Origin: Synechococcus sp. CC9902
GTDB taxonomy: Bacteria; Cyanobacteriota; Cyanobacteriia; PCC-6307; Cyanobiaceae
Reading direction: 5' to 3'
DNA length: 64,000 bases
Assembly: GCF_000012505.1 (NCBI RefSeq)
Contig: NC_007513.1
Coordinates: 2,108,001-2,172,000, forward strand
A model generated the notes under the pieces. It saw nothing but the letters and a program-made list of their open reading frames with translations, did no database searches and was not told where the DNA came from. Shown here piece after piece: positions 1 to 64,000 of the stretch (positions are counted from its first letter, which is position 1; the number at the start of each line of letters is the position of its first letter). A program made the position numbers and the translations under genes.

Positions 1-1
1 C

Positions 2-955
2 GACGCCACATTCCGAAGCTGCGCTGATCTACAGGAGCTCTTTCAGCCCGTTTCCCCCGACCTGAGCGCCCTTCAATTGAGCGAGGGCCCGTTAAAAGGT
101 CGACTGCAAATCCTCAACCTCGGTTCATTTCGTCTCACCTTGCTTGAGACCAACCAAGCAATGTTTCTGAGTGGCACGAGGCGGCCCCTGCCATGCACCA
201 TTGCTATTCCCCTAAGCGACCCACAATCTGCTGACCCCATACGCGCCCAGGGAGTCGACATGCCATGGCCTGGACTAATGGGATACAACCATCAATTGCG
301 TGACTTTGATCTACGACTGGCAGCGAACACCCCATTGGCTTCAGTGATTATTTCAAAGGAGCACTTACATGAGCGCCATCAACAACGCAAAGCTGGGGAC
401 CTCCCTCTGGAGCGCTGGGAACGCAGCAATCAACTGGAACTCTGCGAACCAATTCGCACACAACTACGCACACAACTGGGCGACATAGTTGACAACCAAA
501 GCAGCAGACATATGAATAAAGCAACCGATCAACTGATCGACACTATTTTTCAGGCATTTCAAAGTCTAAATGCACGCACATTGCCAATTGCCAAGCGGCA
601 AACACGCCATGCCGCAGCGATCGAACTCCTGCACTGGTGCTCTAATAATCCATCCAAAAATCTCACCATCACAGAGCTCAGTGACGTGCTCTATCAATCC
701 CGAACATCCTTGTTCAACGGATGCCAGGATCATTTCGGACGGACGCCAACAGAACTACAACGGTGCATTCGACTTGATCTCGTACGCCAGCTTTTGCTGA
801 ATCCAAAGCGCAGCGATGCTTTGAAGTTGAAGGGCGTCGGGGCGATCGCAACTCACATGGGCTTTACCAGCCGCAGCCATTTCGCCCGCCGCTACAAGCA
901 GCAATACAACGAGCTCCCGCAAAACACCTTGAGCCAAGGCAGCACCTGCGGATAA
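2..955 (+). CDS. AraC-family transcriptional regulator, 5' end outside window
   Basis: The reading frame is open to the left edge of the window, so the true start lies upstream and about 317 residues are visible. The C-terminal ~110 residues have the two helix-turn-helix segments of AraC/XylS regulators: a first helix region around '[28 protein letters not shown]' split over two helices, then '[23 protein letters not shown]', the usual 'GF.S.SHF.R.FK' signature. The N-terminal part matches no ligand domain I can name. It ends 7 bp before mnmG on the same strand, but that is likely chance proximity. Target genes are unknown. Confidence 0.85.
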
Positions 956-962
956 TGAAGGC

Positions 963-2888
963 ATGAGCTTCACTGCCGCCCCCACTGAATCCTTCGATGT
1001 GATCGTCGTTGGCGGTGGCCATGCCGGATGTGAGGCGGCCATCACCACGGCACGCCTGGGCTTGAACACTGCTTTGTTCAGCCTCAATCTCGACCGCATC
1101 GCTTGGCAGCCCTGCAACCCTGCCGTCGGTGGACCCGCCAAAAGCCAGCTAGTGCATGAAGTGGATGCCCTTGGGGGCGTGATCGGCCGCCTCGCCGATG
1201 CCACCGCAATTCAAAAGCGCACTCTGAATGCCAGCCGCGGCCCCGCCGTCTGGGCCCTACGCGCACAAACCGATAAGCGGTTGTACTCCAGACAAATGCT
1301 GCAACTTCTGCAGCACACGCCCAACCTGGCGCTCCGTGAAGCGATGGTGACCGGCCTCGAGGTGGAAGGAGAAGAGGAGCAACAACGCATCCAGGGCGTT
1401 CGGACCTACTTCGGAAGTGTGTATGCCGCCCAAGCCGTTGTGCTCACCGCCGGCACCTTTCTCGGTGGCCGCATCTGGGTGGGGCATCAATCGATGGCCG
1501 CAGGCCGTGCCGGGGAACAGGCTGCAGAGGGGCTCACTGAAACCCTGCAAGGCCTCGGCTTCCACACCGATCGCCTCAAAACGGGTACTCCTGCCCGGGT
1601 GGACCGGCGCAGCATTGCCCTCGATCAACTGGAGGAGCAGCCCAGCGATGCCGCCGACCGCTTCTTCTCCTTTGATCCCGCCGCCTGGGTGAGCGGTGAA
1701 CAGATGAGCTGCCACATCACCAGAACAACGGCAGAAACGCACCAGCTCATCCGCGACAACCTTCATCTCACTGCCATCTACGGCGGAGTGATCGACAGCA
1801 AGGGCCCCCGCTACTGCCCCTCGATCGAAGACAAAATCGTTCGCTTTGCCGACAAAGAGAGCCATCAGATCTTCCTTGAGCCGGAAGGGCGCGACACACC
1901 TGAGATCTATGTGCAGGGCTTCTCCACCGGCCTACCGGAGCCGATCCAATTGCAATTGCTGCGCAGCCTGCCCGGCCTCGAACAAGCGGTGATGCTGCGG
2001 CCCGCCTACTCCGTTGATTACGACTACCTACCCGCCACCCAACTCAAACCATCCCTCGAAACGAAACGGGTGAGTGGGCTCTTCAGCGCCGGCCAGCTCA
2101 ACGGCACTACCGGTTACGAGGAAGCCGCGGCCCAGGGCCTGGTGGCGGGGCTCAACGCCGCCCGCTTAATCGGTGAGCAAGACCCCGTCTACTTCCCCCG
2201 AGAGGGCAGCTACATCGGAACAATGATCGACGATCTGGTGAGCCAAGACCTGCGTGAGCCCTACCGCGTGCTCACCAGTCGAAGTGAATACCGCCTGATC
2301 TTGCGGGGCGACAACGCCGACCGGCGGCTCACCCCGCTGGGTCGTGACCTCGGACTGATCGACGACCGGCGTTGGCAATTGTTTGAGGAGAAACTCCAAG
2401 CGATGGATGCTGAGAAAAAACGGCTGGAATCCACACGGCTCAAGGTGAGTGATCCCATCGCACCAACCGTGGAGGAAGAAACCGGTGCACCAATCAAGGG
2501 TTCGATCACCCTGGCGGACCTACTCCGCCGCCCAGCGATGCATGCCGCCGATCTCGTGCGCCATGGCCTCGCTGATGGCGACCTGCCGCTTCCCGTACGA
2601 GAAGGCGCAGAGATCGACATCAAATACAGCGGTTATCTCCAGCGGCAGCAACAACAAATCGACCAGGTAAAGCGCCAAAGCCAACGCAAACTTCCAAGCG
2701 ATTTGAACTACACCAACATCGGAACCCTCTCCAATGAGGCCCGCGAAAAGCTCAGCGCCATTCAGCCGACCACCCTCGGCCAGGCCAATCGCATTCCGGG
2801 CGTCAGCCAAGCCGACATCACCGCCCTCTTGATGTGGCTGGAACTTCAAAAGCGCCAGCCCCTCGCCCCCACCACGCAAGCTCGATAG
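963..2888 (+). CDS. mnmG: tRNA uridine-5-carboxymethylaminomethyl modification enzyme MnmG (GidA)
   Basis: FAD-dependent enzyme that, with the GTPase MnmE, modifies the wobble uridine (U34) of certain tRNAs in the cytoplasm. The FAD-binding GGGHAG motif is at residues 17-22. Further family blocks follow, such as '[12 protein letters not shown]', '[11 protein letters not shown]', 'KTGTPARVD' and '[12 protein letters not shown]', and the C-terminal helical tail contains 'YSGYLQRQ'. At 641 residues it has the normal family length. It starts with ATG 7 bp after the AraC-family gene. No mnmE is seen in this window. Confidence 0.97.
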
Positions 2889-2969
2889 CTTTGGGGTCCT
2901 CAAAGTTCTGCTTTGGCCGCTCGCCATCCCACATCCCACGCCTATTGGACACTGCGTGCGGAGCAGGTG

Positions 2970-3611
2970 ATGGGTCGCGTTTTCGATAACCCATCAAGAT
3001 CAACGCACCAAAATTTCCCGAGCAATCGCCACCTCGTGCCCGTGGAGGTTGCCGTCCACGAACCCATCCAGCCCCTGCCACATCCGATAACTACTCAGGT
3101 GGCACCTCAAGCTGCACCGCATGTGGCAGCGCAAGGCTCGCGATGGCAAACACCCCTCCTAACTGGCATTGCCGTAGCTGGATTGATGAGCAGCGGATGG
3201 CTGCTCTTTGATCTACAACGCTCCGCTCGCACACTCGAGCGAGAACGCAACGTGGCACTGATCGAACGGCTGCGCACCACCGAAAAAGCCATTCCTCCAA
3301 CACCTGAGCCAGCGACAGTCGATCGCCTGGAGCCGCTCACCCTGCCCATCCAATCCCTGCCGATGCCACCTATTGGCCTCGCACCCTCTGAGAGCACACC
3401 GATCGCGCCGCTCCCCGTGCTTACCGGAGTAATGCAAAGCCCGGGTGGGCGCAGTTCCGCCATCTTCCAAATCAACAATGCTTCGGTTTCCGCCGAAATT
3501 GGCGAGAGCCTGGGAAGCAGTGGCTGGACACTGGCATCCGTCGGAGCGTCGAGCGCCGTGATTCGCAACAACGGACAAGAGCGCACGCTGTCGGTGGGAG
3601 GCGTGTTCTGA
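2970..3611 (+). CDS. Conserved-type hypothetical protein with one membrane segment
   Basis: About 213 residues with no family I can name. I chose the ATG at 2970 because GGAG lies 7 bp upstream; an in-frame TTG at 2913 would add 19 residues. The visible architecture is a proline-rich N-terminus (about 1-58), a single hydrophobic segment at about 61-80 ('GIAVAGLMSSGWLLF'), a charged linker, a long Pro-rich stretch, and a compact C-terminal region (about 150-213) rich in Gly, Ser and Val that resembles small beta domains of secretion/pilus accessory proteins. That resemblance is inference. It sits between mnmG and the chorismate lyase-like gene. Confidence 0.7.
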   Translation: MGRVFDNPSRSTHQNFPSNRHLVPVEVAVHEPIQPLPHPITTQVAPQAAPHVAAQGSRWQTPLLTGIAVAGLMSSGWLLFDLQRSARTLERERNVALIERLRTTEKAIPPTPEPATVDRLEPLTLPIQSLPMPPIGLAPSESTPIAPLPVLTGVMQSPGGRSSAIFQINNASVSAEIGESLGSSGWTLASVGASSAVIRNNGQERTLSVGGVF

Positions 3612-3625
3612 ACACACCATCCCAA

Positions 3626-4207
3626 TTGCTTGCATCACCTCGTCACCTTTGGCAAGCACCCGCAGCCACCGTTCTGGCCGGGGATGGACCACGGCAGCTG
3701 CCTGGCCCATGGCGGCTGATGCTGCTGGGGGATGGCAGCCCAACACGCCATCTCCGCTTGCTCACTGGTGAGCCCGTCGCCATCGACCTCATCGCGATGG
3801 AAGCCGAACAAGGCGACCATCCCGGCGCTCCTGCAGAGGTGCAGGAATTGCAAGCGCCTCTCCTACGCCGCCAGGTTTGGCTCACCTGCGGCGGTACACC
3901 GCTGGCTTGGGCTGAAAGTTGGTGGAATCAAGCTGAAGCGGAACTGCACCTCCAAGACCGCAATCAGCCAATCTGGAAAAGCCTCACCCAGGGACGATCC
4001 GAACTCTTTCGTGAGGTCGATGGTCTTGCCCTCGTTGAAGCGGATTGGCTGGACGAAACCTTTGGCTATCGCGGACCCTTTTGGAGTCGCCACTACCGCT
4101 TCTTTCGAAGTGGAACAGCGCTCACGGTGATCCGAGAAGTGTTTAGCCCGCAGCTTGAAACATGGCTGGGCTCCACCCTGCGCCAAGAACTTCAAAGGAG
4201 TTCATGA
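3626..4207 (+). CDS. Chorismate lyase-like protein (DUF98/Ycf21 type)
   Basis: Probable chorismate pyruvate-lyase, which converts chorismate to 4-hydroxybenzoate plus pyruvate as the first step of cyanobacterial plastoquinone synthesis. Blocks seen: 'PWRLMLLGDGSPTRHLRLLTG' (split around residues 28-48), 'LRRQVWLTCGGTPLAWAESWW' in the middle and 'GPFWSRHYRFFRSGTALTVIREVFSP' near the end, all matching the UbiC/DUF98 layout. At 193 residues the length is normal. The start is uncertain: the listed start is TTG and no good ATG lies nearby. An intrinsic terminator follows directly. Confidence 0.75.
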   Translation: MLASPRHLWQAPAATVLAGDGPRQLPGPWRLMLLGDGSPTRHLRLLTGEPVAIDLIAMEAEQGDHPGAPAEVQELQAPLLRRQVWLTCGGTPLAWAESWWNQAEAELHLQDRNQPIWKSLTQGRSELFREVDGLALVEADWLDETFGYRGPFWSRHYRFFRSGTALTVIREVFSPQLETWLGSTLRQELQRSS

Positions 4208-4239
4208 ACAAATCTCCCGTTATGTAGGGATTTGTTTTT
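4208..4239 (+). terminator. Intrinsic terminator after the chorismate lyase-like gene
   Basis: An inverted repeat (4208-4218 against 4227-4235, one bulged T, 8-nt loop) is followed by a run of five T. It begins one base after the stop codon and so separates this gene from the next one downstream. Confidence 0.7.
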
Positions 4240-4297
4240 CACAACTTGCAGCTTTAGAGGTGATGAACACCATTGGCAAAGTTTGTTTCACCGTGCC

Positions 4298-4756
4298 ATG
4301 GGGAACAGCACAACCTGGATCAGCCTCAACGACCTGGGGCGTTTTTATGGGATCTCCGCCATTCATTGCGGAAAGATCCTGCATCAACACGGCTGGCGTG
4401 ATCGCCGCGGCCAGCCCAGCGACGACGCCATCAATGCTCAGGCCGCCAGACATCTTGGCCCCCATGGCCAAACGCAAAGCGTTGTTTGGAACCAAGCACT
4501 CTGCAGGGAGTTATTCGAAACCAAGGGGCTTCAGCCCGTGAGCCTCAGTCGTCAGATTGATCAATGGAGCCAATTTCTGGAAGCCATGCAATCGGGCTCC
4601 CCTTCCATTGCCTCCACAGCAGATCAAATGGCTGAAGACATGCCAAGCGAGCTGGTCGACGGCGTAAACCAACAACTCGCGGAACGGGGGTGCTCCTTTC
4701 GGGTTCCCCCCCACTCCCCATCAGGCGAGACGAAGGGCCTCAGCTTGTTGGGCTGA
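4298..4756 (+). CDS. Hypothetical cyanobacterial protein
   Basis: About 152 residues, not recognised. The ATG at 4298 is preferred over an in-frame ATG at 4232, which would lie inside the terminator of the previous gene. The N-terminal part ('WISLNDLGRFYGISAIHCGKIL') reads like a small helix-turn-helix or SAP-like domain placed before an alpha-helical region; this is only an impression. The last 36 bp overlap the 3' end of the convergent DUF1269 gene. Confidence 0.6.
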   Translation: MGNSTTWISLNDLGRFYGISAIHCGKILHQHGWRDRRGQPSDDAINAQAARHLGPHGQTQSVVWNQALCRELFETKGLQPVSLSRQIDQWSQFLEAMQSGSPSIASTADQMAEDMPSELVDGVNQQLAERGCSFRVPPHSPSGETKGLSLLG

Positions 4757-5242
4757 TGTTTTGATCAGTTCCCGCAATTTGTCCTCATCGACATGGCTGA
4801 GGCTGGTCTTGACCAGCCGGGCATGGGGAGCATGACTGCGCAAACTTTCCACCACACGGTCAGGGGTTCCCTCACGCACAAGTAGTGCCAGAGCAGCACT
4901 GCCCTTCGGCAAGGTTTCACCCAGTTCTTTTAGGAACTGATCATTGATGCCGATATCGCTCAATGCACCTGATGCCGCTCCGGCACCAGCCCCCACAGCC
5001 AAGCCCACCAACGGGTTGAGGAACAGCAAGCCAATCAACATCCCCCAAAAACTGCCGCTCGCCGCCCCTGCTGCTGCAAGGTTGATCGCTTGTTTCAAAT
5101 GAACATGGCCATCCTCGCCATGTTCCAAAACACAGGCGTCTTCAAGCGCGATCAAGTGCTGCTGCTGGATCGTGACCAACTCTCGACGAACCTGTTCGGC
5201 TTCCTCCACGTTGGGGAAACCGATCACAATCAAATCGCTCAT
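4721..5242 (-). CDS. DUF1269-family membrane-associated protein
   Basis: 173 residues. It starts 'MSDLIVIGFPNVEEAEQVRRELV', a small alpha/beta opening with a helical EAE segment, then has a Gly/Ala-rich hydrophobic hairpin (about residues 53-92: 'AAAGAASGSFWGMLIGLLFLN' and 'LVGLAVGAGAGAASGAL') and a C-terminal alpha/beta part with 'LPKGSAALALLV'. This order is typical of DUF1269, whose function is not established. A second ATG three bases upstream (5245) is equally possible. Its 3' end overlaps the convergent neighbour by 36 bp. Confidence 0.85.
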   Translation of the reverse strand: MSDLIVIGFPNVEEAEQVRRELVTIQQQHLIALEDACVLEHGEDGHVHLKQAINLAAAGAASGSFWGMLIGLLFLNPLVGLAVGAGAGAASGALSDIGINDQFLKELGETLPKGSAALALLVREGTPDRVVESLRSHAPHARLVKTSLSHVDEDKLRELIKTSAQQAEALRLA

Positions 5243-5289
5243 CAAGGCGCGTTGAACTGCCTCAAGCTTGGCAACGCCAAGGAGCGATG

Positions 5290-5790
5290 TCAGGCTCTGC
5301 GACGACTCGAACGGGGCAAACCCCTCCGGGGGGAAGGTGGCTGATCTTGCGGCTCCCCTTGTGGAGAAGACCGCTGAGCCGGATCGCGCTGCCAGCGCTG
5401 GACCTGAAACAGGTCGTCATCGGGCCAGTCGTCAGGTGCTGAAGACTCTGCAACCGAAGGGGCTGCTGTTGGGGGTGGCTGGAACGCTGCAGACGGTGTC
5501 GACCGTTGACGCGACCGACGCGAAATGGCCTGCAGCGGTTGTTTCCGACGGGCCTTGGGCTCAGCGCTCTCCTGCCATGGCTCCCTCCAATCGTCGTCCT
5601 CTTCCAACAACCAATCCACCTTGTCTCCGACCCAACGTCCAACCGAATCGAGGTCTAGACCTGGACGACGTTGCCCCGGACGACGTCCGGCCACTCCATC
5701 AACAAGCTGACGTCCGGTTTCAAGCCACTGATCCAAACGGCGATCACGAGATTCTCGAGACCGCTCCAGACGTTCGTAACGCTCCTCCAT
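5290..5790 (-). CDS. Hypothetical Arg/Pro-rich protein
   Basis: 166 residues without a recognised family. The first ~70 residues are charged and helical, with heavy Arg/Glu content and a 'VGRWVGDKVDWLLEEDDDW' acidic patch. The remainder is low-complexity Pro, Ser, Gln and Arg, so probably disordered. It lies 9 bp after a 31-residue small ORF, itself 9 bp after sprT, all on the minus strand, which supports an operon and supports the reading as real. Function unknown. Confidence 0.6.
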   Translation of the reverse strand: MEERYERLERSRESRDRRLDQWLETGRQLVDGVAGRRPGQRRPGLDLDSVGRWVGDKVDWLLEEDDDWREPWQESAEPKARRKQPLQAISRRSRQRSTPSAAFQPPPTAAPSVAESSAPDDWPDDDLFQVQRWQRDPAQRSSPQGEPQDQPPSPRRGLPRSSRRRA

Positions 5791-5799
5791 ACCGCGAGA

Positions 5800-5895
5800 T
5801 TAACGACGCCTGCGGCGCAGCCAATGCTCCCGGCGGAGTCCGATCAACGCAATCGCAACGCCACTGCACTCAAGAGTGAGCCAAAAAACGTCCAT
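5800..5895 (-). CDS. 31-residue single-span membrane peptide between sprT-like gene and hypothetical
   Basis: An ATG at 5895 opens a 31-codon frame: a hydrophobic segment (residues 2-22, 'DVFWLTLECSGVAIALIGL') followed by a very basic tail ending in five arginines. It fits exactly between two same-strand genes with 9-bp gaps on each side, and GGGG sits 7 bp before the ATG. The positive-inside tail suggests an inner-membrane peptide with its C-terminus in the cytoplasm. No homology can be claimed. Confidence 0.5.
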   Translation of the reverse strand: MDVFWLTLECSGVAIALIGLRREHWLRRRRR

Positions 5896-5904
5896 TCAGC
5901 CCCA

Positions 5905-6468
5905 TCACTCCACAGGCTCATAGTGCAACAAACAACTGGGATGCCAACGCCCCCCGTGATGCTGATTGCAACACGATCGGCAGGCCGCATGACGGGTGCG
6001 GCGGCGGCAAGGGGTCCGTCGCTTGCAGCTGGCACAAACCGCCATCCACCGCGGCGGCCGGACCGGGATCGGGTAGTTGTGACGCACGCTCACCTGAAAG
6101 CGGCTCTGCGCAGCATTGATCGCTGCCATTTGAGCCCGAAACAAGGGGCCATGGCTTTCGCGGCGGCGCTGCACCAAATCCACCCAGGCATGAATCATTT
6201 CATGGCACAACGTGCTTTCCGTGGCCTCCTGTGGCAACGGCTCCAGCACGGGCCGAGATAACACGATTTCACTTCCACGCCCCTCTCCAACCCCTGGTCC
6301 CCGCCGGTAATAGCCAGCGGTGCGGCTCATGCGGCCATCACTCCAACGCACCGCCGTCAGAGGCTGTCCGGCACGAACAAGAACACCCGAAAAGTGCTCA
6401 CGGTTCAACCGATGAAAAAGGGGCAGCAAGGGCTGCAGTGGCACGGGGGAGATCCGAATTCGCGCCAT
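5905..6468 (-). CDS. SprT-like zinc metalloprotease-fold protein
   Basis: 187 residues. It has the HExxH metal site at His89-Glu90-His93 ('CHEMIHAW'), preceded by a SprT-like region, with the following 'ESHGPLFRAQM' supplying the third ligand region. The C-terminus carries a cysteine-rich zinc ribbon ('CASCKRR' and later 'CRSCC'). SprT-family proteins in other organisms act on DNA-bound proteins; the role in cyanobacteria is not established. It is divergent from the gene at 6513, with a 44-bp gap. Confidence 0.88.
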   Translation of the reverse strand: MARIRISPVPLQPLLPLFHRLNREHFSGVLVRAGQPLTAVRWSDGRMSRTAGYYRRGPGVGEGRGSEIVLSRPVLEPLPQEATESTLCHEMIHAWVDLVQRRRESHGPLFRAQMAAINAAQSRFQVSVRHNYPIPVRPPRWMAVCASCKRRTPCRRRTRHAACRSCCNQHHGGRWHPSCLLHYEPVE

Positions 6469-6512
6469 CCTGCCGCGGTCAGTCAGACTCAGCCGTGCTT
6501 TGAAGGGTGGTC

Positions 6513-8970
<2,458 letters not shown>

Positions 8971-8984
8971 GCGTTTCATTGGGA

Positions 8985-10100
8985 ATGCAAAGTCTTTTGA
9001 GTGACGTCCTCAACAACCTCTCGGGTGAATGGAGACTCAACCTCGAAACTCAAGTTCCGCGAAATGATGTTTATCGAAGCCGCATTGCATCGTCAAAACC
9101 ATCGCTTGGTTTTTTCCTACTGCTGATCTGTTCAGCCGTGATTGCCACGTTGGGACTGATCTCAAACAGCACTGCTGTCGTGATCGGCGCGATGATTGTT
9201 GCCCCCTTGATGGATCCAATTCTGAGCCTGGCTTTTGGCCTCGCCATTTCAGACCAAAGGCTGATCAAACGTTCAGCGATCACCGTCGCAATCGGCGTCA
9301 TCACCGTTGTCGGTACAGCCACTCTTTTTGCCTGGCTTCTCGATGCCAGTGAAGTGAACCGTGAGATTTACAGCCGCACAGCACCGAACTTGATCGATCT
9401 GGGGATTGCCGTTGCGGCAGCGATCGCCGGAGCATTCACCCTGACCCGTGATCGACTGTCGAATTCGATTGCCGGTGTCGCCATTGCTGTTGCCTTAGTT
9501 CCCCCTCTTTGTGTCTGTGGAATCGGGTTGAGCATGGGTCCGGAGGTGATCGCGGTGTTTGGGCGAGGGAGCGTGGCTGGCCTCAGCAATCAGGTTTCAG
9601 AGGGATCATTTTTATTATTTCTGGCCAACTTGATCGGCATCACAGTTGCCAGCCTGATGGTGTTTTTAGTGCAACGCTATGGCTCCATTCGTCGCAGCTG
9701 GCGCAACCTATTAGTTTGGCTCGGCTTACTTGGATTGTTGTGCATCCCATTAGCTTCAGCCCTGCAAGACTTCAGCGTGCGTCAAAGCCTTGACGCCCAA
9801 TTCTCAAACTTCAAAGCAGGTCGAATCAAACAATTTAAGGTGACAAAAAACAACCCTTACATATGGCAAAAAGTAAAATTGCTCTACAGCAATGTACGGG
9901 TTGCTGACAATGATGCGACTGTGGAGCTTGTGCTGAATGCTCAAGAAGGATTACTAACACCAGCTGTGATCAATGATCTCCAGCAGCGCATTGTCACCCG
10001 CTCTAAAAAGGAACATGGCATCGATGACATCAGCATCAACATCAGCGTGATTCCCAATCAAGTTTTTAAATACAACTTCTCGGAAGTCGAATCACCATGA
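8985..10100 (+). CDS. DUF389 / TIGR00341-family integral membrane protein
   Basis: About 371 residues from the ATG at 8985 (a TTG at 8979 is possible). The hallmark block 'LGLISNSTAVVIGAMIVAPLMDPI' is near residue 55-80, followed by several membrane helices, a second conserved region 'AGVAIAVALVPPLCVCGIGL' and a C-terminal soluble domain of about 110 residues. The family is widespread and uncharacterised. Its TGA overlaps the ATG of a 59-residue ORF, so the two are probably translationally coupled. Confidence 0.9.
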   Translation: MQSLLSDVLNNLSGEWRLNLETQVPRNDVYRSRIASSKPSLGFFLLLICSAVIATLGLISNSTAVVIGAMIVAPLMDPILSLAFGLAISDQRLIKRSAITVAIGVITVVGTATLFAWLLDASEVNREIYSRTAPNLIDLGIAVAAAIAGAFTLTRDRLSNSIAGVAIAVALVPPLCVCGIGLSMGPEVIAVFGRGSVAGLSNQVSEGSFLLFLANLIGITVASLMVFLVQRYGSIRRSWRNLLVWLGLLGLLCIPLASALQDFSVRQSLDAQFSNFKAGRIKQFKVTKNNPYIWQKVKLLYSNVRVADNDATVELVLNAQEGLLTPAVINDLQQRIVTRSKKEHGIDDISINISVIPNQVFKYNFSEVESP

Positions 10101-10276
10101 ATGAATTCAAGGTCGATCAATGGATCAAAACCGATTGTGGTCGGGCCAAATATGCCGATCTCTCGAGCCGTCGTGGGCTGGCAGCGAAGCTCCGCCTGGG
10201 TTGGTTTGTCTTAATCGCGTCGCTACGGGATTGGTCTCTTCCCAACCCTGATGCTCCCCCCGCTCCCAAGGATTAG
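10097..10276 (+). CDS. 59-residue small protein coupled to the DUF389 gene
   Basis: The ATG at 10097 overlaps the TGA of the DUF389 gene (ATGA), and the frame runs 59 codons to a TAG at 10274. The peptide starts 'MNEFKVDQWIKTDCGRAKYA', has a short hydrophobic patch ('LGWFVLIASL', about 34-43), and ends in a proline-rich tail. Its stop overlaps the stop of the convergent TVP38-like gene by 4 bp. The overlap at both ends fits a compact real gene. No family recognised. Confidence 0.6.
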   Translation: MNEFKVDQWIKTDCGRAKYADLSSRRGLAAKLRLGWFVLIASLRDWSLPNPDAPPAPKD

Positions 10277-10893
10277 AGGTCTGCTTCTTGGTCGGCCAAG
10301 GCCTTCCGAGCGGCACGACCCGCGAGCCAAACCACGGCCAGAGTGGCAAGCACGCCAACAATTCGCAGAACCCAAGCACCTGGAGACGTTTCTCCAGCTA
10401 ACACCTCACCGAATCGGGCCGCGTCGCCCGCCAAAGCGCCAAGCGCGCAAAACAACACGGTGCCGGGCAGGATCGCAACCAATCCAATGGTGTAGTCCCG
10501 CAAGCTCACATCACTGAGGCCATAGGCCAGGTTCAACAAGGAGAAGGGAAACGCCGGCGACAAGCGGGTGAGCATCACCAATTTGAGCCCCTCGCGACTC
10601 ACCCCTTTTTCAATCGCCTGAAGCTTGGGAAAGCGCTCCAGACGAGCACTCGTCCAATCCCGTAACCAATGGCGACCGATGAGGAAGGCAGCTTCTGCCC
10701 CCAAACAGGCGCCAATGAACACAATCAAGCTTCCCCACCAGGTGCCGTACAGCACCCCCGCCAGCATGGAGGCCCAAATCCCTGGGAGGAGCAGCGTCAC
10801 CCAAAGGGCATAAACCGGAATAAACACCACTGCTCCCAAGGGAGAGCGCAGGAACGGCAAAACCAGATCCAGCCAATGGGACCAATCAGGCAT
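10273..10893 (-). CDS. TVP38/TMEM64 (DedA-like, SNARE-associated) membrane protein
   Basis: 206 residues from the ATG at 10893. Multiple hydrophobic helices surround the family core 'LPGIWASMLAGVLYGTWWGSLIVFIGACLGAEAAFLIGR' (about 35-75) and the conserved later block 'RLSPAFPFSLLNLAYGLSDVSLRDYTIG'. Family members are implicated in membrane homeostasis and lipid transport, mostly by inference. The start lies 1 bp from the end of the upstream ABC permease gene, so it forms the last gene of the ABC operon on the minus strand. Confidence 0.88.
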   Translation of the reverse strand: MPDWSHWLDLVLPFLRSPLGAVVFIPVYALWVTLLLPGIWASMLAGVLYGTWWGSLIVFIGACLGAEAAFLIGRHWLRDWTSARLERFPKLQAIEKGVSREGLKLVMLTRLSPAFPFSLLNLAYGLSDVSLRDYTIGLVAILPGTVLFCALGALAGDAARFGEVLAGETSPGAWVLRIVGVLATLAVVWLAGRAARKALADQEADL

Positions 10894-10894
10894 C

Positions 10895-11683
10895 TCAACT
10901 CGAGGCAGAGGTGTAGTGACGCAAAGCAAACAACCAGAACGCCCTCGCCGAAACGAAGAAGCCACAGGCGAGAGCCAAACCCAACAACAGCATCGGTGCT
11001 GCAACACGACCCAGCAACAGCTCCGCCGGAACCGTGGTGAGAAAGGCCACTGGCAACACAAACGTGAACAGCAACCGCAGCGTGGCTGGATAGGCACTGA
11101 GTGGATATCGCCCCGCAGCCAACACGGCCCGTAGCACCTCTGTGGCGTTCCAGGTTTTGACAAACCAAATGCTGGTGGCGGCGATCAGGAACCACAGGGA
11201 GTACAAGATCACGCCCCCGGCCAGCACCATCACCAACACGGTCAGCAGTGCAGGCAGGCTGAGCACCACCCCTGCCTGGAGGCTGCCCCAGATCAGGAGC
11301 GCCAGCCCCAGGCCAATCTCCGGGAGCCCCGCCGGAGAGAGCGTGCGCAACGAGAGCCAGAACTGGCTATCGATCGGCTTGAGCAGTACGAAATCCAGGG
11401 TGCCCTCGCGCACATGGGTGACGATCGCGCCGAGGTTTGGGCGCAGCCAGGTGGTGGCCATGCCGTCAAACACGGTGTAGAGACCCTGCACCATCAGGGC
11501 CTGGGCCCAGCTCCAGCCCCCAAGGGTCTGATCGGGGCCATAGAACAACGAGAGCAAAAACAGACTGCCGCTGAGGCTCATGGCCACCGCCAGCAGCTCA
11601 ATCAGCACATTGGCTTGATACTCCAACTGCACCGCGACGGCCGTGCCCCAGAAACGCCGCAATGTTTGCCAGTACCGCCGCAT
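10895..11683 (-). CDS. ABC-2 type transporter permease (second of pair)
   Basis: 262 residues from the ATG at 11683, whose A is also the last base of the upstream gene's TGA. About six membrane helices are visible, with the family's long 'ALMVQGLYTVFDGMATTWLRPNLG' stretch and 'VREGTLDFVLLKPIDSQFW', typical of the DUF990-like ABC-2 permeases found in paired form. With the next two genes it forms a complete heterodimeric exporter. The substrate is unknown. Confidence 0.85.
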   Translation of the reverse strand: MRRYWQTLRRFWGTAVAVQLEYQANVLIELLAVAMSLSGSLFLLSLFYGPDQTLGGWSWAQALMVQGLYTVFDGMATTWLRPNLGAIVTHVREGTLDFVLLKPIDSQFWLSLRTLSPAGLPEIGLGLALLIWGSLQAGVVLSLPALLTVLVMVLAGGVILYSLWFLIAATSIWFVKTWNATEVLRAVLAAGRYPLSAYPATLRLLFTFVLPVAFLTTVPAELLLGRVAAPMLLLGLALACGFFVSARAFWLFALRHYTSASS

Positions 11684-12480
11684 CAGGCCCCCATAGCGCT
11701 GTAACGACGCACGCCAGCCCGCCAGAGCAGCAGCACTAGCGGCAACAACAAGGCGATCCAGGCCAGCTGCGCCCCGAAACCAGCCATCAGGTCCACCGGC
11801 TGCCCAGCTAGCACCCGAGCCGGAAAGTCGATCAGATAAGGGAAGGGCGTCCACTGGGCAAAAGCCCGCACCTCCGGCGGGAACGCCGTGAGCGGCGCCA
11901 AAAGGCCGGAGAGGAAGACAAAAGGAATGAACTGAAGCCGCTCGAGGGCGCTGGCCTTTTCACTCCAGAAGCAAAGGGCCGCAATCAAGCTCTGAAACAG
12001 GAAAGCAATCGCAAAGGCCAGCCAGGTGGCCAGCCAGGCCAGCAGGAACCCACCAAGAGAAGGCAGCCAGAAGGCCTGGGGCTGCACCACAAAGAACACT
12101 GCAGCGATCAGGGCCGCGAAGGGCAGACGCGTGAGCTGCTCACCCAGGTGGGCCGCCACATACCGCCAGAGCGGGTGCAGAGGTTGCAGCAGATAGGGCG
12201 ACAGCCGGCCGAGAAGAGCGTCCTCCTCGAAGGCGTAGACCACCCAAACCACCGTGAACTGGCGGACCAGATAGGCGCTGAGAAAGTAGCGATCAAGGGC
12301 CACACCATCGAGCCCCAAGCCGGTGCGGGCCTCACTGCCACTCCAGACGCTGAGCATGATGAAGGGCAGCACACCGGAGAGTGCCCAGAGGGCGATCTCA
12401 GCGCGGTACTCGAGCATGTGGGCGTACTGGGATCCCAACAGCACCCGAACAATCCGCCGGTTCAGCCCAAAGATCCGCAT
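11683..12480 (-). CDS. ABC-2 type transporter permease (first of pair)
   Basis: 265 residues from the ATG at 12480; a TTG three bases upstream is also in frame. Six hydrophobic segments with 'LLGRLSPYLLQPLHPLWRYVA', the counterpart of 'LLKPI' in the partner permease, place it in the same ABC-2 family. The start overlaps the TGA of the ATPase gene, and the stop overlaps the next permease's start. Cyanobacterial relatives are often labelled multidrug or lipid exporters without proof. Confidence 0.85.
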   Translation of the reverse strand: MRIFGLNRRIVRVLLGSQYAHMLEYRAEIALWALSGVLPFIMLSVWSGSEARTGLGLDGVALDRYFLSAYLVRQFTVVWVVYAFEEDALLGRLSPYLLQPLHPLWRYVAAHLGEQLTRLPFAALIAAVFFVVQPQAFWLPSLGGFLLAWLATWLAFAIAFLFQSLIAALCFWSEKASALERLQFIPFVFLSGLLAPLTAFPPEVRAFAQWTPFPYLIDFPARVLAGQPVDLMAGFGAQLAWIALLLPLVLLLWRAGVRRYSAMGA

Positions 12481-13466
12481 CAAACGCGCCCCTGACGGAA
12501 CAGGTCGCCGATCAAGGCATCAATCGGAGGGTCGTTGACCTCAAGATCGACAACAGGGAAGCGATCGAGGAGGGCGGCGACCACGCTGGTGAGCTCATCC
12601 CGGGCAACCCGCAGATGAACCGATGATCCCTGCAAACTCTCCAAACGCCCTAAACCAACCAAGGCATCGGCCGTAACGGGGTGCTCCAGTTCAAGCCGCA
12701 CCTCCCGTTCCGGCGCAAGAGCAAGGGTGAGCTGATCCAACGGGCCATCGTGAAACAAGGAGCCCTGGTGAATCAGCAGCACCCTGGGGCAAAGCGCCGT
12801 GATGTCTGCCATGTAATGGCTTGTGAGCAACACCGTTGCACCAGTGCGGCGGTTGTAATCAGCCAGAAACTGCCGCACCCGTGCCTGGGCATTCACATCC
12901 AGCCCCAAGGTGGGTTCATCGAGGAACAACACCTCGGGCTCATGCAACAAGGCAGCTAGAAGCTCTGCCTTCATGCGTTGGCCCAACGACAACTTTCGAA
13001 CCGGTCGGGTGAGCTCCTCCCCGAGTTCAAGCAAATCAGCCAAAGCATTGATCCGACGCTGGGCGAGCTGATCGCTGATCCCATACACCGCCGCATTCAC
13101 CCTCAGCGAATCCATCGGCGGAAGATCCCAGAGCAGCTGCTGCTTCTGCCCCATCACAAGGGTGATCCGACGCAGGAACTCCGCCTGGCGTCGTTGCGGC
13201 CGGTGCCCCGCAACCTGAACACTCCCGGAGCTGGGGTGGATCAAGCCACAAAGCATTTTCAATGTGGTGGTTTTGCCGGCGCCATTGGCCCCCAGGAAAC
13301 CCACCATCTCGCCGGGCGCGATCTGAAACGACACGTCTTGCACGGCCACCACATCTCTGGTGCGGCGCCGAACGAAATGACGCAAGGTGCCTGCCAGACC
13401 GGGCTGTTTCTCGGCAACCCGGTAAATCTTGCTGAGCCCTTCGACCTCGATCAAAACGGGGGCCAA
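12480..13466 (-). CDS. ABC transporter ATP-binding protein of ABC-2 exporter
   Basis: 328 residues. Walker A 'GANGAGKTT' is at about 59-67, the signature region 'LSLGQRMKAE' at about 158-167 and Walker B 'VLFLDEPTLGLD' near 179-190, with the H-loop in 'LLTSHYM'. An extended N-terminus ('RVAEKQPGLAGTLRHFVRR') and C-terminal domain are usual for ATPases paired with this permease type. The start is TTG at 13466 and no nearby ATG exists. It heads a four-gene minus-strand operon (ATPase, two permeases, TVP38-like). Confidence 0.92.
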   Translation of the reverse strand: MAPVLIEVEGLSKIYRVAEKQPGLAGTLRHFVRRRTRDVVAVQDVSFQIAPGEMVGFLGANGAGKTTTLKMLCGLIHPSSGSVQVAGHRPQRRQAEFLRRITLVMGQKQQLLWDLPPMDSLRVNAAVYGISDQLAQRRINALADLLELGEELTRPVRKLSLGQRMKAELLAALLHEPEVLFLDEPTLGLDVNAQARVRQFLADYNRRTGATVLLTSHYMADITALCPRVLLIHQGSLFHDGPLDQLTLALAPEREVRLELEHPVTADALVGLGRLESLQGSSVHLRVARDELTSVVAALLDRFPVVDLEVNDPPIDALIGDLFRQGRV

Positions 13467-13586
13467 AGCAATGTCTCAACGCTACGGGAGAACAGCACCC
13501 GAGATCGATCGTTATCTAAAAGGATCGATCTGATCTTGTTGATCCAAATCGGCACACTGAGCACAGCAATGACGCAGTAATAGCCA

Positions 13587-14660
13587 ATGCGAAAACAGCT
13601 CGTTGGAGATCTGGACTTCCTGCACTCAAACATCGGAGTCATCGAAGGAACCATCGGATTACTGCTGATCTGGCTGGCCCTTGCCCTAATCGAACGACGC
13701 GGTCGGAGCCTCGGACAATTAATCGCCAAATCCATCCGTCAACCGCTGCTCCTGGGACTGAGTGCGTCCCTCTATCTGGGCTGGCTAGGGCAACAAATTG
13801 CCAAAAATGTCACTTGGTTAGACGGCAGCAATGCGCTGAAACTATCTGCAGCCATCACGGTGATCGCGGTCATGTGGGCGATCCATCGCCTCGGCCATGC
13901 CCTGATGGAAACCCGGCGCTTTGAGAGCTGGCTTCAAATGGATGATGCGAAAGACCGGTCAATGGCCGTCAGCTTTCTCAGCCGCATCTTCACAATCTTG
14001 ATCGTGATCATTGGTGTTGGCGCACTGATGCTCACCTTTGGTGTGCCGGCCACAGCCCTTGCCGCCCTTGGTGGGGGCGCCGGCGTCGGCCTGGCCTTTG
14101 GCACGCAAAACATCACTCAAAATTTCTTCTCTGGGTTCATGTTGTTTTTCAACCGTCCATTTAAGGAAGGAGATTGGATCAGCACAAACGGAATGGAAGG
14201 AACTGTTGAAAATATCGGTTGGTATCACACACGTCTACGCACATTTGATCGGCGACCGATGTATATCCCTAATTCGGTATTTGCCACCAACAGCATCACA
14301 AATCCGGGGCAAATGTACAACCGTCGAATTTTGGCAAATATTGGCCTGAGATACGAAGATCTCCCCGTGATGAACACCGTGACCAAGCAAATACGCGATC
14401 TACTGAAGACCCATCCCTCCATCGATCAAGATCAAATAATCTTGGTTCACTTCAACTCCTGGGAAAGCTCATCCCTCAATTTACAGATTTATTGTTTTAC
14501 TAAAACCACGGCTTGGCAAGAATATCTTGATATTCAGCAAGAAGTATTCCTGCAAATTGCATCCATCGTGCAAGCCAACAATGCCGATTTTGCCTTCGAC
14601 TGCACCACGCTCTATCCCGCACCAGAGCTGAAGCCAGAGCAGGTCTTTCCATCGTCCTAA
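13587..14660 (+). CDS. MscS-family mechanosensitive channel protein (small-conductance type)
   Basis: 357 residues: an N-terminal four-helix region, then the pore-lining Gly/Ala helix 'TALAALGGGAGVGLAFGTQNITQNFFSGFML' (about 152-182), followed by the beta domain ('RPFKEGDWIS', 'VENIGWYHTRLRTFDRRPMYIPNS') and C-terminal alpha/beta part. MscS proteins open under membrane tension to release osmolytes. It is divergent from the ABC operon across a 120-bp gap. A second MscS-type gene lies at 18806, with a different N-terminus. Confidence 0.92.
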   Translation: MRKQLVGDLDFLHSNIGVIEGTIGLLLIWLALALIERRGRSLGQLIAKSIRQPLLLGLSASLYLGWLGQQIAKNVTWLDGSNALKLSAAITVIAVMWAIHRLGHALMETRRFESWLQMDDAKDRSMAVSFLSRIFTILIVIIGVGALMLTFGVPATALAALGGGAGVGLAFGTQNITQNFFSGFMLFFNRPFKEGDWISTNGMEGTVENIGWYHTRLRTFDRRPMYIPNSVFATNSITNPGQMYNRRILANIGLRYEDLPVMNTVTKQIRDLLKTHPSIDQDQIILVHFNSWESSSLNLQIYCFTKTTAWQEYLDIQQEVFLQIASIVQANNADFAFDCTTLYPAPELKPEQVFPSS

Positions 14661-14726
14661 GTAGCACTGATGGGTACTTATTTCCCATGCATGCAGCTCA
14701 AAAACAGAACGACAAACAAACGATGA

Positions 14727-17471
14727 TTAACGCAAATCCGCCAGCCGTTTGCGTGCGAGCGCAGCCTGAGCCTCTGCGTCCGCAAGATTGGCTTTGCATT
14801 CCGCCACCACCTCTGGTGGCGCCTTATCCGCGAAATTGGGATTGCCCAGGCGACCAGCCAAACCCTTGATCTCCTTTTCAGCTTTACTGATATCTTTTTC
14901 CAACCGGCCCGCCAACGCTTCTAAATCCACCAAACCCTCAATCGGCAGTAACACCTGCAGTTCGCCACTCACCCCAGCCAACGCTTTCGCCACCGGAGCC
15001 GCTTCCGCTTGAGCGGGCGTCATCACGTCAACGGAATCAGCACGGGTCAAAGCAGTGATATCGGCCGTGCCCTGCTCCAACACAGCCTTTAGATCTGCAC
15101 GGCTCGTGACGAAACGCACCGGCACGGATTGCGAAGGCTTCAGCCCAGCCACGGCCCGTAAGTTGCGCACCACACGGATGGCAGCAATCAGCTCAGCGAA
15201 TGCCCCCTCCAACGCATCATCCAGCGATGTCTCATCCATGGCCGGCCAAGGTTGCAAGGCCAACAAAGTTGCCTCCCCCTCTGCCGTAACGCTGTGCCAA
15301 AGCTCCTCCGTGAGATGGGGCATCAGCGGATGCAGCATCAAGTGCATTTGGCTAATCACCTTGGCCAGCACTTGCTTCGCCGTGCGCTGATCCGCCAACG
15401 CCTCCGCTGAGGGGTTCTCACCAGGGTTGAGCCGGCGCTTGCTGAGCTCGAGATACCAATCGCAGACGTCGTTCCAGGCAAACTCGTACAGCCCTTTTGC
15501 CGCTTCGCCCAGGGCATAACTGCCGTATCGCCCCGCCGTTTCTCGGTTCACCCGAGCCAAGCGCGACAGGATCCAGCGATCCGCCAGCTGCAGGGCAGCG
15601 GGGTCGGGATCCCCAAGCTGGGCGGGGGTTTCGCCGCCCAGGTTCATCAGCGCAAAGCGGGTGGCATTCCACAGCTTGTTGGCGAAGTTGCGGGAGGCCT
15701 CCACCGTCGCGGACGTGTCCTTTTTCCGGTCGTAATCGAGGCGGATGTCCTGACCAGCCCCAGCCACTTCCCGCACCAAAGCAAAGCGCAGGGCATCGGT
15801 GCCATAGCGCTCAATCAGCAACAACGGATCGATGCCATTGCCAGCGCTTTTGCTCATCTTGCGGTTCTGTTCATCCCGCACCAAACCATGGATATAAACA
15901 TCTTTAAACGGCATTTCACCGGTGAAAGCGCCGGCCATCATCGTCATCCGGGCCACCCAGAAAAAGATGATGTCGAAGCCCGTCACCAGGGTGCTGGTGG
16001 GGTACCAACGGTTCAAATCAGGGGCATTGGCATCCGGCCAACCCAGGGTTGAAAACGGCCACAGCCCGCTGGAGAACCAGGTGTCGAGCACGTCTTCGTC
16101 CTGCTCGATCTGCGCAGCCGCTCCATACTCCGCCTTGGCTTTCTGCAGTGCTTCGGCTTCATCCCGAGCCACCACATAAGGCGTGGTGTCCGTGTATTTG
16201 CCGTCGGTCTCACTGATCACAAACCAGGCCGGAATGCGGTGGCCCCACCAGAGTTGGCGGCTAATGCACCAGTCGCGGATATCGGTGAGCCAGTCGCGGT
16301 ACACCTTCTCCCAGCGGTCTGGCAGGAAGCGCGGATCCTGCTCGGCGAGCGCCTCCCGACAACGGGCAGCCAAAGGCTCCGTTTTCACAAACCACTGGGT
16401 GGAGAGCAACGGCTCCACCGGCACCTTGCCGCGCTCCGAATGGGGAACACTGTGGCGGTACTCCTCCACCTTCACCAACAACCCTTCCGCTTCGAGTGCA
16501 GCAACGACGGCTTTCCTTGCCTCGAAACGATCTAAACCTTCAAACCGGCCCGCGGCGGCATTCATCGTGCCGTTCTTCCGCATCACGGTGATCTGCGGAA
16601 GATCATTCCGCTGGCCGATTGCGAAGTCATTGGGGTCGTGGGCCGGCGTCACCTTGACGCAGCCCGTCCCAAAGTCTTTTTCAACATGGTCGTCAGCGAC
16701 GATCGGAATCTGGCGACCGACAAACGGAAGATCCAGGGTTTGTCCCACAAGGTGGGAATAACGCTCGTCGGTGGGATTCACGGCCACCGCCGTGTCACCC
16801 AGCATCGTTTCGGGGCGCGTGGTGGCCACTTCTAAAAAGCCATCCCCACTGCTGAGCGGATAGCGGAAATGCCAAAGATGGCCATCCACCTCTTTCATCT
16901 CCACTTCCAGATCACTCACTGCCGAGCCGGACGCCGGGCACCAATTCACGAGGTATTCACCCCTGTAGATCAGGCCCTGCTCGTGCAGCCGCACAAAGGC
17001 TTCCTTCACCGCCTCACTCAAGCCCTCATCCAGGGTGAAGCGTTGACGCTTCCAATCAACGGAATAGCCCAGACGACGCAATTGGCCAACGATGCGGCCG
17101 CCACTCTCTGCTTTCCACTGCCAGGCCCGCTCAAGAAAAGCCTCACGACCCAAGTCGTGGCGTGTCTTGCCTTCCTCTTTGAGTTGCTTCTCAAGGATGC
17201 TCTGAACCGCAATCGAAGCGTGGTCTGTACCCGGGAGACACAGAACGTTTTTGCCAGCCAACCGCTGGTAGCGGACGATCGTGTCGATGAGGGCCGTATT
17301 AAAGGCATGGCCCATATGAAGGCTTCCGGTGACATTTGGCGGCGGAATCACCACCGCAAATGGTTCACCCTCCGCAGCTGGGTCCGGATGGAATGCCCCC
17401 TGCTCCTCCCAGGCCTTTTGCCAGCGGGCTTCTGTACCCACCGGGTCATACGTTTTGGCCAGTTCGGGCAC
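14727..17471 (-). CDS. valS: Valyl-tRNA synthetase ValS
   Basis: 914 residues from a GTG at 17471 ('[10 protein letters not shown]...'), which fits the family N-terminus better than a TTG 60 bp upstream; the start remains uncertain because no clear ribosome-binding site is visible. Class I signatures: HIGH-type '[10 protein letters not shown]' near the N-terminus and KMSKS in '[14 protein letters not shown]'. The editing domain and the C-terminal coiled-coil ('[22 protein letters not shown]') are present. It charges tRNA-Val; a tRNA-Val gene lies at 26910. Confidence 0.96.
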
Positions 17472-17558
17472 GGAAGCAATGCATTGCTTTGTCCATGCTC
17501 GCAAAACCCTGTTCTGCCCTAACCAACGCAACTAGGATCGATTCATCAATTGAGCGCC

Positions 17559-18809
17559 ATGCATCCAATCCGGATTCGACATCTGGCTTTGGGAATCACG
17601 CTGGCAGCGCTCACATCCGGCTGCGGCAATTGGCGCCCACCGGTTGTGATCACTGTGGTTCGCACGATCGACAATTCAGAAACAGTGTCCGCGGAGGACT
17701 ACGAACGTCTTCGTGAGATCACGGAAGAAGCGATTGATCACATCAAAAGCGTTGATCCAGCGATCCGTCCTCAGCTGACGCTGTCGTCTCAGAAAAACTT
17801 CGTTGAAGAGATTGAGGGTCAAACCCGCAGTGGCTTTGGCCCGGATCTTCTGATCACCGATAGCGATACGGCATTGGAGCTCTACCAGCGCAACTTGGTG
17901 GATCCGATTCAACTTGACCCGGAAGATCGCGCTGATACGCCGAGCTATCTATTCGACCTAGTCACAAGTCAAGACGGCCAACTGGTGGGCCGTCCAGTGA
18001 ACCAATTCGTACAGCTGGCCTGCTTCAACAAGGAGCGCATGGCCTCACCTCCCATGACTCTGGAGGAGATGGAAAAAGAGAGCGATGACAATAACTTTGG
18101 TATGGCGCTTCAACTCAAGGATTTGTTCTGGAGTGCCGAATCCTTCGACGCCGGGGAGGCCATGGAAGCCGCCCTCTCGAAGCTGCCCCCCAATACTGAG
18201 CGTCAGGCCAACGTGACCAACTGGCTGCGCTGGCTCGAAAAAGCCAGTTATCAGCAAAACATTCGTTTCCTCAACGACCAGCGCAGCCTCCGCGATGCCT
18301 TGATCAGTGGTGAGCTGGACTGGATCACCTGCTGGAGCAGCAGCCTGCGGGACCTTCGACAACAAATGCAAGGCAAGTTGGCTCTCGCTCCGCTCCCAAA
18401 AGGTCCTTCCACGCAACGCAAAGCCACCACCAAATTGCAGGTTTGGTCGCTGGGACGCAATTCCAGTCGGAACCAACGCGAAAAGGCTTTGGTGATGATC
18501 GACTTCATCAGCAAACCTTGGGCCCAAAAAACCTATGCCCTGGCAGGGCGTAACTCGTTACCCGTCAATCGCAAGGCCGCCAAAATCGTGGCCGCCAAAA
18601 TTCCCGGTGGAACGGAAGCATTGGTGATGTATGCCAAGCAATCGCTTACAGAAAACGCCGCCAAAGGGCAATCCAAAGCGCGTGTGTTCCGCGATCCAGA
18701 GCGGTATGAAGCCATTTCAGAGGCTTTGCTGGACACCATCTACGACGTCAGCTCTCCAGAGGAATCGAGCCAACACATCCTCAAAAGCTTGCGGGAGAGC
18801 GATTCATGA
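17559..18809 (+). CDS. Periplasmic-binding-protein-like lipoprotein
   Basis: 416 residues from the ATG at 17559. The signal peptide ends in a lipobox 'LTSGC' with the lipidated Cys at 22. The rest has the layout of family 1 extracellular solute-binding proteins: 'GPDLLITDSDTALELYQRNLVDPIQL', a hinge region and the late helix 'REKALVMIDFISKPWAQK' with 'GRNSLPVN'. No ABC permease or ATPase accompanies it. Its TGA overlaps the ATG of a MscS-type channel gene at 18806, which indicates coupled expression. Ligand unknown. Confidence 0.85.
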   Translation: MHPIRIRHLALGITLAALTSGCGNWRPPVVITVVRTIDNSETVSAEDYERLREITEEAIDHIKSVDPAIRPQLTLSSQKNFVEEIEGQTRSGFGPDLLITDSDTALELYQRNLVDPIQLDPEDRADTPSYLFDLVTSQDGQLVGRPVNQFVQLACFNKERMASPPMTLEEMEKESDDNNFGMALQLKDLFWSAESFDAGEAMEAALSKLPPNTERQANVTNWLRWLEKASYQQNIRFLNDQRSLRDALISGELDWITCWSSSLRDLRQQMQGKLALAPLPKGPSTQRKATTKLQVWSLGRNSSRNQREKALVMIDFISKPWAQKTYALAGRNSLPVNRKAAKIVAAKIPGGTEALVMYAKQSLTENAAKGQSKARVFRDPERYEAISEALLDTIYDVSSPEESSQHILKSLRESDS

Positions 18810-20101
18810 TCACCGAAATCACCGCTGAAACCACCGCCTGGCTGGGCTACTTGCAGCGCGGATCCGTGCTCCTCCAGGTGGGACTGTTCGTTGCAGCCCT
18901 AAGCAGCGAATCCAGGGTTAAACGCAAACTCAGCACTCCTCTAATCGCCAGCCTCAACCCTCTGATCGTGCCGGGGGTGCTCTTTCTCAGCGCCACCAGC
19001 CTGACCCTGGCTGGAGTCACCGCAGGCTATCTGCAGTATCTGGCCCTGATCTGGCTGATCTGGCGCTGCGTGGAACCCACCAAGCAGTTAATCAACGGCC
19101 GTTTTCCAAAGGTCCCCGTCGAAGAAATCGACAAGTCGTTCTTCCGACCCATCCTGCTGGTGGTGTCGATCCTCACCTTTTTCCAGATGCTGGGAAGCCG
19201 GGAATCGCTGTCGTTGATCTCCATTGGCGATGTTTTCGGAGTCACACTCACCATCGGCAAATTGTTCACGGCATTGGTGATCGTTTATCTCGTCATCACC
19301 ATGGCCAGTCGCCCTGCCTCATTCGCAGCTTGGCTTGGGGGGGGCTTTTTTGGGATCAAACCCCAGGGGCGCAAGGCACTGGAGGTAATTCTTCGCTACT
19401 CGGTGATCGGCATCGGAGTAATTGGGGTGGCCTATTACATCGGCATCAATGGCACCGCTCTGGTGGCCGTTGCCGGTGGCCTATCGGTGGGAATCGGCTT
19501 CGGGATTAAAGAAATTATCTCCAACTTCATCAGCAGCCTCTGGCTGTTGTTCGAAGGTTCCGTACGTCCAGGCGAAATCCTGATGATCAACGGTGACCCC
19601 TGCACCGTCCGAAAACTGGGGTTACGCGCCACCCAACTACGCCGAGGTCGTGATGGTGCCGAACTCCTAATTCCCAATCAAAACTTCTTCACTCAAGAGG
19701 CCGAGTCGTACACCGCAGAAGAAACATCCCGACGTGATGTGGTGGCGGTGGGAGCTGCCTATCACCACGAACCGAAGCAGGTGATTGCCATTTTGGAAGA
19801 GGTGGCCCGACAGCACGAGAAGGTTCTGCAGTACCCACCACCAGCAGCCTTCACCGTTGATTTCGCTGATTCTTCGATCAACTACAAGTTGCTGTTTTGG
19901 GTGCGAAATCCCCTGGAAGCCTTCGCAGTCGGGAGCGATCTGCGCCAAGCGATCTGGAATGCTTTTGACGAAAACGGCATTGGCATTCCGTTCCCACAGC
20001 GGCAGGTATACCCAATGGAATGGCCCCCGTCCAAAGAGCAATCCCTTCGCCTTGGCGATGCACGCCATCAATTACAAAGCGAAGCCGAAGAGGCGGACTA
20101 A
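18806..20101 (+). CDS. MscS-family channel protein paired with binding lipoprotein
   Basis: 431 residues, with an ATGA overlap to the upstream lipoprotein gene. About five N-terminal membrane helices precede the pore helix 'GTALVAVAGGLSVGIGFGIKEIISNF' (about 217-241), then the beta domain ('GSVRPGEILMINGDPCTVRKLGLRATQLR') and C-terminal domain ending in an acidic/basic tail. The pore signature is clear, with a Gly/Ala pattern like MscS TM3. It may be a gated channel rather than a simple safety valve, given its partner; that is inference. Confidence 0.9.
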   Translation: MITEITAETTAWLGYLQRGSVLLQVGLFVAALSSESRVKRKLSTPLIASLNPLIVPGVLFLSATSLTLAGVTAGYLQYLALIWLIWRCVEPTKQLINGRFPKVPVEEIDKSFFRPILLVVSILTFFQMLGSRESLSLISIGDVFGVTLTIGKLFTALVIVYLVITMASRPASFAAWLGGGFFGIKPQGRKALEVILRYSVIGIGVIGVAYYIGINGTALVAVAGGLSVGIGFGIKEIISNFISSLWLLFEGSVRPGEILMINGDPCTVRKLGLRATQLRRGRDGAELLIPNQNFFTQEAESYTAEETSRRDVVAVGAAYHHEPKQVIAILEEVARQHEKVLQYPPPAAFTVDFADSSINYKLLFWVRNPLEAFAVGSDLRQAIWNAFDENGIGIPFPQRQVYPMEWPPSKEQSLRLGDARHQLQSEAEEAD

Positions 20102-20235
20102 ATCGATCCAACCAATAAAAAATTCTTAGGAATTACTAAAAAATCACTAAATAACAGTCCATACAATTGATGCGCTAGGTGCTCACAATTTTGAATCTCA
20201 ATACTGCATCAAAATAATTAAAAGCCAATCATTTT

Positions 20236-20886
20236 CTATTGCATAGGAGGGCTAGGTACTGCGCCCTTTGCTAAGCGCTGGATATAACTTTGACGTGCCC
20301 CCGCATTGATCCAACCAGTCGCAATTGTCTTGCTGAACGTTTGATTGACTCGTCCACGATGAATGTGGGATGGACCTGCCGGAAAAATCACTAATTTGCC
20401 TCGTACGGCCGGTTCATGATGCTTCTGCCAATGGAATTCTGTGCCCGCTTCCTCGACTGAGTTGCAGTACAAAATCCAAGCCAACACACGATGAACGGGT
20501 TCAGTTGCTTCATCACTCATCGTCCAGTCGCAATGCCACCGTTTAAACCCCTCTCCAGGCGCGTAGCGCTGCAAATTAAAGATCGGCATCACAAACAACT
20601 CTTGGTCCGGACAAACGGAACGGAAGAGAGGCCGTTCTTGGAGGTAGCGCTCTAATCCCGCAGCGACTCCACGCAGGATCACATCGGATAAGGCAAAAGC
20701 ATCGAGATCAGTTTTATCAATGGCCACCAAACTGATATCCGTCGACACTTTGTCTGGTTCCTCTCCACCCCCAGAACCAAAGGCCACCCCAGGCCGTTGC
20801 AGATCCGTACGGCGATCGAAAAATGCCATCACGCCATCAGCGACCGCTTCAAAGCCAGCGTTCTGATAACGAGCAATGAGGTCCAT
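20236..20886 (-). CDS. 2-oxoglutarate/Fe(II)-dependent oxygenase (prolyl 4-hydroxylase-like)
   Basis: 216 residues. Iron ligands are His118 and Asp120 in 'KRWHCDW' and a distal His in 'GPSHIHRG' (about 174 or 176), followed by an Arg for 2-oxoglutarate. The surrounding 'RYAPGEGFKRWHCDW' and 'LVIFPAGPSHIHRG' match the P4Hc layout. Substrate unknown. The start is 2 bp from the end of the upstream gene at 20889, so the two form an operon. A 134-bp AT-rich gap separates it from the convergent MscS gene. Confidence 0.85.
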   Translation of the reverse strand: MDLIARYQNAGFEAVADGVMAFFDRRTDLQRPGVAFGSGGGEEPDKVSTDISLVAIDKTDLDAFALSDVILRGVAAGLERYLQERPLFRSVCPDQELFVMPIFNLQRYAPGEGFKRWHCDWTMSDEATEPVHRVLAWILYCNSVEEAGTEFHWQKHHEPAVRGKLVIFPAGPSHIHRGRVNQTFSKTIATGWINAGARQSYIQRLAKGAVPSPPMQ

Positions 20887-20888
20887 GG

Positions 20889-21359
20889 CTAAGGGGATTC
20901 AGAGCGTTTCCAAGGGATCGCTACCACTCCATCAAGAGCTTGCCAGCGACTGCGATCGGCGCTGACCAACTCCAACAGATCAATGCGCTCAAGGGCACGG
21001 GTGAGACGTTCTGGCGCAAGAACCGATGGATCCTGAGGTGCCTGGGACAGCACCAACACCTGAGCATCAGCTGGATCCGCCAAAACGTGAAGCTCCAGAT
21101 CGGCCAACTCGCGTTCAAAAAATGAACGGCGTAGTCGCGTAGTGATCCGTTCACCCAGCGACTGAGCGAAGTGCTCAAAGTTGTCTTTATCGCTGGAAAG
21201 CCCGCAATTCAGGGCCAGCCAAATCATTAATTTGGCCCAACTATCCACGGTCCATAGCGGTTGAAAGCTGAGTCGGTGCTGACGAATCAGCTCGATCAGA
21301 GCGAAGTCGACCAGGGTTCCCTGCAGCTGATCGGAATCCGGAAGGCTCATACCGAACAT
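20889..21359 (-). CDS. Hypothetical protein, operon partner of the oxygenase
   Basis: 156 residues (153 if ATG 21350 is used). Mostly helical and acidic, with a core 'WTVDSWAKLMIWLALNCGL' and a later alpha/beta half 'LHVLADPADAQVLVLSQAP'. Not recognised; such proteins are typical of picocyanobacteria. It is immediately upstream of the oxygenase gene on the same strand and divergent from a small acidic protein at 21421. Confidence 0.75.
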   Translation of the reverse strand: MFGMSLPDSDQLQGTLVDFALIELIRQHRLSFQPLWTVDSWAKLMIWLALNCGLSSDKDNFEHFAQSLGERITTRLRRSFFERELADLELHVLADPADAQVLVLSQAPQDPSVLAPERLTRALERIDLLELVSADRSRWQALDGVVAIPWKRSESP

Positions 21360-21420
21360 CTGCTGGGGACATCTTCCCTCTTGAAGGTCAAACTGGGTGT
21401 GCGAACGATTGGCTCAGACC

Positions 21421-21678
21421 ATGGCCCTGGACCTCAACGATCCCGAACTCGAGTTCTCGGATCTGGTGTACGCCTACCAGAGTTGGGTAATGGCCGTCAT
21501 CAATGACGAAAAACTCGAGGGTGAAGACAAGCTGCTCACCGACGACATCACGGAGGATGCGCTTAATTCCATGCGTTTCTTGCCTGGCGAAGTCACCAGT
21601 GCGATCGAAACTTCCCTCGCGCGCGTTTACGACGTTGATCCTGATGAGCTAGCCGAACTGCTCTTCCCGGAAGACTGA
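21421..21678 (+). CDS. Small acidic hypothetical protein
   Basis: 85 residues from the ATG at 21421; an in-frame start at 21397 would add 8 residues. Strongly acidic, with an Asp/Glu-rich opening ('DLNDPELEFSDLVYAYQSW') and ending ('VDPDELAELLFPED'), probably all alpha-helical. Not assignable to a function. It lies 6 bp before the SDR gene and may share its transcript. Confidence 0.75.
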   Translation: MALDLNDPELEFSDLVYAYQSWVMAVINDEKLEGEDKLLTDDITEDALNSMRFLPGEVTSAIETSLARVYDVDPDELAELLFPED

Positions 21679-21684
21679 CGCCCT

Positions 21685-22590
21685 ATGGGATGGACGGTTG
21701 ACGACATGCCCTCCCAGGAGGGCCGCATTGCCGTAGTGACCGGAGCCAATATTGGCCTCGGACTAGAGACCACCCGCGCCCTCGCACAAAAAGGCGCGAC
21801 GGTGGTCATGGCTTGTCGAAGCAAAAGCCGAGGCGAAGCAGCTCGTCGTCAATTGCTTGACGAAGGCCTGACTGGTCTTGATCTGTTGGAGATGGATCTC
21901 GCCGACCTGCGCTCCGTTGAGCGGGCCATTGACGTTCTGAGTGATCAATACGGCCATCTTGATCTGCTGCTCAACAACGCCGGCGTGATGGCACCGCCAC
22001 GCCAATTAAGCCCCCAAGGCCATGAGCTGCAATTTGCCGTCAACCATTTGGGCCATATGGCCTTAACGCAGGGCTTATTGCCACTGATGGCATCTCAAAC
22101 AGATGCCCGGGTCGTGAGTGTCACCTCCGGCGCCCAATACTTCGGGGCCATCCGCTGGGACGACTTGAGCTGGGCCAAGGGCTACGACCGCTACGGCGCC
22201 TACGGCCAAAGCAAGTTGGCCAACGTGATGTTTGCTCTTGAGCTGCACAACCGTCTTCAAAGCGAGAACAGCTCGGTGAAATCCCTCGCGGCGCACCCCG
22301 GCATCGCACGCACCAATTTGCAACCGGCAGCCCTCGCCAGTGGTGGCAACCGTTGGGAAGCAATGGCCTACCGGTTGATGGATCCGCTCTTCCAAAGTGC
22401 AGGCATGGGGGCGTTACCTCAACTCCATGCCGCCACAGCTGCGAGCGCACAAAGCGGTGAGCATTACGGGCCTTCCCAACTTGGCGGCCTGCGCGGTTCA
22501 CCGGGTCAATGCCGGATCGCACCAACAGCCTTGGATCCAAGCAAGCGACAAAGATTATGGGACCTGAGCGATCAGCTCATTCGTGCCTGA
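21685..22590 (+). CDS. Short-chain dehydrogenase/reductase
   Basis: 301 residues. The NAD(P)-binding motif TGANIGLG is at about 19-26, NNAG at 97-100, and the catalytic YxxxK (Tyr173, Lys177) in 'GAYGQSK'. The sequence resembles the retinol dehydrogenase/protochlorophyllide reductase-like branch of SDRs, but the substrate is not known. 'MACRSKSRGEAA' after the nucleotide fold suggests NADPH preference. Confidence 0.9.
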   Translation: MGWTVDDMPSQEGRIAVVTGANIGLGLETTRALAQKGATVVMACRSKSRGEAARRQLLDEGLTGLDLLEMDLADLRSVERAIDVLSDQYGHLDLLLNNAGVMAPPRQLSPQGHELQFAVNHLGHMALTQGLLPLMASQTDARVVSVTSGAQYFGAIRWDDLSWAKGYDRYGAYGQSKLANVMFALELHNRLQSENSSVKSLAAHPGIARTNLQPAALASGGNRWEAMAYRLMDPLFQSAGMGALPQLHAATAASAQSGEHYGPSQLGGLRGSPGQCRIAPTALDPSKRQRLWDLSDQLIRA

Positions 22591-22774
22591 TTCCGTTGAG
22601 AACCGGCAATGCCTTGCACCCTTTGCCATGGGACGGCTTAAGCGGTCGGCCGACCCCACGTGATCGGCTTTTGCCAAACCAACGTCGTCGGAATCGGTGG
22701 ATCAGCGCGATGATTCTGACCTGGCACTTGTTGGCGCCCAACCCCTACCCGTTGGTTGGTAGCCACGTAACTCC

Positions 22775-23179
22775 ATGACTGCTCCCTCCCCTTCCACCAA
22801 CGCTCGCCAGCAGGTGCTCCTACAGGCGCTGCAGGCGAGCCACGATGAAATGAGTGGCCAACAGCTGCACCGGAGCTTGAACGAAGACCACACCATGGGG
22901 CTCGCGACGGTGTATCGCAATCTCCGCCAATTGCATCAACGGGGTTTGGTGCGATGCCGACACCTACCCAACGGTGAAGCCCTCTATGCCCCTGTCGAAC
23001 GGGACCGACACCATCTCACCTGCGTTGATTGCGGCGTCACCAAAGCGCTGGATCACTGCCCAATCCACGACATCGAAGTGCCCAAAGACAGCCGAGGAGA
23101 CTTCGATCTTCTGTTTCACACGCTTGAATTCTTTGGACTCTGTAGCGCTTGCCGCACCCGGCAGCATTCCTCGCAATGA
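22775..23179 (+). CDS. Fur-family metalloregulator (Fur/PerR/Zur type)
   Basis: 134 residues. Winged-helix region 'TMGLATVYRNLRQLHQRGLV' at about 40-59, then 'HHLTCVDCG' with Cys83/Cys86 and a second pair Cys123/Cys126 ('CSACR'), the four-cysteine structural zinc site. Which metal or signal it senses cannot be decided here. Its stop overlaps the ATG of the next gene (ATGA), so the two are one transcript. I saw no clear Fur, PerR or Zur box in the 184-bp region upstream. Confidence 0.92.
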   Translation: MTAPSPSTNARQQVLLQALQASHDEMSGQQLHRSLNEDHTMGLATVYRNLRQLHQRGLVRCRHLPNGEALYAPVERDRHHLTCVDCGVTKALDHCPIHDIEVPKDSRGDFDLLFHTLEFFGLCSACRTRQHSSQ

Positions 23180-23913
23180 CACTGGCCACCACTTATTTCG
23201 GCGCAAACGGCTGGCTCCTGGAATTCGATGACCTTCGGGTGCTTGTGGATCCATGGCTGCAGGGAAGCCTCAGTTTCCCCCCAGGCGGTTGGATGCTGAA
23301 AGGTGAACTGCCTGAGCAACGGCCAGCCCCCGACCATCTCGACCTCCTGCTCCTCACCCAAGGGCTCGCCGATCACGCCCATCCCGAAAGCCTTGATCTT
23401 TTGCCGCGCACCCTGCCGGTGATTGGATCGGTCGCAGCAACACAAGTGGTGAAAAAGATGGGCTTTGAAACCGTTCAAGCCCTGAAACCCGGTGAATGCA
23501 CAACCCACAAGGGACTCACGGTTCGTGCAACCGCTGGCGCTCCTGTGCCAACGGTGGAAAACGGATATCTGCTCGAGCATGCATCGGGATGCCTCTACCT
23601 GGAACCCCACGGCTTTTTGGATCCTGCCCTACCTCCCCAACCCCTCGATGCCGTGATCACACCCATGGTGGATTTGGGACTACCAGCTCTTGGCGCCTTC
23701 GTAAAAGGGTGCAGCGTGGTGCCACAGCTGGTGGAGCGCTTCCAGCCTTCCACCGTGCTAGCGAGCACATCCGGCGGAGACGTGCGCTTCAGCGGTGCCC
23801 TCACTGGACTTCTGCAAATGCAAGGGTCTGTCGCCAGCACCGGAGCGACGCTGCCAGACAGCAGCCAATGGATTGATCCAACGCCGGGAGAGCGGCTTGT
23901 GCTTAAGGGCTAA
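23176..23913 (+). CDS. Metallo-beta-lactamase-fold protein with degenerate metal site
   Basis: 245 residues from the ATG at 23176, overlapping the Fur-family stop codon. The fold blocks are seen: 'TTYFGANGWLLEFDDLRVLVDPWL', 'LLLLTQGLADHAHPESL' and 'VIGSVAATQVVKKMG'. The usual HxHxDH motif reads Q-x-L-x-D-H, so the first two metal-binding histidines are missing. Similar UlaG-like cyanobacterial proteins exist. A regular hydrolase activity is doubtful; role unknown. Confidence 0.8.
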   Translation: MTLATTYFGANGWLLEFDDLRVLVDPWLQGSLSFPPGGWMLKGELPEQRPAPDHLDLLLLTQGLADHAHPESLDLLPRTLPVIGSVAATQVVKKMGFETVQALKPGECTTHKGLTVRATAGAPVPTVENGYLLEHASGCLYLEPHGFLDPALPPQPLDAVITPMVDLGLPALGAFVKGCSVVPQLVERFQPSTVLASTSGGDVRFSGALTGLLQMQGSVASTGATLPDSSQWIDPTPGERLVLKG

Positions 23914-23945
23914 ATATCGCGAGAGGGGGAATCACCAGAAATGGG

Positions 23946-23963
23946 TTTACAATTCGTTACAAC
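23946..23963 (+). promoter_or_regulatory. HLR1-like RpaB site before the Hli gene
   Basis: TTTACAATTCGTTACAAC fits the published HLR1 consensus of two (G/T)TTACA(T/A)(T/A) half-sites separated by 2 nt, with only the last base off. It ends 14 bp before the Hli start codon. RpaB binding at HLR1 controls high-light genes in cyanobacteria. The close position suggests it overlaps the core promoter. Confidence 0.65.
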
Positions 23964-23977
23964 AGATCGATCACACC

Positions 23978-24214
23978 ATGAAGCCAAGCCAAGCAAGCGA
24001 TACGTGGTTCCAAAGCGCTGCAGCTCGCGACATCCACATGGAGCAACTCAAGCGTGTTGAGCTCTTTAACGGCAGGGCTGCCATGCTCGGCATCGTGATC
24101 GGCATTGTGACCGAAGGGCTCACCGGTGCTGGAATTGCTCACCAAATTGGCCTCGGGGCTTTGGTTGATGGCTACGCCGCATGCCGCACCCAATACTTGC
24201 CGTTCTGCTTCTGA
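23978..24214 (+). CDS. High-light-inducible (Hli/Scp) protein
   Basis: 78 residues from the ATG at 23978. The single chlorophyll-binding helix is evident: 'ELFNGRAAMLGIVIGIVTEGLTG' (about 29-51, ExxNGRxAMxG signature) followed by 'GIAHQIGLG'. Hli proteins bind pigment in the thylakoid membrane and protect photosystems and chlorophyll synthesis under light stress. An HLR1-type site sits directly upstream, which fits light control. Confidence 0.93.
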   Translation: MKPSQASDTWFQSAAARDIHMEQLKRVELFNGRAAMLGIVIGIVTEGLTGAGIAHQIGLGALVDGYAACRTQYLPFCF

Positions 24215-24242
24215 AGAAGCCTCGCCTCTTCATGGTCGCTAG

Positions 24243-24437
24243 ATGTTGATCGAGAGGCTTGAGCAAATCGCTGCTGTCGTTGTCACTGCCGGCCTTGTCG
24301 CCGGCAATTTTTTTCTGTTTACCCCGTGGAGAAGCGGCCATGACCCACGAGAACGGCATGGTGAGCCACAAACATCCCAGCCAAACACCACCTCAGAAGC
24401 TGAGACCCAAAGTCACCCTGTCAGCAAAGGCCCATAG
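24243..24437 (+). CDS. Possible small membrane protein
   Basis: 64 codons from the ATG at 24243, 28 bp after the Hli gene. A hydrophobic segment at about 8-27 ('QIAAVVVTAGLVAGNFFLF') is followed by a polar, Thr/Ser/Gln-rich tail. It could be a single-span protein co-transcribed with the Hli gene. An alternative frame overlaps, and no family can be named, so it may be spurious. Confidence 0.35.
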   Translation: MLIERLEQIAAVVVTAGLVAGNFFLFTPWRSGHDPRERHGEPQTSQPNTTSEAETQSHPVSKGP

Positions 24438-24726
24438 CTGATTTAGTTGTCCCCAAAAAGGGGTGTCACATCATTCAAAGCCCGAGGAAATTAATTGACA
24501 GCAGAGTGATGTCGCCTGCATTGATTTCCAGCCATGAAACTCGACCTAGCTCACGCGCACCCCATGGGCAGCCTCATTCTTGAGGGGCATCACCAGCCGT
24601 TCCATGCCCTTGCCTGTGCTCTAAAACCCTCCGCCATCAAGATCCATAAGAAAAGACTGCGCTAGATAGCGACTCACCCAACACATGGGTCCAAGGTATG
24701 GACACCTCGGCAGCATCCATGGCCCC

Positions 24727-25002
24727 ATGACAAGACCCAACGATGACCGAATCAAGCATGCCTTCAATCGGGTGCTGGAAAGCGTCGTCGGCCAGCACCA
24801 TGCTGCTGCAACCACAATGTTGCAGGACGATCCCAAAGGCCGCCTGAATCGCTGTGTTGAACGGGTGCAAGCAGAAGCATCAGAAGGTGCAGCCCTTGTG
24901 GCGGAATGCGCTCCCCACGGTCGGGTCATGCTCACCCAAGCGCAGCACAAACTCGCGACCCTTGAAGCCTTGCAAGTACTGGCAGAAGCTGCGAACGCTT
25001 AG
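24727..25002 (+). CDS. Small helical hypothetical protein
   Basis: 91 residues from the ATG at 24727 (an upstream ATG at 24685 would add 14). The sequence is helical, Ala/Gln-rich, with 'AFNRVLESVVGQHHAAATTML' and 'AQHKLATLEALQVLAEAA'. Not recognised. It lies just before the AT-richer stretch. A GC-rich hairpin without a T-run (25014-25029) follows it. Confidence 0.5.
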   Translation: MTRPNDDRIKHAFNRVLESVVGQHHAAATTMLQDDPKGRLNRCVERVQAEASEGAALVAECAPHGRVMLTQAQHKLATLEALQVLAEAANA

Positions 25003-25248
25003 AGGCTGTGAAAAGGGGAGGCCGCCCCTCTCGGACTCAGAGCAACTCTCAACTCCACGACTAGTCGCATAAGTCAATAGTCTTTTACTCCTCCAAAAGC
25101 CCCTCTCTAATACTTAACCAGAAGAGATTCAAGCAAAATAATAGGCCCAAGCGGCCAAGCCTCTTAGCCTGCCAAGCAAATAGACAACTCATAAATCAAC
25201 CAGCCAAAAGCACATATTTGAGAATTGACTTAAGACATATGATTTTGA

Positions 25249-26058
25249 TTATCTAAATTGCTTACTTGCTGCTATCCAGCATTGACGGCCAGGCCTTCCC
25301 TCTGCACCGATCACTACTTGCTCTAAGAACGAAAGTTCTGACCTTGAATCCACAAAACGATTCGATGGTTTCTGCTTGATCATTGACTCGATAGACCATC
25401 CTGACCGTACCAATCCAGAAATCAATTCGGGAGTGTTCTGGCGACCCAACTGTTGATCGTCACTTTCAACTAGCAGCAAAACACTTTCCAAAGAAGAAGA
25501 TTGGTCAAAGGCTAAATTGAGAGAACCAAGCACATCAAATTCGGAGCCGTCGACATCGACTAAGCAGAGCAATTTACCGGAAATAAAGTCCTCAGCAGAG
25601 GAGAGGCTGCTTGAAAATGAAATAAGATTTTCTAATTTATTGGCTGCAGCTACATACTCAACTGCCTTTTCTGATACTGGATCAATATCAATACCGTAAC
25701 AAGGAATTCCCTTCCAACTCGCGATACCAGACAAGTAAAAGCCTTCTGCACAGCCGACATCCAGGAACCGCTCAAAAGCTTCTGAATGCTCTATCAAAAA
25801 ATCCTGTACTTCTTTCTCGTAAGTGCCTTGTATCTTTGGCATCACTTGAGAGGCCAATGCCTGTGGGTACAAGCTCATTCCCCTAAACAGACCAGACTCA
25901 ACTATCGAACGCCCATCATTTGCAGCCTCTTCTTCTAAGGCTAGGCGATAAAAAGTATATGCTGCACGAAATAATTCTTGCGGAGAAAGTCCTTTGTTAG
26001 CCAGGTCACAAATCGCCTTATGCTCAATAGGCGCAGAATCCGGAACTTTATACGCCAA
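25249..26058 (-). CDS. SAM-dependent methyltransferase (FkbM-like)
   Basis: 269 residues from a TTG at 26058 (an in-frame stop lies directly upstream). Motif I is 'FLDVGCAEGFYLSG' (about 97-110), then 'CYGIDIDP', and an FkbM-like 'LVDVDGSEFDVLGSL' later. Many such enzymes methylate sugars or lipids of the cell surface; the target here is unknown. Base composition is visibly more AT-rich than the flanks, suggesting acquisition by transfer. Confidence 0.75.
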   Translation of the reverse strand: MAYKVPDSAPIEHKAICDLANKGLSPQELFRAAYTFYRLALEEEAANDGRSIVESGLFRGMSLYPQALASQVMPKIQGTYEKEVQDFLIEHSEAFERFLDVGCAEGFYLSGIASWKGIPCYGIDIDPVSEKAVEYVAAANKLENLISFSSSLSSAEDFISGKLLCLVDVDGSEFDVLGSLNLAFDQSSSLESVLLLVESDDQQLGRQNTPELISGLVRSGWSIESMIKQKPSNRFVDSRSELSFLEQVVIGAEGRPGRQCWIAASKQFR

Positions 26059-26172
26059 TTAAACAAAGATGCAAGATGCCTTTCATATTAGCCTCAGCAA
26101 GGTCGTAAAATTGCAACCAGGCCAAAGACGTCTCATTCACAAAATATTTTACCTCCCCATAAATGGCTTTAA

Positions 26173-26418
26173 ATGATCAAAACAATGTTAACTGCATTGG
26201 CTATACATAATTTCAAGCATCTGAATTCTTATTTACAGCCCCACAACCACTGCCCACTGCCTGAAACCAATCCACTGAAATACAACAATCCTCCGGTTCT
26301 TAGCGAAGTACTAAGAGCTGGAGGACTGCAGAATCTTGACTTATTAGGCCGCCCCTCCAGGATGGAAGAGACGGCCTATCTCGCTCGTTTGTTCATGTCG
26401 CTACCCACTGTTCAGTGA
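26173..26418 (+). CDS. Possible small hypothetical protein in AT-rich stretch
   Basis: 81 codons from the ATG at 26173. The N-terminus is weakly hydrophobic ('MLTALAIHNF') and the rest polar, with 'LSEVLRAGGLQNLDLLGRPSRMEETAYLARLF'. No family, no clear ribosome-binding site. Could be a gene fragment. Confidence 0.3.
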   Translation: MIKTMLTALAIHNFKHLNSYLQPHNHCPLPETNPLKYNNPPVLSEVLRAGGLQNLDLLGRPSRMEETAYLARLFMSLPTVQ

Positions 26419-26909
26419 AGCTGGTTTCGTGAAGCGTTAATGGCTTAATCGAACAACAGTGAACTGAAAGAAAGTGAACTGAAAGAAGAAGAAGAGCGAA
26501 GCGACTGGCTTGGTGGCAAACCCTGGGGCCATTGCTACCAGGTGTGAAACCTCGTTTCCTTCAAGGGCACCTCAACGATGCGGAGGAAACTCGACTGGGT
26601 TGACGCTCTGCTTTGTCGCGCCAGACGAACGGTTCACGGATGGGTTGAAAGTTGGAGCAGGGGCCAGAAAAGTCAGCGTGCTTCTAGTGCTTGCTCAGGT
26701 GGAGTTTCGGCCGTCATGGGCTCCTCCGATTTCGATGCCCATACTTTTGCCCAGTACGGCTCCTTTGCCATCGGTGTTAAGGCGCATTGCCCTCTCAAGC
26801 AAAACCTCCGACAGTGGAAACGGCGTGCTTTGAAACCTCAGCAGAGGGAAACCACTGCCTTAAGCAGCACGTCTGCGGCCCCATAGGGACTGCAATCGAA
26901 CTTTTGAAA
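26419..26909. other. Non-coding or decayed stretch next to tRNA-Val
   Basis: About 490 bp without a convincing gene. Two overlapping plus-strand frames (26510-26833 and 26578-26886) have composition unlike real proteins. A short frame just after a stop at 26446 reads 'SELKESELKEEEERSDWLGG', which looks coding but has an in-frame stop right after its only ATG (26440), so it may be a gene remnant. I looked for tmRNA, SRP RNA, RNase P RNA and 6S signatures on both strands and recognised none. Confidence 0.4.
26459..26488 (+). repeat. Tandem 15-bp direct repeat (two copies)
   Basis: GTGAACTGAAAGAAA at 26459-26473 is repeated at 26474-26488 with one change at the last base. In one frame it encodes a repeated Ser-Glu-Leu-Lys-Glu unit. 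It lies in the putative remnant next to tRNA-Val. Confidence 0.8.
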
Positions 26910-26981
26910 TGGGCGATACTGGGATCGAACCAGTGACAATCTCCTTGTAAGGGAGGTGCTCTACCGCTGAGCTAATCGCCC
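26910..26981 (-). tRNA. tRNA-Val (anticodon TAC)
   Basis: Minus-strand cloverleaf of 72 nt without encoded CCA. The acceptor stem pairs GGGCGAT with ATCGCCC. The D arm is TAGCTCAGCGGTAGAGCAC, the anticodon loop CTTACAA gives TAC, and the T arm CTGGTTCGATCCCAG is complete. Discriminator base A. Its 3' end faces the AT-rich stretch, the orientation usual for integration at a tRNA. Confidence 0.95.
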
Positions 26982-27052
26982 GTCATTTCATTCTGCCTGA
27001 CTGCTGTCCGCTGTGACCAGCTGGGGCATAACCCACCCCGAACCAACAACCC

Positions 27053-27559
27053 TTGGCCCAAGGCCGCGAACACGACCGCGCCACTGCACTCGTGAGCCTG
27101 CCTGTTGGACTAGGCACTGCTCTGCTGTTGAACTGGCACTCAGGCCTGATTGCTGCTGCTGCCTTCAGCTTCGGTGGGCTGTGGCTCTCCCCCGATCTCG
27201 ATACCCGCTGTCGAGCCCTCCAACGTTGGGGCCCCTTGCAATTCATCTGGTGGCCCTACCGACGCCTCATCCCCCATCGATCCCTGCTCTCCCACGGACC
27301 ACTGATTGGAACAAGCCTGCGGCTGATGCTGTTGTTCCTCTGGGCCAGCGTGTTGTGCGGAGTGATGCCCCAGATCACGATCGATCAGTTGTGGCGAGCC
27401 CTCAACCTCTGGAGCACGAGCAACCCAGATCAAGCAATCGCTGTAGCCGTAGGTCTGGAGGGAAGCGTTTGGCTGCATCTCATCCAAGACGGGGATCCAC
27501 TCCCCACCGAATGGCATGCCATTCAACGGATCAGGCGAGGGTTCAGGCGACGGCGATGA
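27053..27559 (+). CDS. DUF2227-type putative metal-binding membrane protein
   Basis: 168 residues from a TTG at 27053. Features of this cyanobacterial family: early 'HDRATALVSLPVG', a hydrophobic 'LLNWHSGLIAAAAFSFGGLWLSPDLDT' (about 25-52), and 'HRSLLSHGPLIGTSLRLML' with His residues that could bind metal, plus further membrane helices. Function not established. It ends 29 bp before mazG. Confidence 0.7.
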   Translation: MAQGREHDRATALVSLPVGLGTALLLNWHSGLIAAAAFSFGGLWLSPDLDTRCRALQRWGPLQFIWWPYRRLIPHRSLLSHGPLIGTSLRLMLLFLWASVLCGVMPQITIDQLWRALNLWSTSNPDQAIAVAVGLEGSVWLHLIQDGDPLPTEWHAIQRIRRGFRRRR

Positions 27560-27588
27560 GAGGGTGAGCCTGGTTCTGAAGCTCGACC

Positions 27589-28401
27589 ATGCCTTCCTCC
27601 AGCACCGACGCCTTACAAGAACTCATTAAAGTGGTGGCACGCCTCCGCGAACCCGATGGGGGATGCCCGTGGGACCTTGAACAAACCCATGCATCCTTGG
27701 TGCCCTACGTCTTAGAGGAAGCCCACGAAGTTGCAGACGCCATTCGCCATGGCGACGACGCTCACCTCAAAGAAGAACTGGGAGACCTCTTGCTGCAGGT
27801 GGTGCTCCATGCCCAAATCGCCAAGGAGGGAAACCGCTTCGCTCTGAGCGACGTGGCGGACGGCATCAACGCAAAATTGATCCGTCGCCATCCGCATGTG
27901 TTTAGCGATGCGGTCGCCAGCGATAGCGCCGCTGTGAAAGAAACCTGGGAAGCGATCAAAGCCGCCGAACGCGGAGAACAGGCGCCTTCAGCGAGTCCTC
28001 TCAGCGATGCACTGACCGCAAAAGTACGGGGGATGCCTGCCCTCGCGGGAGCGATGACCATCTCGAAAAAAGCGGCGAAAGCTGGCTTCGAGTGGGACGA
28101 CATGGCCGGGGTGTGGGCCAAGGTGCATGAGGAACTCGATGAACTGAAGGAAGCCGTGATCAGCGGTGACCAATCCCATGCCCAAGAGGAGCTGGGAGAT
28201 TTGCTCTTCACCTTGGTGAACGTGGCCCGTTGGTGTGGGATCGCGCCTGAAGAAGGTCTTGCCGGCACCAACCGACGCTTCCTCGATCGGTTTTCAAGGG
28301 TCGAAGCGGCCCTGCACGGCAATCTGCAAGGGCAGAGCATCGATGAACTTGAAGCGCTCTGGCAACAAGCCAAAGCCGACATCCGCGCAGAACAAGCCTG
28401 A
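27589..28401 (+). CDS. mazG: Nucleoside triphosphate pyrophosphohydrolase MazG
   Basis: 270 residues with the tandem MazG domains. The first has 'LREPDGGCPWDLEQTHASLVPYVLEEAHEVADAI' (about 19-52) and 'EELGDLLLQVVLHAQIA'; the second has 'VHEELDELKEA' and 'EELGDLLFTLVNVARW'. The EExxE and ExxD metal sites are intact in both. It hydrolyses NTPs to NMP and pyrophosphate, cleaning the pool or modulating alarmone levels. The convergent arfB gene ends 6 bp away. Confidence 0.95.
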   Translation: MPSSSTDALQELIKVVARLREPDGGCPWDLEQTHASLVPYVLEEAHEVADAIRHGDDAHLKEELGDLLLQVVLHAQIAKEGNRFALSDVADGINAKLIRRHPHVFSDAVASDSAAVKETWEAIKAAERGEQAPSASPLSDALTAKVRGMPALAGAMTISKKAAKAGFEWDDMAGVWAKVHEELDELKEAVISGDQSHAQEELGDLLFTLVNVARWCGIAPEEGLAGTNRRFLDRFSRVEAALHGNLQGQSIDELEALWQQAKADIRAEQA

Positions 28402-28407
28402 TCCCAA

Positions 28408-28848
28408 TCATTCGTCGATCGATGATCTGTTACGGCGTTGCCGTTTGAGATCGCCACGCTGTTTCTTGCTTTCAAGCCTGCGCTTCACAGCCCCTCGCCC
28501 AGGCCGGGTGGCCTTTCGTGCTGGTGGCGGGGGCTTGATCCCTTCTCGAATCAAATCTGCCAAGCGCTTCAGCGCAATCTGACGATTTTGATATTGAGAA
28601 CGCTCGTCGGAAACACACACGCGCAAACAACCATCAATGAGCCTCGAGCCATAGAGCTCTAATAAGCGTTGGCGACGAAAAGGCCCTAAACATTCTGATT
28701 GCTCGAGATCCCAAGAGAGAACGACGGCAGTTTCAACTTTGTTGACATTTTGCCCGCCAGCACCAGACGAACGAGAGAACTTCCAAGACAACTCAGATGC
28801 TGAAATTCTGAGCCTTGCATTAATCACTAGCTCTTGTTCAAATGCCAT
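28408..28848 (-). CDS. arfB: Peptidyl-tRNA hydrolase-type ribosome rescue factor ArfB
   Basis: 146 residues. The catalytic GGQ (about 31-33) sits in 'RSSGAGGQNVNKVET', as in class I release factors, without their codon-recognition domain. The C-terminal tail is very basic (Arg/Lys-rich), as in ArfB/YaeJ, where it enters the empty mRNA channel. It frees ribosomes stalled without a stop codon. Confidence 0.9.
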   Translation of the reverse strand: MAFEQELVINARLRISASELSWKFSRSSGAGGQNVNKVETAVVLSWDLEQSECLGPFRRQRLLELYGSRLIDGCLRVCVSDERSQYQNRQIALKRLADLIREGIKPPPPARKATRPGRGAVKRRLESKKQRGDLKRQRRNRSSIDE

Positions 28849-28882
28849 CCACGCCGATCTCTACAGCAGCCAAAAGAAACAT

Positions 28883-29068
28883 TTAATCGTCTGTCGAAGA
28901 TTGCGTTTCTGCCGCTACTTGCCTTGCCCGTCGCTCAGCTAATTGTTGCCGACGCATCTGACTTTCATAGTTTGAGTTACTGGTGAATGAGTAAAACAAA
29001 ACAACAAAAACCGCGGCCACGCCAAGCCCTAGCGCAACGAGATACACAGGAGGAAGCAAATCAAGCAT
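28883..29068 (-). CDS. Small single-span membrane protein
   Basis: 61 residues from the ATG at 29068. One strong hydrophobic segment (about 6-29, 'PPVYLVALGLGVAAVFVVLFY') followed by a polar basic tail with 'QMRRQQLAERRARQVAAE'. It lies just upstream of arfB on the same strand and may share its transcript. Family unknown. Confidence 0.6.
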   Translation of the reverse strand: MLDLLPPVYLVALGLGVAAVFVVLFYSFTSNSNYESQMRRQQLAERRARQVAAETQSSTDD

Positions 29069-29291
29069 TGACGACGCTGCTGGCGTGAACGAATTCAACT
29101 TCTATAGCGTTGTTTTGACCGACCCTCAGCGCAGCCTGGATGATCGGGTCTCACAAAAAACGGGCTCCGGAGTTGCCCTCTTCCACAGCAACTCCATTCC
29201 CGCCGTCAGTCAAGCACTAGATCTGGTCATCGTCAACGCCTTGCACACTATCTGTAGCGCCTTGTGCGCAACCCTTGGGGTCCCAAGCTGA

Positions 29292-30152
<861 letters not shown>

Positions 30153-30163
30153 TCACCAACCTC

Positions 30164-31027
30164 ATGAACACCAATTTGTTTGACGCCGATGGTGCGATCT
30201 ATATGGGGTCGCAACGGACCCCCGAGCACTGTCGTGTGGGACTTTTCGGCGTGCCCTACGACGGCACCACATCGTTCCGACCGGGCACCCGGTTTGGACC
30301 CGCCGCAATTCGAGACGTCAGCAGTGGACTAGAGACATACTGCCCGCAATTGGATCGGGATCTCGAAGATCTCTCCTTCGTCGATCTCGGGGCTGTCGAG
30401 ATCCCCTTCGGCGCCCCTGAACCGGTCATCGCCAAGGTGCAACAGGCCACCCAAGCGATTCTTGAGCTCGGCCTGAAACCGTTGATGCTCGGCGGTGAAC
30501 ACTCCATCAGCTCCGGAGCCGTGGCTGCCGTAGCGCAGCAGCATCCTGATCTGGTTCTCGTGCAACTCGATGCCCACGCTGATCTGCGCCATGAGTGGTT
30601 AGGCAGCCATCACAGCCATGCCTGTGCCATGCGCCGCTGCCTCGAGATCCTGCCCAGTGGCGACCTCTTCCAACTCGCCATCCGTAGTGGAACGAAAGCG
30701 GAATTCCAAGAACTCCACAGCAGTGGCCGTCTGATGCCAACAGTGGATGCTTTGCGCGAAGGCCTTGCACCCCACAAGGGGCGCCCGATCTACGTCACCG
30801 TTGATCTGGACTGGTTTGATCCTGCCGTTTTGCCGGGTACAGGCACCCCTGAACCAGGAGGATTTTTTTGGCCTGATTTCGCCAATCTCATCAGCCTGCT
30901 CCAAGAGCATCGGCTAGTGGGCGCAGATGTTGTTGAACTCGCACCACAGCTCGATAGCAGCGGTGTGAGTGCTGTTCTCGCCGCAAAAGTGACGCGTAGC
31001 TTGCTGCTGCTCCTCGGCAATGGCTAA
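30164..31027 (+). CDS. speB: Agmatinase-family ureohydrolase (SpeB)
   Basis: 287 residues. Mn-binding motifs of the arginase/agmatinase family are intact: 'GGEHSIS' (about 109-115), 'QLDAHADLRHEW', 'HSHACAM' and 'DLDWFDPAVLPGTGTPEPGG'. Placed directly after speE, agmatine hydrolysis to putrescine and urea is the likely reaction, feeding SpeE with substrate. Related enzymes act on guanidine or other guanidino compounds, so substrate is inferred. Urea released here could feed the urease at 53-58 kb. Confidence 0.9.
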   Translation: MNTNLFDADGAIYMGSQRTPEHCRVGLFGVPYDGTTSFRPGTRFGPAAIRDVSSGLETYCPQLDRDLEDLSFVDLGAVEIPFGAPEPVIAKVQQATQAILELGLKPLMLGGEHSISSGAVAAVAQQHPDLVLVQLDAHADLRHEWLGSHHSHACAMRRCLEILPSGDLFQLAIRSGTKAEFQELHSSGRLMPTVDALREGLAPHKGRPIYVTVDLDWFDPAVLPGTGTPEPGGFFWPDFANLISLLQEHRLVGADVVELAPQLDSSGVSAVLAAKVTRSLLLLLGNG

Positions 31028-31040
31028 GCCAAAAAAGTGG

Positions 31041-31256
31041 CTAAGCCAAAGCGCGATCTAGCTCCAGCTGGCACTCCACATCGTCCGATGGCAACGCGTG
31101 CAAACGGGGCAGCTGTGGAGCCCGCGCCGTCCAGTGATGACACACCACAAGATCGGCGACTTCTGCATTCACTTCCAATTGCCGCAGCCGACACCACCCA
31201 CCTGCTGCAACTGCTGAGCAGTGCTGGCAAGAACGGCAGCAAAGCCTGTTGGCCAA
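31041..31256 (-). CDS. Small Cys-rich putative zinc-binding protein
   Basis: 71 residues from a TTG at 31256, with no clear ribosome-binding site. The front half has 'CCRSCQHCSAVAAGGWCRLRQLEV' split as C5-C6-C9-C12 and C21, then 'DLVVCHHWTAR' (C39-H40-H41), a plausible zinc knuckle. I recall similar small proteins in picocyanobacteria, but cannot name a family. An opposite-strand frame overlaps fully; the Cys/His spacing makes the minus strand the better choice. Confidence 0.5.
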   Translation of the reverse strand: MANRLCCRSCQHCSAVAAGGWCRLRQLEVNAEVADLVVCHHWTARAPQLPRLHALPSDDVECQLELDRALA

Positions 31257-31394
31257 AAAGAGAATGAATTAGAGAGCTTCAAGGCTAAGGACGGTCCCAG
31301 AAATGGACCATGAACTACAGGAGATCTCCGGTTTCGCTTCAACCAGCCGAAGCACTCCATAAGATTGCGCCTCGCCACCCCCTCGGCCAAAGCC

Positions 31395-32492
31395 ATGCTG
31401 CGTACGCCTCTCTATGAGCTCTGCCGCACTGGAGGTGGCCGAATGGTGCCCTTCGCTGGCTGGGAGATGCCGGTGCAATTCAGTGGCCTAATTCAGGAAC
31501 ACAAAGCCGTACGCAACAGCGTGGGCATGTTCGACATCTCCCACATGGGAGTGCTGCGACTTGAGGGGGCCAACCCCAAAGACACCCTGCAACAACTGGT
31601 GCCCAGCGACCTGCATCGAATCGGGCCCGGCGAAGCCTGTTACACCGTTTTGCTCAACGACCAGGGCGGCATTCGAGACGACTTGATCATTTACGACCTC
31701 GGCGCCATCGACGAAAAACGAGGCGCCCTCGTGCTGGTGATTAACGCTGCCTGCGCAGACAGCGACACCGCCTGGATTCGCGAACGCATGGAACCGGCGG
31801 GCCTCACCGTGACCGATATCAAAAACAATGGCGTTTTACTGGCGCTCCAAGGCCCCCAAGCCATTCCCCTGCTCGAACAACTCAGTGGAGAGGATCTCAG
31901 CGGCTTGCCCCGCTTTGGCCATCGAGACCTCCAAATTCAAGGCCTGAGCAATTCCGTCTTCACCGCCCGCACGGGCTACACGGGTGAAGATGGCGCCGAG
32001 CTCCTGCTCACGGCAGAAGATGGTCAACTTCTCTGGAGCCAACTCCTCGAGAAAGGTGTCGCTCCCTGTGGTCTTGGCGCCCGTGACACCCTGCGTCTCG
32101 AGGCCGCCATGCACCTCTATGGGCAAGACATGAACGCCGACACCAACCCCTTCGAAGCGGGCTTGGGCTGGCTCGTACATCTAGAAATGCCGGCCGACTT
32201 CATTGGTCGTCAAGCCCTGGAAAGGGCTGCAGAGACGGGTCCAAACAAACGGCTCGTCGGCCTCAAATTGGAAGGACGCGCCATCGCGCGTCACGACTAC
32301 CCAGTGCTTCACAACGGCGAGCCGGTTGGCGTGGTGACGAGCGGAACCTGGTCTCCCACGCTGGAGGAGCCGATCGCCTTGGCTTCCATCCCAACCGCCC
32401 TGGCCAAACTGGGTACCAACTTGAGCGTCGAGATCCGAGGCAAAGCCCAACCCGCCACGGTTGTTCGGCGTCCCTTCTACAAACGCCCGTAA
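31395..32492 (+). CDS. gcvT: Glycine cleavage system T protein (aminomethyltransferase)
   Basis: 365 residues from the ATG at 31395. Transfers the methylene group from the lipoyl-bound intermediate of glycine to tetrahydrofolate and releases ammonia, a key step of photorespiration. Seen: 'MVPFAGWEMPVQFSG', 'FDISHMGVLRLEG', 'TARTGYTGEDGAELLL' and the folate-site Asp region 'GARDTLRLEAAMHLYGQDM'. The other gcv genes are not in the window. A small hairpin (GGTCC/GGACC around 31290-31306) lies upstream, of uncertain meaning. Confidence 0.95.
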   Translation: MLRTPLYELCRTGGGRMVPFAGWEMPVQFSGLIQEHKAVRNSVGMFDISHMGVLRLEGANPKDTLQQLVPSDLHRIGPGEACYTVLLNDQGGIRDDLIIYDLGAIDEKRGALVLVINAACADSDTAWIRERMEPAGLTVTDIKNNGVLLALQGPQAIPLLEQLSGEDLSGLPRFGHRDLQIQGLSNSVFTARTGYTGEDGAELLLTAEDGQLLWSQLLEKGVAPCGLGARDTLRLEAAMHLYGQDMNADTNPFEAGLGWLVHLEMPADFIGRQALERAAETGPNKRLVGLKLEGRAIARHDYPVLHNGEPVGVVTSGTWSPTLEEPIALASIPTALAKLGTNLSVEIRGKAQPATVVRRPFYKRP

Positions 32493-32541
32493 CCAGAACC
32501 GGGGCTATGGGAAACTCGCTTCTCATTAGCTGAGACATTCC

Positions 32542-34374
32542 ATGCGCAGCAACGGTTGCGGCGACCTGCGCAAAGACAGCATTGATGCGGTTGTTCAGCT
32601 TTGTGGCTGGGTGGATCGTCGACGGGATCACGGTGGTGTGATTTTCATCGACCTGCGAGACCGCAGCGGCACCGTTCAAATCACCGTTGATCCGGATCTG
32701 GGTGCCGAAGCCTTCGCTGTGGCCGAACACCTGCGCAGCGAAACCGTGCTGCAGGTGCATGGAAAGGTGCGAGCCCGACCCGCTGAATCGCTCAACGACA
32801 AACTCGCCACCGGGGCCGTGGAGGTGCTGGCCAGCGAGATTGTCGTGCTCAACAAGGTGACCGGGAATTTGCCCTTTCCCGTGTCGGTCCACGACGAAGA
32901 AAACACCCGCGAAGAACTCCGCCTCCGTCATCGCTATCTCGATCTGCGCCGCAAGCGCATGAACGACAACCTGCGACTTCGGGCCCGCACCATTCAGGCC
33001 GCCCGGCGCTTTCTTGAAGACGAGGGCTTCATCGAAGTGGAAACGCCGGTACTGACCCGCTCCACCCCTGAAGGTGCCCGCGACTATGTGCTCCCGAGCC
33101 GCGTCTGTGGCGGGGATTGGTTTGCTTTACCCCAATCGCCGCAACTCTTTAAACAGCTTCTGATGGTGGGAGGCATTGAGCGCTATTACCAAGTGGCTCG
33201 ATGCTTCCGAGATGAAGACCTACGCGCCGATCGCCAGCCGGAATTCACCCAGCTGGATATCGAAATGAGCTTCATGGGTGAGGAACAGATCCTCCAACTC
33301 AATGAAGATCTGATCTGTGCGATCTGGAAGTCGGTGAAAGGGATCGAACTTCCCCGTCCCTTCCCACGCATGACCTGGCACGACGCCATGGAGCGGTATG
33401 GAACCGACCGTCCGGATACGCGCTACGGCATGGAGTTGGTGACGGTGTCCGACATCGTCCAGGACATGGGCTTCAAAGTCTTTAGTGGAGCCGTGAAGTC
33501 CGGCGGATCGGTGAAAGTCATCGCCGTCCCTGGAGGCAACGATGCCCTGTCGAACGTTCGGATCAAACCTGGTGGGGATGTCTTCAGCGAAGCGCAAGCT
33601 GCTGGTGCGGGGGGCTTGGCCTTTATTCGTGTCCGCGACGGCGGCGAAATCGACACCATTGGTGCGATTAAGGACAACTTGTCGGACGAACAGAAAGCCG
33701 AATTGTTGAAGCGAACCGGCGCGACCCCGGGCACCCTCTTGCTGTTTGGAGCTGGCGAAACCGCCATCGTGAACAAAGCGCTCGACCGGGTGCGGCAGTA
33801 CCTGGCAAAGGAACTCAACCTGGTGAAACCCGACCGGCAAAACGACGCCTGGAACTTCCTCTGGGTCGTTGACTTTCCAATGTTCGAGTTCAACAGCGAT
33901 GAAAACCGATATGAAGCCCTGCACCATCCGTTCTGCGCCCCCAACACCGACGACCTGGGCAGTGATCCAGCGCAATGGGCAACGACCCTCCCCAAAGCAA
34001 GAGCGCAGGCCTACGACCTTGTGTTGAACGGTCTTGAGCTCGGCGGCGGCTCCCTACGCATCCACGACTCCGCCCTACAACGCCAAGTGCTGCAAACCGT
34101 GGGATTACCCCTGGAAGAAGCCCAAGCGCAATTTGGCTTCTTGATTAACGCGCTCGATATGGGCGCTCCCCCCCACGGTGGCCTTGCCTTTGGTGTGGAC
34201 CGGATGGTGATGTTGCTGGCCGGAGAAGATTCGATCCGCGACACCATTGCATTCCCGAAAACCCAACAAGCCCGCTGCCTGATGACCGACGCCCCCAGCA
34301 GCGTTGCCGAAAAACAGCTGCAGGAGCTCCATGTGTCGAGCACCTGGGTGGATCCCGCCGAGGATGAAAACTGA
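32542..34374 (+). CDS. aspS: Aspartyl-tRNA synthetase AspS
   Basis: 610 residues, bacterial type. N-terminal OB fold ('[23 protein letters not shown]'), class II core with motif 2 '[26 protein letters not shown]' and motif 3 '[14 protein letters not shown]', and the inserted GAD domain (about 290-410). It charges tRNA-Asp (and possibly tRNA-Asn, as is common in bacteria; not decidable here). Normal length. Confidence 0.97.
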
Positions 34375-34470
34375 GCACAAGCCTTAAGCAGATCCCGAAG
34401 GGAATCAGCACTTTTGCCCACCAACCTGAACAACGAGGAACCCTGAAGGGAGAACTTTCGCGTTCAGCCT

Positions 34471-35604
34471 TTGCCGCGCTTACCCCGACGGACTGGGGAA
34501 ACCCGTAGTCGCCGCTCCAGCGGGACGGCGGATCTGTTGCGGCTGTATCTGCAAGACATTGGCCGCGTTGACCTGCTCACCAGCGAGGAGGAAGTCACGC
34601 TGGCTCGGCTTGTACAGCGACGCGAGACGCTTTTAAAACAGCAGCGCGAGCTGTCCGACACCAATCAGGCCATTGGTGAACTGCATCGCTTGGAGGAGCT
34701 CCAACGCCGCGAAGCCAATCACCACAGTCATTGGCCCACCAAACAAGAGTGGGCCCGCGCCGCAGCATTAACCCTCCAGGAGCTGCAAAACCGCATCGAT
34801 GCGGGCTACGAGGCTTGGGCTGAAAAAGCCGCCATTGACGCCAAAGAACTCAAGCTGAGCCTGCGCAACGGACGACGGGCGAAGGACCACATGATCCAGG
34901 CCAACCTCAGGCTTGTGGTGGCTGTGGCCAAGAAGTACCAGCAGCGGGGGATGGAAATCCTTGACCTGGTGCAGGAAGGAACCCTGGGTCTCGAACGCGC
35001 TGTCGAAAAATTCGATCCCACCCGGGGCTTCCGCTTCAGCACCTATGCCTACTGGTGGATCCGCCAAGGCATGACTCGGGCGATTGCCACCCAAAGCCGC
35101 ACCATTCGTCTCCCTGTGCATGTCACAGAGAAGCTCAACCGGATCAAACGGGTTCAGCAGGAGATCGCAAGCAACGAAGGGCGAATCGCCTCCATTGCCG
35201 ATTTAGCCCGCGAACTGGGCATCAGTGAAGACACGGTGCGACAAACCCTGGAGCGTGTCCCCCGCTCGGTGTCACTGGATAGCCGCGTTGGCAAAGATCA
35301 AGACACGCAGCTCGGGGATCTGATCGAAGACGGCAAGGCCACACCTGAAGAAACCTTGACCCACGACGAACTCCATAACGACCTTGAAGGTCTTCTCGAT
35401 GAACTCACCCCCCGAGAAGCCTCGGTGCTCCGGCGACGGTTTGGTCTCGAGGACGACACTCCACAAACCCTGGCGCAAATCGGAGAGGAACTGAAGCTGT
35501 CGCGGGAACGGGTGCGTCAGATCGAAACCCGTGCCTTACTCAAGCTGCGCCAACCCCAAAAACGCAGCAAAATTCGGGACTACATCCAAGGTTTGGATTC
35601 CTAA
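34471..35604 (+). CDS. RNA polymerase group 2 sigma factor (RpoD-like)
   Basis: 377 residues from a TTG at 34471, the only start before an upstream in-frame stop. It has region 1.2 'ADLLRLYLQDIGRVDLLTSEEEV', region 2 'QANLRLVVAVAKKYQQRGMEILDLVQEG' and 'FDPTRGFRFSTYAYWWIRQGMTRAI', region 3 'RLPVHVTEKLNRIK', and region 4 'RRRFGLEDDTPQTLAQIGEELKLSRERVRQIE'. It lacks the long acidic N-terminus of RpoD, so it is a non-essential-type sigma factor of the SigB/C/D kind, usually for stress or light responses. Confidence 0.92.
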   Translation: MPRLPRRTGETRSRRSSGTADLLRLYLQDIGRVDLLTSEEEVTLARLVQRRETLLKQQRELSDTNQAIGELHRLEELQRREANHHSHWPTKQEWARAAALTLQELQNRIDAGYEAWAEKAAIDAKELKLSLRNGRRAKDHMIQANLRLVVAVAKKYQQRGMEILDLVQEGTLGLERAVEKFDPTRGFRFSTYAYWWIRQGMTRAIATQSRTIRLPVHVTEKLNRIKRVQQEIASNEGRIASIADLARELGISEDTVRQTLERVPRSVSLDSRVGKDQDTQLGDLIEDGKATPEETLTHDELHNDLEGLLDELTPREASVLRRRFGLEDDTPQTLAQIGEELKLSRERVRQIETRALLKLRQPQKRSKIRDYIQGLDS

Positions 35605-35652
35605 AAACGTGTCCATTGCGATGGTGCAGGTCGCCAACGCCAAGTAATTTGA

Positions 35653-37934
<2,282 letters not shown>

Positions 37935-37983
37935 ACCAGCTCCATTACGTTCATCGCACAAGACCTTCCCCTTTGCTTGAACC

Positions 37984-38841
37984 ATGAAGTCTGTAGCGGT
38001 TCTCGGTACTGGGCTCCTCGGGGAAGCCATCGCCCAACGGTGTTTAAGCCAGGGCTCAACCGTGCACGCTTGGAACAGAACTAGAGAACGCATCCAACCA
38101 CTGCTCGCGCTGGGGGCCAGAGAAATCGGAGATCTCTCCGAGGTGTCCACCACATGCGACACAGTCATCACGGTGTTGCGGGATGGTCCAGTGACCGCAA
38201 ACGTTGTGGCTGAACTTGGGGCACTCCACAACACCACCGTGATCCCGATGGGAACGATGGGTGTGAGCGAAAGCAAAGCCCTCGCAACACAAGTTCTGCG
38301 ACAAAACGGCTCCTATCTCGAAGCACCAGTACTCGGCAGCAAGCCCCAGGCCCTCAACGGATCCCTACTGGTGATGGCCGGCGGCGATGCCGACGTCTTT
38401 GAGCAGCAGCTCAGCCTGTTGATGCATCTCAGCCAACAACCCAAGCTGGTGGGCCCCGTGGGGAGCGGCGCGGCCACCAAAATCGCCTTGAACCAATTAA
38501 TTGCAAGCCTCACCCACAGCTTTTCGTTATCACTCCGTTTGATTCAGCACGCAGGTGTACCGGTCGAGACGTTCATGGAGATCCTGCGACCCTCAGCCCT
38601 TTACGCACCCACATTCGACAAAAAGCTCGAACGCATGCTCGGAGGTCACTACGACGATCCCAACTTCAGCACCGCCCTACTCCGCAAAGATCTCGAGTTA
38701 TTCCTGCAGGAAACCAGCGAAGCAGGCGTGCAAGACCTTGGCCTGCAAGGACTGGCAGAACTCCTGCACAAAGCCAACGGGACACAACTGGATCAACAGG
38801 ATTACTGCGCCCTGCATGAGCTGACACAAGCCACGACCTAA
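37984..38841 (+). CDS. Beta-hydroxyacid dehydrogenase-family oxidoreductase (GLYR/HIBADH type)
   Basis: 285 residues. Rossmann motif '[15 protein letters not shown]' (about 4-18), later '[26 protein letters not shown]' and the catalytic Lys region '[14 protein letters not shown]'. Family members reduce glyoxylate, succinic semialdehyde or 3-hydroxyisobutyrate-type substrates using NAD(P)H. Which one applies here is unknown; a photorespiratory glyoxylate role is only a guess. It sits between queE and queC on the same strand. Confidence 0.88.
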
Positions 38842-38897
38842 GCCAAACCATCGCCGCAAACAAACAACAACGCTCCACGAAGTTTTTTAATGAGGGC

Positions 38898-39578
38898 ATG
38901 GCCCAACGCACCGCAATTGCCCTGCTTTCCGGGGGACTGGATTCCGCTACGGCTGCCGCGCTAGCGCAGGAGGCCGGTGATCGTGTGATCGGACTGTCCT
39001 TCGATTACGGACAACGTCATCGGCGTGAACTCAAAGCTGCCGCCAAGGTGGCTGCCCATCTCAACTTGGCGGAACATCACCAAGTGGATGTGAATCTCGG
39101 AGCCTGGGGAGGATCGGCCCTCACGGATCCCAACCAAACCGTTCCCACCAGCGGAGTGGAGGAGGGTGTCATCCCTGTGACCTACGTCCCAGGACGCAAC
39201 ACGGTCTTCATTGCGATTGGGCTCAGCCTTGCCGAAGCCCGAGGGGCCGAACGGTTGGTTCTTGGCGTGAATGCGGTTGATTACTCCGGATATCCCGACT
39301 GCCGTCCGGATTACCTCGACGCTTTTCAAACGTTGGCAACTCTGTCCAGCAAAGCTGGACGGGAAGGACATGGACCTCAGCTCTGGGCACCACTGGTGCA
39401 GTGGAGCAAAACCAAAATCGTGGACGAAGCACTCCGGCTGGGGGTCCCTATCGGTGAAACGTGGAGTTGCTACAGCGGCGGCAGCCGTCCCTGCGGCGTC
39501 TGCGACAGCTGCCGCATTCGGGATTCAGCCCTTCGCGAAGCCGGCCGACCAGACCTATGCAGCAACGCCGAGGGATGA
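38898..39578 (+). CDS. queC: 7-cyano-7-deazaguanine synthase QueC
   Basis: 226 residues. ATP-dependent conversion of 7-carboxy-7-deazaguanine to preQ0. PP-loop '[12 protein letters not shown]' (about 9-20), '[21 protein letters not shown]', 'RNTVFIAIG' and the zinc site with four cysteines in '[20 protein letters not shown]'. It follows QueE's product in queuosine synthesis. Its stop overlaps the pabB start (ATGA). Confidence 0.95.
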
Positions 39579-40879
39579 ATAAGTTGCAGCGCCGAGACGT
39601 GCCCTGGCGCGAACCAGTGATGGTGGCCACGCAACTCGCGGCTCTCTACGGGGAAGAAGGTCTGATCTGGCTGGATGGAGACGGCAGCGCCCTGGGGCGT
39701 TGGGTCACCCTTGGAGTCGCTCCGGTGGAAACCGTGTGCTGTCGAGGATGTCCGGGAGAGCCAGGGGCAAGCAATCCATTCGAAGCGCTACGACAACTCG
39801 ACGATGGTCATTGGACCGGATGGCTGAGCTATGAAGCCGCCGCCTGGTCTGAACCCAGCAATGTCTGGCGTGCTGATGCCATGCCAAGCCTTTGGATCGC
39901 AAGGCATGACCCAATTCTTCGTTTCGATCTCCAAAACCAGCAGCTCTGGATCGAAGGAACCAACCCCAGCACCATGACGGCCTTGCTGGATGCTCTTGCC
40001 ACAGCGCCCACCACGATCAATCCAAGTGCGCCTCCCATCGCCCTTGATGCTTGGACACACCACACTGATCGCAGCGGTTTTGCCAATGGCGTTCGGCGGA
40101 TTCGCGATCTGATCGCCGTGGGCGATCTCTTCCAAGCCAATCTCACCGCCTGCTGCAGCACGAGCTGGCCATCCAACACCAGCGCACTGGACCTGTTTCG
40201 CCGGATTCGACAACGCTGCCCAGCGCCTTTCGCTGGCCTGGTGATCACCGAAAATCACGACGCTTTGCTCTCCTCATCTCCGGAACGATTTGTCTCCGTG
40301 GATTGCTCAGGCCGCGTTCAAACCCGTCCAATCAAAGGCACCCGGCCCCGGCATAGCGATCCTGAACTGGATGCCGATCTGGCAGCTGAATTGGTCTGCA
40401 GCGACAAAGATCGGGCCGAAAACGTGATGGTGGTCGACCTGCTTCGTAATGACCTGGGCCGCGTCTGCACTCCCGGCAGCATTCATGTGCCTCAACTCGT
40501 GGGATTGGAGAGCTACGCCTCCGTTCATCACCTCACCTCTGTCGTGGAGGGGCAACTGCGGGATGGACTGAATTGGGTTGATCTGCTGGAAGCGAGCTGG
40601 CCTGGTGGATCGATTAGTGGGGCACCAAAACTGAGGGCCTGCCAGCGTTTGCATGAACTGGAACCCACAAGCCGCGGCCCTTACTGCGGCTCATTGATTC
40701 ACATCGATTGGGATGGCCGCTTCGACAGCAACATCCTGATTCGATCCCTGATCCGATCAGGCCACAGCCTGAGGGCCCATGCTGGCTGCGGGATCGTTGC
40801 CGACTCCGATCCGGAAGGGGAGGCTGACGAACTGAATTGGAAATTGCAACCTCTGCTGGAGGCTCTGGCATGCCAGTGA
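39575..40879 (+). CDS. pabB: Aminodeoxychorismate synthase component I (PabB-type)
   Basis: 434 residues from the ATG at 39575, which overlaps the queC stop. Chorismate-utilising fold: '[10 protein letters not shown]', '[21 protein letters not shown]' and '[23 protein letters not shown]', with the Lys of PabB-type 'PIKGT'. Anthranilate synthase (TrpE) is related, but the direct coupling to a class IV aminotransferase favours the folate branch. The glutaminase partner (PabA) is not in the window. Confidence 0.88.
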
Positions 40880-41682
40880 CAATTGCCTGGATCGACGGAT
40901 GCTGGGGGGAGCCCGACGACCTGCAACTTCCGCTGAGTGATCGAGGCCTGCAACTGGCGGATGGCCTCTTCGAAACCGTGCTGGTCCGCAACGGCCAGCC
41001 ACAACTTCTGCAGGAGCACCTGCTGCGATGGAGCGACAGTGCTGCGCTGCTGGGCATGGACGTGCCTCCACAAAGGTCGACATTGCAGCCGCTCATCCTT
41101 GCTGCCATCCAACGCTGCGCTCTCGCTCAAAGCGACGGTGCCCTTCGCCTCAACTGGAGCCGTGGCAGCTCACCCCAGCGCGGAATCGGGCTTCCGGCCT
41201 CAGGACACCACCGCTTTTGGTTCACACTTCAGCCCTGTACGCCGACGTTTTCACCCGTCAACACCATCACTAGTAGCCATGAGCGCCGCAATGCCTCCAG
41301 CCGACTGAGCCATTGCAAAACATTCGCCTACGGACAAGCCATCCAAGCCCGCAGGGAAGCGCAGAAGCAAGGGGCTGACGATGCTCTGCTCTTGAACACA
41401 GCAGGGGCCCTGTGCTGTGGAACGGCAGCCAACCTGTTGATCCGACGTCGCGGACAGTGGATCACGCCAGCACTCAGCAGCGGCTGTCTTCCGGGCGTGA
41501 TGCGGGGCCGCGCTCTGAGCCAGGGCCTTGCCGTGGAAACCGAGCTGGAGGCCGAGTTCCAGGCAAATGATCAGGCCGTTCTGATCAACAGCCTCAGCTG
41601 TCGACCAATCGCATCCCACAACGGCAAACCCATGGCTTCAATGACTAGTGCATTGGAGGTATGGCAATCCCTGCTCCACTGA
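40870..41682 (+). CDS. Class IV aminotransferase-fold protein, PabC-like
   Basis: 270 residues from the ATG at 40870; it overlaps the pabB stop by 10 bp. PLP fold type IV: 'LPLSDRGLQLADGLFETVLVRNG' (about 19-41), the PLP Lys in 'SHCKTFAYGQAIQARREA', and 'LCCGTAANLLIRRRGQWITPAL'. Next to pabB, 4-amino-4-deoxychorismate lyase (pABA formation) is the most likely role; branched-chain or D-amino-acid aminotransferase are alternatives. Confidence 0.85.
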   Translation: MPVTIAWIDGCWGEPDDLQLPLSDRGLQLADGLFETVLVRNGQPQLLQEHLLRWSDSAALLGMDVPPQRSTLQPLILAAIQRCALAQSDGALRLNWSRGSSPQRGIGLPASGHHRFWFTLQPCTPTFSPVNTITSSHERRNASSRLSHCKTFAYGQAIQARREAQKQGADDALLLNTAGALCCGTAANLLIRRRGQWITPALSSGCLPGVMRGRALSQGLAVETELEAEFQANDQAVLINSLSCRPIASHNGKPMASMTSALEVWQSLLH

Positions 41683-41709
41683 TCAAGATGAGGCAAACGG
41701 CTGGACGCC

Positions 41710-43266
41710 ATGGCACTGCAACGTGACCTCAGCCTCACCAACCTGATCTTGGCGGTGGTGACAGGCACCATCGGTTCAGGTTGGCTGTTCGCGCCTTACT
41801 TCACCGCCAAACTCGCGGGGGGAGGAAGCCTGCTGGCGTGGAGTGTCGGCGGATTCATGGCCTTCCTGCTGGCACTCGTTTTTGCAGAGCTGGGATCGGT
41901 TGTCCCCAGTTCCGGGGCACTGGCGCAGATTCCGTTGCTGAGCCACGGCCGCCTATCTGGTTTCATCGGAGGCTGGGCCGTTTGGCTGTCGTACGTCGCA
42001 CTTCCGGCGGTTGAACTGCTGGCTCTGCTCGAATACCTCTCATCGAGCCTTCCTTGGCTAACCGTCCAGAACAACGGTGGCGAAGAACTCAGCCTTGCTG
42101 GCCATGCCGTAGCAGTGCTGCTGCTGATCCTGCTCTGCTGGATCAATCTCAACGGCGTCCGTAGCCTTTCGCGGTGGATCGACAGCCTCACCTGGTGGAA
42201 GCTGATTGTTCCAGTGGGCGTCGCGATCACTCTGATGCTGATTAGCGGTCACTGGGGCAACCTGCGAATTCCTGTAGGTGGAACACAGGGCGCCGATGTT
42301 GTGCAGGCCGTTGGCAGTGGTGGAGTTCTGTTCAGCCTGCTGGGCTTTCGCACCGCCATGGATCTGGCCGGGGAAGCGCGCAGGCCCAGTCGCGATGTAC
42401 CCCTCGCCATGGGGCTCGGCTTGAGCATTTGTCTGGCGATTTATCTGTTGCTGCAGCTCAGCTTTCTGGTCAGCGTTCCGCCTGATCAGCTAACCAACGG
42501 CTGGCACAGCCTCAGCCTGAGCGCCCATGGAGGCCCCATCGTTGCTCTTGCCATGGGGCTCGGTCTGAGTTGGATGGTCACCCTGCTGCTGATTGATGCT
42601 GTCGTGTCTCCGGGAGCGACAGCCCTCACCTATATCGGTGTATCAGCCCGAATCAGCTGGATGATGGGGGAATGCGGCCTCGTCCCTAAAGCTCTAGGGC
42701 AGCTAAATCGCCAAGGGGTTCCCCACGTTGCACTAATCCTGAGCACCATGGTGAGCGCCCTAATGCTGGCGGTAGGCCCTGGATGGCAGAGCATCGTGAG
42801 CTTTCTCACCTCAACGTTGATCATCGCTCTGGCCACTGGCCCGATCAGCTTGATGGCGTTGCGGCGACAGCTCCCGAATGCCCCCCGCGGCTACCAACTC
42901 CCCATGGCGTCATGGTTGTGCCCCCTGAGCTTTGTGATGGCCACCTGGGCCATCAGCTGGTGTGGACGAAGCGCCCTTGAAGGAGCTGTGCTCTGCATCG
43001 GCATTCCAACGCTGCTGTTCGTCATCCATCGCCGTTGGACAGGCATCGACATGGACGTTCGTTCGGCCCTCTGGTGGCCGCTGTATTTAGGACTTCTGGT
43101 GCTGAACACCGAGCTCTTTGGCGACGGAGGCCTGCTGCAACTACCGCAGGCGGGGCAACTGCTGGTGCTGGCGGGCATAGCACTTGGCGTTATGCCCTTA
43201 GCGGTCTTCTCCGCCCTGGCCGAAGCATCTCCCCACGCCCAGCTGGAAGGCACCTCCACGATCTAG
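41710..43266 (+). CDS. APC-family amino acid permease
   Basis: 518 residues with about 12 membrane helices. The opening 'TNLILAVVTGTIGSGWLFAPYFTAKLAGGGSLLAWSVGGFMAF' has the family's glycine-rich first helix, which binds substrate, and 'LGFRTAMDLAGEARRPSRDVPLA' is the conserved APC loop. Substrate not determinable. Its TAG overlaps the stop of convergent gpgP by four bases (CTAG). Confidence 0.88.
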   Translation: MALQRDLSLTNLILAVVTGTIGSGWLFAPYFTAKLAGGGSLLAWSVGGFMAFLLALVFAELGSVVPSSGALAQIPLLSHGRLSGFIGGWAVWLSYVALPAVELLALLEYLSSSLPWLTVQNNGGEELSLAGHAVAVLLLILLCWINLNGVRSLSRWIDSLTWWKLIVPVGVAITLMLISGHWGNLRIPVGGTQGADVVQAVGSGGVLFSLLGFRTAMDLAGEARRPSRDVPLAMGLGLSICLAIYLLLQLSFLVSVPPDQLTNGWHSLSLSAHGGPIVALAMGLGLSWMVTLLLIDAVVSPGATALTYIGVSARISWMMGECGLVPKALGQLNRQGVPHVALILSTMVSALMLAVGPGWQSIVSFLTSTLIIALATGPISLMALRRQLPNAPRGYQLPMASWLCPLSFVMATWAISWCGRSALEGAVLCIGIPTLLFVIHRRWTGIDMDVRSALWWPLYLGLLVLNTELFGDGGLLQLPQAGQLLVLAGIALGVMPLAVFSALAEASPHAQLEGTSTI

Positions 43267-44054
43267 ATCCTGAGAATCCGGCGCACAGCCTCATCCCAAC
43301 CGGTGGCATGGGGGGCGCCGGCCAACTGAAATCGTCCTGCGGCGATGCCGGCACACAACTCCTGGTGGGGGCCATCGGCCCCAGGAACAACAACAGCGAC
43401 ATCGGCCACCTCGAGCAGCGGCAGATCGTTGGGGGAATCTCCCAAGGCCAGGACCTTCACCTGCTGAGCACCCAAATGTCGCTTCAGGGTTGCCAAGGCT
43501 TTGCCTTTGCTGATGTCTGGGCCCAACAGATGCCCCATGCGATTGCCCTGCACCACCGTGAGATCCATCCGCTGCGCTAAGGCTTCAAGTCGGCGCCGCC
43601 CCTCCGCCGAGGGCGGAACGAACGGCACACTGCAGCAACGCCGCTGGGCCTGGCGCAAGGACTCGCCGCCGAGCCCCAACAACTGCTGACCTTCTTCCTC
43701 GCTGAGTTCGTCCAACGGACGTAGGGGCTCACCCAACTCACGCTGGAGATGCTGCAACTGGGGTTTCAGCGCCGACCAACCAGGGCCCAGCGGCAACTCC
43801 CAGACATCCCCCTCAGGGGTTTCACCGTGCACGGCTCCACCGTTTTCAACGATGTACGGATCATGAAGCCCAGCTTCTGCGCGAAAGCCACGCACCTCCT
43901 CCGCCGTTTTACTGGTGCACGGAATGACAGGAATCCTGCGCTGTTGCAGCTGGCGGATCAGATCCTTTGCGGGAGACCAGTCGTAGGTGTGATCCAGCAA
44001 CGTGCCGTCGAGATCGGTCACCACCCACCACGACAACTCAAGCTTCGCGGTCAT
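43263..44054 (-). CDS. gpgP: Glucosyl-3-phosphoglycerate phosphatase (HAD-IIB, MPGP-like)
   Basis: 263 residues from the ATG at 44054, overlapping the previous gene's stop (ATGA). HAD nucleophile motif 'VVTDLDGTLLD' with Asp14/Asp16, motif II region 'IPVIPCTSKTAEEV', and 'VLALGDSPNDLPLLEVADV' for the acidic motif IV; the pattern matches mannosyl/glucosyl-3-phosphoglycerate phosphatases. With gpgS across the divergent region it would complete glucosylglycerate synthesis from NDP-glucose and 3-phosphoglycerate. Confidence 0.88.
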   Translation of the reverse strand: MTAKLELSWWVVTDLDGTLLDHTYDWSPAKDLIRQLQQRRIPVIPCTSKTAEEVRGFRAEAGLHDPYIVENGGAVHGETPEGDVWELPLGPGWSALKPQLQHLQRELGEPLRPLDELSEEEGQQLLGLGGESLRQAQRRCCSVPFVPPSAEGRRRLEALAQRMDLTVVQGNRMGHLLGPDISKGKALATLKRHLGAQQVKVLALGDSPNDLPLLEVADVAVVVPGADGPHQELCAGIAAGRFQLAGAPHATGWDEAVRRILRI

Positions 44055-45778
44055 GGCTGAACCAACCAATGAACCGCATAAGGCTCTAGCGAATGCAACT
44101 GATGTGGTGCGAACACATGACCGCTCAGGCAATCGGCCCATGGCTGGTTCACATCACCCCCCAAGCGACCAAGGCGCAAGCTCAGCCGCGATGCCGTGAT
44201 GTTATGGACAGCCACCAACGTTTCCCCCCCGTAGGAACGCTGCAGGATGACGCGATCAAGACGGTCAGCGCTCAGCACCTGCATGGAGGCATCAGGATGC
44301 AAAGCCAGATGAACAGCCCTTTCAGAAAGCGCCCGCTTCAGCACCGGAAGCAGCGCCGATACATCCGCATCAGGATCCGCCAGGCGTCGCTCCAAGGCCT
44401 GGGCCGTGAACTGGGGCCGATTGAGATCCCGTCGATGACCCGTCCGACGAAAGCGAGTTAGATCATTGGGAGCCGCCAAAAGCGCCGGCAGATAGAACGC
44501 GGGAACCCCTGGCAGGGCCATGATCATGAGTTGGGTGAGCAGAAACCTCTCCCGTTGGAGATAGGTGGGATCAATCCCGCCATCGGCCATGGCACTCCAC
44601 CAACTGATGTTGATTTCATAGGGAACCTCCTCACCGTTGTTGAGACGTCGATGGCTGATCAAACCGCCTCTGCGCTCGCAACCCACCAAGAGCTGAAGAA
44701 CGCGTTGATCAGCCATCAACCCCTCAAGAGGCCGTAAGCCCACACCGTCATGGCACGCGGTGAAATTCAACAGTCCGGTCTGGTTCGGCAATTGGGGCCA
44801 GCGGGTTAACCAACCATTGAGAAGATCAGCTCGGCCACTCATGGCTGCCTCCAACAAAAGCGGCGGCAGGGGGAAGTTGTAAGCCAAATGCGCCTCTTGA
44901 CCATTGCGCAAATAGGAGAGATTTTCCTGCTCAGGAACGTTTGTTTCTGTGACCACAACCCCATCAGGACCATGGCGATCCAACAGATAACGCAACACCT
45001 GAACGAGGCGATGGGCCTGCGGCAGATGAATACAGCTTGTGTTGGGCTCTTTCCAGACAAAACCCACAGCATCGAGTCGAATCCAACGAACCCCGTGGCC
45101 CAACAATCGATTCAGTAATTCGATGAAGCCAATCAGTACCTGGGGGTGGTGCCAATCCAAATCCACCTGATCAGGACCAAACGTGGTCCAAACCTGACGG
45201 CGCCCATTGGGACCACTGAGCTGCGTAAACAAGGCGGAACTACGCGGACGAACCACATCGTTCCAACAAGGATCTGGACTCGCTTCCAGCACACATGATT
45301 CGCCAGGTTGCTCGTTTCGGAGGAACTGCTGCACCCAAGGATGAGATGCAGAAACATGATTGAGAACAAGATCTGCCATCAAGCGACGCCCCTCAGCCAA
45401 TGCACTGAGATCCGACCAGTCGCCGTACTGTTGCTCAATTTTTTGATAACTCGAAACAGCAAAACCACCATCACTCGTGGACTTTAGAAATGGCAAAACA
45501 TGAATCACCCGAGCAAATGGCTCCAAATGGCGATTCACCAATCCACGAAGACTTTGCAGTCCAAAAGCTGCATCATCCGCAACAGTATTCGCATAAGTAA
45601 TCAAAACAGCGTCGTCCCCTTTCCATCGGGGCGACCCAATTGGAACGTCATGATCCTCTGACGATTGGCTCAGAATCTGCAGCAATTGCGACGACAACTT
45701 CTCGAGATCACCGGGAGAATCATCCCGGTAGAGATCACTAAGAAGAGTCCGCAGCGTTTCATCGCTTGAGGGCTGCAT
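44051..45778 (-). CDS. GH13_18-type glycoside phosphorylase (sucrose/glucosylglycerate phosphorylase-like)
   Basis: 575 residues from the ATG at 45778, with AGGAGA 7 bp upstream. GH13 signatures: nucleophile Asp in 'RWIRLDAVGFVWK', acid/base Glu in 'VVTETNVP', transition-state Asp in 'NFTACHDGVGLRP', and 'LMADLVLNHVSASHPW'. The layout is that of sucrose phosphorylase relatives, which include glucosylglycerate phosphorylases. Its place in an operon with gpgP suggests it recycles glucosylglycerate to glucose-1-phosphate and glycerate. Sucrose or glucosylglycerol are other possible substrates. Confidence 0.85.
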   Translation of the reverse strand: MQPSSDETLRTLLSDLYRDDSPGDLEKLSSQLLQILSQSSEDHDVPIGSPRWKGDDAVLITYANTVADDAAFGLQSLRGLVNRHLEPFARVIHVLPFLKSTSDGGFAVSSYQKIEQQYGDWSDLSALAEGRRLMADLVLNHVSASHPWVQQFLRNEQPGESCVLEASPDPCWNDVVRPRSSALFTQLSGPNGRRQVWTTFGPDQVDLDWHHPQVLIGFIELLNRLLGHGVRWIRLDAVGFVWKEPNTSCIHLPQAHRLVQVLRYLLDRHGPDGVVVTETNVPEQENLSYLRNGQEAHLAYNFPLPPLLLEAAMSGRADLLNGWLTRWPQLPNQTGLLNFTACHDGVGLRPLEGLMADQRVLQLLVGCERRGGLISHRRLNNGEEVPYEINISWWSAMADGGIDPTYLQRERFLLTQLMIMALPGVPAFYLPALLAAPNDLTRFRRTGHRRDLNRPQFTAQALERRLADPDADVSALLPVLKRALSERAVHLALHPDASMQVLSADRLDRVILQRSYGGETLVAVHNITASRLSLRLGRLGGDVNQPWADCLSGHVFAPHQLHSLEPYAVHWLVQP

Positions 45779-45787
45779 CACTTCTCT

Positions 45788-45804
45788 CCTGAACACCGTT
45801 CAGG
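45788..45804. promoter_or_regulatory. 17-bp palindrome in the divergent gpgS promoter region
   Basis: CCTGAACACCGTTCAGG is a perfect 7-bp inverted repeat with a 3-nt spacer. It lies 10 bp before the phosphorylase start on one side and 44 bp before the gpgS ATG on the other, a good place for a shared operator. It also could form a small hairpin in the phosphorylase leader just before its ribosome-binding site. Confidence 0.5.
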
Positions 45805-45847
45805 TATGGAACAGGTCTTCTGCCTCTGTTGTCGCATTGAACACCAC

Positions 45848-47125
45848 ATGGATTTTCAACAGGGATTGATCAGCACAGTTCATGACTACAGCCTTGGCAA
45901 TCACAACGCCATCGCCTTCAACCAAGAACTAGGCCAAAGACCAACAACTCTGTTGATCCCATGCCTCATGGAGGAATTCAGCAGGCCTGCGCTTGCCCTC
46001 ATCCGCGACACTCTCGCCCCGCTCACAGGCTTGAGTTCACTTGTGATCGCACTCGCTGCAGAAAACGCAGAAGACGTTGCAGCAGCTGAAGCCTTTTTTG
46101 CTGGAATGCCCTTTCCTGTGCATGTGCACTGGACCAATGGCCCAGCAGTCCGAGAACTACTCGAGTCGGTCGGAAATCTCGATTTAGACGTGACAGGTCC
46201 ACCAGGAAAAGGTTGGGCCGTTTGGCAAGGCCTTGGGGTGGCCTGCCAAGACGCAGAAGTGGTGGGACTATTCGATGCAGACATTCGCACCTTTGGCGCG
46301 GCATACCCAGAGCGGATGCTTCGGCCACTTCTCGACCGATCCCATGGCATCGCCTACGTCAAAGCGTTTTACAGCCGGCTGTCCTTAGAAACCCAAGCGT
46401 TACAGGGGCGAGCGACGCGGCTCTTTGTGGGCCCGCTCCTCGCCAGCCTTGAACAAGTCTTCGGACCATTGCCCTATCTGCGCTATCTCCAGTCCTTTCG
46501 CTATCCACTAGCAGGTGAGTTTGCATTCACCAGCGACTTAGCGATGAATCTGCGCATCCCCTCCGATTGGGGCTTGGAGGTTGGCTTGTTGTCCGAGGTT
46601 TATCGGCATGTCGCTTCCAGTCGCATCACCCAAGTGGACCTGGGATTGTTTGATCACAAGCACAAAGGTTTGGGCAATCAACCATCAGAGGGCCTGCAGA
46701 GGATGGCAGGGGAAATTTTCGGCACCGTGCTCAGAGGCCTCATGGAGCATGAAGGCTGCGTGATGTCGATGGATCAACTACCCACCCTGGAAGTGCTGTA
46801 CCGCAGGGTTGGGGAAGACCGCGTGCGTCAATTTGGCCTCGACTCCGCCATGAACCGATTGCCCTATGACCGGCACCAAGAAGAGCTCACTGTTCAAAGC
46901 TTTTCTGGTTTACTAAGGCCTGGACTGGCGAAACTGATGGAATCGCCCATCGCCCATCAACTACCGAGCTGGTCACGACTCAAAAGCTGTAATTCAGCTC
47001 TTCAAGGAGACTTGGCCGAAGCAGGACGCGCCGATCGCCGGCGTTCTTTCACCACAACGCTGGCCAAACCTCCACGCAAACCCAATTGGAATTCAAATAT
47101 TCATACAGCACAGATTGCAGCATAG
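45848..47125 (+). CDS. gpgS: Glucosyl-3-phosphoglycerate synthase GpgS (GT81)
   Basis: 425 residues from the ATG at 45848 ('MDFQQGLISTVHDYSLGN'); an ATG at 45806 would add 14 cysteine-containing residues. It makes glucosyl-3-phosphoglycerate from NDP-glucose and 3-phosphoglycerate. Family blocks: 'ALVIPCLMEEF'-like opening 'TTLLIPCLMEEFSRPAL', 'GKGWAVWQGL' and the metal-binding DxD in 'VVGLFDADIRTF', later 'LAGEFAFTSDLAMNLRIPSDWGLEVGLL'. Glucosylglycerate serves as compatible solute, often when nitrogen is scarce and glutamate is limiting. Confidence 0.93.
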   Translation: MDFQQGLISTVHDYSLGNHNAIAFNQELGQRPTTLLIPCLMEEFSRPALALIRDTLAPLTGLSSLVIALAAENAEDVAAAEAFFAGMPFPVHVHWTNGPAVRELLESVGNLDLDVTGPPGKGWAVWQGLGVACQDAEVVGLFDADIRTFGAAYPERMLRPLLDRSHGIAYVKAFYSRLSLETQALQGRATRLFVGPLLASLEQVFGPLPYLRYLQSFRYPLAGEFAFTSDLAMNLRIPSDWGLEVGLLSEVYRHVASSRITQVDLGLFDHKHKGLGNQPSEGLQRMAGEIFGTVLRGLMEHEGCVMSMDQLPTLEVLYRRVGEDRVRQFGLDSAMNRLPYDRHQEELTVQSFSGLLRPGLAKLMESPIAHQLPSWSRLKSCNSALQGDLAEAGRADRRRSFTTTLAKPPRKPNWNSNIHTAQIAA

Positions 47126-47418
47126 ATTTAACCCAGGAAGCGTCTAGCTCATTAGCTCTAATTGATGACTTCCACCATCAAGATTTAACTTTTACCGCAA
47201 TCTCAACAATCAATATCTCGATGCATGGGGGCATTCAAGACCACGCAAACCTCGAATCCTTGGGCCTAGAAAATCACCAACAGTATGAATGGATACCGAA
47301 ATGAAGACTGAGGCCTTGGCTTATCTAAACAAAATCTAAACTCAAGCTTTTTTGTGATCAATCGAACACTTGCTTTATTCTAGAGAACCCATATTGGCTG
47401 TCCTCTTGTGAAGACGTC

Positions 47419-47688
47419 ATGGTCGAATGCATTTACCAAAACGACACCAGTCGCATGGTGATTGTGAAATGCATTGGCAGCAGTCAGTTTTACCTCGAGA
47501 AGGTCATCATGCCAAGCGAGATATTTTTATTTAATGCACCCAAAGAAGCTCGCCTTGAAATCTGGCGCATGTCTATTTCGGGACAGATGCTGCACATTCG
47601 CGCAGACGTTAGTGACTACAAAACGTCTGCGCGCAATTCAAACACTGAGGAATTGATCAACAACCGACTGACTGAGCTCGCTGGTTGA
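47419..47688 (+). CDS. DUF1830-family small cyanobacterial protein
   Basis: 89 residues. The domain is recognisable: 'CIYQNDTSRMVIVKCIGSSQFYLEKVIMPSEIFLFNAPKEARLEIW' (about 4-49, C-Y-x-N then 'FER/YLEK' and 'PxExxLFxAPxxAxLEI'). DUF1830 is restricted to cyanobacteria and has no known function. The last 51 bp run into the 3' end of convergent urtE, an unusual sharing of coding sequence. An unassigned gap (47126-47418) lies upstream and holds no convincing gene. Confidence 0.85.
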   Translation: MVECIYQNDTSRMVIVKCIGSSQFYLEKVIMPSEIFLFNAPKEARLEIWRMSISGQMLHIRADVSDYKTSARNSNTEELINNRLTELAG

Positions 47689-48348
47689 TCCACTCGCGAC
47701 AATCCCTCCACGCTGCATGGCGTAATAGCGATCTGCTTGACGGACAAAGTGAAGGTGTTGTTCAACAAGAAGCACACCAATGCCCTTCTCAGTAATAATT
47801 CGCCGCACAGCTGTTTCAATATCTTGAACAATATTGGGCTGAATACCTTCTGTCGGTTCATCCAGAAGCAACAACTGTGGCTGGCCGAGCAATGCCCTTG
47901 CAATCGCTAACTGCTGCTGTTGTCCACCACTGAGATCTCCCCCTTTGCGCGGCAAGAAGTCTGAAAGGACAGGGAACAGTTCATACACAAAAGGATCAAT
48001 CCTGGAGTGACGTGCCAAACCACCAGGCAAAGCCTCCATCCCCAGCATCAAGTTTTCCTCAACGGTGAGTTGCGGAATAATTTCACGACCCTGTGGGACA
48101 TAACCAACACCAGCTCGAGCCCGCCGATGAGGAGGATGACGCTCCAATCCCTCCCCATTCAGCACCAGCTCGCCCCCACGTGGCTTGAGTAATCCGATCA
48201 CTGTTTTCAACAGCGTGGTCTTGCCCACACCATTGCGACCGATCAGGCAAACCATCTCACCTTTCTTCACGGTGAGATCAACATCCCGAAGGATGTGACT
48301 TTCGCCGTAGTACGTGTTGAGTCCGCGAATCTCAAGAAGCATCGTCAT
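47638..48348 (-). CDS. urtE: Urea ABC transporter ATP-binding protein UrtE
   Basis: 236 residues, LivF-like. Walker A 'GRNGVGKTTLLKT' (about 38-50), signature 'LSGGQQQQLAIARAL' and Walker B 'LLLLDEPTEGIQPNIVQDI'. 'DEPTEGIQPNI' is typical of urea-type LivF proteins. It starts inside the urtD stop. It is the second ATPase of the urea importer. The 3' end shares 51 bp with the DUF1830 gene on the other strand. Confidence 0.95.
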   Translation of the reverse strand: MTMLLEIRGLNTYYGESHILRDVDLTVKKGEMVCLIGRNGVGKTTLLKTVIGLLKPRGGELVLNGEGLERHPPHRRARAGVGYVPQGREIIPQLTVEENLMLGMEALPGGLARHSRIDPFVYELFPVLSDFLPRKGGDLSGGQQQQLAIARALLGQPQLLLLDEPTEGIQPNIVQDIETAVRRIITEKGIGVLLVEQHLHFVRQADRYYAMQRGGIVASGSTSELSQSVVDQFLSV

Positions 48349-49100
48349 TTGCTGTCGTCCTCGGTAGTTCCCAGATACACCTCAATCACCCGTGGATCCA
48401 CCTGAACCTGATCCATGGTTCCCTCACAAAGAACATGGCCTTGGTGCAAGACCGTGACAGGACTATCGAGGCGACGAATGAACTCCATATCGTGCTCAAT
48501 CACCAGAACGGTGTGGTCACCTGCCAATGATTTAAGGAGATCAGCCGTGAGATCAGTCTCTTCATCGGTGAGACCAGCGACGGGTTCATCAACCAACAAC
48601 AAGTCCGGATCTTGTCCCACAAGCATGGCAATTTCCAACCACTGCTTTTGACCATGGGACAAAGCCCCAGCAAGCCAGTCGGCCCGCTTCTGCAAATTAA
48701 CGATGCTCATTAAATGTTGAACACGGTCGCGCTGATCACCCCGAAGGCCACCAATCAAAAGCGTCCAAGGCTGTTTCGGACGACTCACGGCCAGCGCCAG
48801 GTTTTCCCGAACCGTGAGCTGTTCAAACACCCGTGGACTCTGAAACTTGCGACCAATCCCCAAACGAGCAATGCGGTGTTCTGGGCGCCCCAGCAACGAA
48901 CGCCCCTTAAACAACACATCACCCTCACTGGGGGCGACTTTTCCTGTAATCACATCCAAAAACGTGGTTTTACCTGCGCCATTGGGGCCAATCACAGCTC
49001 TGAGTTCACCGGGCTGAAGATTGAGGTTGAGATCACGCAATGCGAGAAAACCATCAAAGCTGACGGTGATTCCACAGAGTTCAAGAAGTCCTGAGGTCAT
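48345..49100 (-). CDS. urtD: Urea ABC transporter ATP-binding protein UrtD
   Basis: 251 residues, LivG-like. Walker A 'GPNGAGKTTFLDV' (about 38-50), signature 'LSHGQKQWLEIAM' and Walker B 'LLLVDEPVAGLTDEE', with 'LVIEHDMEFIRRL'. The signature lacks the second Gly (LSHGQ), as is normal for UrtD. Overlaps both neighbours by 4 bp, so the importer genes are translated together. Confidence 0.95.
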   Translation of the reverse strand: MTSGLLELCGITVSFDGFLALRDLNLNLQPGELRAVIGPNGAGKTTFLDVITGKVAPSEGDVLFKGRSLLGRPEHRIARLGIGRKFQSPRVFEQLTVRENLALAVSRPKQPWTLLIGGLRGDQRDRVQHLMSIVNLQKRADWLAGALSHGQKQWLEIAMLVGQDPDLLLVDEPVAGLTDEETDLTADLLKSLAGDHTVLVIEHDMEFIRRLDSPVTVLHQGHVLCEGTMDQVQVDPRVIEVYLGTTEDDSK

Positions 49101-50224
49101 GGCTGAATCTCCTCTTGTCCATCGAGTTCAAGACGGGGATAGGTTCCACTGCGACGGGACATCCCCAAGCGGTTCAGCAAGTTGCGGGGGCCGTCCCCTT
49201 GGAACCAACCGATCACACCCTCCGGCAGGGCTGTCACCACAAGAATGAACAACCCACCCTGGATAAACAGCCAGCTCTGGGGCAAGGCTTCGCTCACCAG
49301 GCTCTTGGCGTAATTGATCGCCACGGCTCCGAGGATTGCACCCACAAGGGTGCCGCGACCACCAACTGCCACCCAAATCACCATCTCAATTGAGAACGGC
49401 ACCGTCATGAATTGGGGGGACACAATTCCGGATTGAACGGTGTACAACGCGCCACCGATGCCAGCCAAACCGCCAGCAATCGCAAACACCAATGTTTTGA
49501 ACAAGGTGGGGTTGTACCCCGCGAAACGAAGGCGCGGTTCATCGTCTCGAATGGCAATCAACACATCACCAAAGCGACCACGCACCACCCAGCGCACGAA
49601 TAGCCACGTGAAAATCACCATCACAGCAGTGACCCAGAAAAAGCCCCGCTGCATCTCCGGCGAGCCCACCATCTGACCGAACAACTGAGTTACATCAGTT
49701 TTGAGACCATTGGTTCCATTGATCAATTTCTGCTGACCGTTGAAGAAGTTAAAAAACACCAACAAGGCAGCTTGCGTAAGGATTGAGAAATAAACACCCT
49801 TAACGCGATTTCGAAAAACAAGGTTGCCAAGCAGAGCAGCCAACACCCCCGGGATCAGCCAAATCGCCACCAGGGTGAACAACGGCGAATGAAACGGTTG
49901 CCAAAACGCCGGTAGACGATCCACCCCATAAAGGGTGAAAAATTCAGGTATGCCGTTGAGTAAGTCTTCCGAGCTATTCAATTGCAAATACATCGCAGCG
50001 GCATATCCACCGAGTGCGAAGAAAATGCCCTGGCCAAGGCTGAGCAGACCTGTAAAACCCCAGATCAGATCGATGCCCAAAGCAACAATGGCCAACGCCA
50101 GGAAACGGCCCAAAAGATTGAGTCGGAACACAGGCAACACCGATGGAGCTGCAACGATTGCCGCAATGATCAGCACCCAAAAAATCACCAGGAGCCAACG
50201 GCGTTGTTGAAACGCTTTCATCAT
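49097..50224 (-). CDS. urtC: Urea ABC transporter permease UrtC
   Basis: 375 residues from the ATG at 50224 (or the adjacent ATG at 50221). LivM-like, with about ten membrane helices; 'GIDLIWGFTGLLSLGQGIFFALGGYAAAMYLQL' near the start and 'DEPRLRFAGYNPTLFKTLVFAIAGGLAGIGGALY' later are family blocks. Starts 5 bp after the stop of urtB. Forms the membrane channel with UrtB. Confidence 0.95.
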   Translation of the reverse strand: MMKAFQQRRWLLVIFWVLIIAAIVAAPSVLPVFRLNLLGRFLALAIVALGIDLIWGFTGLLSLGQGIFFALGGYAAAMYLQLNSSEDLLNGIPEFFTLYGVDRLPAFWQPFHSPLFTLVAIWLIPGVLAALLGNLVFRNRVKGVYFSILTQAALLVFFNFFNGQQKLINGTNGLKTDVTQLFGQMVGSPEMQRGFFWVTAVMVIFTWLFVRWVVRGRFGDVLIAIRDDEPRLRFAGYNPTLFKTLVFAIAGGLAGIGGALYTVQSGIVSPQFMTVPFSIEMVIWVAVGGRGTLVGAILGAVAINYAKSLVSEALPQSWLFIQGGLFILVVTALPEGVIGWFQGDGPRNLLNRLGMSRRSGTYPRLELDGQEEIQP

Positions 50225-50228
50225 TGTT

Positions 50229-51383
50229 TTACGCCTCCACCATGCGTCCCTTCTGCGGGAAGAGACCCGCTGGACGGAACTGCAAGAACACCACAATCAA
50301 GGCGAACACCAAAACCTGAGCCATGCTCGTTGTGGCAAAAAAGTTGACCGCCCCAGCGAGAGGAGCCGGCATCTCTGGCCAAATCGTGAGCAACCGTCCG
50401 GCTCCAATGAGATCTGTCAACAAGCCGATCGCAAACGACGCCAGAACGGTGCCGAGCAGATTTCCAACGCCACCGAGCACAACAACCATGAAACACCCAA
50501 CGATGTAAGACCCACCGACGTTGGGACCCACCGACCCCAAAAGTGACACCGCGACACCCGCGACACCCGCCAAGCCTGAACCAATGCCAAAGGTGAGCAC
50601 ATCAACAGTGTCGGTTGGAATCCCAAGGCAATCACTCATCGAACGGTTTTGAGTAACGGCGCGAATGCGCATCCCCCAGACGCTTCGATTGAGGAACCAG
50701 GTCACTCCGAGTACCGCCAAAATCGTCATCACGATGATCACGAGGCGTGGCACAGGAAATGTGATATCCATCCACTCGATCCCACCACGCATCCACTTCG
50801 GAGCTGTCACGTCCACGTTGCGAGACGTGGCGCGGGCAATGCGGCTGATCTGGGATGCAAGCCCGCCCGCCAGTAGTACACCTCCGAAAGCCGACACCGC
50901 CCAAGTGATGGCGCGGTTGATCCGTGCCTTAGGTCCTTCGAAAAGACGCTGCGGCAACACCAATGGCAAACCAAATCCGAGAACCAACGCCAAAATCAGC
51001 CCGGCCGCGTGCGCAAGGGGAACACTGCGCACAAACTGCTGCAGTATCAAACTCACCCCCCAAGTGGCTAACAACGTCTCCAACGGACTCCCGTAAAGAC
51101 GTCGAATCACTGTGCGTTCAAGCAAGATGCCAACAACTCCACTGACGACGAACGCCAAAGGAATAGCAACTAATACATAAAGGCTATAAATCGGCTGAAA
51201 AGCAGGAAGCTTAAACACCATTTGCACCACATAAGTGGTGTAAGCACCGAGCATAATTAACTCGCCGTGGGCAAGATTAATCACGCCCATCAAACCAAAA
51301 ACGATGGCTAATCCAAGAGCAGCCATCATCAGCACAGAGCCGATTGCGACGCCATTAAATAGGCTTTCTAGCAGCAGTTGCAC
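50229..51383 (-). CDS. urtB: Urea ABC transporter permease UrtB
   Basis: 384 residues, LivH-like. Helical throughout: 'LMGVINLAHGELIMLGAYTTYVVQMVF' near the N-terminus (about 31-57), 'MRIRAVTQNRSMSDCLGIPTDTVDVLTFGIGSGLAGVAGVAVSLLG' in the middle. It is separated from urtA by a 97-bp gap that contains a strong hairpin, so its level is probably lower than that of urtA. Confidence 0.95.
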   Translation of the reverse strand: MQLLLESLFNGVAIGSVLMMAALGLAIVFGLMGVINLAHGELIMLGAYTTYVVQMVFKLPAFQPIYSLYVLVAIPLAFVVSGVVGILLERTVIRRLYGSPLETLLATWGVSLILQQFVRSVPLAHAAGLILALVLGFGLPLVLPQRLFEGPKARINRAITWAVSAFGGVLLAGGLASQISRIARATSRNVDVTAPKWMRGGIEWMDITFPVPRLVIIVMTILAVLGVTWFLNRSVWGMRIRAVTQNRSMSDCLGIPTDTVDVLTFGIGSGLAGVAGVAVSLLGSVGPNVGGSYIVGCFMVVVLGGVGNLLGTVLASFAIGLLTDLIGAGRLLTIWPEMPAPLAGAVNFFATTSMAQVLVFALIVVFLQFRPAGLFPQKGRMVEA

Positions 51384-51395
51384 GAGCTGAAATCA

Positions 51396-51441
51396 GGAAC
51401 AAAAAGACAAGAAGGGAGGAGTCCGTTACCGAACTCCTCCC
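51396..51441 (-). terminator. Hairpin with T-rich tail between urtA and urtB
   Basis: A 9-bp perfect stem (51433-51441 against 51414-51422, GGGAGGAGT/ACTCCTCCC) with a 10-nt loop is followed on the minus strand by a T-rich run (51413-51396). It acts as a partial terminator or an RNA-stabilising end for urtA, as often seen after binding-protein genes. Confidence 0.7.
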
Positions 51442-51480
51442 TTGAATTACAAGAAAATCAAAATGTCTGAGAATCAGGCA

Positions 51481-52776
51481 TCAGAGCTTGTACTTGCCAC
51501 CTTTATTTGCATCAGTCCAATCACAGGCGAAGCCTTTGGAATCGGGGTGAATTTGATTCCAGGCCTGCGGTGCAATCGGGCCGTCGGTGGATTCGAGAAT
51601 GTCGAACTGACCATCAGCCGTGATTTGGCCGATACGGACAGTTTGTGACAAGTGATGGTTAGGCATCACTTCCACAGGGCCCTGAGGTGCATCAAAGGTG
51701 ATGCCCACGAGAGCTTCACGAACCTTGTTGTCGTCGAAGGAGTTGGCCTTCTCGACAGCTGCTTTCCACAGGTACACCATGTTGTAGGCAGATTCCTGTG
51801 GATCTGCGACCTGACGATCAGCGCCATACTTCGCCTTGAAGTCTGCAGCGAACTTCTTGGATGCGGGCGTGTCGATCGACATCATGTAGTTCCAAGCGCC
51901 GTAATGGCCTTCAAGGAACTCAGATCCAATCGTGCTGATTTCTTCTTCAGCGATGGAGTAATTCATCACGTAGTAGCCATTGGCTGGTGTGATGCCGGCA
52001 TCCTGAATCTGCTTGAAGAAAGCAACGTTTTGGTCGCCGTTCAGGGTGTTGATGATCACGCCACCATCAGGAAGTGCCTTCTTGATTTTGGCGATGATTG
52101 GAGCAACTTCTGTGTTGCCGAGGGGCAGGTAGTCCTCACCAACAACGGTGCCGCCAAGTTGTGCAACTTGGGATTTGGTGATCGTGTTGGACGTACGCGG
52201 GAACACGTAGTCGGAACCAACCAGGAAGAAGGGCTTGCCAGCGGCAGGCGACTTCTCATACATGAATTTGGTTGCTGGCTCCGACTGCTGGTTTGGAGTT
52301 GCGCCCGTATAGAAGATGTTGTTGGAACACTCCTGAGCCTCGTACTGAATCGGGTAGTAGAGGAAAGCGTCCTTCGACTCATAAACCGGAAGCATTGCCT
52401 TCCGGCTAGCTGAGGTCCAACCGCCGAAAACAACAGGCACTGAATCCTGATCGATCAGCTTCTTAGATTTCTCAGCGAAGGTGGGCCAATCGGAGGCACC
52501 GTCTTCGACGATGTAATCAATTTTGTATTTTTTGCCATCGACTTCAACACCGCCAGCGGCGTTGATTTCGTCGATTGCCATTTTTTCCGTATCCACCAAG
52601 GTGGACTCGGAAATCGCCATGGTTCCGGTCAACGAATGCAGGATGCCGACGGTGACGGTGTCGTCGTACTCAACATTCGAAGCTGTCTTGTCGTCACCAC
52701 CGCAGGCAGTTACGGCCAGACCCAGCGACGCAGCGGCCATGCCGGCGAAAAGACGCTTAGAGAGAGAATTGCTCAT
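51481..52776 (-). CDS. urtA: Urea ABC transporter substrate-binding lipoprotein UrtA
   Basis: 431 residues. Lipoprotein signal peptide ends 'LAVTAC' with the lipidated Cys at 25, then a short Gly/Asp linker. The binding domain starts 'VTVGILHSLTGTMAISESTLVD', the typical urea-branch start of LivJ-like proteins, and contains 'PIQYEAQECSNNIFYTGATPNQQ' and 'GAWNYMMSIDTP'. It captures urea at the outer face of the inner membrane. First gene of the operon, with an NtcA-like promoter upstream. Confidence 0.96.
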   Translation of the reverse strand: MSNSLSKRLFAGMAAASLGLAVTACGGDDKTASNVEYDDTVTVGILHSLTGTMAISESTLVDTEKMAIDEINAAGGVEVDGKKYKIDYIVEDGASDWPTFAEKSKKLIDQDSVPVVFGGWTSASRKAMLPVYESKDAFLYYPIQYEAQECSNNIFYTGATPNQQSEPATKFMYEKSPAAGKPFFLVGSDYVFPRTSNTITKSQVAQLGGTVVGEDYLPLGNTEVAPIIAKIKKALPDGGVIINTLNGDQNVAFFKQIQDAGITPANGYYVMNYSIAEEEISTIGSEFLEGHYGAWNYMMSIDTPASKKFAADFKAKYGADRQVADPQESAYNMVYLWKAAVEKANSFDDNKVREALVGITFDAPQGPVEVMPNHHLSQTVRIGQITADGQFDILESTDGPIAPQAWNQIHPDSKGFACDWTDANKGGKYKL

Positions 52777-52818
52777 TCAGTCCAAAACACGGGAAACTCG
52801 CCTGATGGCGATCGAAGG

Positions 52819-52861
52819 AAGGTACGGATCAACAGCACCCTTCTTTCGTATCAAAACGAAC
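52819..52861 (-). promoter_or_regulatory. NtcA-type promoter of urtA (candidate)
   Basis: On the minus strand GTTCGTTTTGATAC (52861-52848) matches GTAN8TAC with one change. A -10-like TACCTT (52824-52819) follows after 23 nt, the spacing of NtcA-activated promoters. The predicted RNA start is about 35-40 nt before the urtA ATG. Nitrogen-limited activation of urea uptake is well known. Confidence 0.55.
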
Positions 52862-52887
52862 TAAACGAGTGAGTCACTAAAAAAACA

Positions 52888-53493
52888 TCAGACATTTGGT
52901 AGCTGTTGCAACACAAATTCCACGACTTGGTTCAACCCCACACCGTTTTTAAGGTTGGTAAAACACCAAGGGCGATCACCTCGCATGCGCTGGGTGTCGT
53001 GTTCCATCACCGATAAATCAGCTCCCACCAAAGGAGCTAAATCAATTTTGTTAATCACCAAAAGATCCGAACGGGTGATGCCAGGCCCTCCCTTGCGAGG
53101 AATCTTGTCCCCGGCCGCAACATCAATCACATAGATACAAAGGTCGACTAGCTCGGGACTAAAACTGGCCGCAAGGTTGTCTCCTCCGCTTTCGACGAGA
53201 ACTAAATCAAGGCCTGGAAACTGTGCCTCCAAATCACCCACCGCTGCCCGGTTGATCGAACAGTCCTCGCGGATCGCGGTGTGAGGACACCCACCGGTTT
53301 CCACGCCGCGAATCCGTTCTGGCGGCAGCACCCCAGCCCTTGTCAAGAACTGGGCATCTTCCTGGGTATAGATGTCATTGGTCACAACAGCCAACTCGAG
53401 ACGTTCGCAAAGCTCACGACAGAGGGCCTCCACCAAAGCCGTTTTGCCGGAACCAACCGGTCCGGCAACCCCCAAACGCAACTTGCTCGCCAT
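52888..53493 (-). CDS. ureG: Urease accessory GTPase UreG
   Basis: 201 residues. P-loop '[18 protein letters not shown]' (about 11-28), the nickel-binding CPH in '[15 protein letters not shown]' and '[15 protein letters not shown]' for guanine recognition. With UreE, UreF and UreD it drives GTP-dependent nickel insertion into urease. The stop lies 111 bp before the urtA start; the transcript may continue, but the NtcA-type site suggests a separate start. Confidence 0.96.
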
Positions 53494-54164
53494 CAGCTTC
53501 GAAACAGACGCGAATACAGCTCAGCATGGGCCAGCTGGGTGAGCGAAGCCCCAACCCCAGCGCTCCACATCTGCTGAGGGTCCATATCCCGCAATTGCAG
53601 AGCCTGCTTCTGCACCAACGGTAAGAGTCGCTGTTGCAGCACCTGGGCTCGGGTTGGGCCCAATGGCACCAGTCGCACTGCAGCACTGAGCTGATTGGCA
53701 ACCCAGCCGTAGAGATACCCCTCGAGCATGTCGAGCACTGGAATCTTCATCGCCGAAGCCGCCCAAGCCCAGGCCGCTGGCCAGCTCAAGCGCACCGGCT
53801 CCGGCAAAGGATGGCCTAGGTCGTTGAGCAATTGCACCAGCGACTGGCCCATTTGACGCTGTTGAGCCCGGAGCTCTGATGCCTCCCGAGTGGCCAGGAG
53901 CCAACCATCCAAGTTTTCGACTCCATAACGCCCCTGAACATCACCCTGATGCACCCAAACCTCAAGTTGATGGCGGAGCTTGGGCAATGCCGCCACTTCA
54001 AGGCGAAGAGCACCGCGGATGAGCTCCGCCGTCAACCAATCCTGCACGGCTTGTTCATCGTTCAAGCCATTGGTTTGGACGAGAACCTCTAATCCTTCGG
54101 AATAACTAAAAGCACCAACTGGCAGTGCTGGACTCACCAATTGCAACAGCGCCAGAGACGTCAT
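53493..54164 (-). CDS. ureF: Urease accessory protein UreF
   Basis: 223 residues, all-helical. Opens '[27 protein letters not shown]' with the family 'PxGxFxxSxGLE' pattern; the middle has '[28 protein letters not shown]'. It scaffolds the UreD-UreF-UreG complex on apo-urease. Shares one base with ureG and overlaps ureE by 4 bp. Confidence 0.94.
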
Positions 54165-54643
54165 GGCGAAGAATGGTGATGGGAGTGGCTGGCATAGGCG
54201 CCACCCTCAGGAAGGAACGGTCGACGGCATTGAGTCACCACCAAACCACGTCCCTTCAACATCGAAGCCAAAACCGAATCATCCAAAAGCAGCAGCTCCT
54301 GGTCGTGAAGCTCCAATGCCACATGACGATTACCAAGGTGATAGGCCGCCGCAAGCAAATCCAATGATGTGGGCGCTTGGACTTGGAGCAAATCTTCTAG
54401 AGCAGCCACAACTTCAACCCGCACCGAAACCTCAGCATCTGAGAGCTGATCCCCAGGCTCGAGGGGCCCATGCCGTGGCAATTGCAGCAACACGTCATGC
54501 CCACACGCCGTAGAGCGGCGACCACGCAGCACCGTTCTCTCTTCAGCCGTCAAAGGCAGGAACCAATCCACCTGCTTGCCATGGTCTTGCTGCCGATCGA
54601 CGACTGGCAAACGCTGGTTCAGCACGGTTATCGCATCGCTCAC
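54161..54643 (-). CDS. ureE: Urease accessory nickel chaperone UreE
   Basis: 160 residues from a GTG at 54643. The peptide-binding domain ('VDRQQDHGKQVDWFLPLTAEERTVLRGRR') is followed by the metal domain ('YHLGNRHVALELHDQELLLLDDSVLASMLKGRGL') and a short His-containing tail ('ASHSHHHSS'). It delivers nickel to UreG. First gene of ureE-ureF-ureG, divergent from ureD across 57 bp. Confidence 0.95.
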   Translation of the reverse strand: MSDAITVLNQRLPVVDRQQDHGKQVDWFLPLTAEERTVLRGRRSTACGHDVLLQLPRHGPLEPGDQLSDAEVSVRVEVVAALEDLLQVQAPTSLDLLAAAYHLGNRHVALELHDQELLLLDDSVLASMLKGRGLVVTQCRRPFLPEGGAYASHSHHHSSP

Positions 54644-54700
54644 CGAAGCACCCCAAGCTCAAACCACCCTGCCGAAGAGCCTTCACTGAATTTGGTATGA

Positions 54701-55678
54701 ATGGCTACAAAGTGGCGAGCAGGCTGCGTCGAGCGTGGGGAGATGCAGCGACTCAACCCCTGGCACGGCACCTGCCGGTTGCAGTTCAGCGCCGACGCCG
54801 ACACCACCCATCATCAAGGGGGCTGCACCGCACCCTTCAAATTGATGCGTGCCGAACGCGGCAACGACGGCCGATGTGAACTCCCTCTTCTCCACAGCGC
54901 CGGCGGGCTCGTGGGTGGAGATCAACTGAGTGTGGACCTGGAGCTGGGAAGGAACAGCCGAGCCCTCATCACCAGCGTTGCTGCTCAAAAGGTGTACGGC
55001 TCCATTGGACGAAGTCGCCTGCATCCAAAGGGAACCTGGGCCAACCAATCGGTGAGCTGCCGACTGGGCTCCAACAGCGATCTGGAATGGCTCCCCCAAG
55101 AGCTTGTGGTGTACGCCGATGCACTCGTGGAACAAAGCCTCGACGTGCAACTGGCCGACGATGCGTCATTTCTGAGTGCTGAAATCGTGCGACTAGGTCG
55201 TACCGCGGCTGGGGAAGACCTCGGACAAGGTTGTTGGCGTTCAGCCGTGAGCCTGCGTCGAATTGGTGAGAACGGGACACGCTGGGAGCAGGTGGATCGC
55301 TTGGAACTCAGCGGCGATGCACTGCATCACCGCCATGGTCTGAATGGAGATGCAGTGTTTGGAACATTGATTTGGGCAGCCCCCGCTCCTCTCACCAATC
55401 CAACGCTCAAGTCGTTGCTCACCAACGCCCGGAACGACCGCGCCGGATTGGAAGGGCAGATGCAATGCAGCAGATTAGAGCAGGGATTGATTGCCCGTTA
55501 TGTCGGCCCATCGAGCCGAGATGCCCGCTTCTGGTTCAGCCGAATCTGGGCCCGCACAAGGGCCCAGCGTCAGCTCAGTGAGCCTCGTATTCCCCGGGTA
55601 TGGCCCCTACAGGAACAGCCCTTACGACAACAAGTGTTCATAGAGAACATTGCGTCGTCGAATGCGGCGACACACTGA
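54701..55678 (+). CDS. ureD: Urease accessory protein UreD (UreH)
   Basis: 325 residues. Blocks: 'PFKLMRAERGNDGRCELPLLHSAGGLVGGDQLSVDLELGRNSRALITSVAAQKVYGSIGR' and 'LEWLPQELVVYADALVEQSL' are standard UreD. The start could also be an ATG at 54743 ('MQRLNPWHG'), since family N-termini are short. It opens the plus-strand set ureD-ureA-ureB-ureC. Confidence 0.94.
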   Translation: MATKWRAGCVERGEMQRLNPWHGTCRLQFSADADTTHHQGGCTAPFKLMRAERGNDGRCELPLLHSAGGLVGGDQLSVDLELGRNSRALITSVAAQKVYGSIGRSRLHPKGTWANQSVSCRLGSNSDLEWLPQELVVYADALVEQSLDVQLADDASFLSAEIVRLGRTAAGEDLGQGCWRSAVSLRRIGENGTRWEQVDRLELSGDALHHRHGLNGDAVFGTLIWAAPAPLTNPTLKSLLTNARNDRAGLEGQMQCSRLEQGLIARYVGPSSRDARFWFSRIWARTRAQRQLSEPRIPRVWPLQEQPLRQQVFIENIASSNAATH

Positions 55679-55696
55679 AACTGACTGCCGTCCCCC

Positions 55697-55999
55697 ATGC
55701 ATCTCAGTCCCCAAGAAAAAGACAAACTCCTCATCGTGACCGCCGCATTACTGGCGGAACGACGACTCAACCGTGGGGTCAAGCTGAACCATCCCGAAGC
55801 GATGGCGTGGCTCAGTTTTCTCGTCCTCGAGGGCGCTCGCGATGGACAAACCGTCGCTGAACTCATGCAGGCAGGAACCACATGGCTTCGCCGTGATCAA
55901 GTGATGGAAGGGGTACCGGAATTGGTGGAGGAGGTGCAGATCGAAGCGGTTTTTCCTGACGGCACCAAGCTCGTCACCCTTCACGACCCGATCCGCTGA
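55697..55999 (+). CDS. ureA: Urease gamma subunit UreA
   Basis: 100 residues, the standard length. '[57 protein letters not shown]' is characteristic of bacterial gamma subunits, with the conserved 'RxRxGxKLNxPEA' core. Forms the (alpha beta gamma)3 enzyme with UreB and UreC. Spaced 18 bp after ureD and 9 bp before ureB. Confidence 0.97.
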
Positions 56000-56008
56000 G
56001 ACTTCACC

Positions 56009-56329
56009 ATGGCTCCCCTTATTCCCGGCGAACTCATCCCGGAACCCGGCGAACTTGAACTTAACGCTGGCCGGCCCGTCACCACCATCAGTGTTGCCAA
56101 CGGTGGAGACCGCCCCGTTCAGGTGGGTTCACACTTTCACTTCGCTGAAGCGAATGCAGCCCTGCAATTTGATCGCGATGCAGCCCGCGGACAGCGGCTC
56201 GACATCCCAGCGGGTACCGCAATCCGCTTTGAGCCCGGCGACCATCGCGACGTGAACCTCATTCCCTTCGCTGGTCACCGCAGGGTGATCGGCTTCAACG
56301 GCCGCATTAACGGTCCCATCGACGCCTGA
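56009..56329 (+). CDS. ureB: Urease beta subunit UreB
   Basis: 106 residues. Opens '[24 protein letters not shown]' and has '[42 protein letters not shown]', the canonical beta-subunit blocks. Together with the separate gamma chain this is the three-subunit bacterial arrangement. It ends 3 bp before ureC. Confidence 0.97.
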
Positions 56330-56332
56330 TTT

Positions 56333-58042
56333 ATGCCCTACCGCATCTCCCGCCAGGCCTACGCCGAAACCTACGGACCCACCACCGGTGACCGCATCCG
56401 CTTGGCCGACACCGAGTTAATTCTCGAAGTCGAAAAGGATTACACCGTTTACGGCGATGAAGTGAAATTCGGCGGCGGCAAAGTAATCCGCGATGGCATG
56501 GGCCAAGCCCAAACTCCACGCTCTGAAGGTGCCGTCGACACAGTCATCACCAACGCTTTAATCCTGGATTGGTGGGGCATCGTGAAAGCCGATGTGGGCC
56601 TTAGGGACGGCCGCATCGTTGCCATCGGAAAAGCTGGCAACCCCGACACCCAAGAGGGGGTGACGATCGTGGTGGGACCAGGAACGGAGGCCATTGCTGG
56701 GGAAGGGCAGATCCTCACGGCGGGTGGCATCGACAGCCACATCCATTTCATCTGCCCACAGCAGATCGAAACAGCCTTAGCGAGTGGGGTCACAACGATG
56801 CTCGGCGGTGGCACCGGACCCGCCACTGGAACCAACGCCACCACCTGCACCCCAGGTGCATTCCACATCGGCCGCATGCTTCAAGCCGCTGAAGGTTTGC
56901 CGGTGAATCTGGGTTTCTTCGGCAAGGGCAATGCCAGCACCCCCGAGGCCCTGGAAGAACAAGTGAGGGCTGGGGCTTGCGGCCTCAAACTCCACGAAGA
57001 CTGGGGAACAACACCCGCTGCCATTGACGCTTGTTTGTCGGTGGCGGATCAAATGGATGTGCAGGTCTGCATCCATACCGACACCCTGAATGAAGCGGGG
57101 TTTGTCGAAGACACCATCGCGGCGATCAAGGGGCGCACCATCCACACGTTCCATACCGAGGGTGCGGGCGGGGGGCACGCTCCAGACATCATCAAAATCT
57201 GCGGCGAGGCCAACGTGCTTCCCAGCAGCACAAACCCCACGCGCCCTTACACCCGCAACACCCTCGAGGAACACCTCGACATGTTGATGGTTTGCCATCA
57301 CCTCGACCCCAAAATTCCAGAGGATGTGGCCTTTGCAGAGTCACGAATCCGCCGCGAAACCATCGCTGCGGAAGACATCCTTCACGACCTGGGCGCCTTT
57401 TCGATCATCGCCAGCGACTCCCAAGCGATGGGCCGTGTCGGTGAAGTGATCACACGCACCTTTCAAACCGCGCACAAGATGAAAGTGCAGCGTGGAGCAC
57501 TACCGGAAGACTCCAGCCGCAACGACAACCACCGAATCAAGCGCTACATCGCCAAGGTGACGATCAACCCGGCTCTAGCCCACGGCATCAGTCGCGACGT
57601 GGGATCAATCGAAACCGGCAAGCTTGCCGACCTCGTGTTGTGGAAGCCTGGCTTCTTTGGCATCCGACCCGAACTCGTGATTAAGGGAGGTTCGATTGTC
57701 TGGGCTCAGATGGGAGATGCCAATGCATCGATCCCCACACCAGGCCCGGTGCACGGCCGCCCCATGTTCGGAGCCTTCGGCAAAGCCTTGGCGCCCAGCT
57801 GCCTCACTTTTTTAAGTGCAGCGGCCATGGATGCCGACATCCCAAAACATCTCGGCCTCGAACGCACATGTCGTGCGGTGAGCGACACCCGCAGCGTGGG
57901 GAAAAGTGCACTCAAACTGAATTCCGCGCTACCCAACGTGAGCGTTGATCCGCAAACCTATGAGGTGTTCGCCGATGGTGAACTGCTCACCTGTGAACCC
58001 GCTGAGGTACTCCCGCTTGCGCAGCGTTATTTGCTGCTGTGA
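56333..58042 (+). CDS. ureC: Urease alpha subunit UreC (catalytic)
   Basis: 569 residues, normal length. Hydrolyses urea to ammonia and carbamate at a dinickel site. Nickel ligands and the carbamylated lysine are present: 'HIHF' (about residues 135-138), Lys in '[10 protein letters not shown]' (about 218), His in '[10 protein letters not shown]' and '[15 protein letters not shown]', and Asp in '[11 protein letters not shown]'. The active-site flap 'MVCHHLD' is intact. After the stop there are 90 bp without a gene. Confidence 0.98.
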
Positions 58043-58132
58043 GCACAAAACCGTTAAGCAGTAACAGCAGATATTGAAGAACTATTGATCCCTGTGAAGT
58101 AGTTCAATCCATCATTTTAACGATAGAAGAAA

Positions 58133-58807
58133 CTAAGCAACCAAACGATTCAGCATCGGGATCTCAGCCATTTCATCGCGCCATTGTTGAATCCAAAGAT
58201 CTTGACTGCGCTCATAGATCTCGGTGAGTTCTTGTACAGCATCATCGCGAAAATCAACGCGCAAATCGAGCAGAGGAAAGGCAACATCGCCACTAATTTG
58301 TAAGGCCGCCGATGTTGCCGCCCTAGCGCGACGATCACCACCAGCTGCCTCACCAGCCCTTAGGGCAAACATCAAGCGACGACCTAATTTCCAGGAGGGA
58401 TCACTCATTAAAAAGGCCTGTTCCATGGCCTCTAACACCTCCTCTCCGACGAGAAAATTACCGGCTACTGAAAGATGCGACTGGGAGCGATGACCCGCCC
58501 AATCTCCACATTCTGGACCCGTCCAACTTGCGGTACGACCATGCAAGTCGATCAAATGAAACTGACGCCGATCACGAAGAACATCATCAGTTAGCAGGGT
58601 TTCTAATACATCCTGAGCATCACCATTCTGTTCCAGTCGCTCTAAGCCACAGATCCCTAAATAAGGATTGGTATGTGCTTGCGTCGCCACTGCTCCAACA
58701 CCCGAACGAATGTGAGGAACAGTTGAACCGACGGCCAAATGACACGTGGCAACGGCCACACCAAAACGACCATTTTGAGGATCACGAGCAACGATTGAGA
58801 ACGTCAC
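58133..58807 (-). CDS. DUF1028-family protein (Ntn-hydrolase fold)
   Basis: 224 residues from a GTG at 58807 that overlaps the upstream TGA (GTGA), matching the family N-terminus 'TFSIVARDPQNGRFGVAVAT'. Also seen: 'PHIRSGVGAVATQAHTNPYLG', 'GRTASWTGPECGDWAGH', and 'SVAGNFLVGEEVLEAMEQAF'. DUF1028 proteins have an Ntn-hydrolase-like fold without established activity. It is the last gene of the 58-64 kb minus-strand cassette. Confidence 0.88.
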   Translation of the reverse strand: MTFSIVARDPQNGRFGVAVATCHLAVGSTVPHIRSGVGAVATQAHTNPYLGICGLERLEQNGDAQDVLETLLTDDVLRDRRQFHLIDLHGRTASWTGPECGDWAGHRSQSHLSVAGNFLVGEEVLEAMEQAFLMSDPSWKLGRRLMFALRAGEAAGGDRRARAATSAALQISGDVAFPLLDLRVDFRDDAVQELTEIYERSQDLWIQQWRDEMAEIPMLNRLVA

Positions 58808-60090
58808 AGTTGCTGATCGAGACGCTGCAACGCCCCCAATAAAACTGCTGTTCCAGCCCAACATTCATCGTCGCTGGTGAACTCGGCAGATGAATGGCTT
58901 AACCCACCTTGGCTAGGAACAAAAATCATTCCCATCGGCCAACGACGACCCATTTCTTGCGCATCGTGACTGGCTCGACTGGGCAAACGACTATGGGAGA
59001 AACCCAGGGCAGATGCCGCTGACGTAATTGCATCCATCACCTTGGAATCTGCGGGCGTTGGCGCAACATCAAACTGGGGGTCAAGACGAATACAGCAACC
59101 ACGTTTGAGACCAATGGACTCAAGGGCCAACATCAACGATTCGACCAATTGTTGAAGAACTGCCGGGCTGAGATCGCGCAAATCAACCGTCAGCTTCACT
59201 GAGCCGGGCACCACATTGGCGGCATTCGGCCACACCTCAAGACGACCCACCGTTGCGACCGGTTCATTCACGTGGTGAAGCGCCATCGCTTCTACCGCAA
59301 GCACAACCTCCGAAGCCGTGACGAGGGCATCCTGTCGATGCTCCATCGGGGTCGTACCGGCATGGTTGGCTTGACCGTCAATCACGATGCTGAAACGACG
59401 TTGACCAACGATTCCTTCGACAACACCAATGGAATCGCCTCGCGTCTCGAGAATGCCGCCCTGTTCAACGTGCAATTCCAAAAAGGCGGCAATCGATGCA
59501 TCGGAACGTCGTGCTGAAGCAAGGAACGGCCAATGCCCCCCAATGCGCTCGAGATTTCGCTCAATCGATTCGCCATTGCTCGTGGCATAGGCGTCTGGAT
59601 CCGGAGAAGCAGTACCCACCATGGCTTTGCAGCCAACCATCGTGGATTCCTCATCCGCGAACACAACAAGCTCAAAAGGATGGCGCAACTGCTCACCACT
59701 GGCTTGAAGAGTCCTTGCCACCTCAAGGCCAGCCAGAACACCAAGCACGCCATCAAAACGACCGCCGGTGGGAACAGTGTCGAGATGAGACCCCGTGACC
59801 AACGCTGGAAGGGACGAATCCAACCCAGCCAAACGGCCGATCAGATTCCCAGCAGCGTCGATGCGGACCTGCATCCCCGCGTCTTGCATCCAAGCCGATA
59901 ATTGATCCCGCCCCTGACGATCCTCGAGGCTGAATCCACGGCGACAAACACTTCCATCGGGGCACAACCCAATGGAGGCCAGCGAATCAAGCGTGGAAAT
60001 CAGACGCTCACGATCAGGACGAAGACCTGGCTTTGTATCAACGAAATCCCCCACGACAGCATGCGGACGCCTTGAAAGCAGCGAGGTCAA
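58804..60090 (-). CDS. M20-family amidohydrolase (allantoate/N-carbamoyl-amino-acid hydrolase type)
   Basis: 428 residues from a TTG at 60090, supported by AAGGA 7 bp before it. Metal ligands of the M20 hydrolase family: His in 'TGSHLDTVPTGGRFDG' and its Asp, Glu pair in 'VFADEES', His in 'LELHVEQGG' and the final His in 'RASHDAQEM'. The dimerisation part 'GQANHAGTTPM' is present. The family hydrolyses N-carbamoyl amino acids, ureidopropionate or allantoate; the exact substrate cannot be chosen from the sequence. Adjacent urease would use urea if formed downstream of allantoate. Confidence 0.88.
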   Translation of the reverse strand: MTSLLSRRPHAVVGDFVDTKPGLRPDRERLISTLDSLASIGLCPDGSVCRRGFSLEDRQGRDQLSAWMQDAGMQVRIDAAGNLIGRLAGLDSSLPALVTGSHLDTVPTGGRFDGVLGVLAGLEVARTLQASGEQLRHPFELVVFADEESTMVGCKAMVGTASPDPDAYATSNGESIERNLERIGGHWPFLASARRSDASIAAFLELHVEQGGILETRGDSIGVVEGIVGQRRFSIVIDGQANHAGTTPMEHRQDALVTASEVVLAVEAMALHHVNEPVATVGRLEVWPNAANVVPGSVKLTVDLRDLSPAVLQQLVESLMLALESIGLKRGCCIRLDPQFDVAPTPADSKVMDAITSAASALGFSHSRLPSRASHDAQEMGRRWPMGMIFVPSQGGLSHSSAEFTSDDECWAGTAVLLGALQRLDQQL

Positions 60091-60184
60091 TGTCGTGTCC
60101 TTCAGTTCAAAAGATGCCTAATTTTCACTCAAACATCAAAAACAACTTGTAGTCACCGAAACGATTTCACACTCAAGAGAGGAT

Positions 60185-62209
60185 TTAAACCTCTACTGGA
60201 ATGCGCCAACCCAAGCGCTCTGCTTCTTGCCGCGCTTGCTGTGGAACATCGGTTGCTACGAACATTCGGTGCAGCATCTGCACACCAAGCAGATGGTTAA
60301 TCACTGCATCCATCTGCACCCGATCAGCCTCGGTTGTCTCTGGGCTGTCGTGACGATCAAACAAGGCTTTCACACCGCTCTTGCTGAGCAAACCCGCCGC
60401 ATCAATGGCTTCGTCACTGAGGTAATCAGCCGCCAAGTTCTGCATTTGTGCCCATTTTTCAGGCTCTGTATGGGCCGGAGGTGCCATAAATGCAAATTTC
60501 TCGCGTTTGTAGAGAACATCAGGCAGGAGACCCGCCATCGCTTCCCTCAGGACGTATTTCTCTGTTTTCCCCTTAATCCGAAGCTCAGGAGGTACTTGCA
60601 CAGCCACCGCCGCGAGATGGTGATCAAGGAAAGCCGGTCGCGCTTCCATCGAATTGGCCATATCCACCCGATCACCACCCCAGGTCAAAATTTGACCTTC
60701 CAGCATCGTCTTAATCCATACATATTGAGCTTTATCGAGGGCATGACGGCCATCCAGTTGATCGCCATCCAACTGAGCCGCAATCGCCTTCCCTGGGGAA
60801 TACCCCTCAACGGCAATACGATGATGCTCCGCCAACAAATCGGGCACAAGAGGTACACAGGCCAACCAAGGTTGCAAACAGCTAGGCGTAAAACCCACGA
60901 CAGCCTCAAGATCAGGGTCATCAACCTGAGCAGCAGACAACATCGCTCCTTGGACTAATGAATTGGAGTCCTGTAGCAAGCACTCACAGGCTTCCCGCTC
61001 TTCCTTCGGAAGATCATCCAAACCGTGCAAAAACATGTCGCGCCGGAAGGCGGGGTATCCACCAAACAACTCATCGGAGCCTTCCCCAGTCATCACCACC
61101 TTGTAATCCACGCTATTGACATGACGACTCATCAAAAATTTCGCTACAGCCAATGTGTTGTAAATAGTGCGTTCGGTATGCCAAAGCGTTTGTTCCATAT
61201 GGCCATACAACTCATTTCCTGAGAGCCGCATTAGATCCTGTTGAGCCCCGGTGGCCTCAGCCATCTGCTGAGCAATCGGAGATTCGTCATAACGAACATC
61301 ATCAAAACCAATCGTGAAAGCTTTCACAGGGCCTTGGCTCACAGCCGACGCCAAACCAAGAATCGAACAACTATCAATTCCCCCAGAGAGGTAACAACCA
61401 ACGGGGACATCAGCGACCATGCGCAACTCCACAGCCTCCAGCAAGGCAGAGCGGACAGCTGACACATGATCAGCTTCATGACGCGTGAAATCCCGCTCAT
61501 CCATCCGAGGAAAATTGATATCCCAGTAGGTGGAATCCGAGACTTCTAAGCGCCCATTACAACGTTGCACCTTCAAGATGTGGCCTGGTTGTACTTGGTA
61601 TACGCCCTCAAAAGCGGTGCTTCCAGGCACCATCGTTTGCATGAGTTGATGAAATAACCCCTCCGACGTAAATCGACGTTCAACAGCTGGATGGGCAAAC
61701 AGCACTTTGAGCTCAGAGCCGAAAACCAAGCCTTCCGGCGTCATCGTCCAATACTGCGGCTTAACTCCAAAACGATCCCGAACTAAATACAAACAATCTT
61801 GATTGCGGTCATAGAGAGCAAAGGCAAATTCTCCACGCAAAAGCGGCAGCGTTTGCTCCAAGCCCTGTCGCTGATAAAGCCTCAACAGAATTTCAGAATC
61901 GCTCTTGCTGGCGAAACGAACGCCTTGCGCCGTGAGATCAGCACGGATGCGCTGAAAGTCGTAAAACTCACCGTTGTGCGCCATCAACACCTGGTTGTCC
62001 TCGCTGAGGAACGGTTGACGCGCCCGATTGCCATCGAGATCAATAATCGAAAGACGGGCATGGCAAAAACCAACACCACTACCCTCAAGCGATTCAATCC
62101 CAAAGCCATCCGGACCACGATGAGCCTGAATTGCTGCCATGTTCACCAGCAATTGCTGGTCGACACGATGTTCTGAATGCGTACGAAAGACGCCGCCGAT
62201 ACCGCACAT
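60185..62209 (-). CDS. Glutamine-hydrolysing asparagine synthase-like protein
   Basis: 674 residues from the ATG at 62209 ('MCGIGGVF'), with Cys2 as glutaminase nucleophile. The N-terminal Ntn glutaminase ('AHRGPDGFGIE', 'MAHNGEFYDFQRIR', 'SKSDSEILLRLY') is followed by an AsnB-type PP-loop 'GCYLSGGIDSCSILGLAS' and 'YKVVMTGEGSDELFGGYPAF'. Larger than housekeeping AsnB (about 550), like paralogues found in specialised clusters. It starts 8 bp after the pyrB-like stop, so it is in that operon. It may amidate something other than aspartate. Confidence 0.88.
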   Translation of the reverse strand: MCGIGGVFRTHSEHRVDQQLLVNMAAIQAHRGPDGFGIESLEGSGVGFCHARLSIIDLDGNRARQPFLSEDNQVLMAHNGEFYDFQRIRADLTAQGVRFASKSDSEILLRLYQRQGLEQTLPLLRGEFAFALYDRNQDCLYLVRDRFGVKPQYWTMTPEGLVFGSELKVLFAHPAVERRFTSEGLFHQLMQTMVPGSTAFEGVYQVQPGHILKVQRCNGRLEVSDSTYWDINFPRMDERDFTRHEADHVSAVRSALLEAVELRMVADVPVGCYLSGGIDSCSILGLASAVSQGPVKAFTIGFDDVRYDESPIAQQMAEATGAQQDLMRLSGNELYGHMEQTLWHTERTIYNTLAVAKFLMSRHVNSVDYKVVMTGEGSDELFGGYPAFRRDMFLHGLDDLPKEEREACECLLQDSNSLVQGAMLSAAQVDDPDLEAVVGFTPSCLQPWLACVPLVPDLLAEHHRIAVEGYSPGKAIAAQLDGDQLDGRHALDKAQYVWIKTMLEGQILTWGGDRVDMANSMEARPAFLDHHLAAVAVQVPPELRIKGKTEKYVLREAMAGLLPDVLYKREKFAFMAPPAHTEPEKWAQMQNLAADYLSDEAIDAAGLLSKSGVKALFDRHDSPETTEADRVQMDAVINHLLGVQMLHRMFVATDVPQQARQEAERLGWRIPVEV

Positions 62210-62217
62210 GATTCTGC

Positions 62218-63360
62218 TCAGACCACATCCATCACACGATCGGCTCGATCCACCATGCAGGTGAGCAGAGCCATTCGAAGAAACACAGCGCCTCGGGCCT
62301 GGCTGAAATACCAATTGTGAGGAGTGTCATCGAGGCAGGTGCTCAATTCAGGCCCCCGCGCCAGCGGATGCAACACAATCGCCTCGGGCTTAAACGGCAG
62401 ATCCCGCGTAAGACGAAACCCTCCACCATGCACCTCATAACTATCACCAACCCAAGCAATAGCGTTGATGTAAACCACATCAAGCTCAGGCAACTCCGCG
62501 CGTAAATCAGTCGCACAACGCAGAGACAAACCAGCCTTCAGCAACTCTTCTCGCTGACCGGGATCGAAGAGTGAAACATCATTTTCGATACCCGGCGCGT
62601 GAATCACTACCACCTCCTCTACCATCCCAGGGAATTTGGCGAGAATCCTTAGAAGAGACCGAACTGTTCGCATTCTCGATGGAATGCCAATAATTCCAAT
62701 ACGAATTCGATCCGACTCTGCAACGTTCGGAGCAGCAAGACTGGGTCTCCACTTCAAAATTGTGTAGAGATCAGCCATCGCCTGGGTGGGATGTTCATCA
62801 ATCCCATTTCCTGCATTAATGATCGGAATACGAAGCGTGGAACTCATCGCCACGACGGCTTCAGGATTGCTATCTCGGAGTACGACGCAATCTCCATAGT
62901 TATTAAACATATGGGCAACATCCTCGAGCGATTCACCCTTCGCGATTCCAGTTGTGCTTCGATCCGTGATGTTGATTGAATCGCCCCCTAAGCGGTGCCA
63001 AGCACTATCGAACGACAGACGTGTTCTTGTACTGGGCTCATAAAAGGCATTAATGAGGATTTTTCCAGTTAGAGGCGTGTTGTGTCGGATGTAGCGATCA
63101 GGATTGCTCTCGTACTTAGCCGCGAGACGGAACAGCTGTAAGAGGGTCTGTGCGGAGAAACTTTGAATCGAAACCACATGCTGGTTGGTCAAATCAATCA
63201 AGGGCTCAACAGCCTCATCGATCGAAGCCAACAAACACTGGGGCTGCGTCCTACCAAACACATCTGGGCCCAACGGTTGAAACCGAATCGGCTCTATACA
63301 CACATCAGCAGAAACAGACTGGACGATGGCCATGGCATAGGTGCATCGACATTCGATCAT
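62218..63360 (-). CDS. Aspartate/ornithine carbamoyltransferase-fold protein, divergent
   Basis: 380 residues, about 70 longer than bacterial PyrB at the N-terminus. The carbamoyl phosphate site is intact: 'FYEPSTRTRLSFDSAWHRLGG' (about 109-129), Lys in 'TGIAKGESLED', 'INAGNGIDEHPTQAMADLYT', and 'RMRTVRSLLRIL'. In contrast the loop where ATCase carries its aspartate-binding Arg/Gln reads 'AIAWVGDSYEVHGGGF', and the usual HPLPR is HPLARGPE. It is therefore unlikely to be the pyrimidine enzyme. A -10-like TATACT lies at 63464-63469, about 105 bp upstream. Confidence 0.85.
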   Translation of the reverse strand: MIECRCTYAMAIVQSVSADVCIEPIRFQPLGPDVFGRTQPQCLLASIDEAVEPLIDLTNQHVVSIQSFSAQTLLQLFRLAAKYESNPDRYIRHNTPLTGKILINAFYEPSTRTRLSFDSAWHRLGGDSINITDRSTTGIAKGESLEDVAHMFNNYGDCVVLRDSNPEAVVAMSSTLRIPIINAGNGIDEHPTQAMADLYTILKWRPSLAAPNVAESDRIRIGIIGIPSRMRTVRSLLRILAKFPGMVEEVVVIHAPGIENDVSLFDPGQREELLKAGLSLRCATDLRAELPELDVVYINAIAWVGDSYEVHGGGFRLTRDLPFKPEAIVLHPLARGPELSTCLDDTPHNWYFSQARGAVFLRMALLTCMVDRADRVMDVV

Positions 63361-63502
63361 TCAGACCGAACAAAATGCGGCAATACCAATCCCTAACAAG
63401 GCCTGGAATGACTGTCCACAAAACAGCCACTTCTTCATCAAATTAATCGACATTTGGTATCACAGTATATCATTTTTCCTCAAAAGTGTTCGCCGCAAAC
63501 AT

Positions 63503-63655
63503 TTACCAGATTCGTTTCTTGCGCCATTCGAAACACCAGATAGCCAGCAACATGAGCACGGCCAAAACAAGGGCTACCTGGCTCACAGCAATCACAGCCC
63601 CGAACCAAGACGCGTCGACATACCAGGCGAGAAAAACAAAGGGAATGCAACTCAT
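63503..63655 (-). CDS. 50-residue membrane peptide coupled to the symporter
   Basis: Its ATG at 63655 overlaps the symporter's TGA (ATGA). The 50 residues start 'MSCIPFVFLAWYVDASWFGA', have a long hydrophobic run (about 17-41) and end with a basic patch 'FEWRKKRIW'. Small accessory subunits are known for some SSS symporters (the longer DUF4212 type); this one is shorter and I cannot place it. Confidence 0.6.
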   Translation of the reverse strand: MSCIPFVFLAWYVDASWFGAVIAVSQVALVLAVLMLLAIWCFEWRKKRIW

Positions 63656-64000
63656 AGAGCCTCCTTCAGCAGAGACCACTGAAAGCGTTCAGGCCATCGA
63701 ACACTCCCCACCACCATCACCAAAGCCGACACCGCTGTTGAGAAAACTGCAGCGCAGTACGGCGCAATCCAGACATAGGCCGACAAGCCAACAACACTCC
63801 CCGACACCATCGCCACGATCGCAGCATTGCGATTGGCGTGAGGCCAGTACAGCCCGCAGGCCACAGGCCAGACGGTTGAAGCCACTAGGGCACCCGTAAA
63901 GAACAACACCGAAGCCAAGGAATCCAACCGTGGCCATGACAACAACAACGTCAAAACAGCTAACCCAACCACCGTGACCCGAGCGGCCTGCTTGAGCTGA
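63652..64000 (-). CDS. Sodium:solute symporter (SSS) family, C-terminal part only
   Basis: The frame is open to the right edge; about 115 residues of the C-terminus are visible. 'AARVTVVGLAVLTLLLSWPRLDSL', then 'ASTVWPVACGLYWPHANRNAAIVAMVSGSVVGL' match the last conserved block of SSS transporters (the 'P...GLYW..AN..GA..GM..G...GL' pattern), followed by two more helices. Substrate unknown; SSS members carry urea, proline, nucleobases or sugars. Confidence 0.8.
   Translation of the reverse strand, partial: QLKQAARVTVVGLAVLTLLLSWPRLDSLASVLFFTGALVASTVWPVACGLYWPHANRNAAIVAMVSGSVVGLSAYVWIAPYCAAVFSTAVSALVMVVGSVRWPERFQWSLLKEAL

Follow-up and report, generated by a model that had tools for sequence, protein, structure and literature searches.

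A solute-binding lipoprotein gene overlapping an MscS-type channel gene forms a conserved pair in picocyanobacteria and some other cyanobacteria

Channels of the MscS family are seen mainly as tension valves. Control of an MscS-type pore by a ligand has been proposed for bCNG and other MscS relatives with sensory domains, and may hold for the gene pair described here; the sensor of those relatives is, however, a cytoplasmic domain of the channel, whereas in the pair it would be a separate periplasmic protein. In GluR0, a solute-binding protein (SBP) domain is fused to a K+ channel and a periplasmic-binding fold controls the pore, which for our pair is a proposal. GluR0 differs from the pair in being one polypeptide, a tetrameric K+ channel with an SBP domain of the amino-acid class, whereas the pair consists of two genes and has an MscS-type pore. 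The closest solved structure to our channel by sequence, and the first by fold, is MscK (KefA) of E. coli, which likewise joins an MscS pore to extra transmembrane (TM) helices. MscK is described, in excerpts of one report, as unique in that it also needs an external ion: its activation requires both tension and external K+, a property attributed to a periplasmic ring, which is linked by an amphipathic helix to the membrane part and was proposed to relay the sensing of external K+ to the pore (PMC9653487). According to the same excerpts MscK comprises 11 TM helices and a built-in periplasmic domain of ~500 aa (PMC9653487), whereas our channel has about seven TM helices and a separate binding protein. 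A pairing of an SBP with an MscS-type channel was not found described in the literature searched, although this is a weak absence since the search covered open-licence papers only. Papers on picocyanobacterial channels count or name msc genes and, in the excerpts seen, mention no binding-protein partner (PMC9948718, PMC9361551, PMC7522525); a search of the main text of PMC2874817 gave neither 'mechanosensitive' nor 'MscS'.

The window, that is, the whole 64,000-nucleotide stretch of DNA analysed, spans positions 2108001-2172000 of a picocyanobacterial single-contig genome of 2,234,828 bases, and the features of the pair are collected in Table 1. A preliminary description of this DNA had proposed a lipoprotein with a family-1 solute-binding layout, whose stop codon overlaps the start of an MscS-type channel gene. 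All three parts held up: the layout through the SBP_bac_8 match, the lipobox and the predicted fold, the overlap through the ATGA at the junction, and the channel identity through three MscS Pfam domains and the fold matches to MscK and MscS.

Table 1. Features of the lipoprotein-channel gene pair (window coordinates)
Feature	Position	Strand	Basis
Family-1 (MalE-like) solute-binding lipoprotein gene	17559..18809	+	ORF, SBP_bac_8, structure model
Predicted signal peptide and lipobox LTSG-C, lipid Cys = residue 22	17559..17624	+	sequence
GGGAGAG, Shine-Dalgarno-like, within the end of the lipoprotein gene	18793..18799	+	read in sequence
ATGA stop/start overlap	18806..18809	+	sequence; TGA stop 18807-18809, channel ATG 18806-18808
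MscS-superfamily channel gene, 7 predicted TM helices, MscK-like core	18806..20101	+	Pfam, sequence, fold
Short N-terminal helix before TM1, channel codons 2-16	18809..18853	+	helix of the model; predicted periplasmic from loop charges

The lipoprotein ORF encodes 416 aa from its ATG, or 419 aa from a TTG located 9 bases upstream. Its product combines the SBP_bac_8 domain (PF13416; E 1.4e-14, 55 bits against a Pfam cut-off of 27) with a two-lobed fold, a family-1 SBP being recognised by an SBP_bac_1 or SBP_bac_8 domain together with that fold. The structure model (pLDDT 88.2, pTM 0.85; a single chain, as was the model of the channel) aligned over lipoprotein residues 26-416 with GacH (VIA Z 35.8, rmsd 2.9, 359 aligned) and MalE3 (VIA Z 35.3, rmsd 3.2, 360 aligned). 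The family-1 sugar SBPs MalE, MalE3, GacH and UgpB resemble the lipoprotein in carrying SBP_bac_8 and in having the two-lobed fold over nearly the whole length, at listed Z values of 32.5-35.8. Such sugar SBPs of ABC importers are, however, only 11-19% identical to it in the rows listed, and they sit with a MalF/MalG-type permease, whereas the lipoprotein is without one and has a channel gene instead. Many SBP structures were tied within a few Z units in the fold ranking, and the ligand was therefore not guessed from it. The MalE residues that we take to contact maltose showed no conservation by eye in the single aligned stretch (profile positions 64-177). Thirteen positions of the binding protein were invariant in 40 rows (P95, D96, P146, C155, P165, G181, W191, W225, W255, C258, P280, G299 and S302), the GPD motif was retained, and Cys155 and Cys258 might form a disulfide.

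Tethering of the binding protein was signalled by the lipobox (LTSGC, residues 18-22), and a pattern search recognised a lipobox in 134 of 151 binding proteins; the lipid Cys had a weighted frequency of 94% among the rows of the 151 pairs with a residue at that position. When 15 of the 17 pattern-negative N termini were viewed by eye, some proved to be variant lipoboxes and some to have been cut by the profile. Four binding proteins (L083, L099, L133 and L196) lack the lipid cysteine, and the hydrophobic stretch at their N terminus may be an uncleaved membrane anchor that replaces the lipid; an anchor of this kind would keep the protein at the cytoplasmic membrane.

The channel ORF encodes 431 aa with the MscS TM2/3, beta and C-terminal domains (E 4.1e-5, 3.9e-10 and 7.6e-18, respectively), and thus carries the pore-lining TM helix, the beta domain and the C-terminal alpha/beta domain of the MscS superfamily. 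The three Pfam matches (PF21088, PF00924 and PF21082) were all above cut-off, PF21088 barely so (23.9 versus 23.1), and up to E 1 Pfam listed no family other than MscS-type domains. The best PDB match by sequence was EcMscK (E 1.4e-29). EcMscK also ranked first by fold (Z 16.6, 383 aligned, residues 14-405), tied with MscS rows in a group of MscK and MscS structures at Z 15-17, and the rmsd of 14.7 indicated that the match reflects mainly shared topology. The channel lies outside NCBIfam NF008438, for which it scored 135.8 bits versus a cut-off of 991, with a match limited to profile positions 877-1092 of 1113. Its model (pLDDT 83.8, pTM 0.54) comprises a short helix at the N terminus, the MscS core and seven helices interpreted as TM, and has no periplasmic domain; as modelled, the channel resembles the MscK core minus the periplasmic domain of MscK. 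Loop charges placed loops 1 and 5 inside and the N terminus and loops 2, 4 and 6 outside, loop 3 fitting weakly. The N-terminal helix is a candidate docking element for the binding protein, and R18 and Q24 just after it were invariant in 40 rows. TRAP systems use DctQ/DctM-type membrane subunits; the membrane partner here is MscS-type, which places the pair outside TRAP-like SBP-dependent secondary transporters.

At the junction, the GGGAGAG ends 6 bases ahead of the channel ATG, and the overlapping codons suggest that translation of the two genes is coupled through the ATGA. Because the pair adjoins the divergent valS gene (named by eye) and ends before a gene on the opposite strand, it is a two-gene operon by layout. 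The overlap recurred among 151 sequence-distinct pairs, 85 from one set of loci and 66 from the loci of named genomes: the distance was -4 in 116 of them (112 ATGA and 4 GTGA) and -1 in 9. Our gap script chose the possible start nearest to a 4-base overlap and so leaned towards -4; a count at fixed offsets found an in-frame start at -4 in 116/151, whereas no other offset within 40 bases had one in more than 17, so this lean does not make the result. The overlap was retained even where the binding proteins were only ~25-30% identical. By eye, what recurred around the pair loci was either part of the surroundings of valS or an antisense frame, and the neighbours, most of which were viewed without a Pfam run, revealed no shared sugar pathway. 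A second, smaller MscS-type gene lies at window 13587-14660, across valS from the pair; in L065, L066, L067 and L070, loci of related genomes, a small MscS-type gene of similar length stands directly behind the paired channel, making a three-gene row.

Conservation of the pair was followed outward from the lineage of the window, in the order and then in the class. The binding protein was present in 108 of 250 genomes of the order, and among the first 150 matches listed for each protein a channel on the same strand began within 1 kb after the binding protein in 144/150 cases, a count that G035 enters three times with a broken gene. Of the 6 misses, G164, G127 and G203 show the channel in the DNA, G100 lies at contig edges, G058 holds a remnant and the last is G235:C71. 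Conversely, 8 listed channels were without a listed binding-protein match; seven have one in the DNA and the eighth (G100) begins a contig. Across 80 loci from named genomes, the binding protein stood directly upstream of 79/84 channel genes, the exceptions being the L165 remnant and four genes whose starts lie no more than 231 bases from a contig end, and the channel followed 79/80 binding-protein ORFs, the remaining one being the front part of the split L148 gene, whose rear part stands ahead of an open channel gene. The gene unit is well supported by these observations, and the pairing is far commoner than chance adjacency. At L165:5704-6526 only the part of a channel from about residue 159 onward is left, and the locus gave no binding-protein match. 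Two loci labelled Rhodopirellula (L154) and Bifidobacterium breve (L177) carry the picocyanobacterial channel and are probably misbinned metagenome contigs.

In the class (338 genomes searched with the binding-protein profile at 1e-10), 91 genomes gave matches, 32 of them strong and 59 weak only. The strong genomes had a best match of 1e-39 or better that was nearly full length except in broken or cut genes; the weak ones reached ~41-53 bits over roughly the first 177 profile positions. With a cut-off of E 1e-62, set in the light of reading pair loci outside the family, the channel profile matched 31 genomes, namely the 32 strong binding-protein genomes minus G442, whose contig ends right after the binding protein. 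All 12 loci with enough flank in five other families showed the pair (8 from 7 genomes of f31 and one each from f12, f15, f24 and f26), and four weak binding-protein matches that were read (three in the 59 genomes and one a second match in G381) had no such channel within 6 kb. The matching genome sets and the paired loci thus indicate that, in this sample, the channel and binding-protein subfamilies define each other. The preliminary description had named one arrangement that would speak against it, the two genes apart in most relatives and the lipoprotein with an ABC permease; instead, the pair was near-universal where either gene was found. No ORF matched both profiles in 225 loci, so there is no natural fusion to cite. 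Phage copies of the channel were considered and rejected, as none of the 91 viral-contig stretches matching the channel pattern encodes a relative.

Both genes were present in 107 of the 250 genomes of the order, neither in 141, and a remnant only in 2 (G058 and G029), at a channel cut-off of ~1e-45 picked after the gap in E values was seen; the 107 denotes presence of both, and adjacency was checked in part of them. By this cut-off all that is left in G058 is a piece of the binding-protein gene, and in G029 a piece of the channel gene. The channel matches of G029 and G071 are confined to residues 337-428 and 377-428, respectively, the latter falling below the cut-off. In G058 (L104:2779-3190), residues 398-428 of the channel follow almost immediately on residues 10-119 of the binding protein, an arrangement that a single deletion spanning both genes appears to have produced. 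The small-genome genera g2, g3, g4 and g7, presumably Prochlorococcus, were not among the 108 binding-protein genomes. G035 (L102) and L148, a metagenome locus, have an open channel gene behind a binding-protein gene that is distributed over different frames. The channel may work alone there, or these may be decaying loci or assembly errors, and both count against a strict need for the two genes.

The two proteins also evolved in parallel. Their tree distances correlated with r 0.907 over 151 pairs, a value that includes shared species history, compared to at most 0.154 in 500 permutations. The nearest neighbour was the same pair in both trees for 104/151, and the nearest binding-protein relative belonged to the same channel cluster in 150/151 cases with six clusters and in 148/151 with ten. 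In genomes with two or three pairs (L065-L071) the paralogous pairs stayed matched, with no exchange of partners. The binding protein diverged faster than the channel (median tree-distance ratio 1.37). Residue coupling between the proteins (mutual information with APC; 151 pairs, effective number 87) was rejected as a contact signal: the region most frequent among the top pairs was the beta domain, which is cytoplasmic and so out of reach of a periplasmic protein, and the signal is therefore put down to ancestry. The N-terminal helix was enriched about two- to threefold in the top 50 and 200 coupled pairs, a signal inseparable from shared ancestry.

The preliminary description had also stated that no ABC transporter accompanies the pair, which stands for importers and needs qualifying for other ABC systems. 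The nearest of the 12 PF00528 importer permease matches in the same genome lies about 488 kb from the pair, and the genome has 4 SBP_bac_8 matches. In 12 single-contig genomes, viewed by eye in the 150 listed of 197 matches, PF00528 occurred within 5 kb of the pair only in G111, where the permease belongs to a different row of genes that includes a nitrate-type binding protein, an ATPase and a cyanase-like gene of its own (names by eye). Among the matches listed, 11 of the 12 genomes thus lacked the permease genes that stand with the binding protein in a CUT1-type importer. By contrast, an ABC ATPase and two ABC-2-type membrane proteins are encoded on the opposite strand at window 10895-13466, ~4 kb from the pair, ABC-2 systems being regarded as exporters. 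Twelve other loci have an ABC-3-like permease gene (named by eye) ~1.1 kb downstream of the pair; in L204, the one of them that was read, another small gene lies between. A further SBP_bac_8 lipoprotein-like gene of the same genome (L117:3979-5373) stands ahead of a response-regulator-like gene, and by eye no permease was recognised among the listed ORFs of at least 180 aa in that 10-kb stretch.

With a pore protein lacking a periplasmic domain, an N-terminal helix predicted to be periplasmic and a separate tethered binding protein, a split MscK with an SBP as its sensor is the simplest reading. We consider it an even call that the products of the two genes work together in the cytoplasmic membrane as a single device, a split MscK-type channel tunable by a ligand, for which we infer physical contact, the ligand class and a gating effect of the binding protein on the channel. 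The channel, which lacks a periplasmic domain, would form an MscS-type pore with additional helices, a heptamer judging by its family. The tethered binding protein, whose synthesis the coupled start would keep in step with that of the channel, would sit on the periplasmic face of the latter in place of the covalent periplasmic gating ring of MscK. The two lobes would open and close on a small solute, probably sugar- or glycoside-like, and their movement would help or hinder membrane tension in opening the pore; when salinity falls, for example, the release of solutes could be matched to what is outside. The paired channel may then respond to an outside molecule as well as to pressure, and the suggestion of the preliminary description that a ligand bound outside controls channel opening is a reasonable one. 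A wider reading, which we hold tentatively and at somewhat less than an even call, is that the channel subfamily is obligately gated by a separate tethered sugar-type SBP, as a chemo-mechanical receptor built from importer and pressure-valve parts, which some genomes would have multiplied to two or three pairs, the sensors diverging faster, and which some cyanobacteria would have combined with an internal haem (globin) sensor. A globin domain (PF00042) is found at the C-terminal end of the channels L137:2772-4610 and L138:2802-4634 (G483 and G458 of families f15 and f12; E 2e-16 and 5.9e-17), each paired with a binding protein. If both sensors work, this variant would equip a single pore with a solute sensor on its outer side and a haem sensor on its inner side.

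The conserved unit and its parallel evolution would fit equally well if the binding protein were a purely structural periplasmic subunit, such as a spacer, wall contact or assembly factor that reuses the SBP fold with ligand binding lost or irrelevant. Its faster divergence compared to the channel and the invariant Cys155 and Cys258, if they are indeed bonded, agree with such a role; yet the GPD motif and the complete two-lobed family-1 fold have both been kept, neither of which a spacer is likely to require, and we regard this explanation as unlikely. A lower probability still, in the range of the improbable, goes to a binding-protein-dependent facilitator analogous to TRAP systems, in which the lipoprotein would deliver or recapture a compatible solute at the pore mouth and the pair would move that one solute selectively. 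MscS-type pores are wide and poorly selective and no energy coupling is encoded with the pair, although a sugar-binding-class SBP beside a pore of the osmotic-release family is in keeping with a facilitator, as is the suggestion, in excerpts of a study of euryhaline Synechococcus, that glucosylglycerol is released through mechanosensitive channels on a salinity drop (PMC9948718).

It is also conceivable, but very improbable, that no physical partnership exists, the two being osmotic-response proteins that are merely co-expressed while the lipoprotein feeds an ABC importer encoded elsewhere. The PF00528 and SBP_bac_8 matches of the genome leave room for such an importer, and G035 and L148 keep the channel despite a broken binding-protein gene. 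Against this stand the distance to the closest PF00528 permease, the joint presence and absence in the 250 genomes with joint presence in five other families, and the paralogues that exchange no partners.

If the reading as a split, ligand-tunable channel is true, bacteria would possess, in a conserved MscS subfamily that is constantly partnered by a binding protein, a channel answering to ligand and tension together, in which the two-protein split makes the role of the periplasmic layer directly testable. It would also assign a role to a set of picocyanobacterial lipoproteins and would bear on how Synechococcus tunes the release of solutes in changing salinity.
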